DNA of 64,000 nt from Mucilaginibacter terrigena (lineage in GTDB: Bacteria > Bacteroidota > Bacteroidia > Sphingobacteriales > Sphingobacteriaceae): the NCBI RefSeq assembly GCF_004168255.1, contig NZ_SEWG01000005.1, forward strand, positions 248,001 through 312,000, written 5' to 3'. The notes beneath the pieces are model-generated. The model was given only the letters and a program-made list of their open reading frames with translations, had not been told where the DNA came from and searched no databases. Shown piece by piece: positions 1-64,000 of this stretch; the stretch's first letter is position 1, and every line of letters begins with the position of its first letter. Made by a program: the position numbers and the translations under genes.

Positions 1-770
1 GCGCCAATGGTAAATACAATACCGGCAAAACAGGCGGCTACGATGCCTATGGCTATAAGCCTGCCTATAACTTTACCGGCACCACCTAAAAAGTTGCCAA
101 AGTGGCCAAAAATATCGCCGGCAAAATCACGGGTTTTGTATATTAACGGGCGGGCTTCCTGGTGCAGATTAGAGAGGTTATGGCGTACCCCGCTTATTTC
201 TTCCTCAAAATTATTCTTAAATCCCTGCAGGTCCAGTTTCTGGCCTTTCATGGCCATGCGGTCGGCGCGGGTAACGGCTTTAGGCACAACTATCCACAGT
301 ATTATATATAGTATAAAACCGGTACCTGCAAAAACAACACTTAAGGCAAATAGCAGGCGTACCCATACCGGGTTAAAATCAAAGTAATTGGCAATGCCCG
401 AGCAAATGCCGGCAACCAGATGGTCGTCAGGATCGCGGAACAAGCGGCGTGGCTCGCTGCTATAGGTAAAGGCTTGCTGCATATGTGGTTTTGCACCACC
501 TTCCTCTACTTCAAAATCCTCAACCGAGCCCATTTGTTCAACAACGGTTTTAACATCCTGTATAACTACAACCTGTTTGCCCTCTTTAAGCAAAATCTCG
601 TTAAACATTTCTGCTATGCGGTTCTCAATATCAGTTGTGATCTCCAGGCTATCCGCCGAATTTAAAAAATGACGCTGTACATCGGTCATGTAATTTTTCA
701 GTATCTCGTAGGCATCTTCCTCTATATGAAAAACGATGCCGTTTATATTTATGATGATAGTTTTATTCAT
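1..770 (-). CDS. PspC-domain envelope-stress protein (C-terminus cut by window edge)
   Basis: Reading the minus strand from ATG at 770, an open frame runs off the left edge of the window, so only about 256 residues are visible. The N-terminal ~90 residues begin MNKTIIININGIVFHIEEDA and form the soluble domain usually found in Bacteroidota PspC proteins. A PspC domain follows at about residues 105-170, with the motif DDHLVAGICSGIANYFDF and a membrane helix (FALSVVFAGTGFILYIILW). A further membrane segment lies near the visible end. It follows padR with a 22-bp gap and is probably in the same operon. PspC proteins sit in the inner membrane and take part in envelope-stress responses; the exact role in Bacteroidota is not settled. 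The C-terminal part cannot be judged. Confidence 0.85.
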   Translation of the reverse strand, partial: MNKTIIININGIVFHIEEDAYEILKNYMTDVQRHFLNSADSLEITTDIENRIAEMFNEILLKEGKQVVVIQDVKTVVEQMGSVEDFEVEEGGAKPHMQQAFTYSSEPRRLFRDPDDHLVAGICSGIANYFDFNPVWVRLLFALSVVFAGTGFILYIILWIVVPKAVTRADRMAMKGQKLDLQGFKNNFEEEISGVRHNLSNLHQEARPLIYKTRDFAGDIFGHFGNFLGGAGKVIGRLIAIGIVAACFAGIVFTIG

Positions 771-792
771 GATGGGTGATAATTAATGGTTT

Positions 793-1128
793 TTAATTGT
801 TTCTGTCGCCAATAGCGGTTTGCACGGCAAATGCCAGTTCCTGCCAGGTGCCGTCAAGCTGCTCAAGCACCTTGCGGCCGTCATCGCTTAACACATAATA
901 TTTGCGTGGCGGCCCCGATGTCGACTCCACCCAGTTGTATGAGAGCAGGCCATTGTTTTTTAAACGGGTTAATAAAGGGTATAGCGTACCCTCAACTACA
1001 AGCAGCCGGGCCTTCTTAAGCTCAGCAATTATGTCTGAGGCATAGATCTCGCCCTTTGCTATTATGGAAAGTATGCAGTACTCCAGTATGCCTTTCCTCA
1101 TTTGGGTTTGTGTATTTTCAACAATCAT
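793..1128 (-). CDS. PadR-family transcriptional regulator
   Basis: A 111-residue winged-helix protein typical of PadR regulators. The N-terminus ENTQTQMRKGILEYCILSII and the wing region (EGTLYPLLTRLKNNGLL, then GPPRKYYVLSDDG) are hallmark PadR segments. I keep the first ATG because the ENTxxQMRKG segment is conserved at the start of Bacteroidota PadR proteins. It precedes pspC on the minus strand and probably represses its own operon: a dyad of the PadR type (ATGT-N10-ACAT at 1152-1169) overlaps the promoter. The -7 box ends only five bases before the ATG, so the mRNA may be nearly leaderless. The signal sensed is unknown. Confidence 0.93.
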   Translation of the reverse strand: MIVENTQTQMRKGILEYCILSIIAKGEIYASDIIAELKKARLLVVEGTLYPLLTRLKNNGLLSYNWVESTSGPPRKYYVLSDDGRKVLEQLDGTWQELAFAVQTAIGDRNN

Positions 1129-1132
1129 ATTA

Positions 1133-1164
1133 CAAAGATATATGTTTTAGAATGTATTATGCAA
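1133..1164 (-). promoter_or_regulatory. Promoter of the padR-pspC operon
   Basis: On the minus strand, TATCTTTG (1140-1133) matches the Bacteroidota -7 consensus TAnnTTTG. A TTG at 1164-1162 lies 21 bases upstream as a -33 element. The expected start of transcription coincides with the padR ATG at 1128. Confidence 0.6.
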
Positions 1165-1169
1165 TACAT
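1152..1169. promoter_or_regulatory. Putative PadR operator (ATGT-N10-ACAT dyad)
   Basis: ATGTATT (1152-1158) and AATACAT (1163-1169) are perfect inverted arms around ATGC. PadR-family proteins are known to bind ATGT/ACAT dyads with about 10 bases between the half-sites, exactly the arrangement here. The dyad covers the -33 element of the padR promoter, which fits autorepression. Confidence 0.6.
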
Positions 1170-1243
1170 AGTACTATATTTTTTATCTTTTTTTTATTTT
1201 TAAAAATTATTTTCATCAAAAAGCATCTTTTTTTACTTTTTAA

Positions 1244-1275
1244 TTTGATTTATTGATACCGGAACACTACTTTTA
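1244..1275 (+). promoter_or_regulatory. Probable promoter of the susC operon
   Basis: TTTG at 1244-1247, a 20-base spacer, and TACTTTTA at 1268-1275 (7 of 8 bases of TAnnTTTG). Transcription would begin near 1280, giving a leader of about 35 bases before the susC ATG. Confidence 0.4.
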
Positions 1276-1314
1276 TGACTAATTAACTATTAACTGATCT
1301 TATTATTAACAAAC

Positions 1315-4300
1315 ATGAAAAAACTTCTACTAGTAAGTTTGTGTTTCCTGATGTTATGCATAACACAGGTATATGCACAAAATCGTACAATTACTGGTAC
1401 AGTTACTTCAAAGGATGACGGCTTGCCGTTGCCAGGAGTAAGTGTTACAGTAACCGGAACTACAGTTGGTACTCAAACCAATGCTTCCGGTAAATTCTCA
1501 TTAAATGTGCCTGCTACGGCAAAAACATTAAGCTTTTCGTTTATTGGTTTCGACAGGCAGTCCGTGTCTATCGGTTCGGGCGATGTTATAAACATTGTTC
1601 TGGCATCAACAGCCAATCAGCTTAGCGAAGTGGTAGTAACAGCGGGTGGTTTGGAAGCCCGTAAAAAAGAGCAGGGTTATTCTTCAACCACTATTAAGCC
1701 TGCTGCTTTAACAGCTTCTAAGCCGGTGAATGCCATTGCAGGTTTAAACGGTAAAGTTGCCGGTTTAAGAATCAACGCAACAAGCAGCGGTGTTAACCCT
1801 AACTATCGTGTAGTTTTACGTGGTATGCGTTCTTTAAAGGGTAATAACGACGCGTTAATCGTGGTTGATAACGTTATTGTTCCTAACGCTATCTTAAGCA
1901 ACATCAACCCGGAAGATATCGATGATATCCAGGTTTTGAATGGTGCAGGTGCTGCGGCGTTATATGGTTCTGAAGCATCAAACGGTGCGATCATCATCAC
2001 TACCAAAAAAGGTACAAGAGGCCAAACTTCAATTCGTGTGTCTAACACTACAACAATTGAGCAGGTTTCTTTTTATCCTAAATTTCAAACCGGTTTCGGT
2101 TCAGGTTCATCTGGTGATATTCAGGCTTACATCGCTTACGAAAATCAGCAGTTTGGCCCGGCTTACGACGGTGTTGTAAGGCCTGTAGGTTTACCGTTAG
2201 AAAATGGCGATCAACAAATGATCCCTTACTCTTATAAGGATGCTAAAAATAAATTTTGGCAAAACGGTTTAACCAACCAAACAGATTTCAACTTATCATC
2301 TGGTAACGATAGGTCTACTATCTATACCTCTGGCCAGTACGCTAATGTAACAGGTACTACTCCTGGTGATAAATTTAACCGTGCTAACTTAAGGGTTAAC
2401 GGAACTCAAAAGATCCTTGACAACCTTAACTTAACTTATACTGTTGGTTACACTCAAAACAGGTACGATATTACCAACCAAACAGCAACTATTTACAACA
2501 ACTTGTTGAACAGCCCCGGTCAGATCGACATTACCGATTATTCAGACTGGAGAAACAATGAGTATGCAAACCCTAATGGTTACTTTAATGCTTACTATAA
2601 CAACCCTTACTTTATTGCCGGTAACTACCGTCAAAAAACAAGGAATGATTATTTGGTAGGTAACGTGGAGATGAAATACAACCCAACAAAATGGTTGGAC
2701 TTCACTTACCGTGTAGGTATTACAACCCGTAATACAAGCCAAAAGGTATTTGCTGATAAATTCGCGTTTACTGATTACACTAAAACCCGCCCCGAGTTAG
2801 CCGGTACATACAAGGTAAATGATATCTTAGGTTCAAACCAGGATTACGCATATTATCAAACCCGTATCAATTCAGATTTCCTGGTTGGTATCAGAAAATC
2901 GGTTGATGATTTTAGCTTCAAACTTATCTTAGGTGCCAGTATCCGTAATGATAACCAAAAAGATTTAACAGCTACTGTTAATGGTTTGGTTGTGCCGGGT
3001 GTATTTAACTTAGGTAACAGTACTAATACACCAACTGCTTCCGGATCACAATATAATGCTCACCAAGAGGGCGTATACGGTGACTTTACAGTTGGTTACA
3101 AAGATTACTTATTCTTACACGCTACAGGCCGTAATGACTGGGTTTCGGTATTATTACCTAAAAACCGCTCATTCTTCTACCCTGCAGCTGACGTATCATT
3201 CGTAGTTACAGATGCTTTTAAAGAATTAAAGGACATTAAAGGTATCGATTTCATCAAAATACGTGGTGGTATATCTAAAGTTGGTCAGGTTAACTTACCA
3301 GGAACTTTTGGTGCTTACTCGTTAGATCCTACTTTCGGCCAGGGTGCTGGTTATCCGTATAATGGTGCTGGTGGTCACACTATCAGTAACACCATTGTAT
3401 CTACCGATCTTAAACCAGAGATCACCAAAGGTTATGAGTTAGGTTTTGATGCAAACTTCTGGGATAACAGGGTTTCTACAAAGTTCACTTACTTTAGTAC
3501 AAAAACTGATGCACAAACTATCGAAACAGGTGTATCTACTGCTACAGGTTTCAACACTTACAGAACCAATGTTGGCCAAACAAGTTCAAAAGGTTATGAA
3601 AGCTCCGTTAACTTAACTGCTTTCAGAAACCGCGACTGGGATTTAACAATCGGTGCTAACTATACCCACATAACTAATAATGTTGAATCGATATCTGCTG
3701 ATATCCAGCGTTTAAGCTTAGGTGTTTATGGTGGTGGTGCCGGTTCTTATGCAGTTGCTGGTCAGCCTTTCCCGGTTATTATGGGTCATGATTACACCCG
3801 TGATGATCAAGGACGTATCATTGTTGACCCAATCACTGGTTACCCAACAGCATCAGATCAGGTTACTGTTTTAGGTAACGCTCAGCCAAAAGATGTGTTA
3901 GCTGTTAACCTGTCGGTAAAATACAAAGGTTTGCGTTTTTCAGCTTTAGCTGAATATCGTGGTGGTTACAACATCTACAATGCTGCAGCCGGTACTTTTG
4001 ACTTCTCTGGTTCATCATACTTTAGCGGTTACTACAATCGCGATCGTTTCGTGATCCCTAACTCGGTTTACCTTGACGCAGCCACTGGTTCTTATGTTCC
4101 AAACACTAATATCACTGTACGTGATGGTGGTACCGGTTACTGGACAGATGATCCTCGCTCAAGCATGGATATCAACTACGTTTACTCTGGTGCTTTCTGG
4201 AAAATACGTGAAGCCGCTTTATCTTACGATCTGCCAAAATCATTATTAGGCAAAACTAAAGCTATTAAAGCTGTAACGCTAAGCGTACAAGGCCGTAACT

Positions 4301-4452
4301 TGTTCTTGTTTACTCCAAAATCAAATGCTTATACCGATCCTGAGTATAGCGATGGTGATGGTAACTCAAGCGGTAACGCAATTGGTTTAACAAACTTGGG
4401 ACAAACACCTCCGTCTCGTTACTTCGGTGGTACTATCTCAGTAACTTTTTAA
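1315..4452 (+). CDS. SusC/RagA-family TonB-linked outer-membrane transporter
   Basis: A 1045-residue TonB-dependent receptor that should import glycan oligomers or peptides across the outer membrane together with the SusD protein encoded next to it. Visible parts in order: signal peptide (1-21, ending VYAQ), CarboxypepD_reg-like domain (about 24-110, GTVTSKDDGLPLPGVSVTV), plug domain (about 115-235, with VVLRGMRSL and DDIQVLNGAGAAALYGSEA), then a long beta-barrel ending in an aromatic residue (SVTF). There is no STN domain before the plug, so control through a SusR-like sigma/anti-sigma relay at the membrane is not expected. Codon use is regular and suggests high expression. Substrate cannot be told; no glycoside hydrolase lies in the same operon. 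Confidence 0.95.
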   Translation: MKKLLLVSLCFLMLCITQVYAQNRTITGTVTSKDDGLPLPGVSVTVTGTTVGTQTNASGKFSLNVPATAKTLSFSFIGFDRQSVSIGSGDVINIVLASTANQLSEVVVTAGGLEARKKEQGYSSTTIKPAALTASKPVNAIAGLNGKVAGLRINATSSGVNPNYRVVLRGMRSLKGNNDALIVVDNVIVPNAILSNINPEDIDDIQVLNGAGAAALYGSEASNGAIIITTKKGTRGQTSIRVSNTTTIEQVSFYPKFQTGFGSGSSGDIQAYIAYENQQFGPAYDGVVRPVGLPLENGDQQMIPYSYKDAKNKFWQNGLTNQTDFNLSSGNDRSTIYTSGQYANVTGTTPGDKFNRANLRVNGTQKILDNLNLTYTVGYTQNRYDITNQTATIYNNLLNSPGQIDITDYSDWRNNEYANPNGYFNAYYNNPYFIAGNYRQKTRNDYLVGNVEMKYNPTKWLDFTYRVGITTRNTSQKVFADKFAFTDYTKTRPELAGTYKVNDILGSNQDYAYYQTRINSDFLVGIRKSVDDFSFKLILGASIRNDNQKDLTATVNGLVVPGVFNLGNSTNTPTASGSQYNAHQEGVYGDFTVGYKDYLFLHATGRNDWVSVLLPKNRSFFYPAADVSFVVTDAFKELKDIKGIDFIKIRGGISKVGQVNLPGTFGAYSLDPTFGQGAGYPYNGAGGHTISNTIVSTDLKPEITKGYELGFDANFWDNRVSTKFTYFSTKTDAQTIETGVSTATGFNTYRTNVGQTSSKGYESSVNLTAFRNRDWDLTIGANYTHITNNVESISADIQRLSLGVYGGGAGSYAVAGQPFPVIMGHDYTRDDQGRIIVDPITGYPTASDQVTVLGNAQPKDVLAVNLSVKYKGLRFSALAEYRGGYNIYNAAAGTFDFSGSSYFSGYYNRDRFVIPNSVYLDAATGSYVPNTNITVRDGGTGYWTDDPRSSMDINYVYSGAFWKIREAALSYDLPKSLLGKTKAIKAVTLSVQGRNLFLFTPKSNAYTDPEYSDGDGNSSGNAIGLTNLGQTPPSRYFGGTISVTF

Positions 4453-4464
4453 GTAAAAAATATC

Positions 4465-6057
4465 ATGAAAAAAATATTTAGTATAGTTTTATCAGGTATC
4501 TGTTTATTATCTGCAACGTCTTGCAAGAAATATTTAGATGTCAACACCAATCCTAACGACCCGCTGCAATCAACGCCGGAGTTAGTGTTGCCCCAGGCAA
4601 TTGTTGCCACAGCCGCGCTGGCTGTTAATACCGGAGATTATAACTCTTACGGATCAGCCCTGAACGGTTACTTTGGTAATGCAGGTGGTTTTGGTAGCTT
4701 AGGTGTATTAATATCTTACGCTTTCACCACCGGTGATTACAACGGACTGTTCCAAAACACTTATGATAACCTTGAAGATTATCAATATGTGATAAACAAA
4801 ACAGATGAAGCCAACGTATTTAACGCTGCGGCAAACATCATGAAGGCATATGACTACCAAATGCTGGTAGATACATATAATGATGTACCTTATACTGAAG
4901 CATTAAAAGGACTTGATAAATTGCAGCCAAAATATGACAAGGCTGAAGATATTTACAAAGACCTTGGCGACAAACTTGATGCGGCTGTTGCTTTCATGAA
5001 CACCGTACCTGCTGCCAGTGTGCCAAAAATATTCAATGGTACTTCTGATCCAATGTTTGGTGGCGATCCAAAAAAGTGGGCCAAATTTGGTAATACCCTT
5101 AAATTGCGCTTAATTATTCGCGCAGGTGGTAAAGTTGCTTTCACAAAAGCAACTCCCGATGCAGCTGTTGGTTTTGTAACCAATGATGTTTTAGTACAAC
5201 CTGGGTACACTAAAGTTGCAGGCAAGCAAAATCCATACTGGGACAGATGGGCTTATTCAGAAACCGGTGCTGCGCGTACTGCTGCTAACGTTTACATGCC
5301 ATCTCCATATGTTTTGACATTCTTTAACGGAACAAAAATACTTGATGACACCCGTGGCGTGCTTATCTTCCAACAATGGGGCGGAACAAATGGCACAACT
5401 ACACCAGCTAACCAGTTAGGTTATACCGGGGCAGATGCACCTAAAGCACCAACCCCTGCATTTTGGTACACTTACGCATCTTTAGGAAGCAATGGTGAAG
5501 GGATATTCAAAGGCGAAACGGCTCCTCAACCAATTATGCTTGCGTCTGAAAGTTACTTCTTACAGGCAGAAGCTAATCTTAAAGGAATATTGGCCGGTAC
5601 AGCTAAGACTAATTTTGATAATGGTGTTAAAAGTGCTTACGCTTATTTGTTTAGGGCGAATGGTCCAAACAGCGCAACTACTCCTAATTATGTAGAAGAT
5701 TGGGAGCCATATTATCAGGATTATATGGACAAGGAAGCTAACGAAGGCAATTACTTAGTTCATTACGAAGACGCAACAACTGATGCCCAAAGACTTGAAG
5801 CAATAATCACCCAAAAGTATATCGCTTTAATTTACCAATTTGGTGGCGAAAGCTGGAACGAGTACAGAAGAACGGGTTACCCACGTTCTACAGGTAACTC
5901 TGCTACCACTTCGTTTGCTTCGATAGTATCACAGGCTACAGGTCCGGATAAATTGCCTACCCGCGTATTATATCCTGTTTCTGAATACACTTACAACAGC
6001 TCGAATGTGCCAAGTGGTGTAAGTCCTTATACTGACAAGATTTTCTGGGCTAGATAA
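4465..6057 (+). CDS. SusD/RagB-family surface nutrient-binding lipoprotein
   Basis: A 530-residue lipoprotein that forms the lid of the SusC channel. It has a lipoprotein signal with Cys20 (LLSATSC) followed by KKYLDVNTNPNDP, the usual SusD N-terminus. The helical SusD/RagB core includes AYDYQMLVDTYNDVPYTEAL and the C-terminal TQKYIALIYQFGGESWNEYRRTGYP, all family hallmarks. It begins 12 bases after susC and is clearly co-transcribed. The protein resembles the SusD-like/RagB group 2 (Y-shaped start PNDPLQSTPELVLPQAI). Ligand unknown. Confidence 0.94.
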   Translation: MKKIFSIVLSGICLLSATSCKKYLDVNTNPNDPLQSTPELVLPQAIVATAALAVNTGDYNSYGSALNGYFGNAGGFGSLGVLISYAFTTGDYNGLFQNTYDNLEDYQYVINKTDEANVFNAAANIMKAYDYQMLVDTYNDVPYTEALKGLDKLQPKYDKAEDIYKDLGDKLDAAVAFMNTVPAASVPKIFNGTSDPMFGGDPKKWAKFGNTLKLRLIIRAGGKVAFTKATPDAAVGFVTNDVLVQPGYTKVAGKQNPYWDRWAYSETGAARTAANVYMPSPYVLTFFNGTKILDDTRGVLIFQQWGGTNGTTTPANQLGYTGADAPKAPTPAFWYTYASLGSNGEGIFKGETAPQPIMLASESYFLQAEANLKGILAGTAKTNFDNGVKSAYAYLFRANGPNSATTPNYVEDWEPYYQDYMDKEANEGNYLVHYEDATTDAQRLEAIITQKYIALIYQFGGESWNEYRRTGYPRSTGNSATTSFASIVSQATGPDKLPTRVLYPVSEYTYNSSNVPSGVSPYTDKIFWAR

Positions 6058-6084
6058 AAGTTAAATTGTTTAAATTTTAAAGAA

Positions 6085-7005
6085 ATGAAAAAATATTTAA
6101 AAATAGCTTCGGTTTTAGCCTTGGTAACAGGATTAAGTTCTTGTTTAAAGGATGAACCGATAATTGGGGGGAAGCCTCAAAATATAGTTGAGTTTTATAC
6201 AACCGATGCATATACGTCTGGAACTACAGATCTATATCCAGCGTATACAAAGGGCTTTACATACTCAACTTCGGATAAGTTTGATGTAACAGTAAGTTAC
6301 TCAGGAACTGATGTAGCACCTGAAGACATTACCGTAAATTTAGGTGTTAACGGTGACGCGGTTCCGCGCACAAATGCCAAAACTATTGCAGATGCCAGAG
6401 CAGACGCAATAGCTAACGGTGAAGATCCTGATGACGCTGAAGCAGACGTACAAGGCGACTTGCTTACCAACGCGCCAACAGCATCTTACCAGATACCCGC
6501 AAATGTGGTTATCAAAAAAGGCACACGCAGGGCAGTGGTATCAATTACTGTTAACCCAAGCTTGTTTGACTTTGACCATAATTATGTAATACCTCTTACT
6601 ATTACATCAGCATCTATGGGTACTGTTAGCGGTAACTTTGGTACGGTAATATATGGTGTGAAATACAAAAACCAATATGATGGTGTATATCATTCAAGCG
6701 GTCAGTTTGTTCACCCAACTGCAGGCCCAAGGGATCTGAATGCAGATAAATCGTTATTAACAACCGGCCCTAACTCTAACTTATCATCTATTGGTGACGT
6801 TGGTGGATCGTTGATAATAACTGTTAATCCTACTACTAACCTGGTTACTTTCGACGGAGCATTAAGTGCCTCTCAGCCTATCGTTCCGGTACCGGGTCAG
6901 GATAACTATTACGATCCTGCTACCAAAACGTACCACTTAAACTACCAATATACTGGTGGTGGAGGTTTCCGTGTAATACACGAAACGTTGACTTTAAAAC
7001 CATAA
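6085..7005 (+). CDS. DUF1735-domain surface lipoprotein of the SusCD operon
   Basis: A 306-residue lipoprotein (Cys20, GLSSC) third in the susCD operon, 27 bases after susD. The N-terminal Ig-like part (about 30-200, including QIPANVVIKKGTRRAVVSI and NYVIPLTITSAS) matches the DUF1735/BT_3987-like domain that often accompanies SusCD pairs acting on host or microbial glycoproteins. The C-terminal half resembles the DUF4361-type domain, with YDGVYHSSGQFVHPTAG and a closing FRVIHETLTLKP. It is probably an outer-surface glycan-binding protein. A strong terminator follows at 7028-7060 and ends the operon. Confidence 0.8.
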   Translation: MKKYLKIASVLALVTGLSSCLKDEPIIGGKPQNIVEFYTTDAYTSGTTDLYPAYTKGFTYSTSDKFDVTVSYSGTDVAPEDITVNLGVNGDAVPRTNAKTIADARADAIANGEDPDDAEADVQGDLLTNAPTASYQIPANVVIKKGTRRAVVSITVNPSLFDFDHNYVIPLTITSASMGTVSGNFGTVIYGVKYKNQYDGVYHSSGQFVHPTAGPRDLNADKSLLTTGPNSNLSSIGDVGGSLIITVNPTTNLVTFDGALSASQPIVPVPGQDNYYDPATKTYHLNYQYTGGGGFRVIHETLTLKP

Positions 7006-7027
7006 TCTACGCTGTAGATTTGATAAT

Positions 7028-7060
7028 AAAAGGCTGCCCAGAAAGTGGGCAGCCTTTTTT
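7028..7060 (+). terminator. Rho-independent terminator of the susCD operon
   Basis: A 12-13 bp stem (AAAAGGCTGCCCA with TGGGCAGCCTTTT), loop gaaag, ending in a T run, 23 bases after the DUF1735 gene. Confidence 0.9.
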
Positions 7061-7342
7061 GTTTAACGTTGAATATTTATAATGTATTTAGCTGAAGATA
7101 GGAATAGTTGATACTATCAGTAGGGAATGTGATAGCTTATCAGAACAGGTGTTTTAATAGCATTCTGCCTAAGAGCATGTTGCAATGCGTTGTATTTAGC
7201 AAGCTATTCCTATATTCTAAGTAAACAGAAAATACAGATAGCGAGAATAAGAGATCATAAAGTGATTTATGCTAAGCCGCAAATTATGTGAACGGGGTAC
7301 AACAAATGAGTTATGATAATAACGAATGGCCGGTTAGTGTAA

Positions 7343-7378
7343 AAAAAACCCGATAGTTGTAAAACTATCGGGTTTTTT
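7343..7378. terminator. Terminator hairpin downstream of the leftward MORN-like gene
   Basis: A near-perfect 16-bp stem (AAAAAACCCGATAGTT with AACTATCGGGTTTTTT) with a tiny loop. It has A and T tracts on both sides, so it can work in both directions; it lies 15 bases beyond the stop of the minus-strand gene at 7393. Confidence 0.85.
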
Positions 7379-7392
7379 ATAAAAAAGATAAT

Positions 7393-8094
7393 CTAATTTT
7401 TCTGACTGTTCATGATCTGGTTATTATAATTAACCTTTATAAGGTCGGTGCCAACAGTAGTTGCTAAAATAACAGTGCTTTTAACCGGTTGCCCATCAAC
7501 TTTAGCGGGTATAAAATCAAGCAGGCCCGATGAATTCGCTTTTACATAAAGTTTTTTATGTTCCTGGGTTCCGTTGCTTTCATAATCTGCATATACATCG
7601 GCAATTTGTCCGGTGGGTTCAACATTTACAGTATACTTTATACTTATATCCGATTTCTCTTTTGTAATTGCCGGTGGGATATCTTTTGAGTTATAAAAGG
7701 TAAGGAATGCCAGGGTTGAACCGCCGATTTTTACCGGAGGTAATACCGTAGCCTTATCCGGTGCAGAAACAGAGTAATCCGTTTGAACATACGAGCCCGA
7801 ATCCAGGTTAGTATACACCATTCGTGAGTTAGTATAATCGTACTGCTGTACTAATTGATTATTCGGGCCATAAAACATCCATACGCCTGTTTTTTTGCCC
7901 TGATCATATTTCCCCCTTACAAGGGCGCCACCGTCGGCATCGGTTACCATATATAAGCCTTGCCGTACATCTTTATCGGCTAAAACACGGTATTGCTCTG
8001 TTAAATTAAGTGAGATCTTTTTTGTTACAACTTTGTCTTGCGACATGGCTACCAGCGGTGTCAGCAAAAGCGCTAAGGCGGTTATCTTTTTCAT
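7393..8094 (-). CDS. Secreted protein with MORN-like repeat and TonB-C-like domain
   Basis: The frame is open from 8205, but the start is placed at ATG 8094 because this gives a proper signal peptide (MKKITALALLLTPLVAMSQ), leaving 233 residues. After the signal, residues 50-95 contain a MORN-variant stretch (LVRGKYDQGKKTGVWMFYGPNNQLVQQYDY). The last ~90 residues (SDISIKYTVNVEPTGQIADVYAD then LLDFIPAKVDGQPV) look like the TonB C-terminal fold found in many soluble Bacteroidota proteins. Likely periplasmic or outer-membrane associated. Function unknown. It is monocistronic and ends at the hairpin 7343-7378. Confidence 0.7.
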   Translation of the reverse strand: MKKITALALLLTPLVAMSQDKVVTKKISLNLTEQYRVLADKDVRQGLYMVTDADGGALVRGKYDQGKKTGVWMFYGPNNQLVQQYDYTNSRMVYTNLDSGSYVQTDYSVSAPDKATVLPPVKIGGSTLAFLTFYNSKDIPPAITKEKSDISIKYTVNVEPTGQIADVYADYESNGTQEHKKLYVKANSSGLLDFIPAKVDGQPVKSTVILATTVGTDLIKVNYNNQIMNSQKN

Positions 8095-8442
8095 GTGGTT
8101 TATATTTATATATAAATATATAAATTTTATTGTTTTATAATTAAACTCTTTAAGCCCGTTATTTCTATAAAGCATTATTTTAGAACGGCAAAATTTGCAA
8201 AGCATTAAAATGAACGTAAAACTTAGTTTTGCCAGAAGAAAGCACTCGATACGTAACGTTATTGTTACAAAATAGCAACTAAAAATTTAGTGAATCTTAG
8301 AGTTGCCTCGTGATTATTGCTTACTCCCCGATACTATCAATGGCACTTGGCAAAGAAGCTAATGGTGTTTTGTTTTCGCTATCAGTTATAAAAAAAGGGA
8401 GATGTTATACCTCCCTTTTAAAGGACAAAGATTTATGATTAG
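8095..8442. other. Intergenic stretch with one terminator
   Basis: This 348-base gap between two leftward genes contains the terminator at 8391-8419 and a very AT-rich upstream region (8095-8130, alternating TATA) for the MORN-like gene. No clear TAnnTTTG box or small gene was found. Confidence 0.6.
8391..8419 (-). terminator. Terminator of the small secreted gene
   Basis: Stem AAAAGGGAG / CTCCCTTTT with a 9-base loop. On the minus strand it is followed by a U-run from the A tract at 8391-8396, 24 bases beyond the stop at 8443. Confidence 0.75.
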
Positions 8443-8793
8443 TTAATATGTAACCGGTCCTTTATAATGTTTTGAAGTGCCATCAGTGAAGGTTACGTTA
8501 ACAGAAGCGGAATATGATGGTGGCGGGGCAGTATAACTATAACCCGAAAAAGTTGTAATAGCAATACCATCCGGGTTGCCCTCACCTGGGCTTCTGTAGA
8601 GGGCTACAATTGTTCCTTCCTGTTGATCAGCATACGCATGGTACATTTGGCTGCCTACGGTAAAATAGCCCGCATCCCATGTTTGCAACTGTTTTTGATG
8701 AACTGAGATGATCTTTTGATTTGATACACTTTTAAAAGAGGACAGGGGCAAAATTAAAAGCACGCTTCCTAAGAAGATTAGAGACTTTTTCAT
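8443..8793 (-). CDS. Small secreted protein of unknown function
   Basis: A 116-residue protein beginning with a signal peptide (MKKSLIFLGSVLLILPLSSF). The mature part is rich in Ser, Tyr and Thr, with a PPPSYSASV segment and a C-terminal beta-rich VTFTDGTSKHYKGPVTY. I do not recognise a family. It is monocistronic, with its own terminator at 8391-8419. It may be one of many short Mucilaginibacter-type exported proteins. Confidence 0.65.
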   Translation of the reverse strand: MKKSLIFLGSVLLILPLSSFKSVSNQKIISVHQKQLQTWDAGYFTVGSQMYHAYADQQEGTIVALYRSPGEGNPDGIAITTFSGYSYTAPPPSYSASVNVTFTDGTSKHYKGPVTY

Positions 8794-9004
8794 GATAAGG
8801 TGATTAGGTTAATAATTTATTAATTAATCTAATTTACCAAAAAACGATTGGTTGAAAGAAATTAGCAACAGTTATATTTTCAACACATTTAAAATAACAA
8901 GCAGATAAACTGCATAACAGAAAATTTAACCGTTACGATTCGCCTTGTATTAATACATTTAAGTAAACTTAAGGCTTAGGGGGGCTAAGCACAAAGTTCT
9001 TCAT

Positions 9005-9418
9005 TCACTTTTTATCTACACTGTATTTACCGGGCCCTACAAATATCAGCCCTGCAAATACAAAAGCAAGTTCAACAGCATGCGCAGCCCCGTTTAAGCC
9101 ATCACCTTTGCCCAAATGGGTGGCCGCTGCAACAATCAGATTGATCATTAAAAAAAATGCTGCCGGCCTAAAAGCCAGGCCTATCAGTATTAGAAAGCCG
9201 CCCAGTGTTTCGGTTAAGGCAGCTAAAAACCCCCACATTACCGGTAAAAAGGTTACGCCTACATATTTTGTGGAACTGCCAAGGCCTGCCCACATTTCGG
9301 TGCCGCCCAGTAATTTGGGGTAACCGTGGTATATCATCATTGCACCAAGCCCGAGCTGCATAATTAGCAAGCCGGTGTTACGATAGTTATTTAAACTGCT
9401 TAAATATGTCATATTCAC
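9005..9418 (-). CDS. DoxX-family membrane protein
   Basis: A 137-residue protein with four membrane helices. Family marks are MIYHGYPKLLGG in helix 1, ALTETLGGFLILIGLAFRPAA in helices 2-3 and NGAAHAVELAFVFAGLIF in helix 4. DoxX proteins are small inner-membrane proteins, some linked to quinone or thiosulfate redox and oxidative stress; the precise role here is not known. It lies 14 bases after the LD-carboxypeptidase gene and should be co-transcribed with it. Confidence 0.87.
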   Translation of the reverse strand: MNMTYLSSLNNYRNTGLLIMQLGLGAMMIYHGYPKLLGGTEMWAGLGSSTKYVGVTFLPVMWGFLAALTETLGGFLILIGLAFRPAAFFLMINLIVAAATHLGKGDGLNGAAHAVELAFVFAGLIFVGPGKYSVDKK

Positions 9419-9432
9419 TCTGTTTTATCTTA

Positions 9433-10341
9433 TTAATAACTCATATTAACCTCATCGGTTTGCACCGATAAATGCAGCGTTTTACCCAGTATAAGGCTGC
9501 AATTATTTGACACATGCCCCGCCGGAAAATCGAAACAAACCGGGTAGCCGTATTCTGCAACTACATCCATTACCAATTCGGGGAGTGTTTGTCCGAATGG
9601 GATGTCGTTATCTTTCAGATCAGTGAAGGCACCCACAATCAGGCCTGCCAGGTTTTTCATCTTGCCGGCGCGTTTAAGTGCGCGCAGCATACGGTCAACA
9701 GCATAAAGGTATTCGCCAACATCTTCTATAAATAAAATGCTTCCGGTATAGTCCATATCGCTTACCGAATTATTTACGGCCAATAAAAGCGAAAGGTTGC
9801 CGCCTATTAATATGCCGCTGCATTCGCCTTGTCGGTTTAAAAGGTTCGGTTTGATCCGGTAGCTTAATACTTCGCCAAATAATGCCTTCCTGAGCGTTTC
9901 AAGGGAGTATGCCGAAGCATCGGGAATGTTCAACGGCATTTGGCCGTGGATGCAGGGCAGGTTATAATTGGCAATAACATGCGAATGCAACAAAGTGATA
10001 TCACTAAAGCCAACCAGCCATTTAGGATTGGTTTGTAAACGACTAAAATCAACCCTATCAACCATCCGGATGGTACCGTAGCCTCCCCTGGCGCAAATGA
10101 TGGCCTTAATGGTATCGTCATCGATAAAGCGCTGCAAATCTGCCGCCCTGAGGGCATCATCCCCGGCAAACTGGTGGTAGCTTGCATTCACGGTTTTGCC
10201 AAGCACTACTTCAAGTCCCCAGGATGTTAAAAGGTTCACAGCATCCGTCATGGGGATGGGCAGCTTTTTGGCCGGGCAGGTAATGGCCACTTTGTCGCCT
10301 CTTTTAAGGTAGGGTACTTGTGTTTCGGTTGATACTGACAT
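9433..10341 (-). CDS. LD-carboxypeptidase, peptidase family S66
   Basis: A 302-residue S66 serine peptidase, which cleaves the D-Ala or L,D-bond of muropeptide tetrapeptides during murein recycling. The nucleophile Ser113 lies in GFSDI, preceded by the oxyanion segment ICARGGYGTIRMVDRVD. The Glu and His partners are in LFIEDVGEYLYAVDRML and AGHVSNNCSLILGK. Length matches LdcA. No signal peptide is seen, so it is cytoplasmic. The gene heads a two-gene unit with the doxX gene and diverges from metG. Confidence 0.9.
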   Translation of the reverse strand: MSVSTETQVPYLKRGDKVAITCPAKKLPIPMTDAVNLLTSWGLEVVLGKTVNASYHQFAGDDALRAADLQRFIDDDTIKAIICARGGYGTIRMVDRVDFSRLQTNPKWLVGFSDITLLHSHVIANYNLPCIHGQMPLNIPDASAYSLETLRKALFGEVLSYRIKPNLLNRQGECSGILIGGNLSLLLAVNNSVSDMDYTGSILFIEDVGEYLYAVDRMLRALKRAGKMKNLAGLIVGAFTDLKDNDIPFGQTLPELVMDVVAEYGYPVCFDFPAGHVSNNCSLILGKTLHLSVQTDEVNMSY

Positions 10342-10437
10342 TATTCGGTAAGTTGTGGGTTAATGTTCCTTAGAAAAGCAGTCTTTAATCCTTTGTCTTT
10401 CTGTCTTTCGTCCGTTCTATCTCTCCGACTAAAAAGT

Positions 10438-10445
10438 TATCTTTG
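10438..10445 (+). promoter_or_regulatory. -7 box upstream of metG
   Basis: TATCTTTG is a perfect TAnnTTTG match, 24 bases before the chosen metG ATG. It overlaps the alternative TTG codon at 10443, which supports starting metG at 10470. No good -33 element at the expected distance was found. Confidence 0.5.
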
Positions 10446-10469
10446 CAAATTAATAAACATCCCTGTTTA

Positions 10470-12536
10470 ATGTCGCAACTTAATAAATATAAAAGATACA
10501 CCATAACATCGGCATTGCCTTACGCAAACGGGCCGCTGCATATTGGCCATTTGGCGGGCGCCTACCTGCCGGCAGATATTTTTGTACGTTACCTGCGACT
10601 GATGAAAAAGGATGTGGTGTACATCTGCGGCTCGGACGAGCACGGCGCGGCCATCACCATAAAAGCTAAAAAGGAAGGCACTACGCCCCAGGCTATTATT
10701 GATAAATACCATACCCAAATAAAGAATAGTTTTGAAGAGTTTGGGATAGCTTTTGATATTTATCACCGCACCTCATCGGCCATACATCACGATCTGTCGC
10801 AGGAGTTTTTCCTGAACCTGTACGAAAAGGGTGAGTTTATTGAGAAATACTCCGAGCAATATTATGATGAAGATTTCGACCAGTTTTTGGCCGACCGTTA
10901 TATTACCGGTACCTGCCCCGTTTGCAGCTACGATAAAGCTTACGGCGACCAGTGCGAAAACTGCGGCACATCGTTAAACCCAACAGACCTGATCGACCCT
11001 ATATCAACCCTAAGCAATAAAAAGCCTGTTTTAAAACCTACCAAGCACTGGTATTTGCCTTTAGATAAATACCAGCCATGGTTAGAGAAATGGATTGATG
11101 AAAAAGAAGGCGAGTGGAAGGTGAATGTATTTGGTCAATGCCGCTCGTGGTTAAAATCGGGCCTGCAGCCACGCTCCATGACCCGCGACCTGGATTGGGG
11201 AATAGATGTGCCCCTTGAAGAAGCGAAGGGCAAAAAGCTTTACGTGTGGATGGATGCGCCAATAGGCTATATATCCGCCACCAAACAATGGGCGATTGAT
11301 AAGGGTAAAGACTGGCAGCAATACTGGAAAAAACAGGTTAATACAGAAGACGATGCCTGCCTGATGCACTTTATTGGTAAGGATAATATCGTGTTCCATT
11401 GCATTATTTTCCCGGCGATATTAAAGGCGCATGGCGATTATATACTGCCGCAAAACGTACCTGCCAACGAATTTTTAAACTTGGAGGGCGATAAGCTGTC
11501 CACATCCCGCAACCACGCGGTTTGGCTGCACGAGTACCTGGAGGAATTCCCCGGTAAGCAGGACGAGCTGCGCTACGTACTTACATCCATACTGCCCGAA
11601 ACAAGCGACAGCGAATTTACCTGGAAAGATTACCAGGCACGTGTGAATAATGAGCTGGTTGCCATTTTGGGTAACTATGTTAACCGCGTAATGATACTGA
11701 TGCACAAGTACTATGATGGCAAGGTAGAAAGCGACAGCGCTGTTATTAAACTAACCGATGCCAAAATAGATGCCGAGTTAGGCGGGTATTATGACGACCT
11801 GGGTAAAAACCTGGAGAACTATCGTTTCCGCGCGGCCTTGCAAAGTGTAATGGATATGGCCCGCCTTGGTAACCGCTACCTTACCGAGCAAGAGCCATGG
11901 AAAACTATTAAAAGCGACCCACAGGCCGCCAAAACAGCCTTACATAACAGTTTGATACTAATAGGCCACCTGGCCACCTGCCTGCAGCCATTTTTACCGG
12001 CCACGGCCACCAAAATATTTGGCATGCTGAATTTAGATCCCGTGACTTTTGATCAGGAATTGGAATTTGTAAATGGCCACCAATTAAACCCATCTGCTTT
12101 ATTGTTCGAAAAAGTGGAAGACGAAGCGATTGAGAAACAGATTCAAAAACTGGCAGATAAAAAAGCGGCATCGGCAGTGGTACAGCAGCCCGTTGTAGCG
12201 CCGGCAAAAACAAATATTACCTTTGATGAATTTGTAGGGATGGATATCCGTACCGGCACTATCCTAACCGCCGAAAAGGTTGCCAAAACCAAAAAACTGT
12301 TAAAGCTAACAATAGATACAGGCATCGACCAGCGTACCGTGGTATCGGGCATTGCCGAACATTACGAACCCGAAGCCATCATAGGCAAACAGGTAAGCAT
12401 ACTGGTAAACCTGGAACCACGCGAAATAAAAGGCATCATGTCGCAAGGGATGATACTGATGGCCGAGAATGCCGAGGGCAAGCTAAGCTTTGTAGCCCCT
12501 GCTGATGAAATGCCAAACGGATCTGTAATAAGATAA
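10470..12536 (+). CDS. metG: Methionyl-tRNA synthetase
   Basis: Charges tRNA-Met in the cytoplasm. The start is set at ATG 10470 (MSQLNKYKRYTITSALPYANG); the frame is open further up to a TTG at 10443, but that codon lies within the -7 promoter box. Visible parts of the 688-residue protein: HIGH signature (LHIGHLAG), zinc-knuckle cysteines (CPVCSYDKAYGDQCENCG), KMSKS equivalent KLSTSR, anticodon-binding helices, and a C-terminal Trbp111/EMAP-type tRNA-binding domain (about 585-688, FDEFVGMDIRTGTILTAEKV and MSQGMILMAENAEG). This is the long, dimerising MetRS type usual for Bacteroidota. tRNA-Arg follows downstream. Confidence 0.97.
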   Translation: MSQLNKYKRYTITSALPYANGPLHIGHLAGAYLPADIFVRYLRLMKKDVVYICGSDEHGAAITIKAKKEGTTPQAIIDKYHTQIKNSFEEFGIAFDIYHRTSSAIHHDLSQEFFLNLYEKGEFIEKYSEQYYDEDFDQFLADRYITGTCPVCSYDKAYGDQCENCGTSLNPTDLIDPISTLSNKKPVLKPTKHWYLPLDKYQPWLEKWIDEKEGEWKVNVFGQCRSWLKSGLQPRSMTRDLDWGIDVPLEEAKGKKLYVWMDAPIGYISATKQWAIDKGKDWQQYWKKQVNTEDDACLMHFIGKDNIVFHCIIFPAILKAHGDYILPQNVPANEFLNLEGDKLSTSRNHAVWLHEYLEEFPGKQDELRYVLTSILPETSDSEFTWKDYQARVNNELVAILGNYVNRVMILMHKYYDGKVESDSAVIKLTDAKIDAELGGYYDDLGKNLENYRFRAALQSVMDMARLGNRYLTEQEPWKTIKSDPQAAKTALHNSLILIGHLATCLQPFLPATATKIFGMLNLDPVTFDQELEFVNGHQLNPSALLFEKVEDEAIEKQIQKLADKKAASAVVQQPVVAPAKTNITFDEFVGMDIRTGTILTAEKVAKTKKLLKLTIDTGIDQRTVVSGIAEHYEPEAIIGKQVSILVNLEPREIKGIMSQGMILMAENAEGKLSFVAPADEMPNGSVIR

Positions 12537-12576
12537 ATTATATATATGCAGATATGAAAATATGCATATGTGCGTG

Positions 12577-12606
12577 TTGAATTTTCAAGTATAATTTGCA
12601 CCTTTG
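12577..12606 (+). promoter_or_regulatory. Promoter of tRNA-Arg
   Basis: TTG at 12577-12579, a 19-base spacer, then CACCTTTG at 12599-12606 (7 of 8 bases of TAnnTTTG). Transcription would begin around 12611, about 48 bases before the mature tRNA. Confidence 0.5.
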
Positions 12607-12658
12607 CACCCGGACAAGGAAATTCGAAATCGAACATCCGAAATCCGAAATAAACATT

Positions 12659-12730
12659 GGTCCCGTAGTTCAACGGATAGAATAGAAGTTTCCTAAACTT
12701 TAGATATGAGTTCGATTCTCGTCGGGACCA
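12659..12730 (+). tRNA. tRNA-Arg (anticodon CCT)
   Basis: A complete cloverleaf of 72 bases: acceptor GGTCCCG/CGGGACC, D-stem GTTC/GAAT, anticodon stem GAAGT/ACTTT with loop TTCCTAA (anticodon CCT at 12692-12694), T-arm ATGAG-TTCGATT-CTCGT with one G-T pair, discriminator A. The 3' CCA is not encoded. It reads AGG codons. Its last 21 bases are part of a 23-bp sequence repeated at 15118-15140, which marks it as an integration site. Confidence 0.96.
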
Positions 12731-12732
12731 CT
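12710..12732 (+). repeat. attL-like direct repeat (3' end of tRNA-Arg)
   Basis: The 23 bases from the T-loop of tRNA-Arg to two bases past its end are repeated exactly, in the same orientation, at 15118-15140. Such duplications arise when an integrase uses a tRNA 3' end as the attachment site. Confidence 0.85.
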
Positions 12733-12755
12733 GAACCTTAGTGGTAGAAACCACT

Positions 12756-12790
12756 AAAACCCTATAAATTACATATTTATAGGGTTTTTT
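12756..12790 (+). terminator. Terminator after tRNA-Arg, brought by the island
   Basis: A perfect 14-bp stem (AAAACCCTATAAAT / ATTTATAGGGTTTT) with a 5-base loop and T run. A weaker hairpin, AGTGGT/ACCACT, precedes it. It lies just inside the island and would end the tRNA transcript. Confidence 0.85.
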
Positions 12791-13000
12791 AATTGTAAAA
12801 AACCTCCATTTTGAATGCTCTATTTGAATAAGTAGTGTGATTAGGTGAGGAAATCCACTTATTCTTACTCACCAATTGCTATATAGTGTCTTTAAATTAG
12901 ATACTTATATGTGGATTAATTAAATTCTGTGCAGGTTAAAATCCAAATTTTAGAAAATTCGTAACATTCTTTAAATCAGAATTTTAAAAAACTCTATTTA

Positions 13001-13016
13001 GGTTCGATTCCGACCC
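13001..13016 (+). repeat. Degenerate internal att-like sequence
   Basis: GGTTCGATTCCGACCC resembles a tRNA T-loop and acceptor segment and shares GTTCGATTC with the flanking 23-bp repeats. It is followed by CTGAACGTAGG, similar to CTGAACCTTAG just after the tRNA. An 11-bp string, TTTAAATCAGA, occurs shortly before both this site (12970) and the right repeat (15100). It may be a decayed attachment site from an earlier insertion. The stems do not fold as a tRNA. Confidence 0.35.
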
Positions 13017-13481
13017 ATATCTGAACGTAGGCTGCAGAAACGAATGAAAACGCCTAAAACAATACCATTGGGTGTACTTTTCCCGTGTTTTTGAGCTCAC
13101 TATTTGTGTTATTTAGCCTGAAAACAGGTGAGTTACATGTCAAATTAGAATTATTCATAGCCTTAATCCCGAACATGTTTCACTTTGAAACATCTTGATG
13201 CGAAAACTTCGCAAAGGTAGATTTGGAGCTTAAACAACAAGAAAATGAATACAAACCTGTACGTAAAGAATGGAATATTAAAAATAGTTGCCTACATGGG
13301 TTGTTAAGAATTGATAAAATAAGACGATTCTGTATTATTAGGGATAAGGTTTTCCACCTAAAATGTTAATAAGATGGCTTTGTTGAAAGTTTTTAGAAGA
13401 CGTATTTTTGTTACTTAAATATTTGATAAACAGTATTTTACGTTTAGTTAAAGCGAAAGGAGCTATTGGTTATCCACATTT

Positions 13482-13591
13482 TGTTAATAACTAACAAATT
13501 CTGTTTTATAAAAGATGCTGTTTTTTGTAATTAAATACTGGAATGATAAAATCTATGCAAGTGTTAACAACTGCACATGGTGTTGATAACT
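13482..13591. repeat. Three iteron- or operator-like repeats TGTTRAYAACT
   Basis: The 11-mer occurs at 13482-13492 (TGTTAATAACT), 13562-13572 (TGTTAACAACT) and 13581-13591 (TGTTGATAACT), all in the same orientation. The last touches the promoter of the island operon. The second and third also form an imperfect inverted pair. They could be repressor sites or remains of a replication origin. Confidence 0.55.
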
Positions 13592-13592
13592 A

Positions 13593-13623
13593 TTGTTTGA
13601 CATTTATTAATGTTGTATCTTTG
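13593..13623 (+). promoter_or_regulatory. Promoter of the mini-island operon
   Basis: TTG at 13593-13595, 20-base spacer, TATCTTTG at 13616-13623 (perfect TAnnTTTG). Transcription is expected near 13629, about 20 bases before the first ATG. The element abuts the TGTTRAYAACT repeats. Confidence 0.65.
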
Positions 13624-13649
13624 CATCCTGTTTATTCAAAAAGTTATAT

Positions 13650-13970
13650 ATGCTTAATATGTCGATTATGAAAGAAAAGGGCCAAACGCCGGCCCCTGAT
13701 TTTTCAAAAAATTTGGAGGGAGATATACAAAAATATCAGGCCGAAGGAAAGACAATAGAAGCTTTTTTAAAGGCCCGGTATCAAATTACTGATTTAAAAG
13801 ATTTGGATTTCGATCTCAAAGATAAAGATGAAAGTCAGTTTGGTTTTCAAAAGGTTCGCGGCAGCGTTAACCTGATGATGGGTAATATTAGAACCTATAA
13901 ACAATCTCAGGATTTAATTGAAGAAGTTTTAGGTTATGATTTGGAATCTTTAATCAATTATAAACCGTAA
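13650..13970 (+). CDS. Unknown 106-residue protein of the tRNA-Arg mini-island
   Basis: A small, charged, mainly helical protein with no signal peptide or membrane helix; probably cytoplasmic. Visible features are a Pro-containing N-terminus (GQTPAPDF), an acidic stretch (DLKDLDFDLKDKDESQFGF) and a C-terminal helix pair (QSQDLIEEVLGYDLESLINY). Three in-frame ATGs (13650, 13659, 13668) could each serve as the start; the first is used. I recognise no family. It sits 10 bases before the membrane-protein gene and shares a strong promoter with it. The pairing of a small soluble partner with a membrane protein on a mobile island suggests a defence or toxin-antitoxin-like pair, which is only inference. 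Confidence 0.7.
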   Translation: MLNMSIMKEKGQTPAPDFSKNLEGDIQKYQAEGKTIEAFLKARYQITDLKDLDFDLKDKDESQFGFQKVRGSVNLMMGNIRTYKQSQDLIEEVLGYDLESLINYKP

Positions 13971-13980
13971 CCTTAGCTAA

Positions 13981-14781
13981 ATGGCTGATAAATCGAAAGA
14001 ATTCCATGAATTCTTTCAGGAGACCTATGCTTTGTTCGAAAAAACAACGCAGTATGCAAAATACCTGGAAACTCTAGGTGATAAAGTAGAAATAACTTAC
14101 ATTAATGAGTTACGCAGCGTGCTGTTTCATTTATATAGCTATTTAGATAAAGCATGCGAAAATGATGACAAAAAGTTCGAGGAAAATTATTACGGAGCAA
14201 GAGAACATTTGTATAGGTCTTATTATGATGTGTTTTCGTTAATATGTGTTATTTTAATTAAAAAGTTCAAAAATTACAGCGATGATTTTTCGCACAGTGT
14301 TATACATGCAGTCTATCCAGCGTATTTTAGTAAAATAATGGTGGAACTGGCAGAGGTCCAAAAACTCATTTCAAAAATCCATTCTTCCAAGCAGCTAAAT
14401 GAACAGTTGAGTTCAGAAATTGATCCACAGCTAACTACGGCAGAGAAAATTATTAAGAATGAGAAAATTACAACCGTTTTAATGAACTGGGATGTTGAAC
14501 TGTTAGCTTATACTGGTCTATTCGTTGAGCATCAGCAAGAACGTATTCTTGAGGAAAAAAGACTGGAAGCACTGGAACTGGAAAAGGAAAGAGCACATGA
14601 ACTTGAATTAGCAAAGATTGGTAAGGAGGACAATCGCTTTAAAGTAAATATATGGGTAACCATTGCAATAGCTATTTTTTCTGTGATCGCGACCTTGGCA
14701 TTCACTTATTTTTATATCGTGCCACACGAGGCTGAACTAAATAAGCCGGCAACGAGTAGTCCCGCTTCAAAAGCTAAATAG
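13981..14781 (+). CDS. Unknown helical protein with C-terminal membrane anchor (mini-island)
   Basis: A 266-residue protein without a signal peptide. Residues 1-180 are predicted helical, with the motif REHLYRSYYDVFSLI (74-88). A charged coiled-coil-like region follows (183-213, rich in Glu, Leu, Lys and Arg), then one strong membrane helix (about 222-247, VTIAIAIFSVIATLAFTYFYI) and a short Ser/Pro/Lys tail. The bulk should therefore face the cytoplasm. I do not recognise the family. Its layout, a cytoplasmic sensor-like domain plus a membrane segment, is common in abortive-infection effectors; together with its place on a tRNA-flanked island, that makes a phage-defence role possible but unproven. 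Confidence 0.75.
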   Translation: MADKSKEFHEFFQETYALFEKTTQYAKYLETLGDKVEITYINELRSVLFHLYSYLDKACENDDKKFEENYYGAREHLYRSYYDVFSLICVILIKKFKNYSDDFSHSVIHAVYPAYFSKIMVELAEVQKLISKIHSSKQLNEQLSSEIDPQLTTAEKIIKNEKITTVLMNWDVELLAYTGLFVEHQQERILEEKRLEALELEKERAHELELAKIGKEDNRFKVNIWVTIAIAIFSVIATLAFTYFYIVPHEAELNKPATSSPASKAK

Positions 14782-15117
14782 GTTACTATTCAAATTAATG
14801 ATTTTTGACTATTACATGTTGGAAATTGTTTCCTTTAGCTACTTTTATAGCTGATTCCTTCAAGAGGAAAATTTCCTCATATCTCCAAGTTCATCACAAA
14901 CATTTCGTTATGCAGTTGAATAGCGGATTCGATGACCAGATCGGACGGGTTTCCTTAAAGATTAAGCAAGAAAGGGTTTTATTATTTGCTAATTAGGTTT
15001 AAATTGACGAAATTTATATTATAGCATTTGCAACCAAAAACAACTGAAAATTTGGTGAGTGTACAAAGCGAATTTACTAAAAACACATTAGAAAGTGTGT
15101 TTAAATCAGAGTGGTAC
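14782..15117. other. Non-coding right part of the mini-island
   Basis: AT-rich sequence after the membrane-protein gene. A 63-codon open frame at 14805-14996 has no signal, motif or good start context and is not called. Shortly before the right repeat there is a small hairpin (ACACATTAGAAAGTGTGT). Nothing else was recognised. Confidence 0.55.
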
Positions 15118-15140
15118 GTTCGATTCTCGTCGGGACCACT
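15118..15140 (+). repeat. attR-like direct repeat (copy of tRNA-Arg 3' end)
   Basis: Exact 23-bp copy of 12710-12732. Upstream sequence does not continue the tRNA, so this is only a 3' fragment and marks the right edge of the island. Confidence 0.85.
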
Positions 15141-15148
15141 AAAAAGTT

Positions 15149-15182
15149 AAAACCCTTTAGATGAAATCTGAAGGGTTTTTTG
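15149..15182 (+). terminator. Terminator beyond attR, probably the original tRNA-Arg terminator
   Basis: Stem AAAACCCTTTAGAT / ATCTGAAGGGTTTT (one G-T pair), loop gaa, T run. It stands at the same distance from the right repeat as the island terminator does from the tRNA. Confidence 0.8.
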
Positions 15183-15315
15183 TTTAACTTACATAAGCCG
15201 GATATTTATTACATTAGTTATAGTAGCTTTCCTTTAAAATCACCCAAAAGTATGACCCAAAACATAAAGCATTGCTGCATTTTTGAGCAGACTTTAAACT
15301 AAACCAATAAATAAA

Positions 15316-15855
15316 ATGAAAAAGATAATCTGGGTTTGCGGGATTATAGCGGGCATTATAAGTGTATCGTGGGGCGTGCTGAGCGAGGCGGTTATTGGCG
15401 ATAGCTTAAGCCTGACCACCCGGATGATCTTCGGGTACGCCACTATGGTATTGGCGTTTTCGCTGATCTTTGTGGGCATCAAAAATTACCGGGATAATTA
15501 CAGTAATGGCCAGATAACTTTTGGTAAAGCGCTGGGTATTGGCCTTTTGATAACACTTATCGCCTCTACGGTTTACGTGGCGATCTGGATGATAGACTTT
15601 GCTTATTTTGTGCCCGATTTTGGCGAAAAATACCAGGCGCAGGCGGTAGCCGAAATGAAGGCCGGCGGACTCAGCGCTGCGGAGATACAAAAGCAGTCGG
15701 CAGAGATGGCTGCCATGATGACCAGGTATAAAACAAGCGCTGCCTTTAGGGCGATGTTTACCTATATGGAAATTGCGCCGGTTGGCATTGTAATGTCGTT
15801 AATTGCAGCGCTTGTACTTAAGCGCAGATCTGAACCTACTACAGTAAACGTATAA
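15316..15855 (+). CDS. DUF4199-family membrane protein
   Basis: A 179-residue inner-membrane protein with four hydrophobic segments (about 5-27, 36-55, 72-97 and 147-168). The fold marks of DUF4199 are visible: an early Gly/Ser-rich helix pair, NYRDNYSNGQITFGKALGIGLLITLIASTVYVAIW, and a charged middle region with Met/Ala-rich helices. Widespread in Bacteroidota, function unknown. It forms a two-gene unit with the following VOC gene (13-base gap). Confidence 0.85.
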   Translation: MKKIIWVCGIIAGIISVSWGVLSEAVIGDSLSLTTRMIFGYATMVLAFSLIFVGIKNYRDNYSNGQITFGKALGIGLLITLIASTVYVAIWMIDFAYFVPDFGEKYQAQAVAEMKAGGLSAAEIQKQSAEMAAMMTRYKTSAAFRAMFTYMEIAPVGIVMSLIAALVLKRRSEPTTVNV

Positions 15856-15868
15856 AACAACAAACTAT

Positions 15869-16249
15869 ATGAAAAAAGTAACAGGCCTGGGCGGGGTGTT
15901 TTTTAAATGCAGCGACCCTAAAAATATGAACGAATGGTATGCTAAAAACCTGGGGCTAACAACAAGCGAATACGGAACTACGTTTGAGTGGCGGCAGGCC
16001 GATGATCCGTCCAAAACAGGATCCACATCCTGGTGCGCGTTCCCGCAGGATACCAAATACTTTAACCCGTCCGAAAAGCCCTTTATGATCAATTATCGGG
16101 TAGAGGACCTGGTTGCGCTGGTTGAGGAACTGAAAAAGGATAACGTAACCATTGTTGATGAAATTGCCGAATATGATTACGGCAAGTTCCTGCACATCCT
16201 GGATCCCGAAGGCAACATCATTGAGCTTTGGGAACCCAAGGACGAATAG
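15869..16249 (+). CDS. VOC-family (glyoxalase/bleomycin-resistance fold) protein
   Basis: A 126-residue single-domain VOC protein. The opening GLGGVFFKCSDPKNMNEWYAKNLGL and the closing YGKFLHILDPEGNIIELWEP are the paired beta-alpha-beta halves of the fold, with a possible metal Glu in IELWEP. Such proteins bind small molecules or carry out glyoxalase-like reactions; the substrate cannot be deduced. Co-transcribed with the DUF4199 gene and ends at the terminator 16273-16316. Confidence 0.87.
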   Translation: MKKVTGLGGVFFKCSDPKNMNEWYAKNLGLTTSEYGTTFEWRQADDPSKTGSTSWCAFPQDTKYFNPSEKPFMINYRVEDLVALVEELKKDNVTIVDEIAEYDYGKFLHILDPEGNIIELWEPKDE

Positions 16250-16272
16250 AACGGGATATCATAATGGTCTAA

Positions 16273-16316
16273 AAAAACAAAATGCCTGCAGGTTTTCCTA
16301 CAGGCATTTTGTTTTT
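16273..16316. terminator. Bidirectional terminator between VOC gene and azoR
   Basis: A long stem of about 20 bp with one mismatch (AAAAACAAAATGCCTGCAGG / CCTACAGGCATTTTGTTTTT). A and T tracts at both ends let it serve both converging genes. Confidence 0.85.
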
Positions 16317-16328
16317 ATGGGAAAACGC

Positions 16329-16931
16329 TTAAGCTATCACAACGCTATTAATGCCTTTTTCTAAAGCAGAATCCTGTATGCCTGGTATCGACAGGCCTTC
16401 TGCCCTTACAACGGTAACATCGTTAAGGCCAATAAAGCCCAGCAGGTGCTTCAGGTAAGGGACAGCAAAATCGAGCCCGGTCATAGGCCCTTCAGAAAAA
16501 ACACCGCCGGATGATAGGGCGAGGTAAACCTTCCTATTGTCAAGTAACCCCTGGGGGCCGTTCTCGTCATACTTAAAAGTAACGCCCCGCCTAACAATAT
16601 GATCTAACCAGGCCTTTAGGGTTGATGGGATATTAAAATTGTAGATAGGCACGCCGATAACGATAATATCTGCATCCCTTATCTCTGCAATTGCTTCTTC
16701 CGAGTGCTGTATAGCTGTCAGGTCTGCGGGTGTGCGGCTTTCTGCCGGGGTAAAGAACGAGGTTAGGTGCGATTCTTCCAGGTGGGGGAATTGCTGCGTA
16801 ACCAGGTTATGCTCGTGCACACTGCTGCCGGGGTATCCGGCCTGTATTTTTTCAATTATAGCGTTTCCGAGTTTAATACTCATGGATGCATCGCCCCTTG
16901 GGCTGGATATTATATGAAGTATCTTTTTCAT
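16329..16931 (-). CDS. azoR: FMN-dependent NADH:quinone oxidoreductase / azoreductase
   Basis: A 200-residue flavodoxin-fold enzyme of the AcpD/AzoR family, which reduces quinones and azo compounds by two electrons and protects against thiol-reactive electrophiles. Marks: ILHIISSPRGDASMSIKLGNAI (FMN phosphate loop), ADIIVIGVPIYNFNIPSTLKAWLDHIVRRGVTFKYDENGPQGL and the glycine-rich ALSSGGVFSEGP. It is divergent from an HxlR-family regulator with a clear palindrome in the shared gap, closely recalling the quinone-responsive YodB/AzoR1 pair of Bacillus. Confidence 0.92.
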   Translation of the reverse strand: MKKILHIISSPRGDASMSIKLGNAIIEKIQAGYPGSSVHEHNLVTQQFPHLEESHLTSFFTPAESRTPADLTAIQHSEEAIAEIRDADIIVIGVPIYNFNIPSTLKAWLDHIVRRGVTFKYDENGPQGLLDNRKVYLALSSGGVFSEGPMTGLDFAVPYLKHLLGFIGLNDVTVVRAEGLSIPGIQDSALEKGINSVVIA

Positions 16932-16950
16932 TTTATTAAAATTTATTGGT

Positions 16951-16958
16951 CAAAGCTA
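16951..16958 (-). promoter_or_regulatory. -7 box for azoR
   Basis: On the minus strand TAGCTTTG matches TAnnTTTG, 20 bases before the azoR ATG at 16931. No matching -33 box was found. Confidence 0.4.
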
Positions 16959-16991
16959 TGTACATTTGCTTATAAAATATTAGTAGTATAC

Positions 16992-17013
16992 AAAAGGTTA
17001 GCGGTAACCTTTT
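16992..17013. promoter_or_regulatory. Putative HxlR operator between azoR and hxlR
   Basis: Perfect 9-bp inverted arms AAAAGGTTA and TAACCTTTT around GCGG, placed between the divergent azoR and HxlR genes and just upstream of a TAGTTTTC (17017-17024) -7-like box of the regulator. The position suits autoregulation and control of azoR. Confidence 0.55.
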
Positions 17014-17040
17014 CGTTAGTTTTCTTAATATCAATAAGTT

Positions 17041-17397
17041 ATGAGTAAAGCACAAAGGCTTACACAGGGTGAATGTTCGGCGAGATTAACATCTATCGGC
17101 GATGCGCTGTATGTAATTGGGGGTAAATGGAAACTGCGGGTAATAGTGGCATTGCGCGAAGGCAGCAAACGCTTTAATGAGATACAGCGCGCAGTAGACG
17201 GGATATCTGCCAGGGTATTATCCAGCGAATTAAAAGAGCTTGAGCTAAACGGCTTTGTAACACGGATAGTGCATGCGCAAACGCCCGTAGTGGTAGAGTA
17301 CCAGATAACAGCCTATGCCGATACCCTGGGCGATGTGCTGACTTCGTTATCTGAATGGGGCACCCGGCATCGCGATAAACTACGGAACGAAAGGTAG
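17041..17397 (+). CDS. HxlR-family (YodB-like) transcriptional regulator
   Basis: A 118-residue winged-helix protein. The HxlR signature DALYVIGGKWKLRVIVALREGSKRFNEIQR is followed by GISARVLSSELKELELNGFVTR and YQITAYADTLGDVLTSLSEWG. Cys12, in GECSARL, sits where YodB/HypR-type members carry the redox-sensing N-terminal cysteine, so it may respond to quinones or disulfide stress. It diverges from azoR and the intergenic palindrome is the likely target. Confidence 0.92.
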   Translation: MSKAQRLTQGECSARLTSIGDALYVIGGKWKLRVIVALREGSKRFNEIQRAVDGISARVLSSELKELELNGFVTRIVHAQTPVVVEYQITAYADTLGDVLTSLSEWGTRHRDKLRNER

Positions 17398-17433
17398 ACA
17401 ACCTGTAAAGCAGAAAGCTTCTATCGCCGGGAC

Positions 17434-17466
17434 AAAAAAAATGGCTGTCGAAAATCAACAGCCATT
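17434..17466 (-). terminator. Terminator of the Gfo/Idh/MocA gene
   Basis: Stem AATGGCTGT/ACAGCCATT with a 9-base loop; on the minus strand it runs into a U tract (A run 17434-17440). It stands 44 bases past the stop. Confidence 0.75.
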
Positions 17467-17509
17467 CATTATATTTCTAAGTGTCCCTTCGGGGATAGGG
17501 CGCCCGGTT

Positions 17510-18904
17510 TTAAACTATCTTCATATTTTCTGCATCCCAGTGGATCAGCCTGTTTTCAAAATAGCTGTCGTTACAGGCCAGGGCAGGCGCCGCGGCCCTA
17601 AAGCCAAACACGGCATCTTCCACAACAGGTTTGCCCGTGCGCACCGATTCCATAAAGTTGGCGAAGTGGTCGTTAGAAGCGTTATAGCCCTCTGGTGCAC
17701 GGTAGTTAATGGCCTGGAACTGTGGGGTATCCTGCTGTGCTTTTGTCCAGCGTTTGTTGTAATCGTCCATCAGGGCTTTTTGCTCGCTTTCGGTGTAGGT
17801 GAACAGCGAATCCCAACCGCCAATACCCGGCGCTTCAGGCATTTTATTCTGATGGATGGTAAAGGCTTCGCCTTCGCCGCCAATATCCATCACCCCTTCC
17901 GAGCCAACAATTTTGGTGGTGGTTTTATCGCCCTCGCCGCTAATAAAGTTTACACGCAGAGTAACCTGGAAAGCGGGGTGCTCCTTGGTTTCGCCATAGC
18001 GTACAACCGCGCTCATTACATCAGGTACATTGCGGCCATCCTTCCAATACGCCAGGTCGCCGATAGAATAAATGCTCTCGGGGCCCTTTGATCCGGTGAT
18101 AAAGTGGATGCCGCTAAGTAAATGGACAAATAGATCGCCGGCTACACCGGTGCCATATTCGCGGTAATTCCTCCAGCGGAAAAAGCGGTTCTTATCAAAA
18201 TCGTGCTTAACACTTGAGTTTGCCTGGAAACGCGCCCAATCTACATTTTGTACATTGCCGTCGCCGGGTATGGTATACTGCCAGGCGCCCAAAGCGCTTT
18301 GGCGGTTAAACGATGCTTCGATGGAGTTGATCTTACCAATAGCGCCCGATTCGTACATCTCTTTTGCCTTGCGGTAGGCAATGCTGCTTACCCGCTGGCT
18401 GCCCACCTGGAAAACCATCTTGGTATCCTTTTGCACCTGGATCTCTTCAAGCCCCTGGCTTATCTTGTGGATCATCGGCTTTTCGCTATACACAGCCTTG
18501 CCCTTACGCATAGCGTCGATGGCGATCTGGCTGTGCCAGTTATCGCTGGTAGCGATGATCACCGCGTCAATATCCTTGCGCTCCAATATCTCGCGGTGGT
18601 CCATGGTGGTAAATAGGCTGCTGCCGTATTTTTCTTTTGCATGTAGCAGGCGGCCTTTGTACAGGTCGCAAGCCGCAACCAGCTCCACACCGGGGACAGT
18701 TAAAGCCGCATTGGTATCATTAAAGCCCATAATACCCATGCCAATGGTAGCTATCCGTATTTTGTCGTTTGGCGTTACGCGCTTCTCGTCGCGCAGTATC
18801 CTTACTTCATTTTCTTCTTTAGCGGCTAAGCTGGTAAGCGAGGCCGATGTCAGTAAAACTGATGTGCCCAGGTGTTTCAAAAACTTTCTACGGTCGGTTG
18901 ACAT
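17510..18904 (-). CDS. Tat-exported Gfo/Idh/MocA-family oxidoreductase
   Basis: A 464-residue NAD(P)-binding sugar oxidoreductase exported through the Tat pathway: the N-terminus STDRRKFLKHLGTSVLL has the twin-arginine motif. The Rossmann part starts at KIRIATIGMGIMGFNDTNAA with the EKP motif in VYSEKPM. The C-terminal catalytic domain includes GTGVAGDLFVHLLSGIHFITG, where the Asp/His residues usual for the family are seen. Known relatives oxidise or rearrange sugars and glycosides, some at C3. It is monocistronic, but the window also holds a 3-keto-glycoside-type gene set at 34355-41092, so it may belong to the same metabolism. Confidence 0.88.
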   Translation of the reverse strand: MSTDRRKFLKHLGTSVLLTSASLTSLAAKEENEVRILRDEKRVTPNDKIRIATIGMGIMGFNDTNAALTVPGVELVAACDLYKGRLLHAKEKYGSSLFTTMDHREILERKDIDAVIIATSDNWHSQIAIDAMRKGKAVYSEKPMIHKISQGLEEIQVQKDTKMVFQVGSQRVSSIAYRKAKEMYESGAIGKINSIEASFNRQSALGAWQYTIPGDGNVQNVDWARFQANSSVKHDFDKNRFFRWRNYREYGTGVAGDLFVHLLSGIHFITGSKGPESIYSIGDLAYWKDGRNVPDVMSAVVRYGETKEHPAFQVTLRVNFISGEGDKTTTKIVGSEGVMDIGGEGEAFTIHQNKMPEAPGIGGWDSLFTYTESEQKALMDDYNKRWTKAQQDTPQFQAINYRAPEGYNASNDHFANFMESVRTGKPVVEDAVFGFRAAAPALACNDSYFENRLIHWDAENMKIV

Positions 18905-19129
18905 GGTTTAATTTTAATTAAGCTTAATAATTGGTTAATAATTGCAGGCGCAATTAGCGGTTTAACGGTAGGCAATTTAACAAAAAAACTAAAACGATAA
19001 TATGTTTCCTAATATTAATAACCAGCCAGTTATAAACCGTATTCTAAACTATAAAAAACTTTTTAATATTATTTAAAAAGTTATAAATTGCATGTTGTTA
19101 CCTAAATTGTAAAAACTCAATTATACTCC

Positions 19130-21034
19130 ATGAAAAAACTATCATTACTGGTATGCTCATGCCTTATGGGCACATTAGCGTTTGCCCAACAAGCCAGCAC
19201 AAGTATTGCCATTATCCCCGAGCCTGTTAAAATCACCCAGCATGCCGGGCGGTATGTATTGCCAAAGATTTTGGTTGTGCAATCCGGATCGCAGGACGCA
19301 ATGACACCGATACTTAACCTCATTAAAAATAAGTTTAGTACGGCTACCGGCAAAATCATCCGCGTTAAGGCTGCTGCGCCAACTGCAGCCATTAAGCTGG
19401 TGTTAAATAAAACAACCGATAATGTAATTGGCACAGAAGGGTACTATCTATCAGCAAAAGCAAAAGGTATAACCATAAGGGCAAATACCGAAGCCGGCTT
19501 ATACTACGGGGTACAAACGCTGCTGCAATTACTGCCTAACCAAATTGAAGGTAAAGAGATAGCAAAAAATGTTACCTGGGCGGTACCGGTTGTAGATATT
19601 ACCGATTACCCGCGTTTTGCGTGGAGGGGTTTGATGTTTGATGTATCGCGCCATTTCTTCACCAAAAAAGAGGTAATGAGCTATATTGATAATATGGCTA
19701 AATATAAACTGAACCTTTTTCACTGGCACTTAACGGATGATGAAGGCTGGAGAATAGAAATAAAAAGCTTCCCTAAACTTACTACTGTTGGCGCGTTCAA
19801 TGTAAAGCGTGAAGGCGAGTTTGGTAACTTTACCCCACCAAAGCCAAACGAACCGCGCAATTATGGCGGTTTTTATACCCAGGATGATATCCGCGAAGTA
19901 ATTAAATATGCTAAGGAACGCTTTGTAAACATTATGCCCGAGGTTGATGTACCTGGCCATAGTTTAGCTGCAGTTGCATCGTACCCCGAATTATCGGCTA
20001 CCGCGGGTGCAGATAAATATGTAGTACGTTCGGGCGAGAAGATCATGGACTGGTCCAAACCGGGCCATCCGGCATTGGTTGATAATACCTTAAACCCGGC
20101 GGGCGAGTTTACTTACACCTTTCTGGATAAAGTAATTGGCGAAATAGCGGCATTGTTCCCTTTCCCATATATACACATGGGCGGCGACGAGTGCGCTAAA
20201 AACTTTTGGGAGCAAAGCGACCAGGTTAAGGCCTTAATGGCCAAAGAGAACCTGAAAACGCAGGAAGAGGTGCAAAGTTATTTTGAAAAACGCCTTGAAA
20301 AGATAGTAGAATCGAAAGGCAAAAAATTTATGGGCTGGGACGAGATCCTGGAAGGCGGCATTGGCCCCAATGCTGCTTTAATGAGCTGGCGCGGTGTTAA
20401 AGGCGGTATAGAAGCGGCCAAACTTGGCCACGAAGTGGTAATGAGCCCCACTACATTTGTGTATCTTGATTATATGCAAAGCGACCAGGTAATGGAGCCG
20501 CGTGTTTATGCATCATTGCGTTTAAGTAAAACGTATGAGTTTGACCCTGTGCCCGAAGGTGTTGATGCCAAGCTGATAAAAGGCGGGCAAGCGAACCTAT
20601 GGACCGAACAGGTTTACAACATTCGCCAGGCGGAATATATGACCTGGCCGCGTGGCTTTGCGCTGGCCGAGAGCGTTTGGTCGCCGGCATCTAAAAAGAA
20701 TTTTAATACCTTTTTCACCAAGGTTGAAAAGCATTTTGACCGATTTAATCAATCGGAAACCAAATACGCGCCAAGCGTATACGATCCTGATTTTAAACCA
20801 AGCCGTAATGCCGATAGCACCATTAACGTAGCTTTAACTACCGAAGTGCCGGGCCTGGATATTTACTACAGTTTTGATAACTCGTATCCGGATAGGTTTT
20901 ATCCAAAATATACAGGCATACTTACCGTGCCTATTGATGCTACGTTATTACGTGTTGTTACCTATCGTGGCAAAAAGCAGGTTGGCCGTATGGTGAATAT
21001 GCCAATAAGCGAATTAAAGAGAAGAGTGAGGTAA
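19130..21034 (+). CDS. Beta-N-acetylhexosaminidase, glycoside hydrolase family 20
   Basis: A 634-residue secreted GH20 enzyme that removes terminal beta-linked GlcNAc/GalNAc. After the signal peptide (1-20, TLAFAQQ) comes the GH20b domain (about 25-155), then the catalytic barrel beginning YPRFAWRGLMFDVSRHFF. The catalytic pair Asp353-Glu354 is in HMGGDECAK, and the substrate Trp/Tyr loops are seen in GGQANLWTEQ. A C-terminal beta-sandwich (about 545-625, DIYYSFDNSYPDRFYPKYTG) is the usual Fn3/CHB_HEX_C-like tail. Alone in its transcription unit, ending at the hairpin 21073-21105. Likely acts on chitin fragments, glycoproteins or murein. Confidence 0.95.
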   Translation: MKKLSLLVCSCLMGTLAFAQQASTSIAIIPEPVKITQHAGRYVLPKILVVQSGSQDAMTPILNLIKNKFSTATGKIIRVKAAAPTAAIKLVLNKTTDNVIGTEGYYLSAKAKGITIRANTEAGLYYGVQTLLQLLPNQIEGKEIAKNVTWAVPVVDITDYPRFAWRGLMFDVSRHFFTKKEVMSYIDNMAKYKLNLFHWHLTDDEGWRIEIKSFPKLTTVGAFNVKREGEFGNFTPPKPNEPRNYGGFYTQDDIREVIKYAKERFVNIMPEVDVPGHSLAAVASYPELSATAGADKYVVRSGEKIMDWSKPGHPALVDNTLNPAGEFTYTFLDKVIGEIAALFPFPYIHMGGDECAKNFWEQSDQVKALMAKENLKTQEEVQSYFEKRLEKIVESKGKKFMGWDEILEGGIGPNAALMSWRGVKGGIEAAKLGHEVVMSPTTFVYLDYMQSDQVMEPRVYASLRLSKTYEFDPVPEGVDAKLIKGGQANLWTEQVYNIRQAEYMTWPRGFALAESVWSPASKKNFNTFFTKVEKHFDRFNQSETKYAPSVYDPDFKPSRNADSTINVALTTEVPGLDIYYSFDNSYPDRFYPKYTGILTVPIDATLLRVVTYRGKKQVGRMVNMPISELKRRVR

Positions 21035-21072
21035 TTCTTCAGTTGGGAGTAATTAGTTTGCAGTTTGCGAAT

Positions 21073-21105
21073 AAGAAAGCCGCGCCAGTTTGGTGCGGCT
21101 TTCTT
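21073..21105 (+). terminator. Terminator of the GH20 gene
   Basis: Stem AAGAAAGCCGCGCCA / TGGTGCGGCTTTCTT with a short loop; U-rich 3' side. Confidence 0.8.
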
Positions 21106-21120
21106 ATTAGATACGAGGGG

Positions 21121-21555
21121 TTACTCCACCCTCTTCATTCGTGAAAACGGGAACCCGTTACAGCCTTTTTTTGGGTTTTGCCTGTCGGCTTTGGCGGTAG
21201 TTTCGGCAATCTGGTCGGTTTTGGCATCGTACACGCTGAGGCAAAAGCCCCATTTCCAGGGCTCCATATTACTGAACTGCATATAGTCTATCCGGGTGTA
21301 TAAACCGCCCTCGCCGGGATTTTGATCGTCGTTGCGGGCAACAATGTACCGGTCTTTTACATTCCACCTAATAACATGGTATTTAGTGCGGGGATATTGT
21401 ATAAACAGGGTATCGTTAACGGTGTAACGGATGCCGTAATCGTCTACAAAGTTCCCTTTGAACATAGCAGGTACCTTTTCATTGTTACGTATCGGTTTTT
21501 TATCGCCGATGCTTATCATCGACAGAAAAAGGATCATAAAAGCCAGTTTTTGCAT
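21121..21555 (-). CDS. Conserved-looking exported protein of unknown function
   Basis: A 144-residue protein with an N-terminal signal (MQKLAFMILFLSMISIG). The mature part is beta-rich with several aromatic residues (YGIRYTVNDTLFIQYPRTKYHVIRW, PWKWGFCLSVYDAKTD) and ends in a basic tail. It resembles small Bacteroidota proteins that describe the state of a periplasmic lipocalin-like fold, but I cannot name a family. It converges with the GH20 gene and is followed by that gene's terminator. Confidence 0.65.
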   Translation of the reverse strand: MQKLAFMILFLSMISIGDKKPIRNNEKVPAMFKGNFVDDYGIRYTVNDTLFIQYPRTKYHVIRWNVKDRYIVARNDDQNPGEGGLYTRIDYMQFSNMEPWKWGFCLSVYDAKTDQIAETTAKADRQNPKKGCNGFPFSRMKRVE

Positions 21556-21613
21556 GCGCTAATTTATTAATTTTTAACCACAGCGTATACGAAGGATCAG
21601 CGAGCGCTTAAAC

Positions 21614-21652
21614 CACAGAGAGCACAGAGGTTGAACCGCTGTGCTCTCTGTG
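21614..21652. repeat. CACAGAGAGCACAG palindromic repeat
   Basis: Perfect 14-bp inverted arms (CACAGAGAGCACAG / CTGTGCTCTCTGTG) with an 11-base loop, enclosed by AACC/GGTT-type ends (from 21611 to about 21666). Sequences of this ACCACAGAG type occur as dispersed repeats in many unrelated bacterial genomes. Here it fills the gap between two minus-strand genes. Confidence 0.7.
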
Positions 21653-21672
21653 AGGTATTTGTGGTTAATATC

Positions 21673-22053
21673 CTATTTCACTGCAAATAACGGCGCGTAA
21701 TTTTTGCGGTAGTAATACGCCAGGAACAGGCAGCCTACTACCAAAAATGCCCCTGCCGGTACACCGCTTGGTGCAAGTGTAGCGTGAAACAGCAATATGT
21801 TTATGGCAATGGGGAATATTACAATATTAGCCAGCGTTACAAAACGGCCGCTAATAAACATAAGGGCGCATATCAGCTCTATAATTTTTACAATATTCAT
21901 CATGTGCACGGTGGCCAGGCCGGCGTTATACGTTTGGGCTGCCTCGCTCATCGCAGGCATTTTACCCATGTTAATTTTAAAAAGAAATACAACCGATGCA
22001 AAAAGCAATAAAAGCCCCATCAGCGTACGTACAATAATCATCGTGATCTTCAT
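21673..22053 (-). CDS. DoxX-like small membrane protein
   Basis: A 126-residue protein with four membrane helices (about 4-26, 47-68, 74-93 and 97-114). Marks include MNIVKIIELICALMFISGRFVTLANIVIFPIAINILLFHATLAPSG, close to the DoxX-like/DUF417-type small membrane proteins of Bacteroidota. It is the last gene of a five-gene minus-strand cluster (23682 to 21673). Function unknown. Confidence 0.75.
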   Translation of the reverse strand: MKITMIIVRTLMGLLLLFASVVFLFKINMGKMPAMSEAAQTYNAGLATVHMMNIVKIIELICALMFISGRFVTLANIVIFPIAINILLFHATLAPSGVPAGAFLVVGCLFLAYYYRKNYAPLFAVK

Positions 22054-22083
22054 AATATTTAAGTTTAGTGTTTAAGATTTTTA

Positions 22084-22626
22084 TTATTTCTCCAGTACTC
22101 GTTTTAAATTGTTCAGGCTTTCTTCCATATCGTTCCCCAGCATTTTTTCCATATTTATAAACAACAGCATGGCGTTCATAGGGAATGGCATACTGCTATC
22201 AAATGACCATTTTACTGTTGTGGTGTCATCCGTTACAGTTTGCGTGGCTATGTAGGTATCGGCAACGCCGGCAAAGGGTTTTATAAATACCACGCGGATC
22301 TCTACCCGCTCTCCCTCCACAATTTTTTCGAGGGTTTGATGGCCCTTGCCTGCTTGTTTTATATCGCTGTCCCAGGCGGCGTTATAGCCCTCGGTACCAT
22401 CGGTGCCGGTATAGGTCATGCGCTTGTTGGGGTCCATCATAACCCATTTGCTGTAATGGTCCTGGTTACGCAGGTATTTAATGTAATCAAAAACCTGCTG
22501 CCGCGGTTTATTGATAATAATGCTGCGCTGTATGGTGTATGCTTTAGGCGCTATTAAGGCCAGTACAATCACTATTACAATTATGCCGGCCAAAATCCCG
22601 GCGATGGTCAACAAGGTATCGTTCAT
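22084..22626 (-). CDS. SRPBCC-family (polyketide cyclase/START-like) protein with membrane anchor
   Basis: A 180-residue protein. One N-terminal membrane helix (about 5-27, TIAGILAGIIVIVIVLALIA) is followed by the SRPBCC fold starting at YTIQRSIIINKPRQQVFDYIKYLRNQDHYSKWV, with WDSDIKQAGKGHQTLEKI and the C-terminal helix LLFINMEKMLGNDMEESLNNLKRVL. These domains bind hydrophobic ligands. It lies 2 bases after the upstream DoxX gene and is co-transcribed. Confidence 0.87.
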   Translation of the reverse strand: MNDTLLTIAGILAGIIVIVIVLALIAPKAYTIQRSIIINKPRQQVFDYIKYLRNQDHYSKWVMMDPNKRMTYTGTDGTEGYNAAWDSDIKQAGKGHQTLEKIVEGERVEIRVVFIKPFAGVADTYIATQTVTDDTTTVKWSFDSSMPFPMNAMLLFINMEKMLGNDMEESLNNLKRVLEK

Positions 22627-22628
22627 GG

Positions 22629-23009
22629 TTATAGGTTTTTAACAGTTTCGTACCGTTTCCAGAAGTAATACAAGATAAACATTATCACCAACATTACAAC
22701 CGGCGGCATTAACAACCCGGCAGCATCGCCTACAAACGCCCTTGATGCAAACGCGCCAATAAAGTTTATGGCAAAGCCTGCAAAGGCCCATTCCTTTATG
22801 GTTTTAAATTTATTTTGCAGTATAGCAATGGCGCCTAATAATTTAAAAACACCGGTTATTACCATAATATAAATTGGATAGCCTAAGTGGCGCATAACCT
22901 CCTGCCCGGCCTCCTGTTTGCTAATGCCTCCGTAGGCATCGCCCAGCATAGCCAAGGCGAATAATAAGGTGAGCACCCAATAGATGATCTTAATTGTTTT
23001 TGGTTTCAT
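22629..23009 (-). CDS. DoxX-family protein
   Basis: A 126-residue, four-helix membrane protein. KIIYWVLTLLFALAMLGDAYGGISKQEAGQEVMRHLGYPIYIMVITGVFKLLGAIAIL is the standard opening of the DoxX-like group found beside VOC and SRPBCC genes. Its place between an SRPBCC and a PhnB-like gene is a frequent Bacteroidota arrangement. Function unknown. Confidence 0.85.
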   Translation of the reverse strand: MKPKTIKIIYWVLTLLFALAMLGDAYGGISKQEAGQEVMRHLGYPIYIMVITGVFKLLGAIAILQNKFKTIKEWAFAGFAINFIGAFASRAFVGDAAGLLMPPVVMLVIMFILYYFWKRYETVKNL

Positions 23010-23027
23010 GGTTGTATCGTTTAATTG

Positions 23028-23438
23028 TTATTTTTCTTCGGTAAATACGCCCCAGCCAATGCCGTACTTATCAATAACATTACCCATGGTACCGGCAAAA
23101 AAGGTCATTATCTCGTGTACTACCTGGCCGCCCTCAGCAAACCGGGCAAACTTTTGTTGCACCTCGGCTTTGGTTGCGCAGGTTATCGTTAACGATACCA
23201 AACCTACGGTAGCTTCGATGTTTGAATTTGGCATATCCGTGCCAAGCAGGTTAAAATCCGGCCCGGTAAGGTCTGCGTGCAGTATGCCGCCTTGTGCCTC
23301 AGCCGGGAAGTTATCCTTCATAGGCGAATCTTTTAACGGCATCAGGTTTAGTTCGCCTCCTAATACGCTTTGGTAAAAGTTCATGGCCTCGGCACATTGG
23401 TTATTTTTAAAGTTGATGTAAGCGCTGATCTTTGACAT
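23028..23438 (-). CDS. PhnB-like VOC-family protein
   Basis: A 136-residue VOC protein of the PhnB/3-demethylubiquinone-methyltransferase-like group. Typical strings are INFKNNQCAEAMNFYQSVLGGEL, ILHADLTGPDFNLLGTDMP and the closing GTMGNVIDKYGIGWGVF. No catalytic role can be assigned. Lies 18 bases upstream of the doxX gene in the same cluster. Confidence 0.88.
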   Translation of the reverse strand: MSKISAYINFKNNQCAEAMNFYQSVLGGELNLMPLKDSPMKDNFPAEAQGGILHADLTGPDFNLLGTDMPNSNIEATVGLVSLTITCATKAEVQQKFARFAEGGQVVHEIMTFFAGTMGNVIDKYGIGWGVFTEEK

Positions 23439-23469
23439 GGTTTCTATTTTTTAATAAATTTATAATTTG

Positions 23470-23682
23470 TTATGTAAGCACCTCGCAGTAATGTCCGTTC
23501 AATTTAAGCAATTCTATAATGCTATTGGCGCAAAAGTCTTTACCCTCAACACGTAATATTTTATCACAATCTTCCAGGTCGAAATTTATTTTGCTGGCGG
23601 GGTAATGCTCCAGCAACTTTTGGATAAGCACCCGCGAACTTTCCTTTTCCTGCACATTTGTTTTAAAAACCTCGATCATCAT
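23470..23682 (-). CDS. Short conserved-type protein (HMA-like fold suspected)
   Basis: A 70-residue protein that opens the five-gene cluster. Its strings EVFKTNVQEKESSRVLIQKLLEHYPASKINFDLEDCDKILRVEG and the beta-alpha-beta-beta-alpha-beta pattern resemble small ferredoxin/HMA-like Bacteroidota proteins. There is no CxxC, so metal binding of the usual HMA type is not supported. ATG codons at 23682 and 23679 are both possible starts. Confidence 0.7.
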   Translation of the reverse strand: MMIEVFKTNVQEKESSRVLIQKLLEHYPASKINFDLEDCDKILRVEGKDFCANSIIELLKLNGHYCEVLT

Positions 23683-23760
23683 AAATAAATGTGTTGATAC
23701 AATACAAAGGTGCAGGGCTTTGTGATATTTAAAAGGGTGTAATTACGACAATCTAAGGGG

Positions 23761-23791
23761 TTGATTGCGACGGTGATACCCGCTACCTTTG
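23761..23791 (+). promoter_or_regulatory. Promoter of the GlxA-type regulator, possibly leaderless
   Basis: TTG at 23761-23763, 20-base spacer, TACCTTTG at 23784-23791 (perfect TAnnTTTG). The ATG of the regulator stands at 23797, only five bases past the box, so transcription should begin at or next to the start codon. Confidence 0.6.
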
Positions 23792-23796
23792 AAACT

Positions 23797-24777
23797 ATGA
23801 AACACATATCGATACTTATACCGCAGGGCGAAACCAGCCTGAGCAACATTGAGGCAACTTATAAGATGTTCTCGATGGTGAACCAAACGCTCGACCGGAT
23901 GAAGAAAGCGCCGCTGTTTAAAATACAGCTGGTGGGCTTGAATAAGGAAACCGCACTTACAAACGGGCTGTTCACCGTTAAGCCGGATATGACATATGAT
24001 GAAGTGGCCAAAACCGACCTGATCATTATCCCGGCGGTGCATGGCGATATCAATAAAGTATTAAGCGATAACAGCGATTTTATCCCCTGGATAATAAAGC
24101 AATATAAAACCGGTGCCGAAGTGGTTTCGCTTTGCATAGGGGCCTTTATTTTAGCCTCTACGGGGCTGCTTAAAGGCCGCAGCTGCACCACGCACTGGCT
24201 AATGGCCGATGAGTTCAGGAAGATGTTCCCGGATGTTAACCTGATGCCATATAAGATCATCACCGATGAAGGCGGGATCTATACCAGCGGAGGGGCGTAC
24301 TCGTCGTTAAACCTGCTATTGTACCTGGTAGAGAAATTTGCAGGCAGGGATATGGCCATCAATTCCTCAAAAATATTCGAGATAGACATCGAGCGCAACA
24401 GCCAGTCGCTGTTCATTATCTTCCACGGGCAAAAAGACCATGAGGACGAGGTGATCAAAAAAGCGCAGGATTTTATAGAGCATAACTACCAGGGCAAAAT
24501 TACCGTCGACCACCTGGCCGATATGTTTGCCATCAGCCGCCGCCACCTGGAGCGCCGTTTTAAAAAGGCAACCTCGAATACGGTAGTTGAGTATATGCAG
24601 CGGGTACGCATCGAGGCCGCCAAAATGAGCCTGGAAACCATTCGCGAGAACGTAAACGAAGTAATGTATAATGTAGGCTATACCGATACTAAAGCCTTTA
24701 GGATGATATTTAAAAAGATAACCGGCCTTTCGCCCATAGAATACAGGAACAAATATAGTAAGGATAAGGCGGCGTAG
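23797..24777 (+). CDS. GlxA-type transcriptional regulator (DJ-1/PfpI plus AraC HTH)
   Basis: Start set at ATG 23797 (MKHISILIPQGETSLSNIEA) because the DJ-1 fold begins there; the upstream TTG belongs to the promoter. The 326-residue protein has an N-terminal DJ-1/PfpI-like domain (about 1-190, with VVSLCIGAFILASTGLLKGRSCTTHW carrying the nucleophile-elbow Cys) and a C-terminal AraC DNA-binding domain (about 225-320, FAISRRHLERRFKKATSNTVVEYMQRVR and YNVGYTDTKAFRMIFKKITGLSPIEYR). It diverges from the doxX/SRPBCC/VOC cluster and is the obvious candidate to control it. Confidence 0.92.
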   Translation: MKHISILIPQGETSLSNIEATYKMFSMVNQTLDRMKKAPLFKIQLVGLNKETALTNGLFTVKPDMTYDEVAKTDLIIIPAVHGDINKVLSDNSDFIPWIIKQYKTGAEVVSLCIGAFILASTGLLKGRSCTTHWLMADEFRKMFPDVNLMPYKIITDEGGIYTSGGAYSSLNLLLYLVEKFAGRDMAINSSKIFEIDIERNSQSLFIIFHGQKDHEDEVIKKAQDFIEHNYQGKITVDHLADMFAISRRHLERRFKKATSNTVVEYMQRVRIEAAKMSLETIRENVNEVMYNVGYTDTKAFRMIFKKITGLSPIEYRNKYSKDKAA

Positions 24778-24780
24778 GAG

Positions 24781-24810
24781 CCTCTCCCCGGCCCTCTCCG
24801 AAGGAGAGGG
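24781..24810. repeat. Dispersed palindrome CCCTCTCC-GAA-GGAGAGGG, copy 1
   Basis: An 8-bp inverted repeat with loop GAA, preceded by CCTCTCCCCGG. The same element, in the opposite orientation, stands at 58058-58087, also directly after a gene. Probably a dispersed REP-like sequence that can also work as a terminator stem. Confidence 0.75.
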
Positions 24811-24853
24811 GGTATAACCCTTGTTTCGGTCTCCTAAACTTAACGATAGATGT

Positions 24854-25693
24854 ATGCGAATTATTAAGATAATTATTTTTAACCTGATATTACTTATGAC
24901 TACTTATCAATCACAAGCCCAAACCACCGGCAAATACGCTAATGTTAATGGCATAAAAATGTACTGTGAGATCCATGGCGCGGGCAGCCCGCTGGTTTTG
25001 ATCCATGGCGGGGGCTCAACCATAAAAACAAACTTTAGCCGGATAATGCCCGAACTGGCCAAAACACACCGGGTTGTAGCTGTTGAGCTGCAGGCCCACG
25101 GCCACACCGGCGACCGCAGCGCCCCCGAAAGTTTTATACAGGATGCCGATGATGTGGCCGAACTTTTAAATCAGCTTAATATACCTAAAGCGGATATACT
25201 GGGCTTTAGCAACGGTGGCCAAACCTGTTTGGAACTGGGCATCCGCCACCCGGATAAAGTGGGCAAGCTAATAATCGCCTCGGCCTTTTACACGCGCGAT
25301 GCGGCACCCGAAGGCTTTTGGAAAGGTTTTGAAAACCCCGACTTTAGCCATATGCCCCAGGTTTATAAAGATGAATACCTGAAGATAGGCACAAAAGAAG
25401 GCCTGATGAATATGTTTAACAAGGATGTGCAGCGCATGCTAACTTTTAAGGGTTGGACAGACGAGCAATTGAAAAGTATACAAGCACCTGCATTGGTAAC
25501 AATTGGCGACCAGGACCTGCCCACGCCAGAGCATGCCGCCAAAATGGCCCGCACCTTACCGCATGCACGTTTGGCTATACTGCCGGGCACACACGGCAGC
25601 TACATTGGCGAAGCTTACAACCCCAAACCCGAAAGCAAAATACCCGATCTGTTTGTAGCGATAGTGAATGAGTTTTTGGCGGGGGAGATGTAG
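24854..25693 (+). CDS. Secreted alpha/beta hydrolase
   Basis: The start is placed at ATG 24854 (MRIIKIIIFNLILLMTTYQSQAQ, a signal peptide) instead of the TTG at 24821; this gives 279 residues. The alpha/beta-hydrolase core shows the oxyanion HGGGST, nucleophile Ser in GFSNGG, acid Asp in IGDQDLPTP and His in PGTHGSY. The family covers esterases, lactonases and dehalogenases; substrate unknown. No co-transcribed partner is evident. Confidence 0.88.
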   Translation: MRIIKIIIFNLILLMTTYQSQAQTTGKYANVNGIKMYCEIHGAGSPLVLIHGGGSTIKTNFSRIMPELAKTHRVVAVELQAHGHTGDRSAPESFIQDADDVAELLNQLNIPKADILGFSNGGQTCLELGIRHPDKVGKLIIASAFYTRDAAPEGFWKGFENPDFSHMPQVYKDEYLKIGTKEGLMNMFNKDVQRMLTFKGWTDEQLKSIQAPALVTIGDQDLPTPEHAAKMARTLPHARLAILPGTHGSYIGEAYNPKPESKIPDLFVAIVNEFLAGEM

Positions 25694-25789
25694 AAATTCA
25701 CAAAACAAATAAATATTCTCAGTTACTGCTGACATACTGCTGTCATTCCCCTGTGGTTTATTTGTATCATAAACTTAAAACAACAAGCC

Positions 25790-26302
25790 ATGACAACTAC
25801 AACAGCAACAACAACAAACACACCGGTAATAACATCTGATGCTTTTTTAAAAAACTGGCAGGCGCACCGCGGGTTAAGCCGCAGGGTATTGGCGGCCTTC
25901 CCCGAGAAAGATCTTTTTGAATTTAGCATAGGCGGCATGCGCACTTACAATCACCTTGCCGGCGAAATGCTTGGCCTGGCCAGCGCGGGCATGAACGGCA
26001 TCGTAACCGGCAAATGGGAAACCTCCCCCGCGCTCGATCATTTTAACGACAATGTACACCTTAGCACCAAAGCCGAAATATTAGAGGCATGGGATGAGGT
26101 AACCGAACAAATAGATGTATTATGGCCGCAGATACCAGCCGAACGTTTCTCTGAAACAGAAGCTGCTTTTGGGCAGTACCCAAATACTATTATCAATACC
26201 CTGCAGTACCTTTTTGATAATGAGATCCATCACCGCGGCCAGGGTTATGTTTACTTGCGCGCCCTGGGTATAGAGCCGCCTGCATTTTGGGATAGGTTTT
26301 AG
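25790..26302 (+). CDS. DinB-family protein
   Basis: A 170-residue four-helix-bundle protein of the DinB/YfiT superfamily. The metal-ligand histidines are plausible in RTYNHLAGEMLGLASAG and in the closing NEIHHRGQGYVYLRALG, a hallmark of the family. Members are thiol-S-transferase-like or damage-inducible enzymes; the reaction here is unknown. The Thr-rich N-terminus may be disordered. Confidence 0.88.
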   Translation: MTTTTATTTNTPVITSDAFLKNWQAHRGLSRRVLAAFPEKDLFEFSIGGMRTYNHLAGEMLGLASAGMNGIVTGKWETSPALDHFNDNVHLSTKAEILEAWDEVTEQIDVLWPQIPAERFSETEAAFGQYPNTIINTLQYLFDNEIHHRGQGYVYLRALGIEPPAFWDRF

Positions 26303-26327
26303 CCTCGCCCTTCAGGGTGTTGCTTTG

Positions 26328-27239
26328 CTAAAACTTCCAAACCAACACCCTGCTGGTTTTTTGCCCTTGCGACATCGTGATGGTTTTTACATCGGCCGCC
26401 TTGTAGTAATCAAGCGATTTATAGCAGCCATCCAGCGTAGCTTTTTGAGAGATAAGCGACGAGAACCATTTACACGATCTGGCAAACTGCTTGCTTTCGG
26501 TGATCATTTTGTTCAGAAAACGGGGTTCGCCGCCTTCGTACCAAAGTTCGTTGTTGCGGCCGCCAAAGTTAAGTTCGGTACCTTTATCCTGCCCCAGGTT
26601 TTTCCACTTGCGGCTCGATTTTTCGTTCACTTCTTTTGACGATGTATGAAACGGCGGGTTGCACATGGTGATATCAAACTTTTCGCCGGGTTTTATAATA
26701 CCGTCAAAAATATTAGCGTACGATGTTTGCTTGCGGATCTCTATGGCAGCAGCCAGCCCGTTGTCTTCAACTATCTTTTTTGCCGATGCGGCGGCTATGT
26801 AGTCAACCTCGCTGCCAACAAAGTTCCAGCCGTAGGTTTTGTGGCCTATAAGCGGATAAATGCAGTTGGCACCAACACCAGTGTCCAGCACTTTAACTGT
26901 GTTACCTGTCGGCACTTCGCCTTTATTGTGTTCGGCCAGCACATCGGCTAAGTAGTGGATATAATCGGCACGGCCGGGGATGGGCGGGCAAAGAAAGCCT
27001 TCGGGGATATCCCAGGCTGCAACGCCGTATTGCTGCTTTAACAATGCTTTGTTAAGGAATTTAACGGCTTCCGGGTCGGTAAAGTTGATAGACAGATCGT
27101 CAAATTCGTTCTGCGATACAAACTGCCGCAGTTGCGGAACAGCTTTAATCAGCGCCTGGAAATTGTACCGGCTGCGGTGCGCGTTGCGCGGGTGCAGGTT
27201 AGTTTTTTCATCCTGGATGGGTTTTGATGTGTCTGCCAT
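26328..27239 (-). CDS. rlmF: 23S rRNA (adenine(1618)-N(6))-methyltransferase
   Basis: RlmF methylates A1618 of 23S rRNA using S-adenosylmethionine. The frame is open to ATG 27272, but ATG 27239 (MADTSKPIQDEKTNLHPRNAHRSRYNF) gives 303 residues and fits the known N-terminus better. Marks: LHPRNAHRSRYNFQALI, the SAM motif VLDTGVGANCIYPLIG, the N6-adenine methylase signature CNPPFH and the closing QGQKTSRVLVWKF. Divergent from the GyrI-like gene, sharing a 47-base gap. Confidence 0.9.
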   Translation of the reverse strand: MADTSKPIQDEKTNLHPRNAHRSRYNFQALIKAVPQLRQFVSQNEFDDLSINFTDPEAVKFLNKALLKQQYGVAAWDIPEGFLCPPIPGRADYIHYLADVLAEHNKGEVPTGNTVKVLDTGVGANCIYPLIGHKTYGWNFVGSEVDYIAAASAKKIVEDNGLAAAIEIRKQTSYANIFDGIIKPGEKFDITMCNPPFHTSSKEVNEKSSRKWKNLGQDKGTELNFGGRNNELWYEGGEPRFLNKMITESKQFARSCKWFSSLISQKATLDGCYKSLDYYKAADVKTITMSQGQKTSRVLVWKF

Positions 27240-27260
27240 ATATTTTGTAAAGTTAGAAAG

Positions 27261-27268
27261 TATATTTG
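27261..27268 (+). promoter_or_regulatory. -7 box for the GyrI-like gene
   Basis: TATATTTG matches TAnnTTTG, 18 bases before ATG 27287. It includes the TTG codon that would otherwise extend the frame, which supports the ATG as start. Confidence 0.45.
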
Positions 27269-27286
27269 TCATTCAGGATAAAAGCG

Positions 27287-27772
27287 ATGATACAGCCACA
27301 CACCAAAACCATAGCTGCAAAAAAGTTGGTTGGCCAGCACATGTTGATGAGCCTTGCCGATAACAAAACCGGCGAGTTGTTCCGCGGGTTTATGCCACGC
27401 CGCGGCGAAATAAAGAATGCGTTGAGTGCCGACATTATTTGCATGCAGGTGTATAAACCGGATTTAAATTTTAACGACATCACTCTTAATACCATCCATC
27501 AAAAATGGGCGGCCGTTGAGGTTGATGGCTTTAATGATTTGCCGGATGGGATGGAAGCCTTTACCATTCCCACCGGTATGTATGCGATATTCCTGTATAA
27601 AGGCAACCCTGCAGAGTTTGGGCCAACGTTCAACTATATATTTAACACCTGGCTGCCTGCATCACCCTACGAAACAGATAACCGCCCGCATTTTGAGGTA
27701 CTGGGCGAAAAATATAAAAATAACGACCCCGCATCAGAAGAAGAGATCTGGATCCCGGTAAGGCTTAAGTAA
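27287..27772 (+). CDS. GyrI-like / AraC-effector-binding-domain protein
   Basis: A 161-residue stand-alone effector-binding domain. The start is ATG 27287 (MIQPHTKTIAAKKLVGQH). Family marks are KKLVGQHMLMSLADNKTGELFRGFMPRR, PTGMYAIFLYKG and FNYIFNTWLPASPYETDNRPHFEVLGEKY with the acidic EEEIWIPV end. Such domains bind drugs or small effectors, or in GyrI inhibit gyrase; which applies cannot be told. Confidence 0.87.
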   Translation: MIQPHTKTIAAKKLVGQHMLMSLADNKTGELFRGFMPRRGEIKNALSADIICMQVYKPDLNFNDITLNTIHQKWAAVEVDGFNDLPDGMEAFTIPTGMYAIFLYKGNPAEFGPTFNYIFNTWLPASPYETDNRPHFEVLGEKYKNNDPASEEEIWIPVRLK

Positions 27773-27778
27773 ATCGGG

Positions 27779-29215
27779 TTATTCCTTTATCCATTTGCTT
27801 TTAAACCCAAGCCGTTTCAGGCCGTTTTGGATGTCGGGGTTTTTCATCAGCAGTTTCCATACGAGCCCGCTTCGGTAATTTTCTATCATCACCACAATAG
27901 GGCCCTGGTCAATGGCCAGGTGGGTTTTGGCATACCAGTTATGCGATTCGCTGAACCCATCGGCAAAGCCATACGGCCCCCAGATCTTATCCCCCAGGTC
28001 ATAATAAAAGTGTTTAAGCGCCTGCATGGAATACTCCGGCGTGTAAGGGAACGACGACAATGCCGCCGTAGGCTGTATCACACCATAATCAACTTCAGGG
28101 CAATGGGCAACATAGCCCTTATAGCTATCACCGGCAGTTAGCCCCCAGCTGTTTGCGCCGTAACCTTTATAATGTTTTGGGTTCTCGATGCAATATGCCC
28201 GGTTTATCAGCGTATGGTTTTTTGTCTGCATAGCATAGTCTATCCCGTGGTCGTCTTTCAAACCATTGGGGTCGATGCCCATGTAGGTATATTGTTCAAA
28301 AAATAACGGGCCGCCTTTATCAAAATTCCCCAGGGGCAATTCGTAACCGTAATAGGTCTTACCATTTTTCCAACTGTCAGATTTCACCCAGCTGTTTTCG
28401 TAAAGCTCTTTAGATATGGGGTGCCTTGGTGATGATGCGGAAATGATGTATGTTATCAGGGCCTCGTCGTATCCGCCAACCGGGAAGTTCATATCAAAAC
28501 CGTTGTTAGGGCTCCAGTGCCAGTAAAGGTGTTTGTTATCCTCCTTGCTGTGCCAGTTCCAGTTGGCGGCATCCCACATCTGCTGCACCCTTTTCTGAAA
28601 ATACTTTTCGGGTACCGAGTTGCCGTTAAAATATTCCTTAGCACCCAGCAGTCCCATCATCAGGTACGATGTTTCTACAATATCGGCAGCGTCATCTACC
28701 CTGTCAAAAGCGATTGCTTTGCCCGTGGCGCCATTCATAAAGTGTGGGTATATGCCATGGTAACAATCGGCTTTAATTAAAAAATCTACAATTTTTATAA
28801 GGCGTTTAAGGGCCGTGTCGCGGCCTATCCAGCCGCGGTTTGTGGCTACTACAGTAGCCAGTATGCCCATGCCCGTACCGCCAATGGCGCAGGCTTCGGG
28901 GCCAAAAGTACCTTTGCTTAAGTTCGGTTCGTCGTAAGCTTCATTTATGTAATCCCAATAGTACTGGGCTTTAACCGTATTATCCCGCTCCCTTGCCAGG
29001 CCGCTTACCGGGTGCGCAAAATGCCAGAAATATCTGAACGTTTGCCGCTGTACAATATCAAGCAAGGCCGAATCGCTGATGTTTTTAATAATGCCAACCG
29101 GTGCTATGGAATTGCGTTCGACAGGTTTAGAAGGCTGTTTTTTGCGGATTTGCGAAAATGCACCTAAGCTTATCAGTAAACCTATAATGGCGAGTGTAAG
29201 TATTCGTTTCATCAT
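27779..29215 (-). CDS. Glycoamylase-like secreted glycoside hydrolase (GH144 candidate)
   Basis: A 478-residue secreted enzyme (signal 1-22). The (alpha/alpha)6-barrel shows QRQTFRYFWHFAHPVSGLARER, GPEACAIGGTGMGILATVVATNRGWI, YPHFMNGATGKAI and YDEALITYIISASSP, the strings of the glycoamylase-like/GH144 group, whose studied members cleave beta-1,2-glucans. The assignment to beta-1,2-glucan is inferred from the family, not from active-site proof. It is last in a leftward run YdcF - GH43 - GH144 (gaps of 7 and 62 bases). Confidence 0.88.
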   Translation of the reverse strand: MMKRILTLAIIGLLISLGAFSQIRKKQPSKPVERNSIAPVGIIKNISDSALLDIVQRQTFRYFWHFAHPVSGLARERDNTVKAQYYWDYINEAYDEPNLSKGTFGPEACAIGGTGMGILATVVATNRGWIGRDTALKRLIKIVDFLIKADCYHGIYPHFMNGATGKAIAFDRVDDAADIVETSYLMMGLLGAKEYFNGNSVPEKYFQKRVQQMWDAANWNWHSKEDNKHLYWHWSPNNGFDMNFPVGGYDEALITYIISASSPRHPISKELYENSWVKSDSWKNGKTYYGYELPLGNFDKGGPLFFEQYTYMGIDPNGLKDDHGIDYAMQTKNHTLINRAYCIENPKHYKGYGANSWGLTAGDSYKGYVAHCPEVDYGVIQPTAALSSFPYTPEYSMQALKHFYYDLGDKIWGPYGFADGFSESHNWYAKTHLAIDQGPIVVMIENYRSGLVWKLLMKNPDIQNGLKRLGFKSKWIKE

Positions 29216-29277
29216 GATAGCAGCTACTTAAATGGTTAAGCCAATATGACACAATGGGTAACCATCATAATACGTTA

Positions 29278-30261
29278 TTATTTGATCGGGTTAGCGCTAA
29301 CGCCTTCATATGTAATTTTAACCGGGTTTATCAGGCCATCTTTATCAAAGGTCATTTTATCAATGCAGGTTACGCGGTGGTTGCCATTTGTTTCGGTAAG
29401 GGGGCGGCGATGGTATATGATATACCATTCATCCTTGCCCGGTACTTTTATAACCGAGTGGTGGCCTGCGCCTGTGGCAACAGCAGGGTCTTGTTTTAGC
29501 ACGATACCTATTTTTTTGAAAGGGCCGTTTATACTGTTACCTACAGCGTAAGCTACGCGATAATCGGGGCCGGTCCACCCGCCTTCGCTCCACATAAAGT
29601 AATATTTACCATTGCGGATAAACATAATTGGCCCTTCCACGTATCCCTCGGGTGTAATTTCCTTAAAAGTTTTGCCATCGGCGGAGGGCTCGATACCTGT
29701 AAAATCATTTTTTAGCTTCGCGATGTTGCAATGGCCCCATCCGCCGTATATGATGTAGTACTGGCCGTCGGTATCCTTAAAAACAAACTGATCTATCGGC
29801 TGTGCGCCATTCACTATTTTATCAATAAGGGGTTTGCCTAAATAATCTTTAAACGGGCCTTCGGGTTTATCGGCAACAGCTACGCCAATACCGCCATATT
29901 CGTTATCGCTTTGAATATCGTTAGCGCCAAAGAAGAAGTAATATTTGCCATCCTTTTGTACAATGGCAGGGGCCCACATAGCGCGTTTTGCCCATTTCAC
30001 GTTCGATGAATCCAGCACGTTATTGTGTTTGGTCCAGTTCACCAAATCAGGCGACGAAAAAGCGTCGAAATGCACCTGCTTCTCGTATTTATCAGAGTAC
30101 GTTGGGTAAACCCAGTATTCTTTACCAAATATGGTTGCTTCAGGGTCGGCATACCAGCCCTGCGCTATAGGGTTGCCCGATGTTTTTTTAACGGTTTGCT
30201 GCGCGCAGGCTGCCTGTATTAAAACAACAGGCATTGCCAATAAAAGGTATATTTTTTTCAT
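29278..30261 (-). CDS. Glycoside hydrolase family 43 enzyme
   Basis: A 327-residue secreted five-bladed propeller enzyme with signal peptide (1-20; a Cys at 19 does not sit in a convincing lipobox). Catalytic residues are plausible as Asp39 in GWYADPEATIF, the middle Asp in PIDQFVF and the acid Glu in GYVEGPIMF. GH43 enzymes remove arabinose, xylose or galactose units from plant or microbial polysaccharides. It stands 7 bases after the YdcF gene and upstream of the GH144-like gene, so the group likely acts on the same glycan. Confidence 0.9.
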   Translation of the reverse strand: MKKIYLLLAMPVVLIQAACAQQTVKKTSGNPIAQGWYADPEATIFGKEYWVYPTYSDKYEKQVHFDAFSSPDLVNWTKHNNVLDSSNVKWAKRAMWAPAIVQKDGKYYFFFGANDIQSDNEYGGIGVAVADKPEGPFKDYLGKPLIDKIVNGAQPIDQFVFKDTDGQYYIIYGGWGHCNIAKLKNDFTGIEPSADGKTFKEITPEGYVEGPIMFIRNGKYYFMWSEGGWTGPDYRVAYAVGNSINGPFKKIGIVLKQDPAVATGAGHHSVIKVPGKDEWYIIYHRRPLTETNGNHRVTCIDKMTFDKDGLINPVKITYEGVSANPIK

Positions 30262-30268
30262 GTTTGTA

Positions 30269-31012
30269 TTAACTAAAGTAAACGGTTAAGTACCCTATTA
30301 TCTCTTTAATATATAAATTCCATTTGCCCACCGCGTCGGATGCCGGCAAAAAATCTGCTAAATAAATATGCCTGGCGTTAAACAGGTTATTTGCCGGATA
30401 CGGCACAATATCAACCCCAGCCCTTTTATATATTAACTGCGCGCGCCGCATATGAAAAGCCGATGTTACCAATAAATACGGTGCTTTTAAATGCGCATCG
30501 TTCAGTAACTTTTTAGAGTACTGTGCATTTTCTAATGTATTACGCGCGCTTCGGTCTAAAAGTATCAGGCTATCCGGAAAATTCTTCTTTTTAAGTTCAG
30601 CCTTAACAATATCGGCCTCAGCAAAGCCATCCGGGTAAATATCAGAGTTACCACCGGTAAACAGCAGGTGTTGCGCAGTATGATTTGCGAGCAGGCCGGT
30701 TGCTTTCGTATACCTATCGGCAGCCCAGTTAAAGTAAGCGTTTCCATCGTTATCACGGGTTATAAATCCGCCAAGAAGTATAACACAGCTGTATTTAACC
30801 CCGCCTGGCTGGTATGGGGGCACATCCCATAAGTTCGCAAAAGCGTTTATAGTAAATCGGTTCGAAAAAAAGTAAAGCAGCGCGGTGGCTATGATCAACA
30901 GCCTTTTCCTCAACCTTTGTTTTTTTGTGATAAGTGCATAAAGCATTAAGGCAAATACCCAGGTAAGGGGTAAAATAAACACCAAAAGCACTTTCGACAG
31001 GATAAAAAACAT
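30269..31012 (-). CDS. YdcF/ElyC-type DUF218 membrane protein
   Basis: A 247-residue protein with two N-terminal membrane helices (about 3-25 and 38-57) and a periplasmic or cytoplasmic DUF218 domain. Marks are VILLGGFI, LLFTGGNSD, RSARNTLENAQYSKKLL and LVTSAFHMRRAQLIYKRAG. E. coli ElyC/SanA relatives affect peptidoglycan or envelope integrity at low temperature or under vancomycin. First gene of the leftward run with GH43 and GH144. Confidence 0.88.
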   Translation of the reverse strand: MFFILSKVLLVFILPLTWVFALMLYALITKKQRLRKRLLIIATALLYFFSNRFTINAFANLWDVPPYQPGGVKYSCVILLGGFITRDNDGNAYFNWAADRYTKATGLLANHTAQHLLFTGGNSDIYPDGFAEADIVKAELKKKNFPDSLILLDRSARNTLENAQYSKKLLNDAHLKAPYLLVTSAFHMRRAQLIYKRAGVDIVPYPANNLFNARHIYLADFLPASDAVGKWNLYIKEIIGYLTVYFS

Positions 31013-31109
31013 AGTTGTAATTAGGCTTGCAATTTATTCATTTTTATGAATGTGGCGTGTAACGAAATTTTCTTACAAACGTCAATGTATAAAATAGCCA
31101 ATTACTCAA

Positions 31110-32423
31110 ATGAAACATATACTTATCAAAAGTTTTTTATTAAGTGCGTTAACTATAAGCGTGTTTGCGCAACAACCGGGCGCGGCCTTAACACAGCAAC
31201 AAAAAAACGAGACTATAGACAGCGCTGTGAAAATTGTTAAAACACGATACATATTTCCGGAGGCTGCTTTAAAGGTAGAGAAATACCTGCGTAACAGACA
31301 GGCTAAAAAGATGTACGACCCTATTACAGATGGCAACCAGTTTGCACAGGCATTAACCCATGATATGCAGGCCGCAGGGAACGATAAACACCTGTGGGCG
31401 GCATACTCACCCGAAGAATTACCCATTGAAAAAACCCGCGAATTGATGAGTATACCGGATGAGGAGCGCTCCGGGTTGGCAGAGATGTTTCAACGTACCA
31501 ATTACGGCATAGAAAAATTGGAAATTTTAAAGGGTAATATTGGTTACTTATCTTTCAATATGTTGATATCGCCTGAATTTGCCGGCGAGGTCTACGACAG
31601 CATGATGGCCTACGTGGCCCATACTGAAGCACTGATCATAGATCTGCGCAAATGCGGGGGCAGCATGTCGCCGGATGCGGTGCCTTATTTTTGCAGCTAC
31701 TTTTTCCAGTCGCCCGTGCATTTAAATGATACTTATTATGGCAAAGATGCAAAGCTTACCCAATCATGGACCTACGCGCACGTAAATGGCCGCAAATATT
31801 TAAATAAACCCATATACGTATTAACCAGCGGCGGCACATTTTCGGGCGCCGAAGAGATGGCATATGATCTTAAGGCGCTTAAGCGTGCCACTATTATAGG
31901 CCAGCCCACCGGTGGCGGCGCTAACCCCGGCGGTGTGCTTAGGTTAACCAGCCATTTCAGCATGTTTGTTCCTGTAGGCAAAGTAGTTAACCCGGTAACC
32001 AAAGGTAACTGGGAACACGTGGGTGTACAGCCCGATACGGTTATTAATGCAAAACTTGCCCTACAGAAAGCGCAGGAACTTGCTATGCTATCGTCTATAA
32101 AAGCTACTAATGACGACAGGTGGAAAGGGGCGCTGATAGGTTGGATGGCAGAACTTGCTGCAAGTACGCCTAAACTTAAAGCCGTTACCTTTGAATTGCG
32201 AGGCTTTGATACTGCTAAAGAAGTGTACGTAGCCGGATCGTTTAATGATTGGGATTCGCGCGCCGCAAAAATGGAACGTAAGAAGGATAAATGGGTAGTA
32301 GTTGCAGAGGCGGAACCGGGTAAGGTTACCTATAAGTTTATTGTAGACGGCAAATGGATACCCGACCCGGCTAACACCCAAACAGAAGAGCCTAACGGTG
32401 ATTCGGTAATTGTTATAGAATAA
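31110..32423 (+). CDS. S41-family peptidase fused to a CBM48/AMPK-type glycogen-binding domain
   Basis: A 437-residue secreted protein (signal 1-20). Residues about 25-120 form the helical N-terminal domain of tricorn/IRBP-like S41 peptidases. The catalytic core 130-335 contains IIDLRKCGGSMSPDAVPYF and the nucleophile Ser245 in SGGTFSGAEEMAYDLK, then ATIIGQPTGGGANPGG. There is no PDZ domain. Residues about 350-437 (VYVAGSFNDWD, KWVVVAEAEPGKVTYKFIVDGKWIPDP) are a clear E-set domain of the CBM48/AMPK glycogen-binding type, an unusual partner for a serine peptidase. Substrate unknown. Terminator at 32444-32472. Confidence 0.88.
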   Translation: MKHILIKSFLLSALTISVFAQQPGAALTQQQKNETIDSAVKIVKTRYIFPEAALKVEKYLRNRQAKKMYDPITDGNQFAQALTHDMQAAGNDKHLWAAYSPEELPIEKTRELMSIPDEERSGLAEMFQRTNYGIEKLEILKGNIGYLSFNMLISPEFAGEVYDSMMAYVAHTEALIIDLRKCGGSMSPDAVPYFCSYFFQSPVHLNDTYYGKDAKLTQSWTYAHVNGRKYLNKPIYVLTSGGTFSGAEEMAYDLKALKRATIIGQPTGGGANPGGVLRLTSHFSMFVPVGKVVNPVTKGNWEHVGVQPDTVINAKLALQKAQELAMLSSIKATNDDRWKGALIGWMAELAASTPKLKAVTFELRGFDTAKEVYVAGSFNDWDSRAAKMERKKDKWVVVAEAEPGKVTYKFIVDGKWIPDPANTQTEEPNGDSVIVIE

Positions 32424-32757
32424 CAATTTTCACGGAATGCGCTGCCCGGAAATATTATTTACCGGGTTTTTTAAATACCTCTCCGTTTATAAGAACATTA
32501 ATTGTGACTTTGTCAGATATCAAATAAATCTCAGCATATTAATTCGCGCTTGCGTATTATTAATATTTGTTTAAATATTTTTATGCATAGCTAATATGGG
32601 TTGTATTTGAACATATTATACAGGCTTAAATATTTTATAGTGTATAATTACGTAACAATATACCACATATGCGGTATTGTAGGGGCATCAATATTGCCGT
32701 TGCTTAGTACTATTAAAAAACCTAACAAAAATCAGTAAATAACTTAATCTTAAAACA
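32424..32757. other. AT-rich intergenic stretch
   Basis: This 334-base gap has the terminator of the S41 gene at its left end. The rest is very AT-rich with a short imperfect palindrome around 32660-32680 (ATACC...GGTAT). I see no small gene and no full TAnnTTTG box for the next gene. Confidence 0.5.
32444..32472 (+). terminator. Terminator of the S41-CBM48 gene
   Basis: Stem CCCGG / CCGGG extended by an A/T pairing region, then a T run, 20 bases past the stop. Confidence 0.65.
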
Positions 32758-33276
32758 ATGAAAAAACTTTTTACTATCGCAATTATTATGGTGGCAACAC
32801 TAACCACCTCAAACCTTTTTGCACAGGCCGGTTTTAAACTCGGTTTAGCTGCAGAAGGCGCCTTACCTTTGGGTAACTTAAAATCTGCGTATACCGTTGG
32901 TGGTGGTTTAACCATCCGTGCTGCTTATGGGCTTGACGAAACAAGCGCTATTACTTTAACAACTGGTGCAATTGCATTTTTACCTAAAGACTTTTCAAAC
33001 CTTGGTGTTGACAGCAAAGCGCAGTTAAATATCCCTATTAAAGCAGGTTACAAATACATGCTGAGCAGTAATTTTTATGCTATTGGCGAAGCTGGTATGT
33101 CAATCATCCGCTCTTACTACAGCGATGCTAACGGTGATCTGCAATCTGTAAGCGGCTCTGAATTTACCTATGCACCGGGTGTTGGTGTGCAGTTAGGCGG
33201 TTTTGATGCCAGCGTACGTTACGAAGCATACAGTGGCGCAAGCTTTTTAGGCCTGCGCGTTGGCTTTAACTTCTAA
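32758..33276 (+). CDS. Small outer-membrane beta-barrel protein
   Basis: A 172-residue protein with a signal peptide (1-22, NLFAQ) and alternating aromatic/polar strands (FKLGLAAEGALPLGNLKSAYTVGGGLTIRAAYGL) ending SFLGLRVGFNF, the C-terminal aromatic residue typical of outer-membrane barrels. Its length fits an 8-strand OmpA/OmpX-like barrel. Codon use suggests high expression. Function may be structural or adhesive. A hairpin (33322-33349) ends the unit. Confidence 0.82.
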   Translation: MKKLFTIAIIMVATLTTSNLFAQAGFKLGLAAEGALPLGNLKSAYTVGGGLTIRAAYGLDETSAITLTTGAIAFLPKDFSNLGVDSKAQLNIPIKAGYKYMLSSNFYAIGEAGMSIIRSYYSDANGDLQSVSGSEFTYAPGVGVQLGGFDASVRYEAYSGASFLGLRVGFNF

Positions 33277-33321
33277 AAAAGCTAATACAACAAACAAATA
33301 CCATTCAAATCAACAATTGAT

Positions 33322-33349
33322 AAAGCTGTTCATTAATTTGAACGGCTTT
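33322..33349 (+). terminator. Terminator of the beta-barrel gene
   Basis: Stem AAAGCTGTTCA / TGAACGGCTTT with one G-T pair and a 6-base AT loop, followed by a weak T stretch. Confidence 0.65.
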
Positions 33350-33392
33350 ATTAATTTATATCATTATTTTTAGAGTGATAAACCTAAGGACC

Positions 33393-34079
33393 ATGAGCAG
33401 TATACCCGTAGCAATTGTTGATGATAAAACGTTGCTTCGCGAAGCGTTATTCAACAATATCTCGTATTACAAAGAGATAAGCATTGTGCTGCAGGCTTGC
33501 GATGGTGCTAACTTTTTAGAGGGGATAAAGGCGCTTAAACCCGAAGAACGCCCGCAGGTGGTATTAATGGATATTGAAATGCCCGTAATGGATGGAATTG
33601 AAGCCGTTGCCATTGCCAAAGACCTATACCCCGAAATGCATTTTTTAATGCTTACAGTTTTTGATGATGATGATAAACTTTTTGAAGCCATTAAAGCCGG
33701 GGCAAGCGGTTACTTGCTTAAGGACGAGAAGGTATCAAACATAGTAAAAGCCATTGCCGAAATTGTTTACGAAGGCGGGGTGCCTATGTCGCCCCGCATA
33801 GCCCGCAAGGCGCTGGCCCTGTTAAGAAATGTGCCCGGGGCCGCTCAGCTACCCAGGCCGGGGGAAGAAGAGCCGGAAGACGACCACACCCTATCCACCC
33901 GCGAAATGGAGATCCTGAACCGTATTGTGGACGGGTTAAACTACCAGCAAATAGGCGAGCGGCTATTCATCAGCCCACACACCGTACGCAAACACATTGC
34001 CAATATTTACGATAAGCTGCATGTAAGCAACAAGGCATCGGCCATAAAAGTGGCAACGAGTAAGAAGTGGTTTAATTAA
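33393..34079 (+). CDS. Orphan NarL/FixJ-type response regulator
   Basis: Start set at ATG 33393 (MSSIPVAIVDD). The 228-residue protein has a receiver domain (1-125) with acidic pocket Asp10/Asp11, phosphoacceptor Asp60 in VVLMDIEMP, the Thr in LMLTVFDD and the Lys in GYLLKDE. A linker rich in Pro/Glu follows (about 155-172), then a LuxR-type helix-turn-helix (175-228, LSTREMEILNRIVDGLNYQQIGERLFISPHTVRKHIANIYDKLHVSN). No histidine kinase lies nearby, so its partner is coded elsewhere. Target genes are not evident. Confidence 0.93.
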   Translation: MSSIPVAIVDDKTLLREALFNNISYYKEISIVLQACDGANFLEGIKALKPEERPQVVLMDIEMPVMDGIEAVAIAKDLYPEMHFLMLTVFDDDDKLFEAIKAGASGYLLKDEKVSNIVKAIAEIVYEGGVPMSPRIARKALALLRNVPGAAQLPRPGEEEPEDDHTLSTREMEILNRIVDGLNYQQIGERLFISPHTVRKHIANIYDKLHVSNKASAIKVATSKKWFN

Positions 34080-34112
34080 GATTTCTTTTCGATTATTTCA
34101 ACCGTTTTAGGC

Positions 34113-34294
34113 GACTCCTATGGAGTCTGGCTTGGGACGTAAGGGTTTTCTACAAACACGTGGCTCCTATGGAGCCTTCAATAGTTGTAAGCTCCGTTGG
34201 AGTATTCTGTAACAGAAAATTGGAGGGCAGACGCTCCGTAGGAGCAACCTGTTTATAGAAAAGCGAGCAAAATGGTATTGACTCCAGCGGAGTC
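34113..34294. repeat. Cluster of five CTCC-N3-GGAG palindromes
   Basis: Five short palindromes with a fixed 3-base centre: GACTCC-TAT-GGAGTC (34113-34127), GGCTCC-TAT-GGAGCC (34162-34176), CTCC-GTT-GGAG (34192-34202), GCTCC-GTA-GGAGC (34233-34245) and GACTCC-AGC-GGAGTC (34280-34294). Sequences between them differ. The outer bases covary (ACTCC/GGAGT against GCTCC/GGAGC), which points to selection for base pairing. No gene overlaps the cluster. Confidence 0.75.
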
Positions 34295-34322
34295 ACCTAA
34301 CGCCGCCTCTAAATTGGCTATT

Positions 34323-34349
34323 TAAAAAAATGCCCCTTCGCAGGGGCGT
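34323..34349 (-). terminator. Terminator of the GMC dehydrogenase operon
   Basis: GC-rich stem GCCCC/GGGGC around TTCGCA; on the minus strand it ends in a U run (A tract 34324-34330), six bases past the stop at 34355. Confidence 0.8.
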
Positions 34350-34354
34350 TCATA

Positions 34355-34987
34355 TTATATCTTTACATTTTCCATGCCGTACTGCTTTAATACATCGGCT
34401 GGTACACCAGTCCATTTGTTTGGGGCGTTACCGGCATAGCCAATGTCCTTAGTGCCCATTTCGCTGCTCCAGAAACCAGAGGCGGTGAGGTCGCGCATGC
34501 GGTTAAAAAAGGCTACGCCCTGCTGCATTTCTGCCTTGGCCTTATATGGGTATGCTATCTGGTCCAGTATTTCTGTTTTTTGGGTATTGTTACACTTAAT
34601 AAAAGTGTTGCCATAGCGGTTAAGGCATTGCATATCCAACCATTTAAGGCCGCCTCGCATAGGTAGCTTATGGCTTGGGATATCCTTTACAATAAACTCT
34701 ATAAACTCGGGCACCTTAGCATCAGATGCGCTGCCCGAGTGTGCATCCTTAGGGATGATAATATCGGCCAGCACCGTAATAGTAGCCATTTCGTGCTCAT
34801 CGAAATACTTGTCAGCCTTTAACTTATTTTCACGTTCTACTTCGTAGGGCTGCCTGCCGGGTACCGCGCCCGCTTTGGTGTCGGCTGTTTCGGTAGTGGT
34901 TTTATCGCCCGGCTTGCAGCCGCCTAATAGTAACCCGGTTGTTATGGTTCCTAAACCTATTGCTTTGAGGGAGTCGCGTCTGTTCAT
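34355..34987 (-). CDS. Small Tat/lipoprotein subunit of a GMC dehydrogenase (gluconate 2-dehydrogenase subunit 3 family)
   Basis: A 210-residue protein with both twin arginines (MNRRDSLKAIGLG) and a lipobox Cys24 (LLLGGC), so a Tat-exported lipoprotein. The domain HEMATITVLADIIIPKDAHSGSASDAKVPEFIEFIVKD is the gluconate-2-dehydrogenase subunit 3 signature. Such small subunits carry the flavin subunit across the membrane as a hitch-hiker and anchor it. It begins 6 bases after the GMC gene and ends the operon. No cytochrome c subunit is found in the operon. Confidence 0.9.
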   Translation of the reverse strand: MNRRDSLKAIGLGTITTGLLLGGCKPGDKTTTETADTKAGAVPGRQPYEVERENKLKADKYFDEHEMATITVLADIIIPKDAHSGSASDAKVPEFIEFIVKDIPSHKLPMRGGLKWLDMQCLNRYGNTFIKCNNTQKTEILDQIAYPYKAKAEMQQGVAFFNRMRDLTASGFWSSEMGTKDIGYAGNAPNKWTGVPADVLKQYGMENVKI

Positions 34988-34993
34988 GATGCG

Positions 34994-36730
34994 TTATACA
35001 TTAAGTTTTTTACGTTCTTGTAATATATATTCTGCTGTGCGCATGCTCAGGGCCAGGATGGTCCAGGTGGCGTTTTTATCGCCCTGCTGCACAAACGGCG
35101 CGGCATCAACCACAAAAAGGTTCTTACAATCGTGCGCCTGGCACCATTTGTTCAATGCCGATTTTTTAGGGTCGTCGCCCATGCGGATGGTACCCACTTC
35201 GTGGATGATCTTACCGGGGGCCTCTAAACCGTAATTGGTTTCGGGGCCTTGCATAGTGCCGTAAATAGCGCCCATGTTATGCAATATTTCCTGGAAGGTT
35301 TCCTGCATGTGTTTGGCCTGGTTTATCTCGTCGTTGGTCCACTTATAATTAAACCGCAATACCGGGATCCCGTATTTATCTACCACACCGTTAGGGTCTA
35401 TCTCGCAATAATTATCAGCGCGGGCAATGGCAGTACCACGGCCGGCCATGCCAACCTGTGTTCCGTAAAAACGGCGGTAATCGTCTTTTAACCCAACACC
35501 GTAACCGCCGCCGTCTTTCTTCTTACCATCGCGGCCCGGTACAGCGCCGTTCATATCCTGTATGCCGCCGCCAAACCCGTACGAAGGCATATGCATGCCG
35601 CCGCCATATTCGATATGATAGCCACGCGGGAAGTTCAGTTTTTTATTATCAAGCCACCAGGGCGAGTAGATGTGCACACTGCCCACACCGTCTTCGTTGT
35701 AACGCTTGCGGTCCATCAGCTGCGGAAGGAAGCCGCCAGCGCCCGAGCCGGTACTGTCGTGCAGGTATTTACCAACCACACCGCTGCTGTTGGCCAGGCC
35801 GCCAGGGTGGGCTGCCGATTTAGAGTTGAGCAGTATCCGTGCCGATTCGCCCGCGCTTGCACCAAGTATCACCGTTTTGGCGTTTACCTGGTACTCCTGC
35901 ATATCATCCTTGTTAACATACGATACGCCGGTGGCCAATCCGTTCTTATCGGTGATCACCTCGCGCACCATGGCGTTGGTAATCACCTTTAAATTACCGG
36001 TTTTTATAGCCGGGATAACCAAACATGAAGATGCCGAGAAATCGCCGTAAACCTTACAGGCGCGGCCGCATTGCCCGCAGAAGAAGCATGCACCGCGGTC
36101 CTTATTATTTGGTAAAGCCTCGGTTAGTACCGAGCCGCGGCCCGTAATCACCTTAACGCCCGCTTTGCTTGCACCCTGTTTAATAAAAAGCTCGTTCAAG
36201 CGTGGTTTTGGCGGCGGCAGGAAAATACCATCCGGCTCGCTTTCAATATTTTCAACCGTACCGTAAATACCTATCAGGCGGTCAACCTTATCGTAATAAG
36301 GCTTAACATCGGCGTAGGTAATTGGCCATGGGTCGGTAAGGCCGTCCTTCGGTTTAAAATCTTCGGGGCCCATGCGTAGGGAGATCCGCCCCCAGTGGTT
36401 GGTACGCCCGCCCAGCATCCGCGCGCGGAACCAGGCAAACTCGGTGCCATCTTTTTGGGTGTAGGGTTCGCCCTCTAATTCCCATCCGCCGTAGGCTGCA
36501 TCAAAATCGCCGAAGGGGCGCGTAGTGCCTGCGCCGCGGCGTGCCGATTCCCAGGCCCATTTTAGCTGGTGCGAATCTGTTTTGGGGTCGAAATAGGCAC
36601 CTGCTTCCAGCATTAAAACTTTAATGCCTGCATTTGCCAGTACGTAGCCGGCCATACCCCCGCCCGCACCCGAGCCTACAATTACTACATCGTAGGCTGT
36701 GGTTGATTTTTTTATTTGTAAATCTTCCAT
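34994..36730 (-). CDS. GMC-family FAD dehydrogenase, glucoside 3-dehydrogenase-like
   Basis: A 578-residue flavoenzyme. FAD-binding GxGxxG is in VVIVGSGAGGGMAGYVLANAGIKVLMLEAG; the GMC C-terminal domain has HEVGTIRMGDDP and GDKNATWTILALSMRTAEYIL with the active-site His/Asn region. A cysteine cluster at residues 215, 218, 221, 225 and 236 (CFFCGQCGRAC) is where FAD-dependent glucose or glucoside dehydrogenases hold an iron-sulfur cluster. It lacks its own signal and is probably exported with the Tat subunit encoded 6 bases downstream. Its neighbour, a DUF1080 3-keto-disaccharide hydrolase, suggests that it oxidises glycosides at C3. Confidence 0.9.
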   Translation of the reverse strand: MEDLQIKKSTTAYDVVIVGSGAGGGMAGYVLANAGIKVLMLEAGAYFDPKTDSHQLKWAWESARRGAGTTRPFGDFDAAYGGWELEGEPYTQKDGTEFAWFRARMLGGRTNHWGRISLRMGPEDFKPKDGLTDPWPITYADVKPYYDKVDRLIGIYGTVENIESEPDGIFLPPPKPRLNELFIKQGASKAGVKVITGRGSVLTEALPNNKDRGACFFCGQCGRACKVYGDFSASSCLVIPAIKTGNLKVITNAMVREVITDKNGLATGVSYVNKDDMQEYQVNAKTVILGASAGESARILLNSKSAAHPGGLANSSGVVGKYLHDSTGSGAGGFLPQLMDRKRYNEDGVGSVHIYSPWWLDNKKLNFPRGYHIEYGGGMHMPSYGFGGGIQDMNGAVPGRDGKKKDGGGYGVGLKDDYRRFYGTQVGMAGRGTAIARADNYCEIDPNGVVDKYGIPVLRFNYKWTNDEINQAKHMQETFQEILHNMGAIYGTMQGPETNYGLEAPGKIIHEVGTIRMGDDPKKSALNKWCQAHDCKNLFVVDAAPFVQQGDKNATWTILALSMRTAEYILQERKKLNV

Positions 36731-36765
36731 TTATATGTCGAACTATAAATATTTTAGGTGATTGA

Positions 36766-37428
36766 TTAAAGTTGCTTTATGGTGATGTTTTTGTAAGCCA
36801 CCACCGCCCCGTGCGATTGCAGGGCAATGTGCCCTTTAGGGTAAGCTGCAAAATCCTTCCAGGTTTTAAACTTGCTGTTGTTCAGCAGTTCGGTCCATTC
36901 GGGGCTGCCTATTTGTACGTTGATCACCTCTTTGCCGTTCAGCCAAAAAGTAAGATGGCCTTTATCTTTACGGATCTTAACCGCGTTCCACTGGCCGGCG
37001 GGTTTTGCCGCATCGGCAGGGGCCGCTTTCATGTCATATAACGAACCTGCAAGGTGGTTCGGTTTTTTATTGTCTTCGGCGTTTTGGTTATCCAGTACCT
37101 GCATTTCGATACCCGAAAGATAGGTTGCGCCCAGTGCCGGGTCTTCGTGCACGCCGAAAATGATCCCGCTGTTGCCGCCCTCGGCAATTTTCCAGTCTAC
37201 GGTAAGCTCATAGTTTTCGTATTCGCCGTCGGTTACCAGGTCTGCCGAATTTGGTGCCTTAGGGTCAAACTGTAAAGCGCCGTCAACAACGCTCCAGGGC
37301 CCTGCCGTTTTTGTTAAATAGGCGTGCCAGCCGTTGGTAGTTTTACCATCAAAAAGTTTTTTAGTTTGCGCCGATGCCGAGTACTGCAATGCCGCAACGG
37401 CCATAACGCCGAGGATCAATTTTTTCAT
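36766..37428 (-). CDS. DUF1080 / 3-keto-disaccharide hydrolase-like secreted protein
   Basis: Start placed at ATG 37428, which begins a signal peptide (MKKLILGVMAVAALQYSASAQ), giving 220 residues. The concanavalin-like DUF1080 domain is shown by KKLFDGKTTNGWHAYL, NYELTVDWKIAEGGNSGIIFGVHED, GSLYDMKAAPADAAKPAGQWNAVKI and GHIALQSHG. Studied members hydrolyse or eliminate 3-keto-glycosides. It opens the operon DUF1080 - GMC - subunit 3 (gap 35 bases), which supports a 3-keto route for glycoside breakdown in the periplasm. Confidence 0.88.
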   Translation of the reverse strand: MKKLILGVMAVAALQYSASAQTKKLFDGKTTNGWHAYLTKTAGPWSVVDGALQFDPKAPNSADLVTDGEYENYELTVDWKIAEGGNSGIIFGVHEDPALGATYLSGIEMQVLDNQNAEDNKKPNHLAGSLYDMKAAPADAAKPAGQWNAVKIRKDKGHLTFWLNGKEVINVQIGSPEWTELLNNSKFKTWKDFAAYPKGHIALQSHGAVVAYKNITIKQL

Positions 37429-37587
37429 ATGGTTATCAGATTTAGCAGCGCAAGGGGGCACTACTTGTTTTATATTAGAACAGCTAAATGTAGTATTTAT
37501 TTTTATTGATGCTATATCAACGTAAATTATCAATCAAAATTTTTACAAGATCCCTTGTGAGTTATGCTGCTTAATAAAACGCTAAAT

Positions 37588-38589
37588 CTAATTTTTATGA
37601 AATAAAAAATTCAGCCCCGAAGCTATCCCAAACTGCATGTACGCGTAGCTGTCTTCGAAATAAATATTGTAATCGTCCTGCCCGCGGTAGCCGCCGCCTA
37701 CTATGAACGATACATTTTGCATAAACGGGAACTGGTAATAATATTTAAGGCTGGCGTTAAGCCGCTTTTTTAGGTTAATGGCGCTGTATCCCCGGTACTT
37801 ATCGGCTATGTAGGTAAAATCGAACTGGATGCGCTGCCAGTTTTTAAAAGTAGATGCGTTAGGGTCGATATCGTCTTTATATTTTTTGGCTATGTTATAT
37901 ATATAGCCGCCATTTACACGCGTAAAACCGTAGCTGCCGGGCAGGCCCATGGCAGCATCGTTTCCAAATAAACCCCGGTGCAGTTCGATACCCACGGTGC
38001 TGTATTGGTTAATAATGGTATTGGTTTTATCTACCCGCTTGCCAATGGTATAATTAAGCGAATAAAAATCGGTGCTGAATTTGCCGCTGTCGCGGTTAAA
38101 GCCGCCATTGGGCAATAACGTTGAGCCGCGGATACCGTTGGAATGGTGGGTGTACGATAATTGCAGAAACTGGGGTTTATAAGCATCGCGGTTTAGCCGG
38201 TAATATAAATTGCCACCGGGCATATAGCTTGGCGATTTTACCGGTTCGCCATATTGGGCCAGCAGGCGTACCTTTATCCTGGCCGACAGGTCAAAAAAGA
38301 AACGTGATCTGGCGCTGTTGAACAATACAAAGTGCGCGTTGATATCGCCTACCAGTTTTGTTTTAACCGGCTGAAAAAGCTCCTGCCCAAAAAATGAGGG
38401 CTTTAAATTTTGTACGTAGATGTTATTAAAATCGCGGTTGACGATGCGGGTAGCTATTTTGCCGGTATCGGCTAAAGGCCTGATAGCCGATGTATCTGGA
38501 ATGGATGCGTAACTATATGCTGAGGATAATAGAAACAGAGACATTAAAAAAAAGCGAACTTTAGCCGGGCAGATGGTAGGTGTAGACAT
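37588..38589 (-). CDS. Outer-membrane protein resembling phospholipase A (PldA-like)
   Basis: A 333-residue protein with a signal peptide (about 1-29, SSAYSYAS). Strands with alternating aromatic residues run to the C-terminus, which ends FLFHKN. The segment QLSYTHHSNGIRG followed by NGGFNRDSGKFSTDFY parallels the active-site region of outer-membrane phospholipase A (His-x-Ser-Asn-Gly, then Asn on the next strand). If correct, it is a Ca-dependent outer-membrane phospholipase A1. Spacing of the Asn differs slightly from E. coli, so the assignment is tentative. It lies 159 bases upstream of the DUF1080 operon on the same strand. Confidence 0.65.
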   Translation of the reverse strand: MSTPTICPAKVRFFLMSLFLLSSAYSYASIPDTSAIRPLADTGKIATRIVNRDFNNIYVQNLKPSFFGQELFQPVKTKLVGDINAHFVLFNSARSRFFFDLSARIKVRLLAQYGEPVKSPSYMPGGNLYYRLNRDAYKPQFLQLSYTHHSNGIRGSTLLPNGGFNRDSGKFSTDFYSLNYTIGKRVDKTNTIINQYSTVGIELHRGLFGNDAAMGLPGSYGFTRVNGGYIYNIAKKYKDDIDPNASTFKNWQRIQFDFTYIADKYRGYSAINLKKRLNASLKYYYQFPFMQNVSFIVGGGYRGQDDYNIYFEDSYAYMQFGIASGLNFLFHKN

Positions 38590-38759
38590 ATATTAACAGA
38601 AACCTTATAAATACTTTATCCTGAAAATAGTTTTCTTAAATAGCAAATTGGAGTGCTTTTATCACGGCTTCAAAATTATGCGATACTTCATCATAATAAA
38701 GTAAACATGTATAAAACCACAAAAATGCTTACCTTGCATGCTCACCTTTAATAACATAA

Positions 38760-40007
38760 GTGACTTTTCAGGATTTTAATTTCAACGAACACCTTTTAGA
38801 AGGCGTTTTAAGCATGGGGTACACCACCCCAACACCTATACAGGCAATGGCCATCCCGGCCATCCTTAATGGCGACGACCTTATCGCCTGCGCGCAAACA
38901 GGCACAGGCAAAACAGCGTCATATTTGCTGCCGGTTTTAAATTACATCTGCAATACGCATAAACACCATACTACTGCCCTTGTGCTTGCGCCAACGCGCG
39001 AACTTGCCCAGCAGATAGACCAGCAGGTTGAAGGCCTTGCCTATTTTACGGGCGTAAGCTCGCAGGCGGTTTTTGGCGGTGGCGACGGCATGGCTTACGA
39101 GCAGCAGCGCCGTGGTATTCAAAACAACGTAAACATTATTATAGCAACCCCGGGCAGGTTGATAGCCCACCTTACATCGGGTGTGTTAAAATTTAATGAT
39201 ATCACCCACCTGGTATTGGACGAGGCCGACCGCATGCTGGATATGGGTTTCCAGGATGATATTATGCGCATTATTGGCTACCTGCCCAAAAAACGCCAAA
39301 CGCTTTTGTTCTCGGCTACTATGCCGGGACGTATCCGTACTTTGGCTAAGGCAATATTGACCGATCCGCAGCAAATAAATATTGCCATATCGCAGCCCGC
39401 AGCAGGTATCGATCAGCAGATCTACCGCTTGCACGACGGGCAAAAAACACCATTACTAAAAATGCTTTTAAAAGACGGGGGCTACCTAAGCTCCATTATT
39501 TTCGCATCCCGCAAGGAAATTGTAAAATCGCTTTATAAAGAGTTAAAGTCGGCGCATATCAACGTGGCTGCCTTCCACTCCGATCTGCAGCAGAACGAGC
39601 GCGAAGAGATCCTGCTCCGTTTTAAAAACAAACAGCTACCCGTTATTATTGGTACCGACGCGCTATCGCGTGGTATTGATGTAGAGGGGATAGACCTGGT
39701 GGTTAACTACGACGTACCCGGCGACCCCGAGGATTATGTGCACCGTATTGGCCGTACCGCGCGCGCCGCATCTAAAGGTACAGCCATCACATTTGTAAAC
39801 AACCGCGATTTAAAACGGTTAAAGAGCATTGAGGAACTGATAGAGAAACCAATTGCCCTTAAAGAACTGCCGGAGGTGCTGCAAAGCATTGAAGCGCCGC
39901 CAAGAGAAGACCGCCCACATGGTTCTGCATCCGGCCAGCGCCGAGATGGGCGGCGTAACCCTAAAAGGTTTGGTAACAATAAACCATCGCGCCCCGCAAA
40001 ACAATAG
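38760..40007 (+). CDS. DEAD-box RNA helicase, RhlE-like
   Basis: A 415-residue ATP-dependent RNA helicase. The start is a GTG at 38760 (MTFQDFNFNEHLLEGVLSMGY), which matches the usual RhlE N-terminus exactly; no ATG exists upstream. Motifs: Q motif GYTTPTPIQ, Walker A AQTGTGKT, PTRELAQQ, DEAD at VLDEADRMLDMG, SAT in LLFSATMP, and HRIGRTAR. The basic C-terminal tail (RRDGRRNPKRFGNNKPSRPAKQ, in two pieces) is disordered and RNA-binding. Cold or ribosome-assembly roles are likely. Confidence 0.95.
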   Translation: MTFQDFNFNEHLLEGVLSMGYTTPTPIQAMAIPAILNGDDLIACAQTGTGKTASYLLPVLNYICNTHKHHTTALVLAPTRELAQQIDQQVEGLAYFTGVSSQAVFGGGDGMAYEQQRRGIQNNVNIIIATPGRLIAHLTSGVLKFNDITHLVLDEADRMLDMGFQDDIMRIIGYLPKKRQTLLFSATMPGRIRTLAKAILTDPQQINIAISQPAAGIDQQIYRLHDGQKTPLLKMLLKDGGYLSSIIFASRKEIVKSLYKELKSAHINVAAFHSDLQQNEREEILLRFKNKQLPVIIGTDALSRGIDVEGIDLVVNYDVPGDPEDYVHRIGRTARAASKGTAITFVNNRDLKRLKSIEELIEKPIALKELPEVLQSIEAPPREDRPHGSASGQRRDGRRNPKRFGNNKPSRPAKQ

Positions 40008-40033
40008 CAGGCTATAAAACATAAATAATTAAT

Positions 40034-40068
40034 CCCCCGGCGACACTGTTACCGGGGTTTTGTTTTTT
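40034..40068 (+). terminator. Terminator of the RNA helicase gene
   Basis: Stem CCCCGG / CCGGGG with an 11-base loop, followed by TTTTGTTTTTT. Confidence 0.8.
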
Positions 40069-40150
40069 ATGGATGGACTGGATCCATATCCCGCCGGGGA
40101 AAGCATAATATCTGCCGGCAGATTAAACCTTGTAATATTTATGCGGTCTA

Positions 40151-40181
40151 TTTGTTTTGTATAGTCAATGTGTTACATTTA
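40151..40181 (+). promoter_or_regulatory. Promoter of the TIM-barrel isomerase gene
   Basis: TTTG at 40151-40154, 19-base spacer, TACATTTA at 40174-40181 (7 of 8). The ATG follows at 40208, a leader of about 22 bases. Confidence 0.5.
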
Positions 40182-40207
40182 CACAAACCAATTAAACTAA
40201 CCAGATA

Positions 40208-41092
40208 ATGACATCAAGACGTTCGTTCCTGAAAAGCACCGCGGTGGTTTCGGCAGGCCTGTTAATGGCCCCCCAATTATTTGCAGGGGATAAAAAAAGA
40301 TATGTAGGCGTACAGCTTTATACTGTGCGCGATGCAATGGCTAAAGACCCGGTTACCACCCTGGCTAAAGTTGCCAAGGTAGGTTTTAACTCGGTTGAAG
40401 GTGCTACCTATACCGGCACCCAAAAATTCTACGGAATGGAGCCCGCCGCGTTTAAAAAAGTTTTAAGCGATAACGGTTTAATTATGCCAAGCGGCCACTT
40501 TATGCTGGGCGAAGGCATGCCTAATACAAAAGGTACCATTAGCAACGACTGGCAAAAGGCCGTTGACGATGCAGCCGCAGTAGGTTTGCAATACATGGTT
40601 TGCGCTTACTTGTTAGATAACGAGCGCGGTACCCTTGATCATTACAAAGAAACGGCCGATAAGCTTAATAAGGCAGGCGAAATAGCCAAAAAGGCAGGTA
40701 TACAGCTTTGTTACCACAACCACGATTTTGAATTTGCATCTCAGGATGGCAAATACCCATACGACGTACTGTTGGAAAACACCGACGCCGACCTTGTAAA
40801 AATGGAAATGGATATTTACTGGATGTTTAAAGCCAAGCAGGACCCTATTGCCATGTTTGAGAAACACCCGGGCCGTTTCCCGCTGTGGCACGTTAAGGAC
40901 ATGGACAACACCCCTAAACAGATGTTTACCGAAGTTGGCTATGGTGTTATCCCTTTCAAAGAGATCTTTAAGCATACCAAAACATCGGGCTTAAAGTACT
41001 TCTTCAATGAACAGGATATTTGCCCCGGCGACCCGTTTGTAAGCATCACCAAAAGCTACAACTACATGGCCGCTAATAAATTCCATGTTTAA
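40208..41092 (+). CDS. Tat-exported sugar isomerase/epimerase-like TIM-barrel protein
   Basis: A 294-residue protein with a Tat signal (MTSRRSFLKSTAVVSAGLL). The xylose-isomerase/AP-endonuclease-2 barrel starts YVGVQLYTVRDAM and shows metal-binding residues in LCYHNHDFEF, VKMEMDIYWM, LWHVKDMDN and NEQDICPG. Relatives in sugar catabolic gene sets epimerise or eliminate 3-keto-glycosides. It is transcribed alone, but its export and nearness to the DUF1080/GMC operon suggest that it works in the same pathway. Confidence 0.88.
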   Translation: MTSRRSFLKSTAVVSAGLLMAPQLFAGDKKRYVGVQLYTVRDAMAKDPVTTLAKVAKVGFNSVEGATYTGTQKFYGMEPAAFKKVLSDNGLIMPSGHFMLGEGMPNTKGTISNDWQKAVDDAAAVGLQYMVCAYLLDNERGTLDHYKETADKLNKAGEIAKKAGIQLCYHNHDFEFASQDGKYPYDVLLENTDADLVKMEMDIYWMFKAKQDPIAMFEKHPGRFPLWHVKDMDNTPKQMFTEVGYGVIPFKEIFKHTKTSGLKYFFNEQDICPGDPFVSITKSYNYMAANKFHV

Positions 41093-41116
41093 TTAGAGAG
41101 AAAATAATACGATAAG

Positions 41117-41149
41117 AAAGCCCATTTGCGTTTGCAGGCGGGCTTTTTT
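41117..41149 (+). terminator. Terminator of the isomerase gene
   Basis: Stem AAAGCCC / GGGCTTT with a longer structured loop and a run of six T. Confidence 0.7.
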
Positions 41150-41162
41150 GGTTTCCCCTGGA

Positions 41163-41306
41163 TGTCATTTCGAACGAGCGGGAGCGAGGAGAAATCTTAT
41201 ACGTTACGCATCTGGTCATGCAAGTTCGCCACCTGCCTGTTGTATAAGATTTATCTACGATGAGCTCCCTTTGGTCGGTTCTCCTCGTACCTCGTTCGAA
41301 ATGACA
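41163..41306. repeat. Long imperfect palindrome (TGTCATTTCGAACGAG family)
   Basis: About 144 bases bounded by perfect inverted ends (TGTCATTTCGAACGAG at 41163-41178 and CTCGTTCGAAATGACA at 41291-41306). Further inside, GAGGAGAAATCTTATA pairs with TATAAGATTT and TCTCCTC. It can fold into a long cruciform or RNA hairpin. It looks like a non-coding dispersed repeat and lies between two converging genes. Confidence 0.75.
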
Positions 41307-41326
41307 TTTTGGATTATTGAGAATTT

Positions 41327-41902
41327 CTACACCACCTTTATCCCATACTTGGTCAGCAAACCTTCCAGGCCTGTCATCGCGAAAATGGCTTTTTTGAGGA
41401 TATTCAACTCCGGGTCGAGGATGTAATTATAAGCGGTGGTAAAGTTTACGGAGGTAAGATCGGTACGGTTAAAAACGGCATCCAGCAGGTCGCATTCGTC
41501 AAATACGGATCCTGTTAAATTGGTCTGGGTAAAACTTACTTCTTTTAATGATGATCTTTTAAATTTAGTCTTTACCATTTTCTTCCCGGCGAAGGATGCA
41601 TAATCCAGTATGCAGCCATCAAAACCAACACCAAACAAAAAATCCTCGCATTTGCTAAAGTTTACACCCATGATCTTGCAGCCCTTAAACACTACATCGT
41701 TTATGGTCGATGCGTCAAAATTAGCCATCGAAAGGTTACATTCCTCAAAAGTACATTCCAAAAATTTGCAGCGGGTAAAGGTGCTGCTGCTAAGTTCGCA
41801 ATTGCGAAACGTGCAGCTTTGAAATTCCTTGTTGCGGGTGATGCCATCGGTAAGCACCAATTTCTCGAAGGTTTTATCGTCGTAAGCGGGCTGGTCAAAC
41901 AT
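41327..41902 (-). CDS. Pentapeptide-repeat protein
   Basis: A 191-residue protein built of A(D/N)LXX-like pentapeptides from about residue 20 to 155 (for instance CTFRNCELSSSTFTRCKFLE and FDECDLLDAVFNRTDLTSVNF), which should fold into a right-handed quadrilateral beta-helix. The size and the MFDQPAYDDKTFEKL start recall Qnr/McbG-type cytoplasmic proteins that mimic DNA and protect gyrase, but that function is not shown by the sequence. Monocistronic. Confidence 0.87.
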   Translation of the reverse strand: MFDQPAYDDKTFEKLVLTDGITRNKEFQSCTFRNCELSSSTFTRCKFLECTFEECNLSMANFDASTINDVVFKGCKIMGVNFSKCEDFLFGVGFDGCILDYASFAGKKMVKTKFKRSSLKEVSFTQTNLTGSVFDECDLLDAVFNRTDLTSVNFTTAYNYILDPELNILKKAIFAMTGLEGLLTKYGIKVV

Positions 41903-42001
41903 GTGGTAAAGTTAAGGATTTGCGGGGGCAGTAAATAATTTCCAGCAGCAGGGGTAAATTATATATGTTTACACCAAATCAACAAACAACATTCATCGTA
42001 T

Positions 42002-43162
42002 ATGAAGCATGTACCAAAAACAAAAAGCATGATAGTGCTTATACTGCTCATTGTGCTGCTGCTTGCTTCGTTACTTACCGTATTTAAAGCGCCCACCTAT
42101 CATTTATGGTTACTGGCTATCGCCGTGTCCGAGTTCCCGCTGATATTTATTGGTATTACAGGGGTATTGCTTATCGCGATAGTTTGGGTAGAGAAGTACC
42201 GGCTTACATCGGCAATTATTGGTGTGTTGGCTTTGTTGCTGTTTTCATCGCCTATCATCAGGGGTTACATAGTTGCATCCACTGTAAAGCAGGAATTTGC
42301 TGCTGTGTTTGGGCCGGGCAGCACTATTGTAAACGGTGATAATAACCAGCAGCCTTTCAGCTTTTTTAACCTGTTTAAAACATCCAACACAAAAGCAACA
42401 GATTATAAAACGTTAACCTACGGTAATGATACCGAGCAGACGCTTGATTTTTACCCGGCACGTTTTGCCGGTAGAAAGCCCTGCGTTGTAGTGGTACACG
42501 GCGGATCGTGGAGCAGCGGCGATAGCAACCAACTGCCCGAACTGAATAGCTATCTTGCAAATGCGGGTTACAATGTTGTCTCGATAAATTACCATTTGGC
42601 ACCTAAATATCAGGCACCGGTGGCGGTGAATGATGTAGTTGAAGCTTTTAACTACTTGCGCAAAAACGCGGAGAACCTAAATATTGATACCAATAACTTT
42701 GTGCTTTTGGGGCGTTCGGCGGGTGCGCAGATAGCGCTTTTATCCGCCTACAAGTACCCTCAAAAAGGCTTGAAAGGCGTGGTAGATTTTTACGGCCCCG
42801 CGGATATGGTTTGGGGCTACTCGATGCCGGCAAGCAAACTGGTGATGGATTCGCGCGCGGTGATGGAGCGGTACCTGGGAGGCACCTACAAGGGTGTACC
42901 CGATAATTACTTCGCCAGTTCGCCGATAGAATTTGTAAATAAACAAACCGTGCCCACCTTAATTATTCATGGTGATAACGATGTGCTGGTATCGCCCATC
43001 CATAGCTGTAAACTGGATGCGAAGCTTACTAAAACTGGGGTAAAACATTACTACCTGGATCTGCCCTGGGCAACCCACGGGTTCGATTACAACATTAACG
43101 GCCCGGGCGGGCAGCTATCTACCTACGTGGTAGAGCGGTTTATAAATATCGTTTGCAGGTAA
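42002..43162 (+). CDS. Membrane-anchored alpha/beta hydrolase (BD-FAE/carboxylesterase type)
   Basis: A 386-residue protein with three N-terminal hydrophobic segments (about 10-28, 33-58 and 68-87) before a hydrolase domain. The catalytic marks are the oxyanion HGGSWSSGD, nucleophile Ser in LGRSAGAQ, Asp in IHGDNDVLV and His in ATHGFDYN. Family members cleave acyl or feruloyl esters. Its stop codon ends exactly where the converging MsrP-like gene ends, with no base between, so the two genes share or lack a terminator. Confidence 0.87.
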   Translation: MKHVPKTKSMIVLILLIVLLLASLLTVFKAPTYHLWLLAIAVSEFPLIFIGITGVLLIAIVWVEKYRLTSAIIGVLALLLFSSPIIRGYIVASTVKQEFAAVFGPGSTIVNGDNNQQPFSFFNLFKTSNTKATDYKTLTYGNDTEQTLDFYPARFAGRKPCVVVVHGGSWSSGDSNQLPELNSYLANAGYNVVSINYHLAPKYQAPVAVNDVVEAFNYLRKNAENLNIDTNNFVLLGRSAGAQIALLSAYKYPQKGLKGVVDFYGPADMVWGYSMPASKLVMDSRAVMERYLGGTYKGVPDNYFASSPIEFVNKQTVPTLIIHGDNDVLVSPIHSCKLDAKLTKTGVKHYYLDLPWATHGFDYNINGPGGQLSTYVVERFINIVCR

Positions 43163-43948
43163 TTACAAACCCGAATAATAATCATATCCCTTTTCGGCCC
43201 AGTAATCGGGCGGGCGTTGGTTGCTGAAAGCCATGCTGCCAATGCGTTTTAAGTTTTTGATGCCATATTTTACCGGGATGATGAGCCGCAGCGGTTCGCC
43301 ATGTTTTGGGATAAGCGGCTTATCGTTCATCTCGTAGGCCAACAGCGTTTGCGGGTGCATAGCGCTGGGCATATCAATACCTACATAGTATTTTTTATCG
43401 GGCGTAGCCAGGCCAACATAATCAAGTTTAGCCTGGTCGGTAAGGTTAAAGTGCGTTATAAAATCGCTGAACTTTACGCCGCCCCAGTGCGAGATCTGGT
43501 TCCAGCCTTCCACACATTTAAAATCGAAGATCAGCTCTGTTTTGGGCAGGGCTTTGATCTGGTCCAGCGTGATGTTGAGTACTTCGCCCGATTGCTTTTT
43601 TACCTGTAATTGCCAGTCTTCTACGTCGATCATCGACTTTAGGCCTATGCCGCTGTTGTAACGTACCACTTTTGCGGCGCGTTCTTTAGGATAGGTTTTA
43701 ACCAGGTGGTTATTACTGAAAAAATTACGGAAGAAAAGCTCGGTTTTGTTTAGCGCACGGCGCAATGGCGCTTTGGCGCCGGCAGTAGCCGTACGGATCT
43801 CTTTCGGCGAGTTTTTAAGCCAACTCCAGCCGCCATATGCCACACCCGAGAGCACCGTGAACGTACCAAACGAGATGAACGTGCGCCGGTTTATTTGCTG
43901 CTCGATGGTGAGGGGTTTTTTAACCTTTTTTAGCTTGCTATTTTTCAT
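43163..43948 (-). CDS. MsrP/YedY-like molybdopterin-dependent oxidoreductase
   Basis: Start placed at ATG 43948, giving 261 residues and an 11-base overlap with the cytochrome gene. A twin-arginine segment (INRRTFISFG) precedes a hydrophobic stretch, so Tat export to the periplasm is likely. The SUOX-fold domain shows the molybdenum-ligand Cys145 in FDFKCVEGWNQISHWGG, then DYVGLATPDKKYYVGIDMPSAMHPQTLLAYEMN and PKHGEPLRLIIPVKYGIKNLKRI. E. coli MsrP reduces methionine sulfoxide in periplasmic proteins. Here it is the last gene of DUF1223 - cytochrome b - MsrP-like, whose promoter matches two others of the adjacent ECF sigma factor. Methionine sulfoxide as substrate is inferred. Confidence 0.87.
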   Translation of the reverse strand: MKNSKLKKVKKPLTIEQQINRRTFISFGTFTVLSGVAYGGWSWLKNSPKEIRTATAGAKAPLRRALNKTELFFRNFFSNNHLVKTYPKERAAKVVRYNSGIGLKSMIDVEDWQLQVKKQSGEVLNITLDQIKALPKTELIFDFKCVEGWNQISHWGGVKFSDFITHFNLTDQAKLDYVGLATPDKKYYVGIDMPSAMHPQTLLAYEMNDKPLIPKHGEPLRLIIPVKYGIKNLKRIGSMAFSNQRPPDYWAEKGYDYYSGL

Positions 43949-44636
43949 CAGCGGCAGGTTTAATAACAGGTTTTGGATTATCATTTACTACCTCGAAGCC
44001 GGTGATGACAGACTGGAAATTTCGCCACCCGGCAATTACTACCTGCACAACATGAATAATAAAGAAAAATACGTAGCCAATGGTGAGTACAAAATGTTCG
44101 ATACGTGCCGCGTGGTAACCGCCGCAAAGCCAGGTAATGGTATTAAACTGCACGGGCTTGTAAATAGCCAGCCCGGTGATAACCGAGCCGATACCCATAA
44201 TAATGATAGCCGTATAAGCGATGCGTTGCGCGGCATTATATTTTTTTTGCGGCGGAGCAATTTTGCGGATATGCAGATCGTGCAGCAGCACTTGCCAGGC
44301 CTCTTTAAATGAATTGCGTTTGGGCACCAGTTCGCGCCACTCTCCCGAGAAAATGGTGTACAGGATATACACTATTCCGTTAATGGTAAAGAACCACATA
44401 AACAAAAAGTGGAAGGCCATACCCTCGGCCAGGCGGCCGGGGATGTTAAAGGCATCATTAAACCATTTGGGGAAAAACCTGAAAAACGTATGCCCGAACA
44501 AGCCAAACGTGTAGGTATCATTGGCCCAGTAGATAAGCATCCCGCTCCATATCATAATGGTTAGAATGGGGAAGTTTACCCAATGTGTCCACCGCATGGC
44601 TAAGGAATGTTTCTGTTTAATGGTTTTCATGGGCAT
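43938..44636 (-). CDS. Cytochrome b (b561/Ni-Fe-hydrogenase-type) membrane subunit
   Basis: A 232-residue membrane protein with four helices and several candidate haem ligands: HSLAMRWTHWVNFPIL, GMAFHFLFMWFF, and RIEHFVLTIGYVFFFIIHVVQVV. It is of the thiosulfate-reductase/hydrogenase cytochrome b kind rather than true MsrQ, but it can play the same role: passing quinol electrons to the periplasmic molybdoenzyme encoded next (overlap 11 bases). The ATG overlaps the DUF1223 stop codon (TAATG), so translation is coupled. Confidence 0.88.
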   Translation of the reverse strand: MPMKTIKQKHSLAMRWTHWVNFPILTIMIWSGMLIYWANDTYTFGLFGHTFFRFFPKWFNDAFNIPGRLAEGMAFHFLFMWFFTINGIVYILYTIFSGEWRELVPKRNSFKEAWQVLLHDLHIRKIAPPQKKYNAAQRIAYTAIIIMGIGSVITGLAIYKPVQFNTITWLCGGYHAARIEHFVLTIGYVFFFIIHVVQVVIAGWRNFQSVITGFEVVNDNPKPVIKPAADEK

Positions 44637-45433
44637 TAATTACTTGCCGTGACAGTTGCGGTGAATGCGGCGCGTGTAGCGCCCGTAATTTCGCCGGTTG
44701 CATTGTTTTGTACAAATGCTATCAGCTCAAAGCCTGCTGCTGTAAAATTTCCGGGCAATTTGATATTGGTTTCGCCTTGTTTATGTTCACCTAACGGGAT
44801 GCCTTTAAGCTCATTCACGATCTGGATGTGCGACAGGGTGCGGCCGTTGTTCTCGCCGCTCTTTATATGGCTTACCGCATTTTTTTGAACAAGCGCCAAT
44901 TGCAGCGTAGTGTTGTCGGCAGCATTGGCGGCATTGTATTTTAAAACGGCGTTATGGCCGCTTACATTAACGTTGGTTAACGATACCGGGGTAACAGTTC
45001 CCTTGCCAAGGCCTGTGCGGATGGCATTATACAAAGACCCCTGTTCCGAGCCAACAAACTCGGTTTTGCCGTTTACAATGGCCTGCGGCGTATAAACGCC
45101 CTTAAGCTTTAACCAAACGGAATAAGCGCTTTGCCTGTGGCTAAATTCGGCTTTGCTGAATACATCTTTCCAGCCAAGGCGGTTCCAGTAATCAACGTGG
45201 TACGCTAAAATATAAACCGGTTTGCCGGCGCTTTCCTTTTGAATTTTGGCGATAAGCCCGTCGGCAGGGGGGCAGCTGGAGCAGCCTTCGGAGGTGAACA
45301 GTTCTACCACGGCAAAACCATCGCCGTTGGTAACAATTACCGGCTTTACCGTGCTTTTATTGATGAATGCTGCCGATGCCAATGCCATAACGGCAACTGC
45401 AAAGACAACGAATAGTATTTTTATATTTTTCAT
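44636..45433 (-). CDS. DUF1223-family secreted thioredoxin-fold protein
   Basis: A 265-residue exported protein (hydrophobic N-terminus ILFVVFAVAVMALASAAF). The DUF1223 marks AVVELFTSEGCSSCPPADGLI (Cys51 and Cys54 as CxxC), HVDYWNRLGWKDVFS, FSHRQSAYS and TPQAIVNGK are complete. Family members are predicted periplasmic thiol proteins of unknown reaction. First gene of the operon with cytochrome b and the MsrP-like enzyme. Its promoter (45459-45485) has the same elements as those of the sigma factor and the Met-rich peptide. Confidence 0.9.
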   Translation of the reverse strand: MKNIKILFVVFAVAVMALASAAFINKSTVKPVIVTNGDGFAVVELFTSEGCSSCPPADGLIAKIQKESAGKPVYILAYHVDYWNRLGWKDVFSKAEFSHRQSAYSVWLKLKGVYTPQAIVNGKTEFVGSEQGSLYNAIRTGLGKGTVTPVSLTNVNVSGHNAVLKYNAANAADNTTLQLALVQKNAVSHIKSGENNGRTLSHIQIVNELKGIPLGEHKQGETNIKLPGNFTAAGFELIAFVQNNATGEITGATRAAFTATVTASN

Positions 45434-45458
45434 GATGATGCTTGTTTTCGGGATATCA

Positions 45459-45485
45459 GTCGGCGGTGCGATAAAATCCTTACAA
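45459..45485 (-). promoter_or_regulatory. ECF-type promoter A (DUF1223-cytb-MsrP operon)
   Basis: On the minus strand TTGTAAGG (45485-45478), exactly 15 bases, then CGAC (45462-45459), followed about 26 bases on by the DUF1223 ATG. The same -35/-10 pair with the same spacer occurs at 45574-45600 and 46487-46513. Confidence 0.75.
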
Positions 45486-45573
45486 GAAAATATACATTTA
45501 AAACGGGTTGTTTTAAATATACGTAAATAGGCATATTGAGGATTAAGTTTTTTTAGAGGATATTAAAAACAAG

Positions 45574-45600
45574 TTGTAAGGATTTAAATCCCCAAGCGAC
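45574..45600 (+). promoter_or_regulatory. ECF-type promoter B (sigma/anti-sigma operon)
   Basis: TTGTAAGG (45574-45581), 15 bases, CGAC (45597-45600). It ends only four bases before ATG 45605, so transcription would begin within that codon region; the next ATG at 45617 is the more likely start of the sigma gene. Implies autoregulation. Confidence 0.75.
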
Positions 45601-45616
45601 TAACATGCGTTTTACT

Positions 45617-46204
45617 ATGGATAATAAAGAAATAATTGCCGAACGAACGCAGCTTAAACCACAAGGGTGGGTTAACGCCCATGCCGATTATTTATACGCT
45701 TACACCATTACACGGGTAAATAATGAAGAGCAAGCCCGCGACCTGGTGCAGGAAACCTTTTTAGCCGCGCTGGAAGGTATGCACAAGTTTGAAGGCAAAA
45801 GCTCGGAACGTACCTGGCTTACGGCTATACTACGGAACAAGATCATCGATACCTATCGCAAAAAAACAAAGGGGCTTAAAACACTAAGCATAAACGATGC
45901 CTACGCGGGCGAAACTGAGTTTTTTTGGAACGAAGAAGGCCACTGGCACCAGGAACATTGGCCCGCGCACTTCGGTATTGACCATATCGACCCATTGGCT
46001 GCAAAGGAGTTTAACCACATATTGCAGAAGTGCATGCAAAAGCTGCCGGCGCTTTGGCTATCGGTATTTACCATGAAGCATATGGATGATGAAACAACCG
46101 ATACAGTTTGCGCCGAGTTAAAAATAACCGCCTCAAACTTTTGGGTAATTATACACCGGGCTAAGTTAAACATGAGGGCCTGCCTTCAAAAAAACTGGAT
46201 GTAA
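45617..46204 (+). CDS. ECF-type RNA polymerase sigma factor
   Basis: The frame is open from ATG 45605, but ATG 45617 (MDNKEIIAERTQL) is chosen because the promoter's -10 box lies at 45597-45600. The 195-residue protein has sigma region 2 (HADYLYAYTITRVNNEEQARDLVQETFLAAL, RTWLTAILRNKIIDTYRKK) and region 4 (LQKCMQKLPALWLSVFTMKHMDDETTDTVCAELKITASNFWVIIHRAKLNMRACL). It is co-transcribed with a zinc-type anti-sigma-like protein. The three TTGTAAGG-N15-CGAC promoters around it are its likely targets. Confidence 0.92.
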   Translation: MDNKEIIAERTQLKPQGWVNAHADYLYAYTITRVNNEEQARDLVQETFLAALEGMHKFEGKSSERTWLTAILRNKIIDTYRKKTKGLKTLSINDAYAGETEFFWNEEGHWHQEHWPAHFGIDHIDPLAAKEFNHILQKCMQKLPALWLSVFTMKHMDDETTDTVCAELKITASNFWVIIHRAKLNMRACLQKNWM

Positions 46205-46205
46205 T

Positions 46206-46481
46206 ATGAACAAGCTTACAAAAATACTTTACAACTGCCGCAAGGCCACCTTTATGATCGAAAAGCGGATGGTGCAGCCATTGAGTTTTCAGGAAAATAT
46301 AGAGCTACGCCTACATTTGGTTACCTGTGGCGTATGCCGCTTGTATATTAAGCAAAGCCATAAAATCGATCTGATGGTAAAACAGATCCTTAAAAGCCCG
46401 CCGCCGGCCAACATCCGCCTTGACGATGATTTTAAAAAGGAATTAAAGCAGCGGATAGAAAAAGAATTGAATAAAAGTTAA
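46206..46481 (+). CDS. Zinc-type anti-sigma-like protein
   Basis: A 91-residue cytoplasmic protein with the HxxxCxxC zinc anti-sigma motif (His37, Cys41, Cys44 in LRLHLVTCGVC) and helical ends. It has no membrane helix, so it resembles soluble, redox-sensitive anti-sigma factors in which cysteine oxidation frees the sigma factor. Its ATG is one base after the sigma stop codon, so the two are tightly coupled. The fit to an oxidant-sensing switch agrees with the other genes of the locus. Confidence 0.85.
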   Translation: MNKLTKILYNCRKATFMIEKRMVQPLSFQENIELRLHLVTCGVCRLYIKQSHKIDLMVKQILKSPPPANIRLDDDFKKELKQRIEKELNKS

Positions 46482-46486
46482 ACCAT

Positions 46487-46513
46487 TTGTAAGGTTTGTT
46501 AATTAGAAGCGAC
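46487..46513 (+). promoter_or_regulatory. ECF-type promoter C (Met-rich peptide gene)
   Basis: TTGTAAGG (46487-46494), 15 bases, CGAC (46510-46513), six bases after the anti-sigma stop. It shares AAG before CGAC with promoter B. Its own promoter lets the peptide be made in excess of the sigma operon. Confidence 0.75.
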
Positions 46514-46542
46514 AAAGCCGGCAAATTAAAAAACTTAAAAAA

Positions 46543-46797
46543 ATGAAAACGTACAACAAATCAGTTTTAAAAGGTGCCCTTATAGCCGGCGCCATCGCGT
46601 TATGCTTTAGCCTTAACCTTAGCGCAGGTGTCACCAAACATTCTTCACCGTCGCTTACTGCCGTTAGCGATACCGGCAAAATGAAAAAGATGGATAAAAT
46701 GAAAAAGAAGGATATGAAGATGAAAAAGAAAAAGATGGAAAAATCGAAAATGGAACCATCAAAAATGGAAGAGGATAAAATGGGCAGTAAAATGTAA
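46543..46797 (+). CDS. Secreted Lys/Met-rich peptide (MXKDX-repeat, MrpX-like)
   Basis: An 84-residue protein with a signal peptide (about 1-28, LCFSLNLSAG). The last 38 residues hold 10 methionines (47, 50, 53, 58, 60, 65, 70, 75, 80, 84), with Lys and Glu/Asp between them and a late five-residue rhythm (SKM EPSKM EEDKM). Such MXKDX-type peptides occur beside ECF sigma factors and YedY genes; Azospira MrpX is a known example that absorbs hypochlorite through methionine oxidation. Here promoter C, the sigma/anti-sigma pair and the divergent MsrP-like operon give the same set of parts. Ends at a terminator (46829-46857). Confidence 0.85.
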   Translation: MKTYNKSVLKGALIAGAIALCFSLNLSAGVTKHSSPSLTAVSDTGKMKKMDKMKKKDMKMKKKKMEKSKMEPSKMEEDKMGSKM

Positions 46798-46828
46798 TTC
46801 CCCTTTGGCTTAGTTTTGTGTTGAAGAC

Positions 46829-46857
46829 GGGGGTTGTGAATGGCCCCCTCTTTTTTT
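46829..46857 (+). terminator. Terminator of the Met-rich peptide gene
   Basis: Stem GGGGG / CCCCC closed by G-T pairs, then seven T. Confidence 0.8.
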
Positions 46858-46875
46858 ACCTATTGATTTTAAAAA

Positions 46876-47454
46876 ATGAAAAAATTTATTGCAGCAGCTA
46901 TAGCGTTGGCGTTTTCGGTACAGCTTATGGCGCAAACAGGGTTAAAAAAGGGCGATACAGCCCCGGTATTTGTAGCTAAGGATAATTCGGGTAAAACGAT
47001 TGACCTGAAAGCCGTGCTTAGATCGGGCAAATCGGTGGTGCTGTTTTTCTACCGCGGCCAATGGTGCCCATATTGCAACAGGCAAATGCAGCATATCCAG
47101 GATTCGTTACAACTACTGACCGGTAAAAACGCCTATGTAGTTGGTGTAACGCCCGAAGCTGTTGAAAATATTGATAAAACCATCGCTAAAACAAAAGCCA
47201 CCTATTCTATTGTACAGGATAAGAGCTACAGTATTATGAAAAGTTATGGCGTAAACTATGTTATGGACGCGGCTACCGTTATCAAGTACAAAGGGTATGG
47301 GCTTGATATGGCCAAGGCAAACGGCAATACCGACAATGTATTACCCGTACCGGCAACTTATGTAATAAACAGCGACGGCAAAATTGCATTTGTGCATTTT
47401 GATAAAGACTATAGCAGGCGCGCGTCGGTAAAAGATATTTTGGCGGTGCTTTAA
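46876..47454 (+). CDS. Secreted AhpC/TSA-type peroxiredoxin-like protein
   Basis: A 192-residue exported protein (signal 1-20, QLMAQ) with a thioredoxin-fold redoxin domain. The catalytic region is FFYRGQWCPYCNRQM with Cys64 and Cys67, followed by the redoxin strings YVVGVTPEAVENIDKTIAK and VPATYVINSDGKIAFVHFDKDYSRR. Likely reduces peroxides or works as a disulfide reductase in the periplasm. It lies just after the Met-rich gene but behind a terminator, and no TTGTAAGG promoter precedes it. Its product fits the oxidative-stress theme. Confidence 0.87.
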   Translation: MKKFIAAAIALAFSVQLMAQTGLKKGDTAPVFVAKDNSGKTIDLKAVLRSGKSVVLFFYRGQWCPYCNRQMQHIQDSLQLLTGKNAYVVGVTPEAVENIDKTIAKTKATYSIVQDKSYSIMKSYGVNYVMDAATVIKYKGYGLDMAKANGNTDNVLPVPATYVINSDGKIAFVHFDKDYSRRASVKDILAVL

Positions 47455-47479
47455 TTAAATGGCACTTATTTATTAATTT

Positions 47480-47513
47480 GCCCGGGGCTGCTAATGTGGC
47501 CCCGGGCTTTTTA
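47480..47513 (+). terminator. Terminator of the peroxiredoxin-like gene
   Basis: GC-rich 9-bp stem GCCCGGGGC / GCCCCGGGC with a 10-base loop and T-rich end. It ends eight bases before the next ATG. Confidence 0.85.
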
Positions 47514-47521
47514 TTACTATT

Positions 47522-48031
47522 ATGAAAAAAATATTACTTCTTCTTTTACTATGCTCCGGTGCGGCCATGGCGCAGGAAAAAAACCAGCAAACCCAAAAAT
47601 TTGCCATCACCGGCGAGGTGGAAAAGGAATCGGTCATTACCCTCGACTCGCTGAAGCAATATACCATAAGCCCTATCGGCGATATCAAAGTGACCGACCA
47701 TACCGGCGCATTCAAGCACAAGGATGATGAACTGAAGGGCGTTTTGCTTAAAGATGTATTATCGCATACCAAATTTAAAACCACCAGCCCCAAATTACTG
47801 AGCCGTTTTTACTTTGTTTGCACCGGGGTAGATGGCTATAAAGTGGTGTATTCGTGGAATGAATTGTATAACACCGCCGTGGGCGACCATGTGTACATCA
47901 TTATGGAAAAGAACGGCATCAAGGCCGATAAAATGCCCGAAAGTATCCAAATGACATCCGCTACTGATTTTAAAACCGGCCGCAGGTATTTGCATAATCT
48001 GGATAAAATAGTGGTAGGGCAGGTGCAGTAA
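47522..48031 (+). CDS. Small secreted SUOX-fold (molybdopterin-binding-like) protein
   Basis: A 169-residue exported protein (signal 1-17, GAAMAQ). The domain (FAITGEVEKESVITLDSLKQYT, LKGVLLKDVLSH, FVCTGVDGYKVVYSWNELYN and the end DKIVVGQVQ) is that of short stand-alone oxidoreductase molybdopterin-binding proteins. The Cys in FVCTGVDGY is not in the usual CVEGW context, so catalysis is doubtful and cofactor binding may be lost. It faces modABC across a strong hairpin (48042-48070), which supports a molybdenum link. Confidence 0.75.
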   Translation: MKKILLLLLLCSGAAMAQEKNQQTQKFAITGEVEKESVITLDSLKQYTISPIGDIKVTDHTGAFKHKDDELKGVLLKDVLSHTKFKTTSPKLLSRFYFVCTGVDGYKVVYSWNELYNTAVGDHVYIIMEKNGIKADKMPESIQMTSATDFKTGRRYLHNLDKIVVGQVQ

Positions 48032-48041
48032 ATGCGATCAG

Positions 48042-48070
48042 ATTTGACAACTTTTTAAAAGTTGTCAAAT
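48042..48070. terminator. Hairpin between the SUOX-fold gene and modC
   Basis: A perfect 14-bp stem ATTTGACAACTTTT / AAAAGTTGTCAAAT with a minimal loop. It lies between two converging genes and probably ends both transcripts, although the T runs are short. Confidence 0.65.
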
Positions 48071-48075
48071 CTATA

Positions 48076-48693
48076 TCACCCTATTTCCAACTCATCCCCT
48101 GTAACCCCATCCAATTCCTGCGGGTTGTGGCTTACAATTAGCGTTGTTGCGCCAAGTTCGGTAAATATTATTTGCAGGTCTTTTATCAGTGCCGATTTCA
48201 TTTTGAGATCAAGCGCCGAAAAGGGCTCGTCCATCAGGATCAATTTTGGTTTAATGGCCAATGCCCGCAATATGGCCAGCCGCTGTTGCTGCCCTCCGGA
48301 TAGATGGTTGGGTTTGTGACCGGTAAAGTTATCCAGTCCGCCTGTTTTCAAAAGCCGGGTTATCCATTCTGCATCATTGGTAGCGTATTCCAGGTGTTGT
48401 TTCACCGTCATGTTGGGGAACAGGGCATAATCCTGAAAAACAAAGCCAACCCTGCGCTGCTGTGGACTTAGGTCGATATTTTGTGCGGCCTCAAACCAAC
48501 TAATACTGTTTGCTTTTATGCTGCCGCTATCCGGCGTAATTAAACCCGCAATCATTTTCAACAGGGTTGTTTTACCCGCGCCGGATGGGCCCGTAATGCG
48601 GGTGATACTGCCGGGGACAAATACCTTTTTTATCCGTAGCATTTGCAGCCCGTTATGCGCCTTTAGCTTTTTTTCAATGTCAACTGCTATCAT
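48076..48693 (-). CDS. modC: Molybdate ABC transporter ATPase (short form)
   Basis: A 205-residue ABC ATPase: Walker A GPSGAGKTT, Q-loop FVFQDYALFPNMTV, signature LSGGQQQR, Walker B LILMDEPFSALD, H-loop IVSHN. It powers molybdate uptake. Typical ModC is about 350 residues with a C-terminal Mop/TOBE domain; this one ends straight after the ATPase core, so that sensing domain is absent. Its ATG overlaps the modB stop by 4 bases. Confidence 0.9.
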   Translation of the reverse strand: MIAVDIEKKLKAHNGLQMLRIKKVFVPGSITRITGPSGAGKTTLLKMIAGLITPDSGSIKANSISWFEAAQNIDLSPQQRRVGFVFQDYALFPNMTVKQHLEYATNDAEWITRLLKTGGLDNFTGHKPNHLSGGQQQRLAILRALAIKPKLILMDEPFSALDLKMKSALIKDLQIIFTELGATTLIVSHNPQELDGVTGDELEIG

Positions 48694-49361
48694 TCTAACG
48701 GACTTTTAGCCTGGTACTTGTTATAAATAAACACGCTTAATACCATCACAAAGGTAATGGCGAAAAGCACAAGCGAATAATTATTGGCGGCAGTGTAATT
48801 CATTTGTTCAACAGCATCGTAAACGGCTATGGATGCCACGCGGGTAACGCCGGGGATATTGCCGCCTATCATCAGCACCACGCCAAACTCGCCCAGGGTA
48901 TGTGCAAAGGTGAGCACCGCGGCAGTGAGCAGCGAAGGTTTGATGTTGGGCAGCAGCACATGCCAAAGGGTTTGCCACCGCGTTTTACCAAGCGTATACG
49001 ATGCCTGCGAAAGCGATGCCGGCAGTTGCTGAAAGGCTGATTTTACCGGACTTATCATAAAGGGCATGCTGTAAATAACTGATGCCAGCACCAAACCCGG
49101 AAACGAGAATACAAATTGCACATTAAACGTTTGCTGCAACCAATGCCCCAACCCCCGCTGCGGACTAAACGCCAGCAGCAAATAAAACCCCAGCACCGAT
49201 GGCGGCAATACCAAAGGCATGGTTATAATGGCCTCGATAATGATCTTCGCTAACGACCGCTTTTTTGAAAGCCACCAGGCCAAAGGCAAGGCAACCAACA
49301 GTAGTATCAGGGTGGTTACAGCTGCTAATTTAAGGGTAAGCCAAATGGGTTGCAGGTCCAT
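48690..49361 (-). CDS. modB: Molybdate ABC transporter permease
   Basis: A 223-residue inner-membrane permease with five to six helices. ModB marks: MPLVLPPSVLGFYLLLAFSP, SMPFMISPVKSAFQQLPASLSQASYTLGKTRWQTLWHVLLP (the EAA loop that contacts ModC) and AHTLGEFGVVLMIGGNIPGVTRVASIAVYD. Complete in length. Three bases after modA. Confidence 0.94.
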   Translation of the reverse strand: MDLQPIWLTLKLAAVTTLILLLVALPLAWWLSKKRSLAKIIIEAIITMPLVLPPSVLGFYLLLAFSPQRGLGHWLQQTFNVQFVFSFPGLVLASVIYSMPFMISPVKSAFQQLPASLSQASYTLGKTRWQTLWHVLLPNIKPSLLTAAVLTFAHTLGEFGVVLMIGGNIPGVTRVASIAVYDAVEQMNYTAANNYSLVLFAITFVMVLSVFIYNKYQAKSPLE

Positions 49362-49364
49362 ACG

Positions 49365-50126
49365 TTATAGGGTGTGGTAGCCGTAGGCTTTAAAAATGTT
49401 TTTTGCCCGCGGGCTTAATATGTATTGATAAAATTTTTCGGCCGCGGCATTTTTAGCTGAGTGCTTTAATAATACCATGGCCTGTTCTATCGGCGCGTAA
49501 TTTTTAGGGTTTATGAGGCTGTAAAATAGCTTTTGCTTGTTGGCCTGGTCTTTTACCAGCGACAGTGTGGTAAACCCGGCCTGCACAACGCCGGTAATTA
49601 TATAAGTGTTTACCTGGCTGATGCTTTCTCCAAATACAATTTTGGTTTGTACTTTATCATAAATGCCTGCTTTTATAATGGCTTGCTGCGCGGCCTTACC
49701 GTAAGGGGCAATCGCGGGGTTACCAATGGCTATTTTTTTAACATTATCTGTCAGTAATAGCCCGTTCCAGTTTGCAAGGCTTAGGTTATGTGTGCTGCAA
49801 ATAATAAGCACCCCCTGTGCGTAAACAACCGGATCTTTTATAGTAAGGCCATCCCGCTGTAAGGTTTGCGGGAAATCCCTGTCGGCAGATAAAAACACAT
49901 CATAAGGCGCACCGTTACGGATCTGCGCTGCCAGGTTTCCCGATGAGCCGGAGATCACATCAATGTTTATCCCGGTATTCAACTTAAAATCTTTTTTTAG
50001 TGCTTTCATTACCGGCTGCAGGTTTGCGGCAATGGCAACCTTCAAAGTTTGTGCCTGCACACCGGCAGTAAAAAACCACAATGCGATAAAAAAAAGCGAA
50101 AACGTTTTAGTGAATAGTTTTACCAT
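49365..50126 (-). CDS. modA: Molybdate-binding protein
   Basis: A 253-residue periplasmic binding protein with signal peptide (about 1-25, AGVQAQ). ModA marks: VAIAANLQPVMKALKKDF, INIDVISGSSGNLAAQIRNGAPYDVFLSADRDFPQTL, and IGNPAIAPYGKAAQQAI. It delivers molybdate to ModBC. First gene of modABC and divergent from a GH5 gene. The operon lies next to molybdoenzyme genes, which probably explains its place. Confidence 0.94.
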   Translation of the reverse strand: MVKLFTKTFSLFFIALWFFTAGVQAQTLKVAIAANLQPVMKALKKDFKLNTGINIDVISGSSGNLAAQIRNGAPYDVFLSADRDFPQTLQRDGLTIKDPVVYAQGVLIICSTHNLSLANWNGLLLTDNVKKIAIGNPAIAPYGKAAQQAIIKAGIYDKVQTKIVFGESISQVNTYIITGVVQAGFTTLSLVKDQANKQKLFYSLINPKNYAPIEQAMVLLKHSAKNAAAEKFYQYILSPRAKNIFKAYGYHTL

Positions 50127-50171
50127 CCTTGTTATGTTGTTTCACAAAATACGTAATATTGACACATTGGC

Positions 50172-50208
50172 ACAAATGTAAAATGATAATACAGATCGTT
50201 ACATTTGT
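50172..50208. promoter_or_regulatory. Dyad of two divergent TACATTTG -7 boxes (modA / GH5)
   Basis: A 10-bp inverted repeat ACAAATGTAA (50172-50181) / TTACATTTGT (50199-50208) contains one TACATTTG facing left towards modA (ATG 47 bases away) and one facing right towards the GH5 gene (ATG 52 bases away). Both match TAnnTTTG. The symmetry may also be an operator. No clear -33 boxes were seen. Confidence 0.5.
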
Positions 50209-50258
50209 TAGGGCGCTTGCCAATTTGCGCACAAACTAACCAACATCTTTAAAAAGCA

Positions 50259-51497
50259 ATGAAAAAACTCATCACCAGCGTGCTCCTTACAGCTGCAGTT
50301 ATGTTTAGCGTATGCGCGCAAACCCCAAAGTTCATCAGCGTAAAAGGAAAAGAAATTATCGGCACAAATAACAAGCCCTTTTTAATCCGTGGCACAAACC
50401 TGGGCAACTGGCTGGTACCAGAAGGCTACATGTTCAAGTTTAAAGCTGTTAACTCGCAGCGCCTGATAAATGAAGCGCTTACCGAGCTTGTTGGCCCCGA
50501 AGAGATGAAACTTTTCTGGCGGAAATTCCAGGACACGTATGTTACCGAGGCTGATATTAAGTTTTTGAAAGCTACGGGCATGAACTCCATCCGTATACCA
50601 TTTAACTACAAGCTTTTTACTTACGAGGATTACATGGGGCAAAACAACCCTAATCGTGGTTTTGAGCTATTGGACAGGGTGATAGGCTGGTGTAAAAAAG
50701 CCAACCTTTATGTAATACTGGATATGCACTGCGCACCCGGCGGCCAAACCGGCGATAATATTGATGATGGCAATGGTTACCCCTTTTTGTTCACCAGTGC
50801 GGCAAGCCGTAAGTTAACATCGGATATCTGGCGTAAAATTGCCAACCACTATAAAAATGAAACCATTATAATGGGGTACGATCTGCTGAACGAGCCCATT
50901 GCCCATTACTTTGATGTAAAAGCCCTAAACCCGCACCTGGAGCCTACCTTTAAGCAGATCACGGCCGCGGTACGCTCGGTTGATAAGAACCATATTGTGT
51001 TTATCGGCGGTGCGCAGTGGGACAGCAATTTTAAACCATTCGGCAAACCGTTCGACAGCAAAAGCGTGTACACCTTTCACAAGTATTGGACGGATGTTAA
51101 GCAGGACGTGATACAGGAGTATATGGATTACCGCGATAAATACAACGTACCTATTTACGTTGGCGAAACAGGCGAAAATACGGATGAATGGGTAAGGGAT
51201 TTTAAGGTCCTTTGCGAAAAGAACAACATTGGCTGGCATTACTGGCCATACAAAAAGCTTGACAACCTGAAAGGTATAACCAGCTTTAATGTACCCGATG
51301 GTTACGACGAGATCATCGCCTATACCGAAAAGCCGCGCGGCAGTTTCGAAGAGATCCGCAAAGCCGCACCTGCCGATGCTGACAGGGAAAAAATAAAGAA
51401 AGCTTTATGGCAGTTTTTAGAGAACAGCAAGTTTATAAACTGTATCCCCAACAAAGGATATATTGAAGCGCTGGGATTGAAGGTGCCGGCGAAATAG
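50259..51497 (+). CDS. Glycoside hydrolase family 5 enzyme
   Basis: A 412-residue secreted glucanase-like enzyme (signal 1-20, VCAQ). GH5 marks: LIRGTNLGNWLVPEGYMF, NSIRIPFNYKLF, LYVILDMHCAPGGQ, the acid/base Glu in GYDLLNEPIAH and the nucleophile Glu in IYVGETGEN. A beta-glucan substrate is likely. An exo-1,3-glucanase-like start (RGTNLGNWL) is visible. Monocistronic with terminator 51519-51559. Confidence 0.93.
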   Translation: MKKLITSVLLTAAVMFSVCAQTPKFISVKGKEIIGTNNKPFLIRGTNLGNWLVPEGYMFKFKAVNSQRLINEALTELVGPEEMKLFWRKFQDTYVTEADIKFLKATGMNSIRIPFNYKLFTYEDYMGQNNPNRGFELLDRVIGWCKKANLYVILDMHCAPGGQTGDNIDDGNGYPFLFTSAASRKLTSDIWRKIANHYKNETIIMGYDLLNEPIAHYFDVKALNPHLEPTFKQITAAVRSVDKNHIVFIGGAQWDSNFKPFGKPFDSKSVYTFHKYWTDVKQDVIQEYMDYRDKYNVPIYVGETGENTDEWVRDFKVLCEKNNIGWHYWPYKKLDNLKGITSFNVPDGYDEIIAYTEKPRGSFEEIRKAAPADADREKIKKALWQFLENSKFINCIPNKGYIEALGLKVPAK

Positions 51498-51518
51498 ATT
51501 ATTAATCTATATATAATT

Positions 51519-51559
51519 AAAGGGGAGTTGTTATTTAAGTATAAAATAACAACTCCTTT
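51519..51559 (+). terminator. Terminator of the GH5 gene
   Basis: A 15-17 bp stem (AAAGGGGAGTTGTTATT / AATAACAACTCCTTT) with a two-base bulge and AT loop. Confidence 0.75.
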
Positions 51560-51753
51560 GATATTTAACATTAATTATTTTGTAACGATTGGGTGGATGC
51601 TAAAGCTAAGGGGTTAATTACGCTGTAAATTTGCAAGAGTATTAATTATTTATAGCCGGATATTTAATATCTCTTTTAATTCAGATTTAAATTATTTAGA
51701 TTTGATAGTGCGGTATCCATAACCGAAACCTAACCTTGATAATCAATTCTTTA

Positions 51754-52509
51754 ATGAAGTTAATGTCTCTGAATAACATTAGTAAATCTTTTAACGGAAA
51801 AGAGATATTAAAGAATATTGATCTTAACATTAAGCAAGAGAACTTTATCAGCATTTTTGGCCCAAATGCCACTGGCAAAACCACCTTATTAAATATTATT
51901 TCTGGGCTGTTACAAGCAGATAACGGAGCGGTTGTTTGGGAAAACGAGTTTTATAAAAATAGGGTATCTTATGTGTTTCAAAATTATAGGGAAACACTAT
52001 TCCCCTGGAAGCGCGTTTGGGAAAATATTTCTCTTCCACTAAAGCTACAAAACGTTAAATCAGCCGAATGCAAAGACCGAGCGACAGATTTACTTGGTAA
52101 GTTTGCTATAAATATTGATCTTGAAAAATATCCTTACCAATTAAGCGGCGGGCAACAACAACTGGTTGCCATACTAAGAGCCATAATTACCGATCCCGTA
52201 TTATTATTATTGGATGAGCCATTTTCAGCATTAGATTTCGCCAAAAAATTTGAGTTGCAGCAAAAAATATTAGAAATATGGCATGAAATAAAAGCCACTA
52301 TTATTTTCGTTTCGCATGATTTGGATGAAGCCATTTATTTGGCTGACGAGGTGGTGCTGCTTGGTGGTACCCCAACAGGAATAATTAGTAATGTAAAAGT
52401 TGAAATAGACCGCCCACGGACGCCCGGCGACTTATTAAGTAAAGAATTTGTTAGCTATAAGCGTTTAATGCTTGATAACTTTTTATCAACCCAAAATATA
52501 ATGTTATAA
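51754..52509 (+). CDS. ABC transporter ATPase (nitrate/sulfonate/taurine type)
   Basis: Start placed at ATG 51754 (MKLMSLNNISKSFNG) rather than the TTG at 51736. The 251-residue ATPase has an unusual Walker A, FGPNATGKTT, the Q-loop YVFQNYRETLFPWKRVWENI (the PW motif of SsuB/TauB-type ATPases), LSGGQQQLVAILRA, LLLLDEPFSALD and FVSHDLDEAIYLAD. It opens a four-gene AT-rich operon. Its stop overlaps the ATG of the membrane coiled-coil gene by one base (TAATG). Substrate type: small organic anions or nitrogen/sulfur compounds. Confidence 0.92.
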   Translation: MKLMSLNNISKSFNGKEILKNIDLNIKQENFISIFGPNATGKTTLLNIISGLLQADNGAVVWENEFYKNRVSYVFQNYRETLFPWKRVWENISLPLKLQNVKSAECKDRATDLLGKFAINIDLEKYPYQLSGGQQQLVAILRAIITDPVLLLLDEPFSALDFAKKFELQQKILEIWHEIKATIIFVSHDLDEAIYLADEVVLLGGTPTGIISNVKVEIDRPRTPGDLLSKEFVSYKRLMLDNFLSTQNIML

Positions 52510-53777
52510 TGGCCAAAAACGTGCAAGACCATACAAATAATGAAAAACCACAATGGTGGATAAGATATATAAGCGGTAAATATCTGTCTATATTTTTAGC
52601 GGGAACTACAATACTTTTCTTCGGTATAAAAGGCTTATACTACCAGCACCTTAATTGCACAATAGGCGAATGTTTCTGGTTGACTTTAAATGATGTTATT
52701 CATCATACAGATTACATTGGTTACATCGTTGGTATTTTGGGGATATATGTAGGGTGCTATGTAGCTAAAAAAGTTGAGGAGAGCAATGAAATTAAAAATA
52801 AGGAACTTGACAAGAAAATAAGAGAACTAAGCAGCATTGAGAACCAGATTTCGAATTCTGTAGACGAACTTAGAGGTACCACATTAAATATAGAAGCGAC
52901 AAATGCCGAGATAAAGGAGAGTACAAAAGCACTTGAAGATAAAACAGAGCGCTTAAAAGAAGAAACAAAAAATGCAATAGATGCGTCAAGAAGGATAATT
53001 GTGGACGTTTTTGAAATTTTTAAGAGTATTGAAACAACCCTTGAGGCTGTATCTGCAAGAACGATAGATAAATTTTATTACATGAATGGGCCTGCATCTT
53101 TTGGTAAATTACATACATATAATAAAAGAATATTGCGTGTTTTTAAAAAGAAGGAAGATAACAATGATATTGGCGCGGCTGAAATAATTACCTGTAATAA
53201 TATCGCTGTTAAAATTGCAAGCTTATTAATTGGTATTAGTAAACAGGCTGTTGATTTTAAAATGATAGTGAGTCCTCCGGATAAAGTATCAGAATTTGCT
53301 GATGAATATTTTGAAAATGAAAATAAAAGAAGCGAAAAATTTGAAGGGCTGTTAGATTACAAGATTACCAGCAGTGTGAATTTTTCGCAAATAAATTACG
53401 ACGATGAAATAAACAATGATAATGTAAAAGTTAAGATAACATTATCTGATGAAAATAATAAAGAAGATATTCAAACAACAGTAAAAGAAAAATTTTTAAA
53501 ATTTAACAACACTGTTATTGATATGTGCAAAAAGAACAGGGAAAATAAAAGTCTTGATTCAATAAAGTTTTGCCAGGAAGATCCACAATATCAAATATAT
53601 CTGATTGACTGTAATACTGATAAATATTCTCTTTTGATTTTTTACCACGACGAAGATAAAATCGAGAATGGCCAGGCAGTTAAAATAAGGCGATTAGTTG
53701 GTTTTTCCTCAGATAATCGTCATATATATAAGGGTTTAGAAGACATGTATTTGGACAAATTTAAAAACGCAAATTAA
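52509..53777 (+). CDS. Unrecognised two-helix membrane coiled-coil protein inside an ABC operon
   Basis: A 422-residue protein with two membrane helices (about 26-45 and 69-86), a long charged coiled coil (about 87-158, rich in Glu, Lys and Asn) and a soluble C-terminal domain (about 185-422) with a beta-rich end (QYQIYLIDCNTDKYSLLIFY, then RRLVGFSSDNRHIYKGLEDMYLDKF). The end pattern resembles the ligand-sensing or PLD-like tails of some regulators, but no catalytic HKD motif is present. It has no signal peptide. It lies between the ATPase and binding-protein genes with a one-base overlap, so it should work with the transporter, perhaps as a sensor or gate. No known family is recognised. Confidence 0.8.
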   Translation: MAKNVQDHTNNEKPQWWIRYISGKYLSIFLAGTTILFFGIKGLYYQHLNCTIGECFWLTLNDVIHHTDYIGYIVGILGIYVGCYVAKKVEESNEIKNKELDKKIRELSSIENQISNSVDELRGTTLNIEATNAEIKESTKALEDKTERLKEETKNAIDASRRIIVDVFEIFKSIETTLEAVSARTIDKFYYMNGPASFGKLHTYNKRILRVFKKKEDNNDIGAAEIITCNNIAVKIASLLIGISKQAVDFKMIVSPPDKVSEFADEYFENENKRSEKFEGLLDYKITSSVNFSQINYDDEINNDNVKVKITLSDENNKEDIQTTVKEKFLKFNNTVIDMCKKNRENKSLDSIKFCQEDPQYQIYLIDCNTDKYSLLIFYHDEDKIENGQAVKIRRLVGFSSDNRHIYKGLEDMYLDKFKNAN

Positions 53778-53783
53778 AATAGT

Positions 53784-54770
53784 ATGAAAACAAGATCGCT
53801 AAGCTATAAAGTGATAATATTACTTGTAACAGCATTGGCCCTATATGGTTGTAACCAGGCAAATGATAAGAGCAATGCTATAAAGGTTAATTTAACCGCC
53901 CCGCAAACTGCATATTCCATCCCCACTATAATCGCTATTGAAAAGGGTTTTTTTAAGGAGAATAAAATTACCGTAAATATAAATTATGTAAAAACAGGAA
54001 AGATCGCTATGGACGATTTGCTGGCGGGCAAGGCTGATTTTGCAAATATTGTTGAAACCAATGTTGCTTTTGCGGGATTTAGCGATCCTAAAATAAAAGT
54101 TTTGGGCAATATCGAAAAAATTTACGATGCGGTAATTGTTGCCCGTAAAGACAGGGGAATAGCTAAAGAGGCCGATTTAAAGGATAAAAAAATAGGGGTA
54201 ATACTTGCTACTACCTCACAGGTTTATGCCGAAACATTTTTAGAAAGCAGAGGAATTGATAAAAAAGATGTAACGATAGTTAATCTTTTACCCCCCGCAT
54301 TACAATCGGGTATTATTGAAGGGAGCGGCGTTGATGCAATAAGTTTATGGCAGCCGTTTATTTATAATGTTCAAAAGGCACTGGGCAATAATGCCATCAC
54401 CTTTCCCGATAGGAAGATATTTACCGGCTACATGAATTTGGCCGGGTCAAATAATTTTATTGAAAAAAATCCTGATGCGGTCGACGGCTTATTAAAAGGC
54501 TATGAAAAAGCCGAAGCGTTTTTACTAAGTAACAAGGCCGAAAGCATTGATATAGTTGCAAGGGTATTAAATTTAAACAAGGCAGTGGTAGAAAAAATTT
54601 GGGAAGAGTATGAATTTAAGCTTTCAATGGACAACGCAATATTAGAGGCAATAATAAAAGAAGGAAAATGGATTATAAAAACCCAAAAAGGATTCGAGAA
54701 AAAGGTGTTGCCCGATTATTCAAAGTTTTTTGATTCAAGCTACCTTAAAAAAATACAGTTGAATAAATAA
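53784..54770 (+). CDS. ABC transporter substrate-binding lipoprotein (SsuA/TauA/NMT1 type)
   Basis: A 328-residue lipoprotein (lipobox Cys23 in LALYGC). NMT1/SsuA-like marks: AYSIPTIIAIEKGFFKENKITV, DLLAGKADFANIVETNVAFAG, LKDKKIGVILATTSQVYAETFLESRGI, and GSGVDAISLWQPFI. It captures a small solute in the periplasm for the ATPase and permease of the same operon. The ligand could be a sulfonate, nitrate/cyanate or pyrimidine precursor; the sequence does not decide. Confidence 0.92.
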   Translation: MKTRSLSYKVIILLVTALALYGCNQANDKSNAIKVNLTAPQTAYSIPTIIAIEKGFFKENKITVNINYVKTGKIAMDDLLAGKADFANIVETNVAFAGFSDPKIKVLGNIEKIYDAVIVARKDRGIAKEADLKDKKIGVILATTSQVYAETFLESRGIDKKDVTIVNLLPPALQSGIIEGSGVDAISLWQPFIYNVQKALGNNAITFPDRKIFTGYMNLAGSNNFIEKNPDAVDGLLKGYEKAEAFLLSNKAESIDIVARVLNLNKAVVEKIWEEYEFKLSMDNAILEAIIKEGKWIIKTQKGFEKKVLPDYSKFFDSSYLKKIQLNK

Positions 54771-54771
54771 A

Positions 54772-55548
54772 TTGAGAAATAAATTTTTTGATATTAAGCT
54801 GCTAAAGCTTTGGGGTGTTATTATATTAATAATAGTTTGGTGGCTAATTAAATTGGTTTTTTTTAACGGAACCAATTTTTTGCCATCCCCGGGCGAGACC
54901 TTTGCTAAGGTTATGGAGTTGTTTATAACGGGTTCAATACTGGCAGATATTTCTTCTACGCTTAAACAATTTGGGGTAGGGTTTGGGATAGCAGCCATTT
55001 TCGGTATTCCGCTTGGGCTTATATTAGGGTTTTCGAAAAGGGGTTATGCAGCATTTGAAATTGTACTTGATTTTTTCCGTTCGATACCGGTAACTGCTTT
55101 ATTCCCATTATTTATTTTGTTTTTTGGAATAGGCAGCTCTACCATAATAGCTATGGTAACTGTAGCTTGTTTTTTTGTTATTTTGATAAACAGCGCTTAT
55201 GGGGTGATATATGTAAACAAAACATATTTGGTAGTAATGGACTCCTTAAAATCAACTTGGTTTCAAAAATTTACAGAAGTTATCTTTTATGAAGCCTTAC
55301 CTTTTCTGTTTATAGGATTAAGGGTGGCTGTTTCTTTTGGCTTAATTGTAGTTGTGGTATCAGAAATGTTTATTGGCAGCGAATTCGGGTTAGGATCGCG
55401 CGTTTATAAAGCCTATGAAACCTATTTAATCACCGAAGTGTATGCGCTTACAATCATTATTGGCTTATTGGGTTATTTTCTAAATAAAATTATTTTAATC
55501 CTCGAAAAAAAAGTTGTTCATTGGAAAGGCAATATAACAGCAAACTAA
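54772..55548 (+). CDS. ABC transporter permease (SsuC/TauC type)
   Basis: A 258-residue permease with six membrane helices. It starts at TTG 54772, one base after the binding-protein stop; the next in-frame ATG would remove the first helix, so TTG is preferred. Marks: FLPSPGETFAKVMELF, TLKQFGVGFGIAAIFGIPLGLILGFSKR, DFFRSIPVTALFPLFILFFGIGSSTIIAM and VVVVSEMFIGSEFGLGSRV. Its stop overlaps the tail of the converging gene by 4 bases. Confidence 0.91.
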   Translation: MRNKFFDIKLLKLWGVIILIIVWWLIKLVFFNGTNFLPSPGETFAKVMELFITGSILADISSTLKQFGVGFGIAAIFGIPLGLILGFSKRGYAAFEIVLDFFRSIPVTALFPLFILFFGIGSSTIIAMVTVACFFVILINSAYGVIYVNKTYLVVMDSLKSTWFQKFTEVIFYEALPFLFIGLRVAVSFGLIVVVVSEMFIGSEFGLGSRVYKAYETYLITEVYALTIIIGLLGYFLNKIILILEKKVVHWKGNITAN

Positions 55549-56225
55549 GCCTGTACAAGATATTGGATATTGCCGGCAATTTCAGGTAAATCAACTGACG
55601 CTATGCCATACATTTTAAACTTGATTGCCCGCTCCTCCTTTATGGTGCACCTGTATGCTCCACCTGTTTTTAAAATATAACTTTTCAATATCTCATAAAG
55701 TGGTACAATGTCTTTAATAAACCCTTGCATGGTAAGTACCAAAAACTCCCCATCTTTTTTAGGTATATACGCCCCATATAGGCCACTGTCCAACAATCTC
55801 TTCATTAAAACCGGGCTCGATTGCGACTTTTCCATCGTTAAATGAAATTCGGTTTGCCTAAACGCCTCCTTTTCCGAGCCACTTAAAACACGTCGTTCAA
55901 TTTTAAACGGAACTGGGTGGTCAGTAAATTCTTTGTAAGGGATATACTCGTCTTTTGGTATAAATTCACCCTCTAAATATCCTACAAAATCAGGATGCTC
56001 ATTAGTTTTTAGCTCCAATTTATCCCAAATTTCACTAAAATCTTCTTTGGTTTTTACTTTAAGGGTTAAATGCCTGATAGGTTCAAAATGCTGATACCCT
56101 TCCGGATGCCCGTTAAAGTCAGTGTCATAAAACCCTAATTCTTTAATAGCAAACTCGTCAAATAATTGAGGCATTTTTTTCGCATCTATATGGATGTGAA
56201 AAATATTAGGCTGTGTTAATTCCAT
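55545..56225 (-). CDS. Protein of unknown function with paired-domain look
   Basis: A 226-residue soluble protein without a signal. It opens NIFHIHIDAKKMPQLFDEFAIKELGFYDTDFNGHPEGYQHFEPIRHLTLKV and has a second region (TEFHLTMEKSQSSPVLMKRLLDSGLYGAYIPKKDGEFLVLTMQG) with similar His/Thr spacing, which suggests two ferredoxin-like halves as in 2H-type phosphoesterase relatives. I cannot name a family. Base composition is as AT-rich as the ABC operon it faces. Confidence 0.65.
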   Translation of the reverse strand: MELTQPNIFHIHIDAKKMPQLFDEFAIKELGFYDTDFNGHPEGYQHFEPIRHLTLKVKTKEDFSEIWDKLELKTNEHPDFVGYLEGEFIPKDEYIPYKEFTDHPVPFKIERRVLSGSEKEAFRQTEFHLTMEKSQSSPVLMKRLLDSGLYGAYIPKKDGEFLVLTMQGFIKDIVPLYEILKSYILKTGGAYRCTIKEERAIKFKMYGIASVDLPEIAGNIQYLVQA

Positions 56226-56301
56226 TGTACAAATAGTTATTAAATCAATTATCAGGAATAATAGATTTAATGGTTTAGGATCGTGCTAAAATATCATTTT
56301 T

Positions 56302-56487
56302 TTAAGGTTTTTGCAGGCGTTTTATTTCTTTTATTAGCTTTATTTTAAGGGTGATCAATATCCCCGCAATAAACGCGCATGCAAGTACATACTCGTAACG
56401 GGCATGCTCAATGGCAGAGTATATAATTATCGCACATAAAAAGATACCTATGTTATAAAACACGTTAAGTGCTACCTTTTTACCCAT
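56302..56487 (-). CDS. Small two-helix membrane protein (DUF6358-like)
   Basis: A 61-residue protein with two membrane helices (about 5-24 and 32-50) and basic ends (MGKKVALN, KLIKEIKRLQKP). It recalls short Sphingobacteriaceae proteins often found after rhodanese genes; the DUF6358 label is from memory and tentative. It begins one base after the rhodanese stop codon, so it is co-transcribed. Confidence 0.7.
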   Translation of the reverse strand: MGKKVALNVFYNIGIFLCAIIIYSAIEHARYEYVLACAFIAGILITLKIKLIKEIKRLQKP

Positions 56488-56488
56488 G

Positions 56489-56803
56489 TTAGTAAACGTT
56501 AAGTTCGGGATCGATCTCGGCCTTCCATGCTAAAATGCCGCCCTGCAGGTTGCTTAGGTTAGTGTAGCCCTGGCCCTCTAATTGCATTATGGCCGCTGCG
56601 CTGCGTTTGCCGCTGCGGCACATCACAACAACAGGTTTATCTTTAGCAACTTTATCAGCTTCAATTAAAATACCGCCAAGGGGGATGGATAGTCCGCCGA
56701 TGTTTGATGTTTCGTATTCAAAATCTTCACGAACATCAATCAGTTGAAAATCTTCGCCGTTATCTAATTTCTCTTTAAGTTCCTGTACGCTTATTTCTTT
56801 CAT
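56489..56803 (-). CDS. Single-domain rhodanese
   Basis: A 104-residue cytoplasmic sulfurtransferase. Marks: ISVQELKEKLDNGEDFQLIDVREDFEYE, GLSIPLGGI and the active-site Cys in VVMCRSGKRSAAA, with AWKAEIDPELNVY at the end. It moves sulfane sulfur from thiosulfate or persulfide to acceptors. Forms a two-gene unit with the small membrane protein. Confidence 0.93.
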   Translation of the reverse strand: MKEISVQELKEKLDNGEDFQLIDVREDFEYETSNIGGLSIPLGGILIEADKVAKDKPVVVMCRSGKRSAAAIMQLEGQGYTNLSNLQGGILAWKAEIDPELNVY

Positions 56804-56924
56804 CTTAAATGTAATTAATAGCCAAAGGTATGTTTTTCTCTATCAAATATTTGTAGTCAATCTGTAACAATCAGTACCTAAGTGCGTTTTATGGTTAAGC
56901 GTATATTATTATGCTATTACCTGA

Positions 56925-58043
56925 ATGAAAAAAGTAACCAGGTTTTTTTGGTTTTGTTCCGGCGCGCACGTGGACACGCTAAAAAAATACCCTATAGAAC
57001 ATAACAAATATGTGGGCATTGGTGCCACCATATTCTTCACCGCTTTGTTTGCATCGCTATCCGGCGGGTATGCCATGTATTTCGTATTCAGCGGTAATGC
57101 CTTTGCCGTTGGTTTTGCCATTTTATTTGGGCTGATATGGGGCACCGCCATTTTTAATATGGATAGGTACATTGTATCCAGCATCAACAAAGAGGGCAGC
57201 ATGAATAACCAGATACTGCAGGCAACGCCCCGTATTTTACTGGCTATTATGATAGGCGTGGTAATATCGCGCCCGCTGGAACTAAAGATCTTTGATAAAG
57301 AGATCCGTACTAAGCTTAAAACCGCTTACCTGAAAGGGCAACACAGTAAGATAGACAGCCTGCAAAAAACCTATCAGCAAAAATACGCGCAGGAACTGGG
57401 TAAAAATAGCGACTTGAAAAAGGAAAAAGATTCGCTGGAACGGGACATCAACCGCTCGCGCTACCAGCTTAACCAGGAAGTTTTTGGCGATAAAACCAAT
57501 CAAACATCGGGCATAACCGGATATGGCACCTACGCCAAGCAAAAAGCCCAGGTATTGCAGGAAAAGGAGGCGCGTTTAAAAACGGTTACAGACAATCTGG
57601 GGCAGGTAGATGATTACCTGAGCAGGCGTAAAGATTACGAAGGCGTAAACGCTACCCGCCTGTTTAGCGAAAAGCAACTCGATAGCCTATCCAACGTGGC
57701 CGGGTTTGCCGACCGTAACTGGGCGCTGGGGCAGCTATCGTATAATGTAGACGGCACCCGCGACCTGGATACTTACCTGGCCATTTCTTTCATAGGCTAC
57801 CTGTTTATTTTATTTGAATGCTTGCCGGTTTTTGTAAAACTGATGTCGCCAAAAGGGCCGTACGACGCTGCCATTGCTAAAGTTGCAGAGGCAAATATCT
57901 ATTATGCCGAAAAGGATAAAGACCGTGATATGGCCGTAACCGATAGTACTTACGACCATGGGCTGGATGCTGATATTGACCGCCGAAAGCAGATCATAAC
58001 GGCGCAATCTGAGTATGACCTGGGCAGGCATAGCTACGATTGA
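56925..58043 (+). CDS. DUF4407-family membrane protein
   Basis: A 372-residue protein with two N-terminal helices (about 29-50 and 55-78), a third at about 104-122, a long central coiled coil (about 135-235, rich in Lys, Gln, Asp and Glu) and a fourth helix (about 288-308). Opening FWFCSGAHVDTLKKYPIEHNKYVGIGATIFFTALFASLSGGYA is the DUF4407 signature. Widespread in Bacteroidota and Actinobacteria, role unknown. Followed by a dispersed palindrome. Confidence 0.9.
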   Translation: MKKVTRFFWFCSGAHVDTLKKYPIEHNKYVGIGATIFFTALFASLSGGYAMYFVFSGNAFAVGFAILFGLIWGTAIFNMDRYIVSSINKEGSMNNQILQATPRILLAIMIGVVISRPLELKIFDKEIRTKLKTAYLKGQHSKIDSLQKTYQQKYAQELGKNSDLKKEKDSLERDINRSRYQLNQEVFGDKTNQTSGITGYGTYAKQKAQVLQEKEARLKTVTDNLGQVDDYLSRRKDYEGVNATRLFSEKQLDSLSNVAGFADRNWALGQLSYNVDGTRDLDTYLAISFIGYLFILFECLPVFVKLMSPKGPYDAAIAKVAEANIYYAEKDKDRDMAVTDSTYDHGLDADIDRRKQIITAQSEYDLGRHSYD

Positions 58044-58057
58044 TAAATAGTTTTGCT

Positions 58058-58087
58058 CCCTCTCCGAAGGAGAGGGTTGGGGAGAGG
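58058..58087. repeat. Dispersed palindrome CCCTCTCC-GAA-GGAGAGGG, copy 2
   Basis: The same 8-bp inverted repeat with loop GAA as at 24781-24810, here followed by TTGGGGAGAGG, that is, the reverse orientation of copy 1. It lies 15 bases past the DUF4407 stop. Confidence 0.75.
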
Positions 58088-58161
58088 TTCTTTTGTAATA
58101 AAATTGATAGATAGCAGTTATTAATAAATTGGTAATTTCATCACCTGAATCATATCACCAA

Positions 58162-60000
58162 ATGAAAAAAACTATACTATTGGCGGCCGCCGCACTATTC
58201 GCGTTTACGGCTAATGCCCAACCCCAGGTACGTAAAGCAATTTACTATGCGGTTTCATTTCCAAACGCGGCGCATCACGAAGCCGAAATTACCATGACCA
58301 TACCAGATCCGTCTGCAATGGCATTTCGGGTAAGGATGAGCCGCTCTTCACCCGGGCGTTATGCTACGCACGAATTTGGGAAGAACATATATAATGTTAA
58401 GGCAACCGATGTTAGTGGTAAACAGATCGAAATAAAACAGGTAGAAGGCGATGTTTACGAAATTGGCGAGCATAAAGGTACCGTAAAAGTAAGCTATACC
58501 CTTTTTGGTAACCATACCGATGGCACTTATGTGGGCATTGATGCAAGCCACGCCCATCTTAACATGCCCGCAAGCTTTATGTGGGTTATAGGCATGGCCG
58601 ACAGGCCAGTTAAGTTTGAATTTAACGACCTTGATAAATATGGCTGGAAAGTAGCCACACAGTTGAAGCATGAAGGCGATAATGTTTACAGCGCACCCGA
58701 TCTGCAATACATGATGGATAGCCCAACCGAGCTTTCGGCAGTTAAAACAAATTACTGGGAAGTAGTTAATACCAATGGCAAAAAGCAAAAGATGGGTATT
58801 GCGGTGCATTCTGATGACGATCAGGCTACTGTTGACAACTTTGCCAAAATGGTGCAAAAGGTTGTACTTGAAGAGAAAGCAGTTTTTGGCGAACAGCCCG
58901 ATTACGATTACGGCAGCTATACCTTTCTTGACGATATCCACCCCACTAATTTTGGCGATGGCATGGAGCACCGCAACTCTACCTGTATTGTTGATGGCGC
59001 CGAAAAAATTGCCGGGAACGAAAACAATCTGTTAGGCACCTACTCGCACGAATTCTTTCACAGCTGGAATGTAGAGCGTATCCGCCCAAAATCATTGGAG
59101 CCTTTTAATTTTGAGCATGCCAACATGAGCAGCGAGCTTTGGTTTGCCGAAGGCTTTACCCAATATTACGGCGAAATGCTGCTGGTGCGTAGTGGTTTTA
59201 ACTCGGTTGAGGATTACACACGTACTATTGCAGGTTTGGTCAACTCTGTATTGGTGCCGCCGGGGTCGTTAAAATATCCGCAAACGCAAATGAGCCGTTA
59301 TGCTGTGTTTACGGATGCAGGCGTAGCCGTTGATGCTACCAACTATGGCAATATTTTCACCAGTTATTACGTGTATGGCGGCGCTACCGCCCTCGCCCTT
59401 GATTTGCGTTTACGCAGCGAGTTTAAAATAACGCTTGACGATTACATGCGCCAGGTTTGGCTTGCTTATGGCAAAACCGGCAAACCATACACCATACCCG
59501 ATCTGCAGAACGTGCTTGGTAAGGTCACCAACCCTAAATTTGCAGCCGCATTTTTCAACGATTATATCTATGGTGTAAAGAAAAACAATTATGAGGCATT
59601 ACTTGCAAATGCGGGGCTGTTGCTGCAAAAAGCACAGCCGGGTAAAGGCTGGGCCGGGCGTATCAATGGCAGGCCCGCGAACGGTGGTTTAATGATAACC
59701 GCTTCTACCGTAGCGAATACCCCGGTATACAAAGCAGGCCTTGATGCCGGCGATATTATCCTAAAAATTGACGGAAAAGATGTTGCCGCCGCTAATGCCA
59801 TTGCTGATATTATAAAGGATAAAAAGCCGGGCGATAAGCTGGCTGTATCGTACAAGAACCGGACAGGCAATCACGATACCACCATTGTTTTAGAAGAAAG
59901 CCCCGCATTTGAGGTAGTGACTTACGAAAAGGCGAACAAAGAATTAACCCAGCAGGAAAAGGATTTCCGCAGCAGCTGGTTATCATCCAAAGTAAAATAA
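58162..60000 (+). CDS. M61-family metallopeptidase with PDZ domain
   Basis: Start at ATG 58162 (signal peptide MKKTILLAAAALFAFTANAQ), 612 residues. Zinc site HEFFHSWN in GTYSHEFFHSWNVERIRPKSL, third ligand Glu in LWFAEGFTQYYGEM. The N-terminal beta domain (about 25-230) and the C-terminal PDZ domain (about 500-580, GLMITASTVANTPVYKAGLDAGDIILKIDGKDV) complete the glycyl-aminopeptidase layout. Secreted or periplasmic. It precedes an M28 peptidase gene by 2 bases, so the pair works in peptide breakdown. Confidence 0.93.
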   Translation: MKKTILLAAAALFAFTANAQPQVRKAIYYAVSFPNAAHHEAEITMTIPDPSAMAFRVRMSRSSPGRYATHEFGKNIYNVKATDVSGKQIEIKQVEGDVYEIGEHKGTVKVSYTLFGNHTDGTYVGIDASHAHLNMPASFMWVIGMADRPVKFEFNDLDKYGWKVATQLKHEGDNVYSAPDLQYMMDSPTELSAVKTNYWEVVNTNGKKQKMGIAVHSDDDQATVDNFAKMVQKVVLEEKAVFGEQPDYDYGSYTFLDDIHPTNFGDGMEHRNSTCIVDGAEKIAGNENNLLGTYSHEFFHSWNVERIRPKSLEPFNFEHANMSSELWFAEGFTQYYGEMLLVRSGFNSVEDYTRTIAGLVNSVLVPPGSLKYPQTQMSRYAVFTDAGVAVDATNYGNIFTSYYVYGGATALALDLRLRSEFKITLDDYMRQVWLAYGKTGKPYTIPDLQNVLGKVTNPKFAAAFFNDYIYGVKKNNYEALLANAGLLLQKAQPGKGWAGRINGRPANGGLMITASTVANTPVYKAGLDAGDIILKIDGKDVAAANAIADIIKDKKPGDKLAVSYKNRTGNHDTTIVLEESPAFEVVTYEKANKELTQQEKDFRSSWLSSKVK

Positions 60001-60002
60001 TA

Positions 60003-61298
60003 ATGAAAGTAAAGATCTTAATAGCGATAACCGCTTTAGCAGTTTCACCAATACTTGGTTTTTGTCAGGATGTAAACAAGCTGATAAAGCAGGACGATGT
60101 GGAGCGCATCATTAAAACCCTTAGTGCCGATGATATGGAAGGGCGCGGCACATTTACCCCGGGTATAGAAAAGGCCGCCAAAGTTATTGAGGGCGAGTTT
60201 AAAGCTGCTGGTTTAAAACCAATGGCGGGTAATGCAGGCTACAGGCAAACATTTAGCCAAATACGCGTAGTGCCGGTTAACCCTAAAGTTGTATTTGATG
60301 GTATGGCCGTGCCCGATGAGAAAGTTGCCATTACCACAAGCACGTCGTTTAGCTGGAAGAGCGATTCAACGGTACTGATAACAACCTTAACCGACGAAAA
60401 AACTTATCGCAGCCAATTGGGTACGGCTATGCGCAGCGGTAAAAAACTATTGGTGATTTTTGATGCATCAATGGCAGGGCTTTTCAAAAAAGTCCGGGAC
60501 AGGGCTATTAAAGGCAGTATCGCGGGCGGCAGGCAAGCACAGCCAATAGTATATGTGCTTGGCGTTGCCCAGCCAAAAGCTTTTGAAGCAAGCTGCGAAG
60601 TTAAATCTCAGGAACTGCCGTTAAGTAATATAGTAGGTGTTATCCCCGGAAAAACAAAACCTGATGAATACGTGGTTTTTGGTGGCCATTACGATCACCT
60701 GGGGATATTAAAACCTATGGAAGGCGATAGCATTGCCAACGGCGCCGATGATGATGCATCGGGTACTACGGCAGTTATTACCCTTGCCAAGTACTATAAA
60801 AAGCTAAACAATAACGAACGTACTTTAGTATTTGTGGCCTTTACGGCCGAAGAAATAGGCGGGTTTGGTTCTCAATACTTTTCTAAGCAGTTAAACCCGG
60901 ACAAAGTAGTAACACTGTTTAATATTGAGATGATTGGTAAGCCTGCGAAATTCGGACAAAATTCGGCGTTCATTACCGGTTTCGAGCGCTCTGATTTTGG
61001 GGCTATCTTGCAAAAGAACCTGGAAGGCACGGCCTTTAAATTTTACCCGGACCCATACCCCGAGCAAAACCTGTTCTACCGCAGCGATAATGCCACGCTG
61101 GCTGCCTTAGGCGTACCGGCGCATACCATCTCTACAGATCAGATCCCGACGGATAAGTTTTACCACACCGTAAAAGACGAATATGCGACGCTTGACATAA
61201 ATAATATTGTGGCCACCATCCGCGCTATAGCGCTAAGCTCGCGTAGCATTGTATCTGGAAAGGATACCCCAACAAGGATCCCTAAACTGGAGAAGTAG
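60003..61298 (+). CDS. M28-family zinc aminopeptidase
   Basis: A 431-residue secreted peptidase (signal about 1-21, LGFCQ). The co-catalytic zinc residues are visible: His and Asp in FGGHYDHLG and GADDDASGTTAVI, Glu in FVAFTAEEIGGFGSQYF, Asp/Glu in FNIEMIG, and the late His in PTDKFYHTVKDEYATLD. A protease-associated-like insertion lies at about 130-200. Co-transcribed with the M61 gene. Confidence 0.93.
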   Translation: MKVKILIAITALAVSPILGFCQDVNKLIKQDDVERIIKTLSADDMEGRGTFTPGIEKAAKVIEGEFKAAGLKPMAGNAGYRQTFSQIRVVPVNPKVVFDGMAVPDEKVAITTSTSFSWKSDSTVLITTLTDEKTYRSQLGTAMRSGKKLLVIFDASMAGLFKKVRDRAIKGSIAGGRQAQPIVYVLGVAQPKAFEASCEVKSQELPLSNIVGVIPGKTKPDEYVVFGGHYDHLGILKPMEGDSIANGADDDASGTTAVITLAKYYKKLNNNERTLVFVAFTAEEIGGFGSQYFSKQLNPDKVVTLFNIEMIGKPAKFGQNSAFITGFERSDFGAILQKNLEGTAFKFYPDPYPEQNLFYRSDNATLAALGVPAHTISTDQIPTDKFYHTVKDEYATLDINNIVATIRAIALSSRSIVSGKDTPTRIPKLEK

Positions 61299-61412
61299 GG
61301 TTGTAGAAGTTATAAAAGTTAAAGAGGTTGTAAGGGTTGTAATAGCCTTTACAGCCTTTTTTATTTTACAGCTTTTCCTAACCTTTGCAACAATGTCAAA
61401 CCTTTTACAACC
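61298..61412. repeat. GTTGTAA-rich imperfect inverted repeat
   Basis: Left half repeats GGTTGTA/GTTGTAAGGGTTGTAA, right half repeats the complement (CCTTTTACAACC, CCTTTGCAAC), with AGCCTTTACAGCCTTTTTT in the middle. It can fold into a long loose hairpin and includes a T run that may end the M28 transcript. Confidence 0.55.
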
Positions 61413-61448
61413 TAACGCTGTTTAAAAGCTAAATTAATCCGGAATATT

Positions 61449-62297
61449 ATGCAATGGTTTGGCAGGCGCGAAAGCAGTAACACAGAAGATGGCAGCAGCA
61501 GCGGCGGCCGGGGGCTTGCCCTTGGGGGTGGCGTGATAAGCATTATCGCTGCTGCGATATACTTTTTTACAGGGATAGACCCATCGGCAGTACTTAACGG
61601 GGTCCAAAACGGCGGCGCACCGCAGGAAAATAACCAGCAGGCCATCCCCGATACAAAGGAAAAGAAATTTGCCAAGGTTGTTTTTGCCGATACCGAGGAT
61701 GTTTGGAATAAGCTTTTTGCCGATATGGGCAAAACTTACCAGGAACCCACCCTGCACTTTTTTGAAGCCGCTGTAAGCACCGCCTGCGGACAGGCGGGCG
61801 CCGCAACCGGCCCTTTCTACTGCCCCGGCGACCAGAAGGTGTACCTCGACCTGTCGTTTTTTAATGAGCTGTCTCAAAAATTTGGCGCAGCGGGCGATTT
61901 TGCCCAGGCCTACGTAATAGCCCATGAGGTTGGCCACCACGTGCAGGACCTGCTGGGCTTATCGGCCAAAATGGAGCAGGCGCGTAACCAGCTGAGCCAG
62001 GAGGAGTATAACAAGCTATCGGTGAAGCTGGAATTGCAGGCCGATTTTTATGCCGGTGTTTGGGCTTATTATGAAAAGAACCTGAAGAATGTATTAGACC
62101 CCGGCGATATTGAAGAAGCACTTAATGCCGCCCACCAGATTGGCGACGACCGCCTGCAAAAGGAATACCAGGGCGAAGTGCACCCCGATAGTTTTACACA
62201 TGGTACCAGCGCCCAGCGCATGTATTGGTTTAAAAAGGGGTACGAAACGGGCGATGTAAGGCAAGGCAATACTTTTGCAGCGCCGGATCTTGAGTAG
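61449..62297 (+). CDS. Neutral zinc metallopeptidase (YpfJ family)
   Basis: A 282-residue protein of the YpfJ/KPN_02809 family. The N-terminus MQWFGRRESSNTEDGSS with the following GGRGLALGGGVISIIAAAIYFFTG gives one membrane helix (about 26-46). The zinc motif is VIAHEVGHHVQDLLG, with third ligand Glu in LELQADFYAGVWA. Closing DSFTHGTSAQRMYWFKKGYETG is a family hallmark. Activity and role are unknown. Confidence 0.92.
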   Translation: MQWFGRRESSNTEDGSSSGGRGLALGGGVISIIAAAIYFFTGIDPSAVLNGVQNGGAPQENNQQAIPDTKEKKFAKVVFADTEDVWNKLFADMGKTYQEPTLHFFEAAVSTACGQAGAATGPFYCPGDQKVYLDLSFFNELSQKFGAAGDFAQAYVIAHEVGHHVQDLLGLSAKMEQARNQLSQEEYNKLSVKLELQADFYAGVWAYYEKNLKNVLDPGDIEEALNAAHQIGDDRLQKEYQGEVHPDSFTHGTSAQRMYWFKKGYETGDVRQGNTFAAPDLE

Positions 62298-62442
62298 ATA
62301 AATGTTCACGTTCACGTTTGCGCATGCAGGCGATTTTTTGCAATTAGCTTATAATCAGGTAATTGAATTCCAAAATGGTGGCGGAGTTGTGTCACCATTC
62401 TATTGGATTGAATTGTTATGGACTATTAATCGAAGATGCTAT

Positions 62443-63180
62443 TTAACTCGGGTCAACAATGGCCCTGATCCTGTCTTCGGCCTGCTTTACCAGTTCATCA
62501 ACAGGGGCGGTACCAGGTTCAATGGGTTCCAATACCTCCCATTTCATGGGTGTAAAGGTGTTTAGCGGGTACAGGCCGTATTGTATCATTTTCCAGCTAT
62601 CGGTAATGGCTACCGGCACCAGCAGCGCATCGGGGCATTTCTTTAAAAGGGTAGCCACGCCTGCCGATTGGAAAGGTTTTACCCTGCCATCTTTTGAGCG
62701 TGTACCTTCGGGGAAGATCACGGCCCCCCATTTATTATCCTTCATCCGGCCGGCAAATTTTATCAGTTCGGTAATGGATTGCCGCGGGTCTTTCCTGTTG
62801 ATGTTGGCACCGCCCCCATGTTTTAGGTTAAAGGATATGGATGGGACACCTTTAGTTAATTCTACCTTCGAGATAAACTTTGCGTGATACTTACGCAGGT
62901 AATATATCATGGGGGGTATATCGAATAGGCTTTGATGATTGGCCAAAAAAATAATAGGCCGGCCAAGCGGCAGGTTTTGTTTATTAATGAAGATAACCCT
63001 GTTGAACAAAATGTAAAAGGTGTGCAGCAAAAAGAAGTTTAATATATCCACCGATTTTTTATGTGCCGAATACCCGCCCAGTTTAAGGCACAGCCACTGT
63101 ATAGGGTGAAATATCACCAGCGATAAAAGAAATGCAAAAATGGCAAATGGGGATAGGATATACCCTAAAAACTTTTTCAT
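62443..63180 (-). CDS. plsC: 1-acyl-sn-glycerol-3-phosphate acyltransferase
   Basis: A 245-residue membrane enzyme that adds the second acyl chain in phosphatidic acid synthesis. Motif I is NHQSLFDIPP, motif II near KVELTKGVPSISF, motif III VIFPEGTRSKDG and motif IV LLVPVAITDSW. Two N-terminal hydrophobic segments (about 5-30 and 48-66) anchor it. Typical length. Confidence 0.93.
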   Translation of the reverse strand: MKKFLGYILSPFAIFAFLLSLVIFHPIQWLCLKLGGYSAHKKSVDILNFFLLHTFYILFNRVIFINKQNLPLGRPIIFLANHQSLFDIPPMIYYLRKYHAKFISKVELTKGVPSISFNLKHGGGANINRKDPRQSITELIKFAGRMKDNKWGAVIFPEGTRSKDGRVKPFQSAGVATLLKKCPDALLVPVAITDSWKMIQYGLYPLNTFTPMKWEVLEPIEPGTAPVDELVKQAEDRIRAIVDPS

Positions 63181-63227
63181 GCGCCCGGCAAATTTAAAGT
63201 TTTTTTGAAGATTTGATAAACCTTACT

Positions 63228-63788
63228 TTACAAAGTGTCCTCTAACTGCATTAAACGGGCTTTCAATACAGCCGCCACCGCCAACGAATCGGTTATTTCG
63301 CCGGCACAAACCATGCGGTAAACTTCCTCAAATGGCACTTTTTTTACAACGAGCTGCTCGGTATCCTCGGGCTCGGCCTCAAACTGTTGCAGGCCGCGGG
63401 CAACGTACAGTATGCACAGTTCATCGCTAACCGAATTGGACAGGTGCATCCGCTGGATCTCTGTCCATTTCGATGCTTTCAATCCTGTTTCTTCCAGTAG
63501 TTCCCGCTTCGCCGATTCCAAAGGGTCGACACCAATAATGCCGCCACCTTCGGGCAATTCCCAGCTGTATTGGTTCAGGGTAAAGCGGTCTTGGCCAACA
63601 AGGTAAGTGTTCATATCATCATCCAGGGGCAAAATGCCGATGGCTATATTTTTGTAATGCACCTGCCCGTAAATGCCCGGGTTGCCCGATGGGTTGATCA
63701 CCTGGTACTCGGTAACGTTTATCCACGGGTTATCGTAAATTTCCTTTTCTGAGGTTATTTTCCAGGGATTGGCTTCGGGGTGCTGCAT
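63228..63788 (-). CDS. Nudix hydrolase (ADP-ribose pyrophosphatase-like)
   Basis: A 186-residue Nudix enzyme. The Nudix box spans about residues 80-102 (GIIGVDPLESAKRELLEETG with the REL-EE core). The N-terminal WKITSEKEIYDNPWINVTEYQVI and the order of strands match ADP-ribose/sugar-nucleotide pyrophosphatases. It lies 47 bases upstream of plsC on the same strand and may be co-transcribed with it. Confidence 0.92.
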   Translation of the reverse strand: MQHPEANPWKITSEKEIYDNPWINVTEYQVINPSGNPGIYGQVHYKNIAIGILPLDDDMNTYLVGQDRFTLNQYSWELPEGGGIIGVDPLESAKRELLEETGLKASKWTEIQRMHLSNSVSDELCILYVARGLQQFEAEPEDTEQLVVKKVPFEEVYRMVCAGEITDSLAVAAVLKARLMQLEDTL

Positions 63789-63888
63789 AGGGTAAAGGTA
63801 GGGAATATGTCCGTTTTTTTAAGCGTTGCAATGCAATCGCTAAACATGTTAAGCAGTCGTTATAGACGAGCGCAAGTAATACCACCAT

Positions 63889-63915
63889 GTCATTGCGAGC
63901 GATAGCGCGGCAATC
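63889..63915. repeat. GTCATTGCGAGCG-type dispersed repeat (partial)
   Basis: GTCATTGCGAGCGATAGCGCGGCAATC has an internal palindromic GCG/CGC core and an imperfect reverse partner further on (CTTCGTGAGGAATGGC at about 63941-63957). Such units are common dispersed repeats in this group. The window ends before its full extent can be seen; no gene was found after 63788. Confidence 0.55.
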
Positions 63916-64000
63916 TTCGATAGACAGTTCGTCGATCAGTACTTCGTGAGGAATGGCATTATACTTTATGAGCCGTCAGTGGATGTTACTTTCTTTTCTC

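What the first reader, a model, noticed from the sequence alone, without database searches (positions are those of the whole stretch)
43163..46797. Bacteroidota version of a methionine-peptide / MsrP oxidant-scavenging system
The locus joins an ECF sigma factor, a soluble zinc anti-sigma-like protein, a secreted peptide with 10 Met in 38 residues, a Tat-type MsrP/YedY-like molybdoenzyme, a cytochrome b and a DUF1223 thiol protein. In Azospira, a SigF-controlled Met-rich peptide (MrpX) and a YedY-type reductase are known to scavenge hypochlorite by cycles of methionine oxidation and repair. The same parts, with a different cytochrome (b561-like, not MsrQ) and an added DUF1223 protein, are seen here under a shared promoter type. 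This would be a largely undescribed variant.
Basis: partly seen in the sequence, partly recalled or inferred. Interest (0 to 1): 0.9.

Follow-up and report, generated by a model that had tools for sequence, protein, structure and literature searches.

The report
Bacteroidota methionine-oxidation defence regulon
This soil-bacterium gene cluster looks like a regulated antioxidant kit that secretes a methionine-rich sponge peptide and repair enzymes to soak up bleach-like oxidants outside the cytoplasm, with the effector parts of one known system under the type of switch known from another.

Summary
At 43163-46797 of a Mucilaginibacter-like genome lie a YedY/MsrP-like molybdoenzyme, a b561-type cytochrome, a DUF1223 protein, and divergently an ECF sigma factor, a zinc anti-sigma factor and a secreted Met/Lys-rich peptide. 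The three operons share an exact promoter, TTGTAAGG-N15-CGAC. Across 121 congeners the promoter averages 4.25 copies per genome where this sigma factor is present and 0.37 where it is absent (chance control 0.77 and 0.57). In other genomes the same promoter precedes secreted MsrA, MsrB, more Met-rich MxKDx peptides and an RclC-like protein. This supports a periplasmic methionine-oxidation regulon. The Azospira/Brucella comparison holds for the effectors only. The control module resembles Neisseria sigmaE/MseR and Haemophilus RpoE2/HrsE: identical zinc-ligand spacing, near-identical promoter, shared msrAB targets. Membership in MrpX-MsrPQ-SigF/NrsF fails on MsrQ, the MsrP cut-off and the anti-sigma type. 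Best reading: the anti-sigma factor senses an oxidant, the sigma factor is released, and a Met-rich sacrificial peptide is recycled by a quinol-fed MetO reductase. The inducer and the enzyme activity are untested. New variant of a known kind.

The parts
43163..43948 (-). YedY/MsrP-like molybdoenzyme (group 1B-like, 261 aa), Tat-type N-terminus, Mo-ligand Cys145 in a CVEGW motif
   Evidence: PF00174 E 9e-30; best solved structure E. coli YedY 1xdq by sequence and by predicted fold; Cys145 invariant in 41 homologues
43938..44636 (-). Di-heme b561-type cytochrome b, likely quinol-to-enzyme electron donor (not MsrQ)
   Evidence: PF01292 E 9e-19; His18, His76, His181 and His195 conserved in all 39 sequences; no PF01794/MsrQ in the genome
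44636..45433 (-). DUF1223 secreted thioredoxin-fold protein with C51xxC54
   Evidence: PF06764 E 2e-55; structure homologue 2axo E 2e-27; C51 and C54 in 39/39
45459..45485 (-). Promoter TTGTAAGG-N15-CGAC for the DUF1223-cytb-MsrP-like operon
   Evidence: exact match; conserved upstream of DUF1223 in relatives
45574..45600 (+). Promoter TTGTAAGG-N15-CGACTAA for sigma/anti-sigma (autoregulation)
   Evidence: exact match
45605..46204 (+). ECF sigma factor (TIGR02943-like; likely start 45617)
   Evidence: PF04542, TIGR02943 149.7 bits vs cut-off 162.2; presence predicts the motif across 121 genomes
46206..46481 (+). Soluble zinc anti-sigma factor (ZAS: C11, H37-x3-C41-x2-C44)
   Evidence: NF052368 E 3e-12; all four ligands in 35/35 sequences; same spacing as RsrA and MseR (PMC2893595)
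46487..46513 (+). Promoter TTGTAAGG-N15-CGAC for the Met-rich peptide
   Evidence: exact match
46543..46797 (+). Secreted Met/Lys-rich peptide (84 aa precursor, 10 Met in the last 38 residues)
   Evidence: orthologues and 37 distinct motif-linked peptides, several with MSKDK-type pentads
46829..46848 (+). Intrinsic-terminator-like hairpin after the peptide gene
   Evidence: scan hit; overall fold z -1.08, so weak support
46876..47454 (+). Secreted AhpC/TSA-type redoxin, conserved neighbour; in some relatives it follows the motif directly
   Evidence: PF00578 E 2e-27; neighbour in many loci; 24 bp after its own motif in L201

Best explanation
This is an oxidant-inducible envelope methionine-redox regulon. 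Step 1: an oxidant, most likely a reactive chlorine species or another strong Met/Cys oxidant, oxidises the Zn-Cys cluster of the cytoplasmic anti-sigma factor, which lets go of the ECF sigma factor (inferred from the ZAS family). Step 2: the sigma factor binds TTGTAAGGwTT-N12-CGAC(T/A)AA and switches on its own operon, the peptide gene and the DUF1223-cytochrome-YedY-like operon (promoter shown by conservation and by co-occurrence with the sigma factor, not by experiment). Step 3: the secreted Met/Lys-rich, Cys- and aromatic-poor peptide acts as a sacrificial methionine sink in the envelope (inferred). Step 4: the Tat-exported molybdoenzyme, fed with electrons from quinol through the di-heme cytochrome b, reduces methionine sulfoxide back to methionine, so that the peptide and envelope proteins are recycled (inferred). 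In other species MsrA and MsrB join the same regulon (promoters shown; enzyme activity inferred). DUF1223 may handle thiol oxidation in the same compartment (weakest step).
For: (a) Exact shared promoter on all three operons, four hits genome-wide versus 0 control. (b) Gene order and motif conserved in more than 30 Mucilaginibacter loci and in other genera of the family. (c) Motif count 4.25 per genome with sigma and 0.37 without (n = 91 and 30, p 6e-15; reversed-pattern control 0.77 and 0.57); 22 genomes keep the enzyme but lack sigma, and 17 of these have no exact motif. (d) Of 110 distinct exact sites sampled, 90 precede a gene of a recurring regulon family; 19 precede MsrA or MsrB (TIGR00401 and TIGR00357 above cut-off) and 4 an RclC-like DUF417 protein (NF040476 E 3e-26 and 6e-19, below cut-off). 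(e) In another family one cluster holds MsrB, cytochrome, MsrP-like enzyme, sigma and anti-sigma, with TGTAAGG-N15-CGTC before msrB. (f) Peptides keep about 18% Met and 30% Lys, with 7 aromatic/Cys residues in 2354. (g) The enzyme is closest to YedY by sequence and fold, CVEGW versus CVEAW. (h) Literature precedents: Brucella BcrXQP (PMC8315932), Neisseria sigmaE/MseR (PMC2893595), Haemophilus RpoE2/HrsE (PMC7907618).
Against: No expression, redox or enzyme data exist. NCBIfam MsrP equivalog cut-off not reached (86.5 of 207 bits). In the window's own genome the msrA-msrB operon and two further msrB genes lack the exact motif. Some relatives have the locus without a recognisable peptide. Neisseria MseR did not respond to H2O2, diamide or singlet oxygen (PMC2893595). 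The co-occurrence test is not corrected for phylogeny.
Confidence: 0.78

Rival explanations
1. The Met-rich peptide is mainly a copper(I)-binding buffer (MxxM/MxM motifs), and the regulon answers copper or copper-plus-oxidant stress, with Msr enzymes as secondary repair.
For: Met-rich stretches can bind Cu(I) (general knowledge); a DoxX protein after the motif matches an HvfX Cu-RiPP-associated family just below cut-off; an E. coli study links MsrPQ with copper stress and CusF (PMC9302797, title and abstract).
Against: No copper efflux, chaperone or sensor gene was seen among the assigned motif targets; peptides almost lack Cys and have few His (45 in 2354); Msr enzymes are the commonest unlinked targets.
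Confidence: 0.1
2. The molybdoenzyme has another substrate (sulfite, an N-oxide, nitrosative species) and is only co-regulated with the Met defence genes.
For: It belongs to the broad PF00174 fold with sulfite oxidases; the Campylobacter group 1A enzyme Cj0379 was linked to nitrosative stress (PMC7759655); identity to YedY is low.
Against: Closest to YedY in sequence and profile searches (205.7 bits versus at most 103 for sulfite dehydrogenases); CVEGW motif; clustered with MsrB in another family.
Confidence: 0.15
3. A general thiol-stress (SigR/RsrA-like) response in which Met chemistry is incidental.
For: ZAS ligand spacing is identical to RsrA (PMC2893595); redoxin, thioredoxin-like and DUF1223 proteins occur in or beside the regulon.
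Against: The commonest assigned non-core targets are MsrA and MsrB, and the peptides conserve Met, not Cys; most targets appear secreted.
Confidence: 0.12

Closest known systems
Azospira SigF/NrsF-MrpX-YedYZ and Brucella BcrS/AbcS-BcrXQP (hypochlorite scavenging)
   Same: ECF sigma controls a secreted Met-rich MxKDx-type peptide plus a YedY/MsrP-type molybdoenzyme and a membrane cytochrome
   Different: Soluble ZAS anti-sigma instead of six-TM DUF1109/NrsF; promoter TTGTAAGG-N15-CGAC versus the TGTAACC...CGAA type of BcrS; PF01292 cytochrome instead of MsrQ; enzyme below the MsrP equivalog cut-off; DUF1223 added; divergent three-unit layout
Neisseria sigmaE/MseR and Haemophilus RpoE2/HrsE (msrAB regulons)
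   Same: Small ZAS anti-sigma with the RsrA-type Cys/His spacing; promoter GTMAGBWTT-N12/13-CGTCTAAH nearly identical to GTAAGGwTT-N12-CGACTAA; msrA/msrB and DoxX targets (in relatives); autoregulation
   Different: No Met-rich peptide or YedY-type enzyme reported in those regulons in the papers read; there MsrAB (and MtsZ in Haemophilus) do the repair
YedY-like group 1B sulfite-oxidase-family enzymes (Kappler)
   Same: About 30 kDa Mo domain with a cytochrome different from that of group 1A
   Different: Assignment rests on size, motif and partner; the classification tree was not rebuilt here
E. coli MsrPQ
   Same: Same fold, Tat-type export, CVE motif, quinol electron supply proposed
   Different: Different cytochrome family, low identity, ECF rather than two-component control

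Membership tests
MrpX-MsrPQ/SigF-NrsF hypochlorite system | secreted Met-rich MxKDx repeat peptide | tested here: inconclusive
   Window peptide is secreted and Met-rich but does not match TIGR02953; some motif-linked orthologues do (E 1e-8 to 2e-3), none over the 41-bit cut-off; several show clear MSKDK pentads
MrpX-MsrPQ/SigF-NrsF hypochlorite system | MsrP equivalog | tested here: not met
   NF003767 86.5 bits against cut-off 207, although YedY is the nearest solved structure
MrpX-MsrPQ/SigF-NrsF hypochlorite system | MsrQ (ferric-reductase-like PF01794) partner | tested here: not met
   Partner is PF01292; no PF01794 in the genome
MrpX-MsrPQ/SigF-NrsF hypochlorite system | six-TM DUF1109/NrsF anti-sigma (ECF16) | tested here: not met
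   91-aa ZAS protein, NF052368-like, ligands invariant
MrpX-MsrPQ/SigF-NrsF hypochlorite system | induction by and protection from HOCl | not testable with these tools
   needs experiment
sigmaE/MseR - RpoE2/HrsE type regulator | ZAS motif C/H-x23-26-H-x3-C-x2-C in a small soluble anti-sigma encoded after sigma | tested here: met
   C11, H37, C41, C44 in 35/35
sigmaE/MseR - RpoE2/HrsE type regulator | promoter GTMAGBWTT - 12/13 nt - CGTCTAAH | tested here: met
   Met apart from CGAC in place of CGTC. 81 sites: GTAAGG and CGAC fixed by the search, then wTT preferred and AA in 76/81; CGTC forms seen
sigmaE/MseR - RpoE2/HrsE type regulator | msrA/msrB as targets | tested here: met
   19 sampled sites in relatives; not in the window's own genome
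sigmaE/MseR - RpoE2/HrsE type regulator | orthology of the sigma factor itself | not tested
   No Neisseria or Haemophilus sequence was fetched
YedY-like group 1B enzyme | about 30 kDa Mo domain, Mo-Cys, cytochrome other than MsrQ | tested here: met
   261 aa, Cys145 invariant, PF01292 neighbour
YedY-like group 1B enzyme | MetO reductase activity | not testable with these tools
   needs enzyme assay

The most novel reading that the evidence does not exclude
A so far undescribed class of catalytic oxidant sink in Bacteroidota: a secreted Met-rich peptide is the dedicated substrate of a group 1B YedY-like MetO reductase that draws electrons from quinol through a b561-type cytochrome, all rewired under a sigmaE/MseR-type switch, so that respiration directly powers removal of chlorine-type oxidants.
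Probability: 0.45. Interest if true: 0.75.

Novelty: new variant of a known kind. Interest (0 to 1): 0.62.

Why it matters
It would extend methionine-peptide scavenging, so far described in Proteobacteria, to a large Bacteroidota group (Mucilaginibacter and related genera). It shows the same effectors under a different control module, gives a likely function to group 1B YedY-like enzymes with b561-type cytochromes, and gives DUF1223 a first regulatory context. It also yields a ready promoter motif for predicting the regulon.

Tried and rejected
The fourth genomic motif match (L002) lies inside birA upstream of DsbD-domain genes; similar birA-internal hits recur in relatives, so it was taken as a conserved coding sequence, not a promoter. 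A one-mismatch motif search in the own genome gave 20 hits against 10 control; too noisy to extend the regulon. The window's own msrA-msrB operon and other msrB genes were checked for the motif: absent. The first structure prediction with 16 close homologues failed (pLDDT 43); a 41-sequence diverse alignment worked (86). L189 first looked like a cytochrome-MsrP fusion; translation shows separate overlapping frames. No paper on this system in Bacteroidota was found in the held library, which lacks most subscription journals.
Full report
Anatomy. The window is contig C5:248001-312000 of a 4.28 Mb genome. Close relatives of the locus are Mucilaginibacter. Two operons diverge from 45434-45604: DUF1223 - cytochrome b - YedY/MsrP-like enzyme on the minus strand, and sigma - anti-sigma on the plus strand, followed by the separately promoted Met-rich peptide. 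A terminator-like hairpin follows the peptide (its fold is not unusual). Next come a secreted redoxin, a small secreted protein with a weak PF00174 match, and modCBA for molybdate uptake, which fits a molybdoenzyme locus.

Promoter. Reading the three intergenic regions gave TTGTAAGG-N15-CGAC in front of each transcription unit. It occurs exactly three times in the window and four times in the genome, with none for the reversed control. The fourth copy is inside birA, and birA-internal copies recur in relatives.

Conservation. In 80 loci found with the DUF1223 protein, more than 30 Mucilaginibacter loci keep the sigma/anti-sigma pair divergent from DUF1223-cytochrome-enzyme, most with the motif in front of the units and many with a Met/Lys-rich secreted peptide after the anti-sigma gene. 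The sigma factor and variants of the locus also occur in other genera of the family.

Sigma and motif go together. In 121 genomes of the genus the exact motif totals 398 against 87 for the control. Genomes with the sigma factor (91) average 4.25 copies, genomes without it (30) 0.37; controls are 0.77 and 0.57 (p 6e-15 by rank test). Twenty-two genomes keep the enzyme without the sigma factor, and 17 of these have no exact motif. This strongly supports the sigma factor as the reader of the motif. Relatedness of the genomes is not corrected for.

What else carries the promoter. From 110 distinct exact sites (chosen from the listed matches, core and unlinked), 90 precede genes of recurring families: sigma 21, peptide 17, DUF1223 15, MsrB 13, MsrA 6, YHS-domain protein 5, RclC-like DUF417 4, spondin-domain 3, thioredoxin-like 2, DoxX 2, redoxin 1, small SUOX-like 1 (using). 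MsrA and MsrB representatives pass the NCBIfam cut-offs; the RclC-like proteins match NF040476 below cut-off. In the 81 best sites the bases after CGAC, which were not selected for, are AA in 76. Because methionine sulfoxide reductases of two unrelated types recur under the promoter, the regulon is about methionine oxidation. In the window's own genome, however, the msrA-msrB operon and other msrB genes have no exact motif, so there the regulon may be only this locus.

The peptide. Thirty-seven distinct motif-linked peptides average 17.8% Met and 30% Lys after the signal region, with 7 Cys/aromatic residues in 2354. They were picked partly by their Met and Lys content, so these averages describe the set and do not test it. 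Some consist of MSKDK-type pentads like the MxKDx family of Brucella BcrX; the window's own copy is a degenerate version and is not matched by TIGR02953. A sacrificial sink is the natural reading, by analogy with MrpX and BcrX (PMC8315932), but it is an inference.

The enzyme and its partner. YedY (E. coli MsrP) is the closest solved structure by single sequence (E 3e-17), by profile (206 bits versus at most 103 for sulfite dehydrogenases) and is the top Foldseek hit of a good model, though sulfite oxidases follow closely. The Mo-ligand cysteine is invariant, within CVEGW against CVEAW in YedY. It is below the MsrP equivalog cut-off. Its partner is a PF01292 cytochrome with conserved histidines, and no MsrQ-type protein is found in the genome. 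This fits the group 1B 'YedY-like' class, about 30 kDa with another cytochrome (PMC7759655).

The switch. The anti-sigma factor keeps Cys11, His37, Cys41 and Cys44 in 35 of 35 sequences, the same positions as RsrA and the same spacing as Neisseria MseR (PMC2893595). The Neisseria sigmaE consensus GTMAGBWTT - 12/13 - CGTCTAAH is almost the motif found here, GTAAGGwTT - 12 - CGACTAA. Neisseria sigmaE and Haemophilus RpoE2 both control msrAB and DoxX-like genes; RpoE2 is tied to hypochlorite (PMC7907618). In a different Bacteroidota family a cluster with MsrB, cytochrome, enzyme, sigma and anti-sigma carries TGTAAGG-N15-CGTC before msrB. So the effectors resemble Azospira/Brucella while the switch resembles Neisseria/Haemophilus.

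Verdict. Shown: anatomy, promoter, co-occurrence, regulon content, residue conservation. Inferred: inducer, sigma release, MetO reduction, sink role, electron path, DUF1223 role.

Noticed in passing
window 48076-50126 (-): modC, modB, modA molybdate transporter genes lie beside the cluster, also in many Mucilaginibacter relatives.
   Followed up: partly
window 47522-48031 (+): Secreted 169-aa protein with a weak PF00174 match and no clear PDB relative by sequence; the enzyme model also matches small PruR pterin-binding proteins, so a PruR-like fold is possible.
   Followed up: partly
L090, L204, L252, L256 and others: A spondin-domain lipoprotein, often near DoxX and RclC-like genes, sits behind the same promoter in relatives.
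   Followed up: partly
L096, L104, L106, L117, L125: A secreted YHS-domain protein (NF041384) follows the motif in several genomes.
   Followed up: partly
L185:5900-6330: In another genus of the family the peptide gene appears split by a frame change at a poly-A run; a sequencing error or a real mutation.
   Followed up: no
L002 and relatives: Exact motif copies inside birA recur in the genus and look like a conserved coding stretch.
   Followed up: yes
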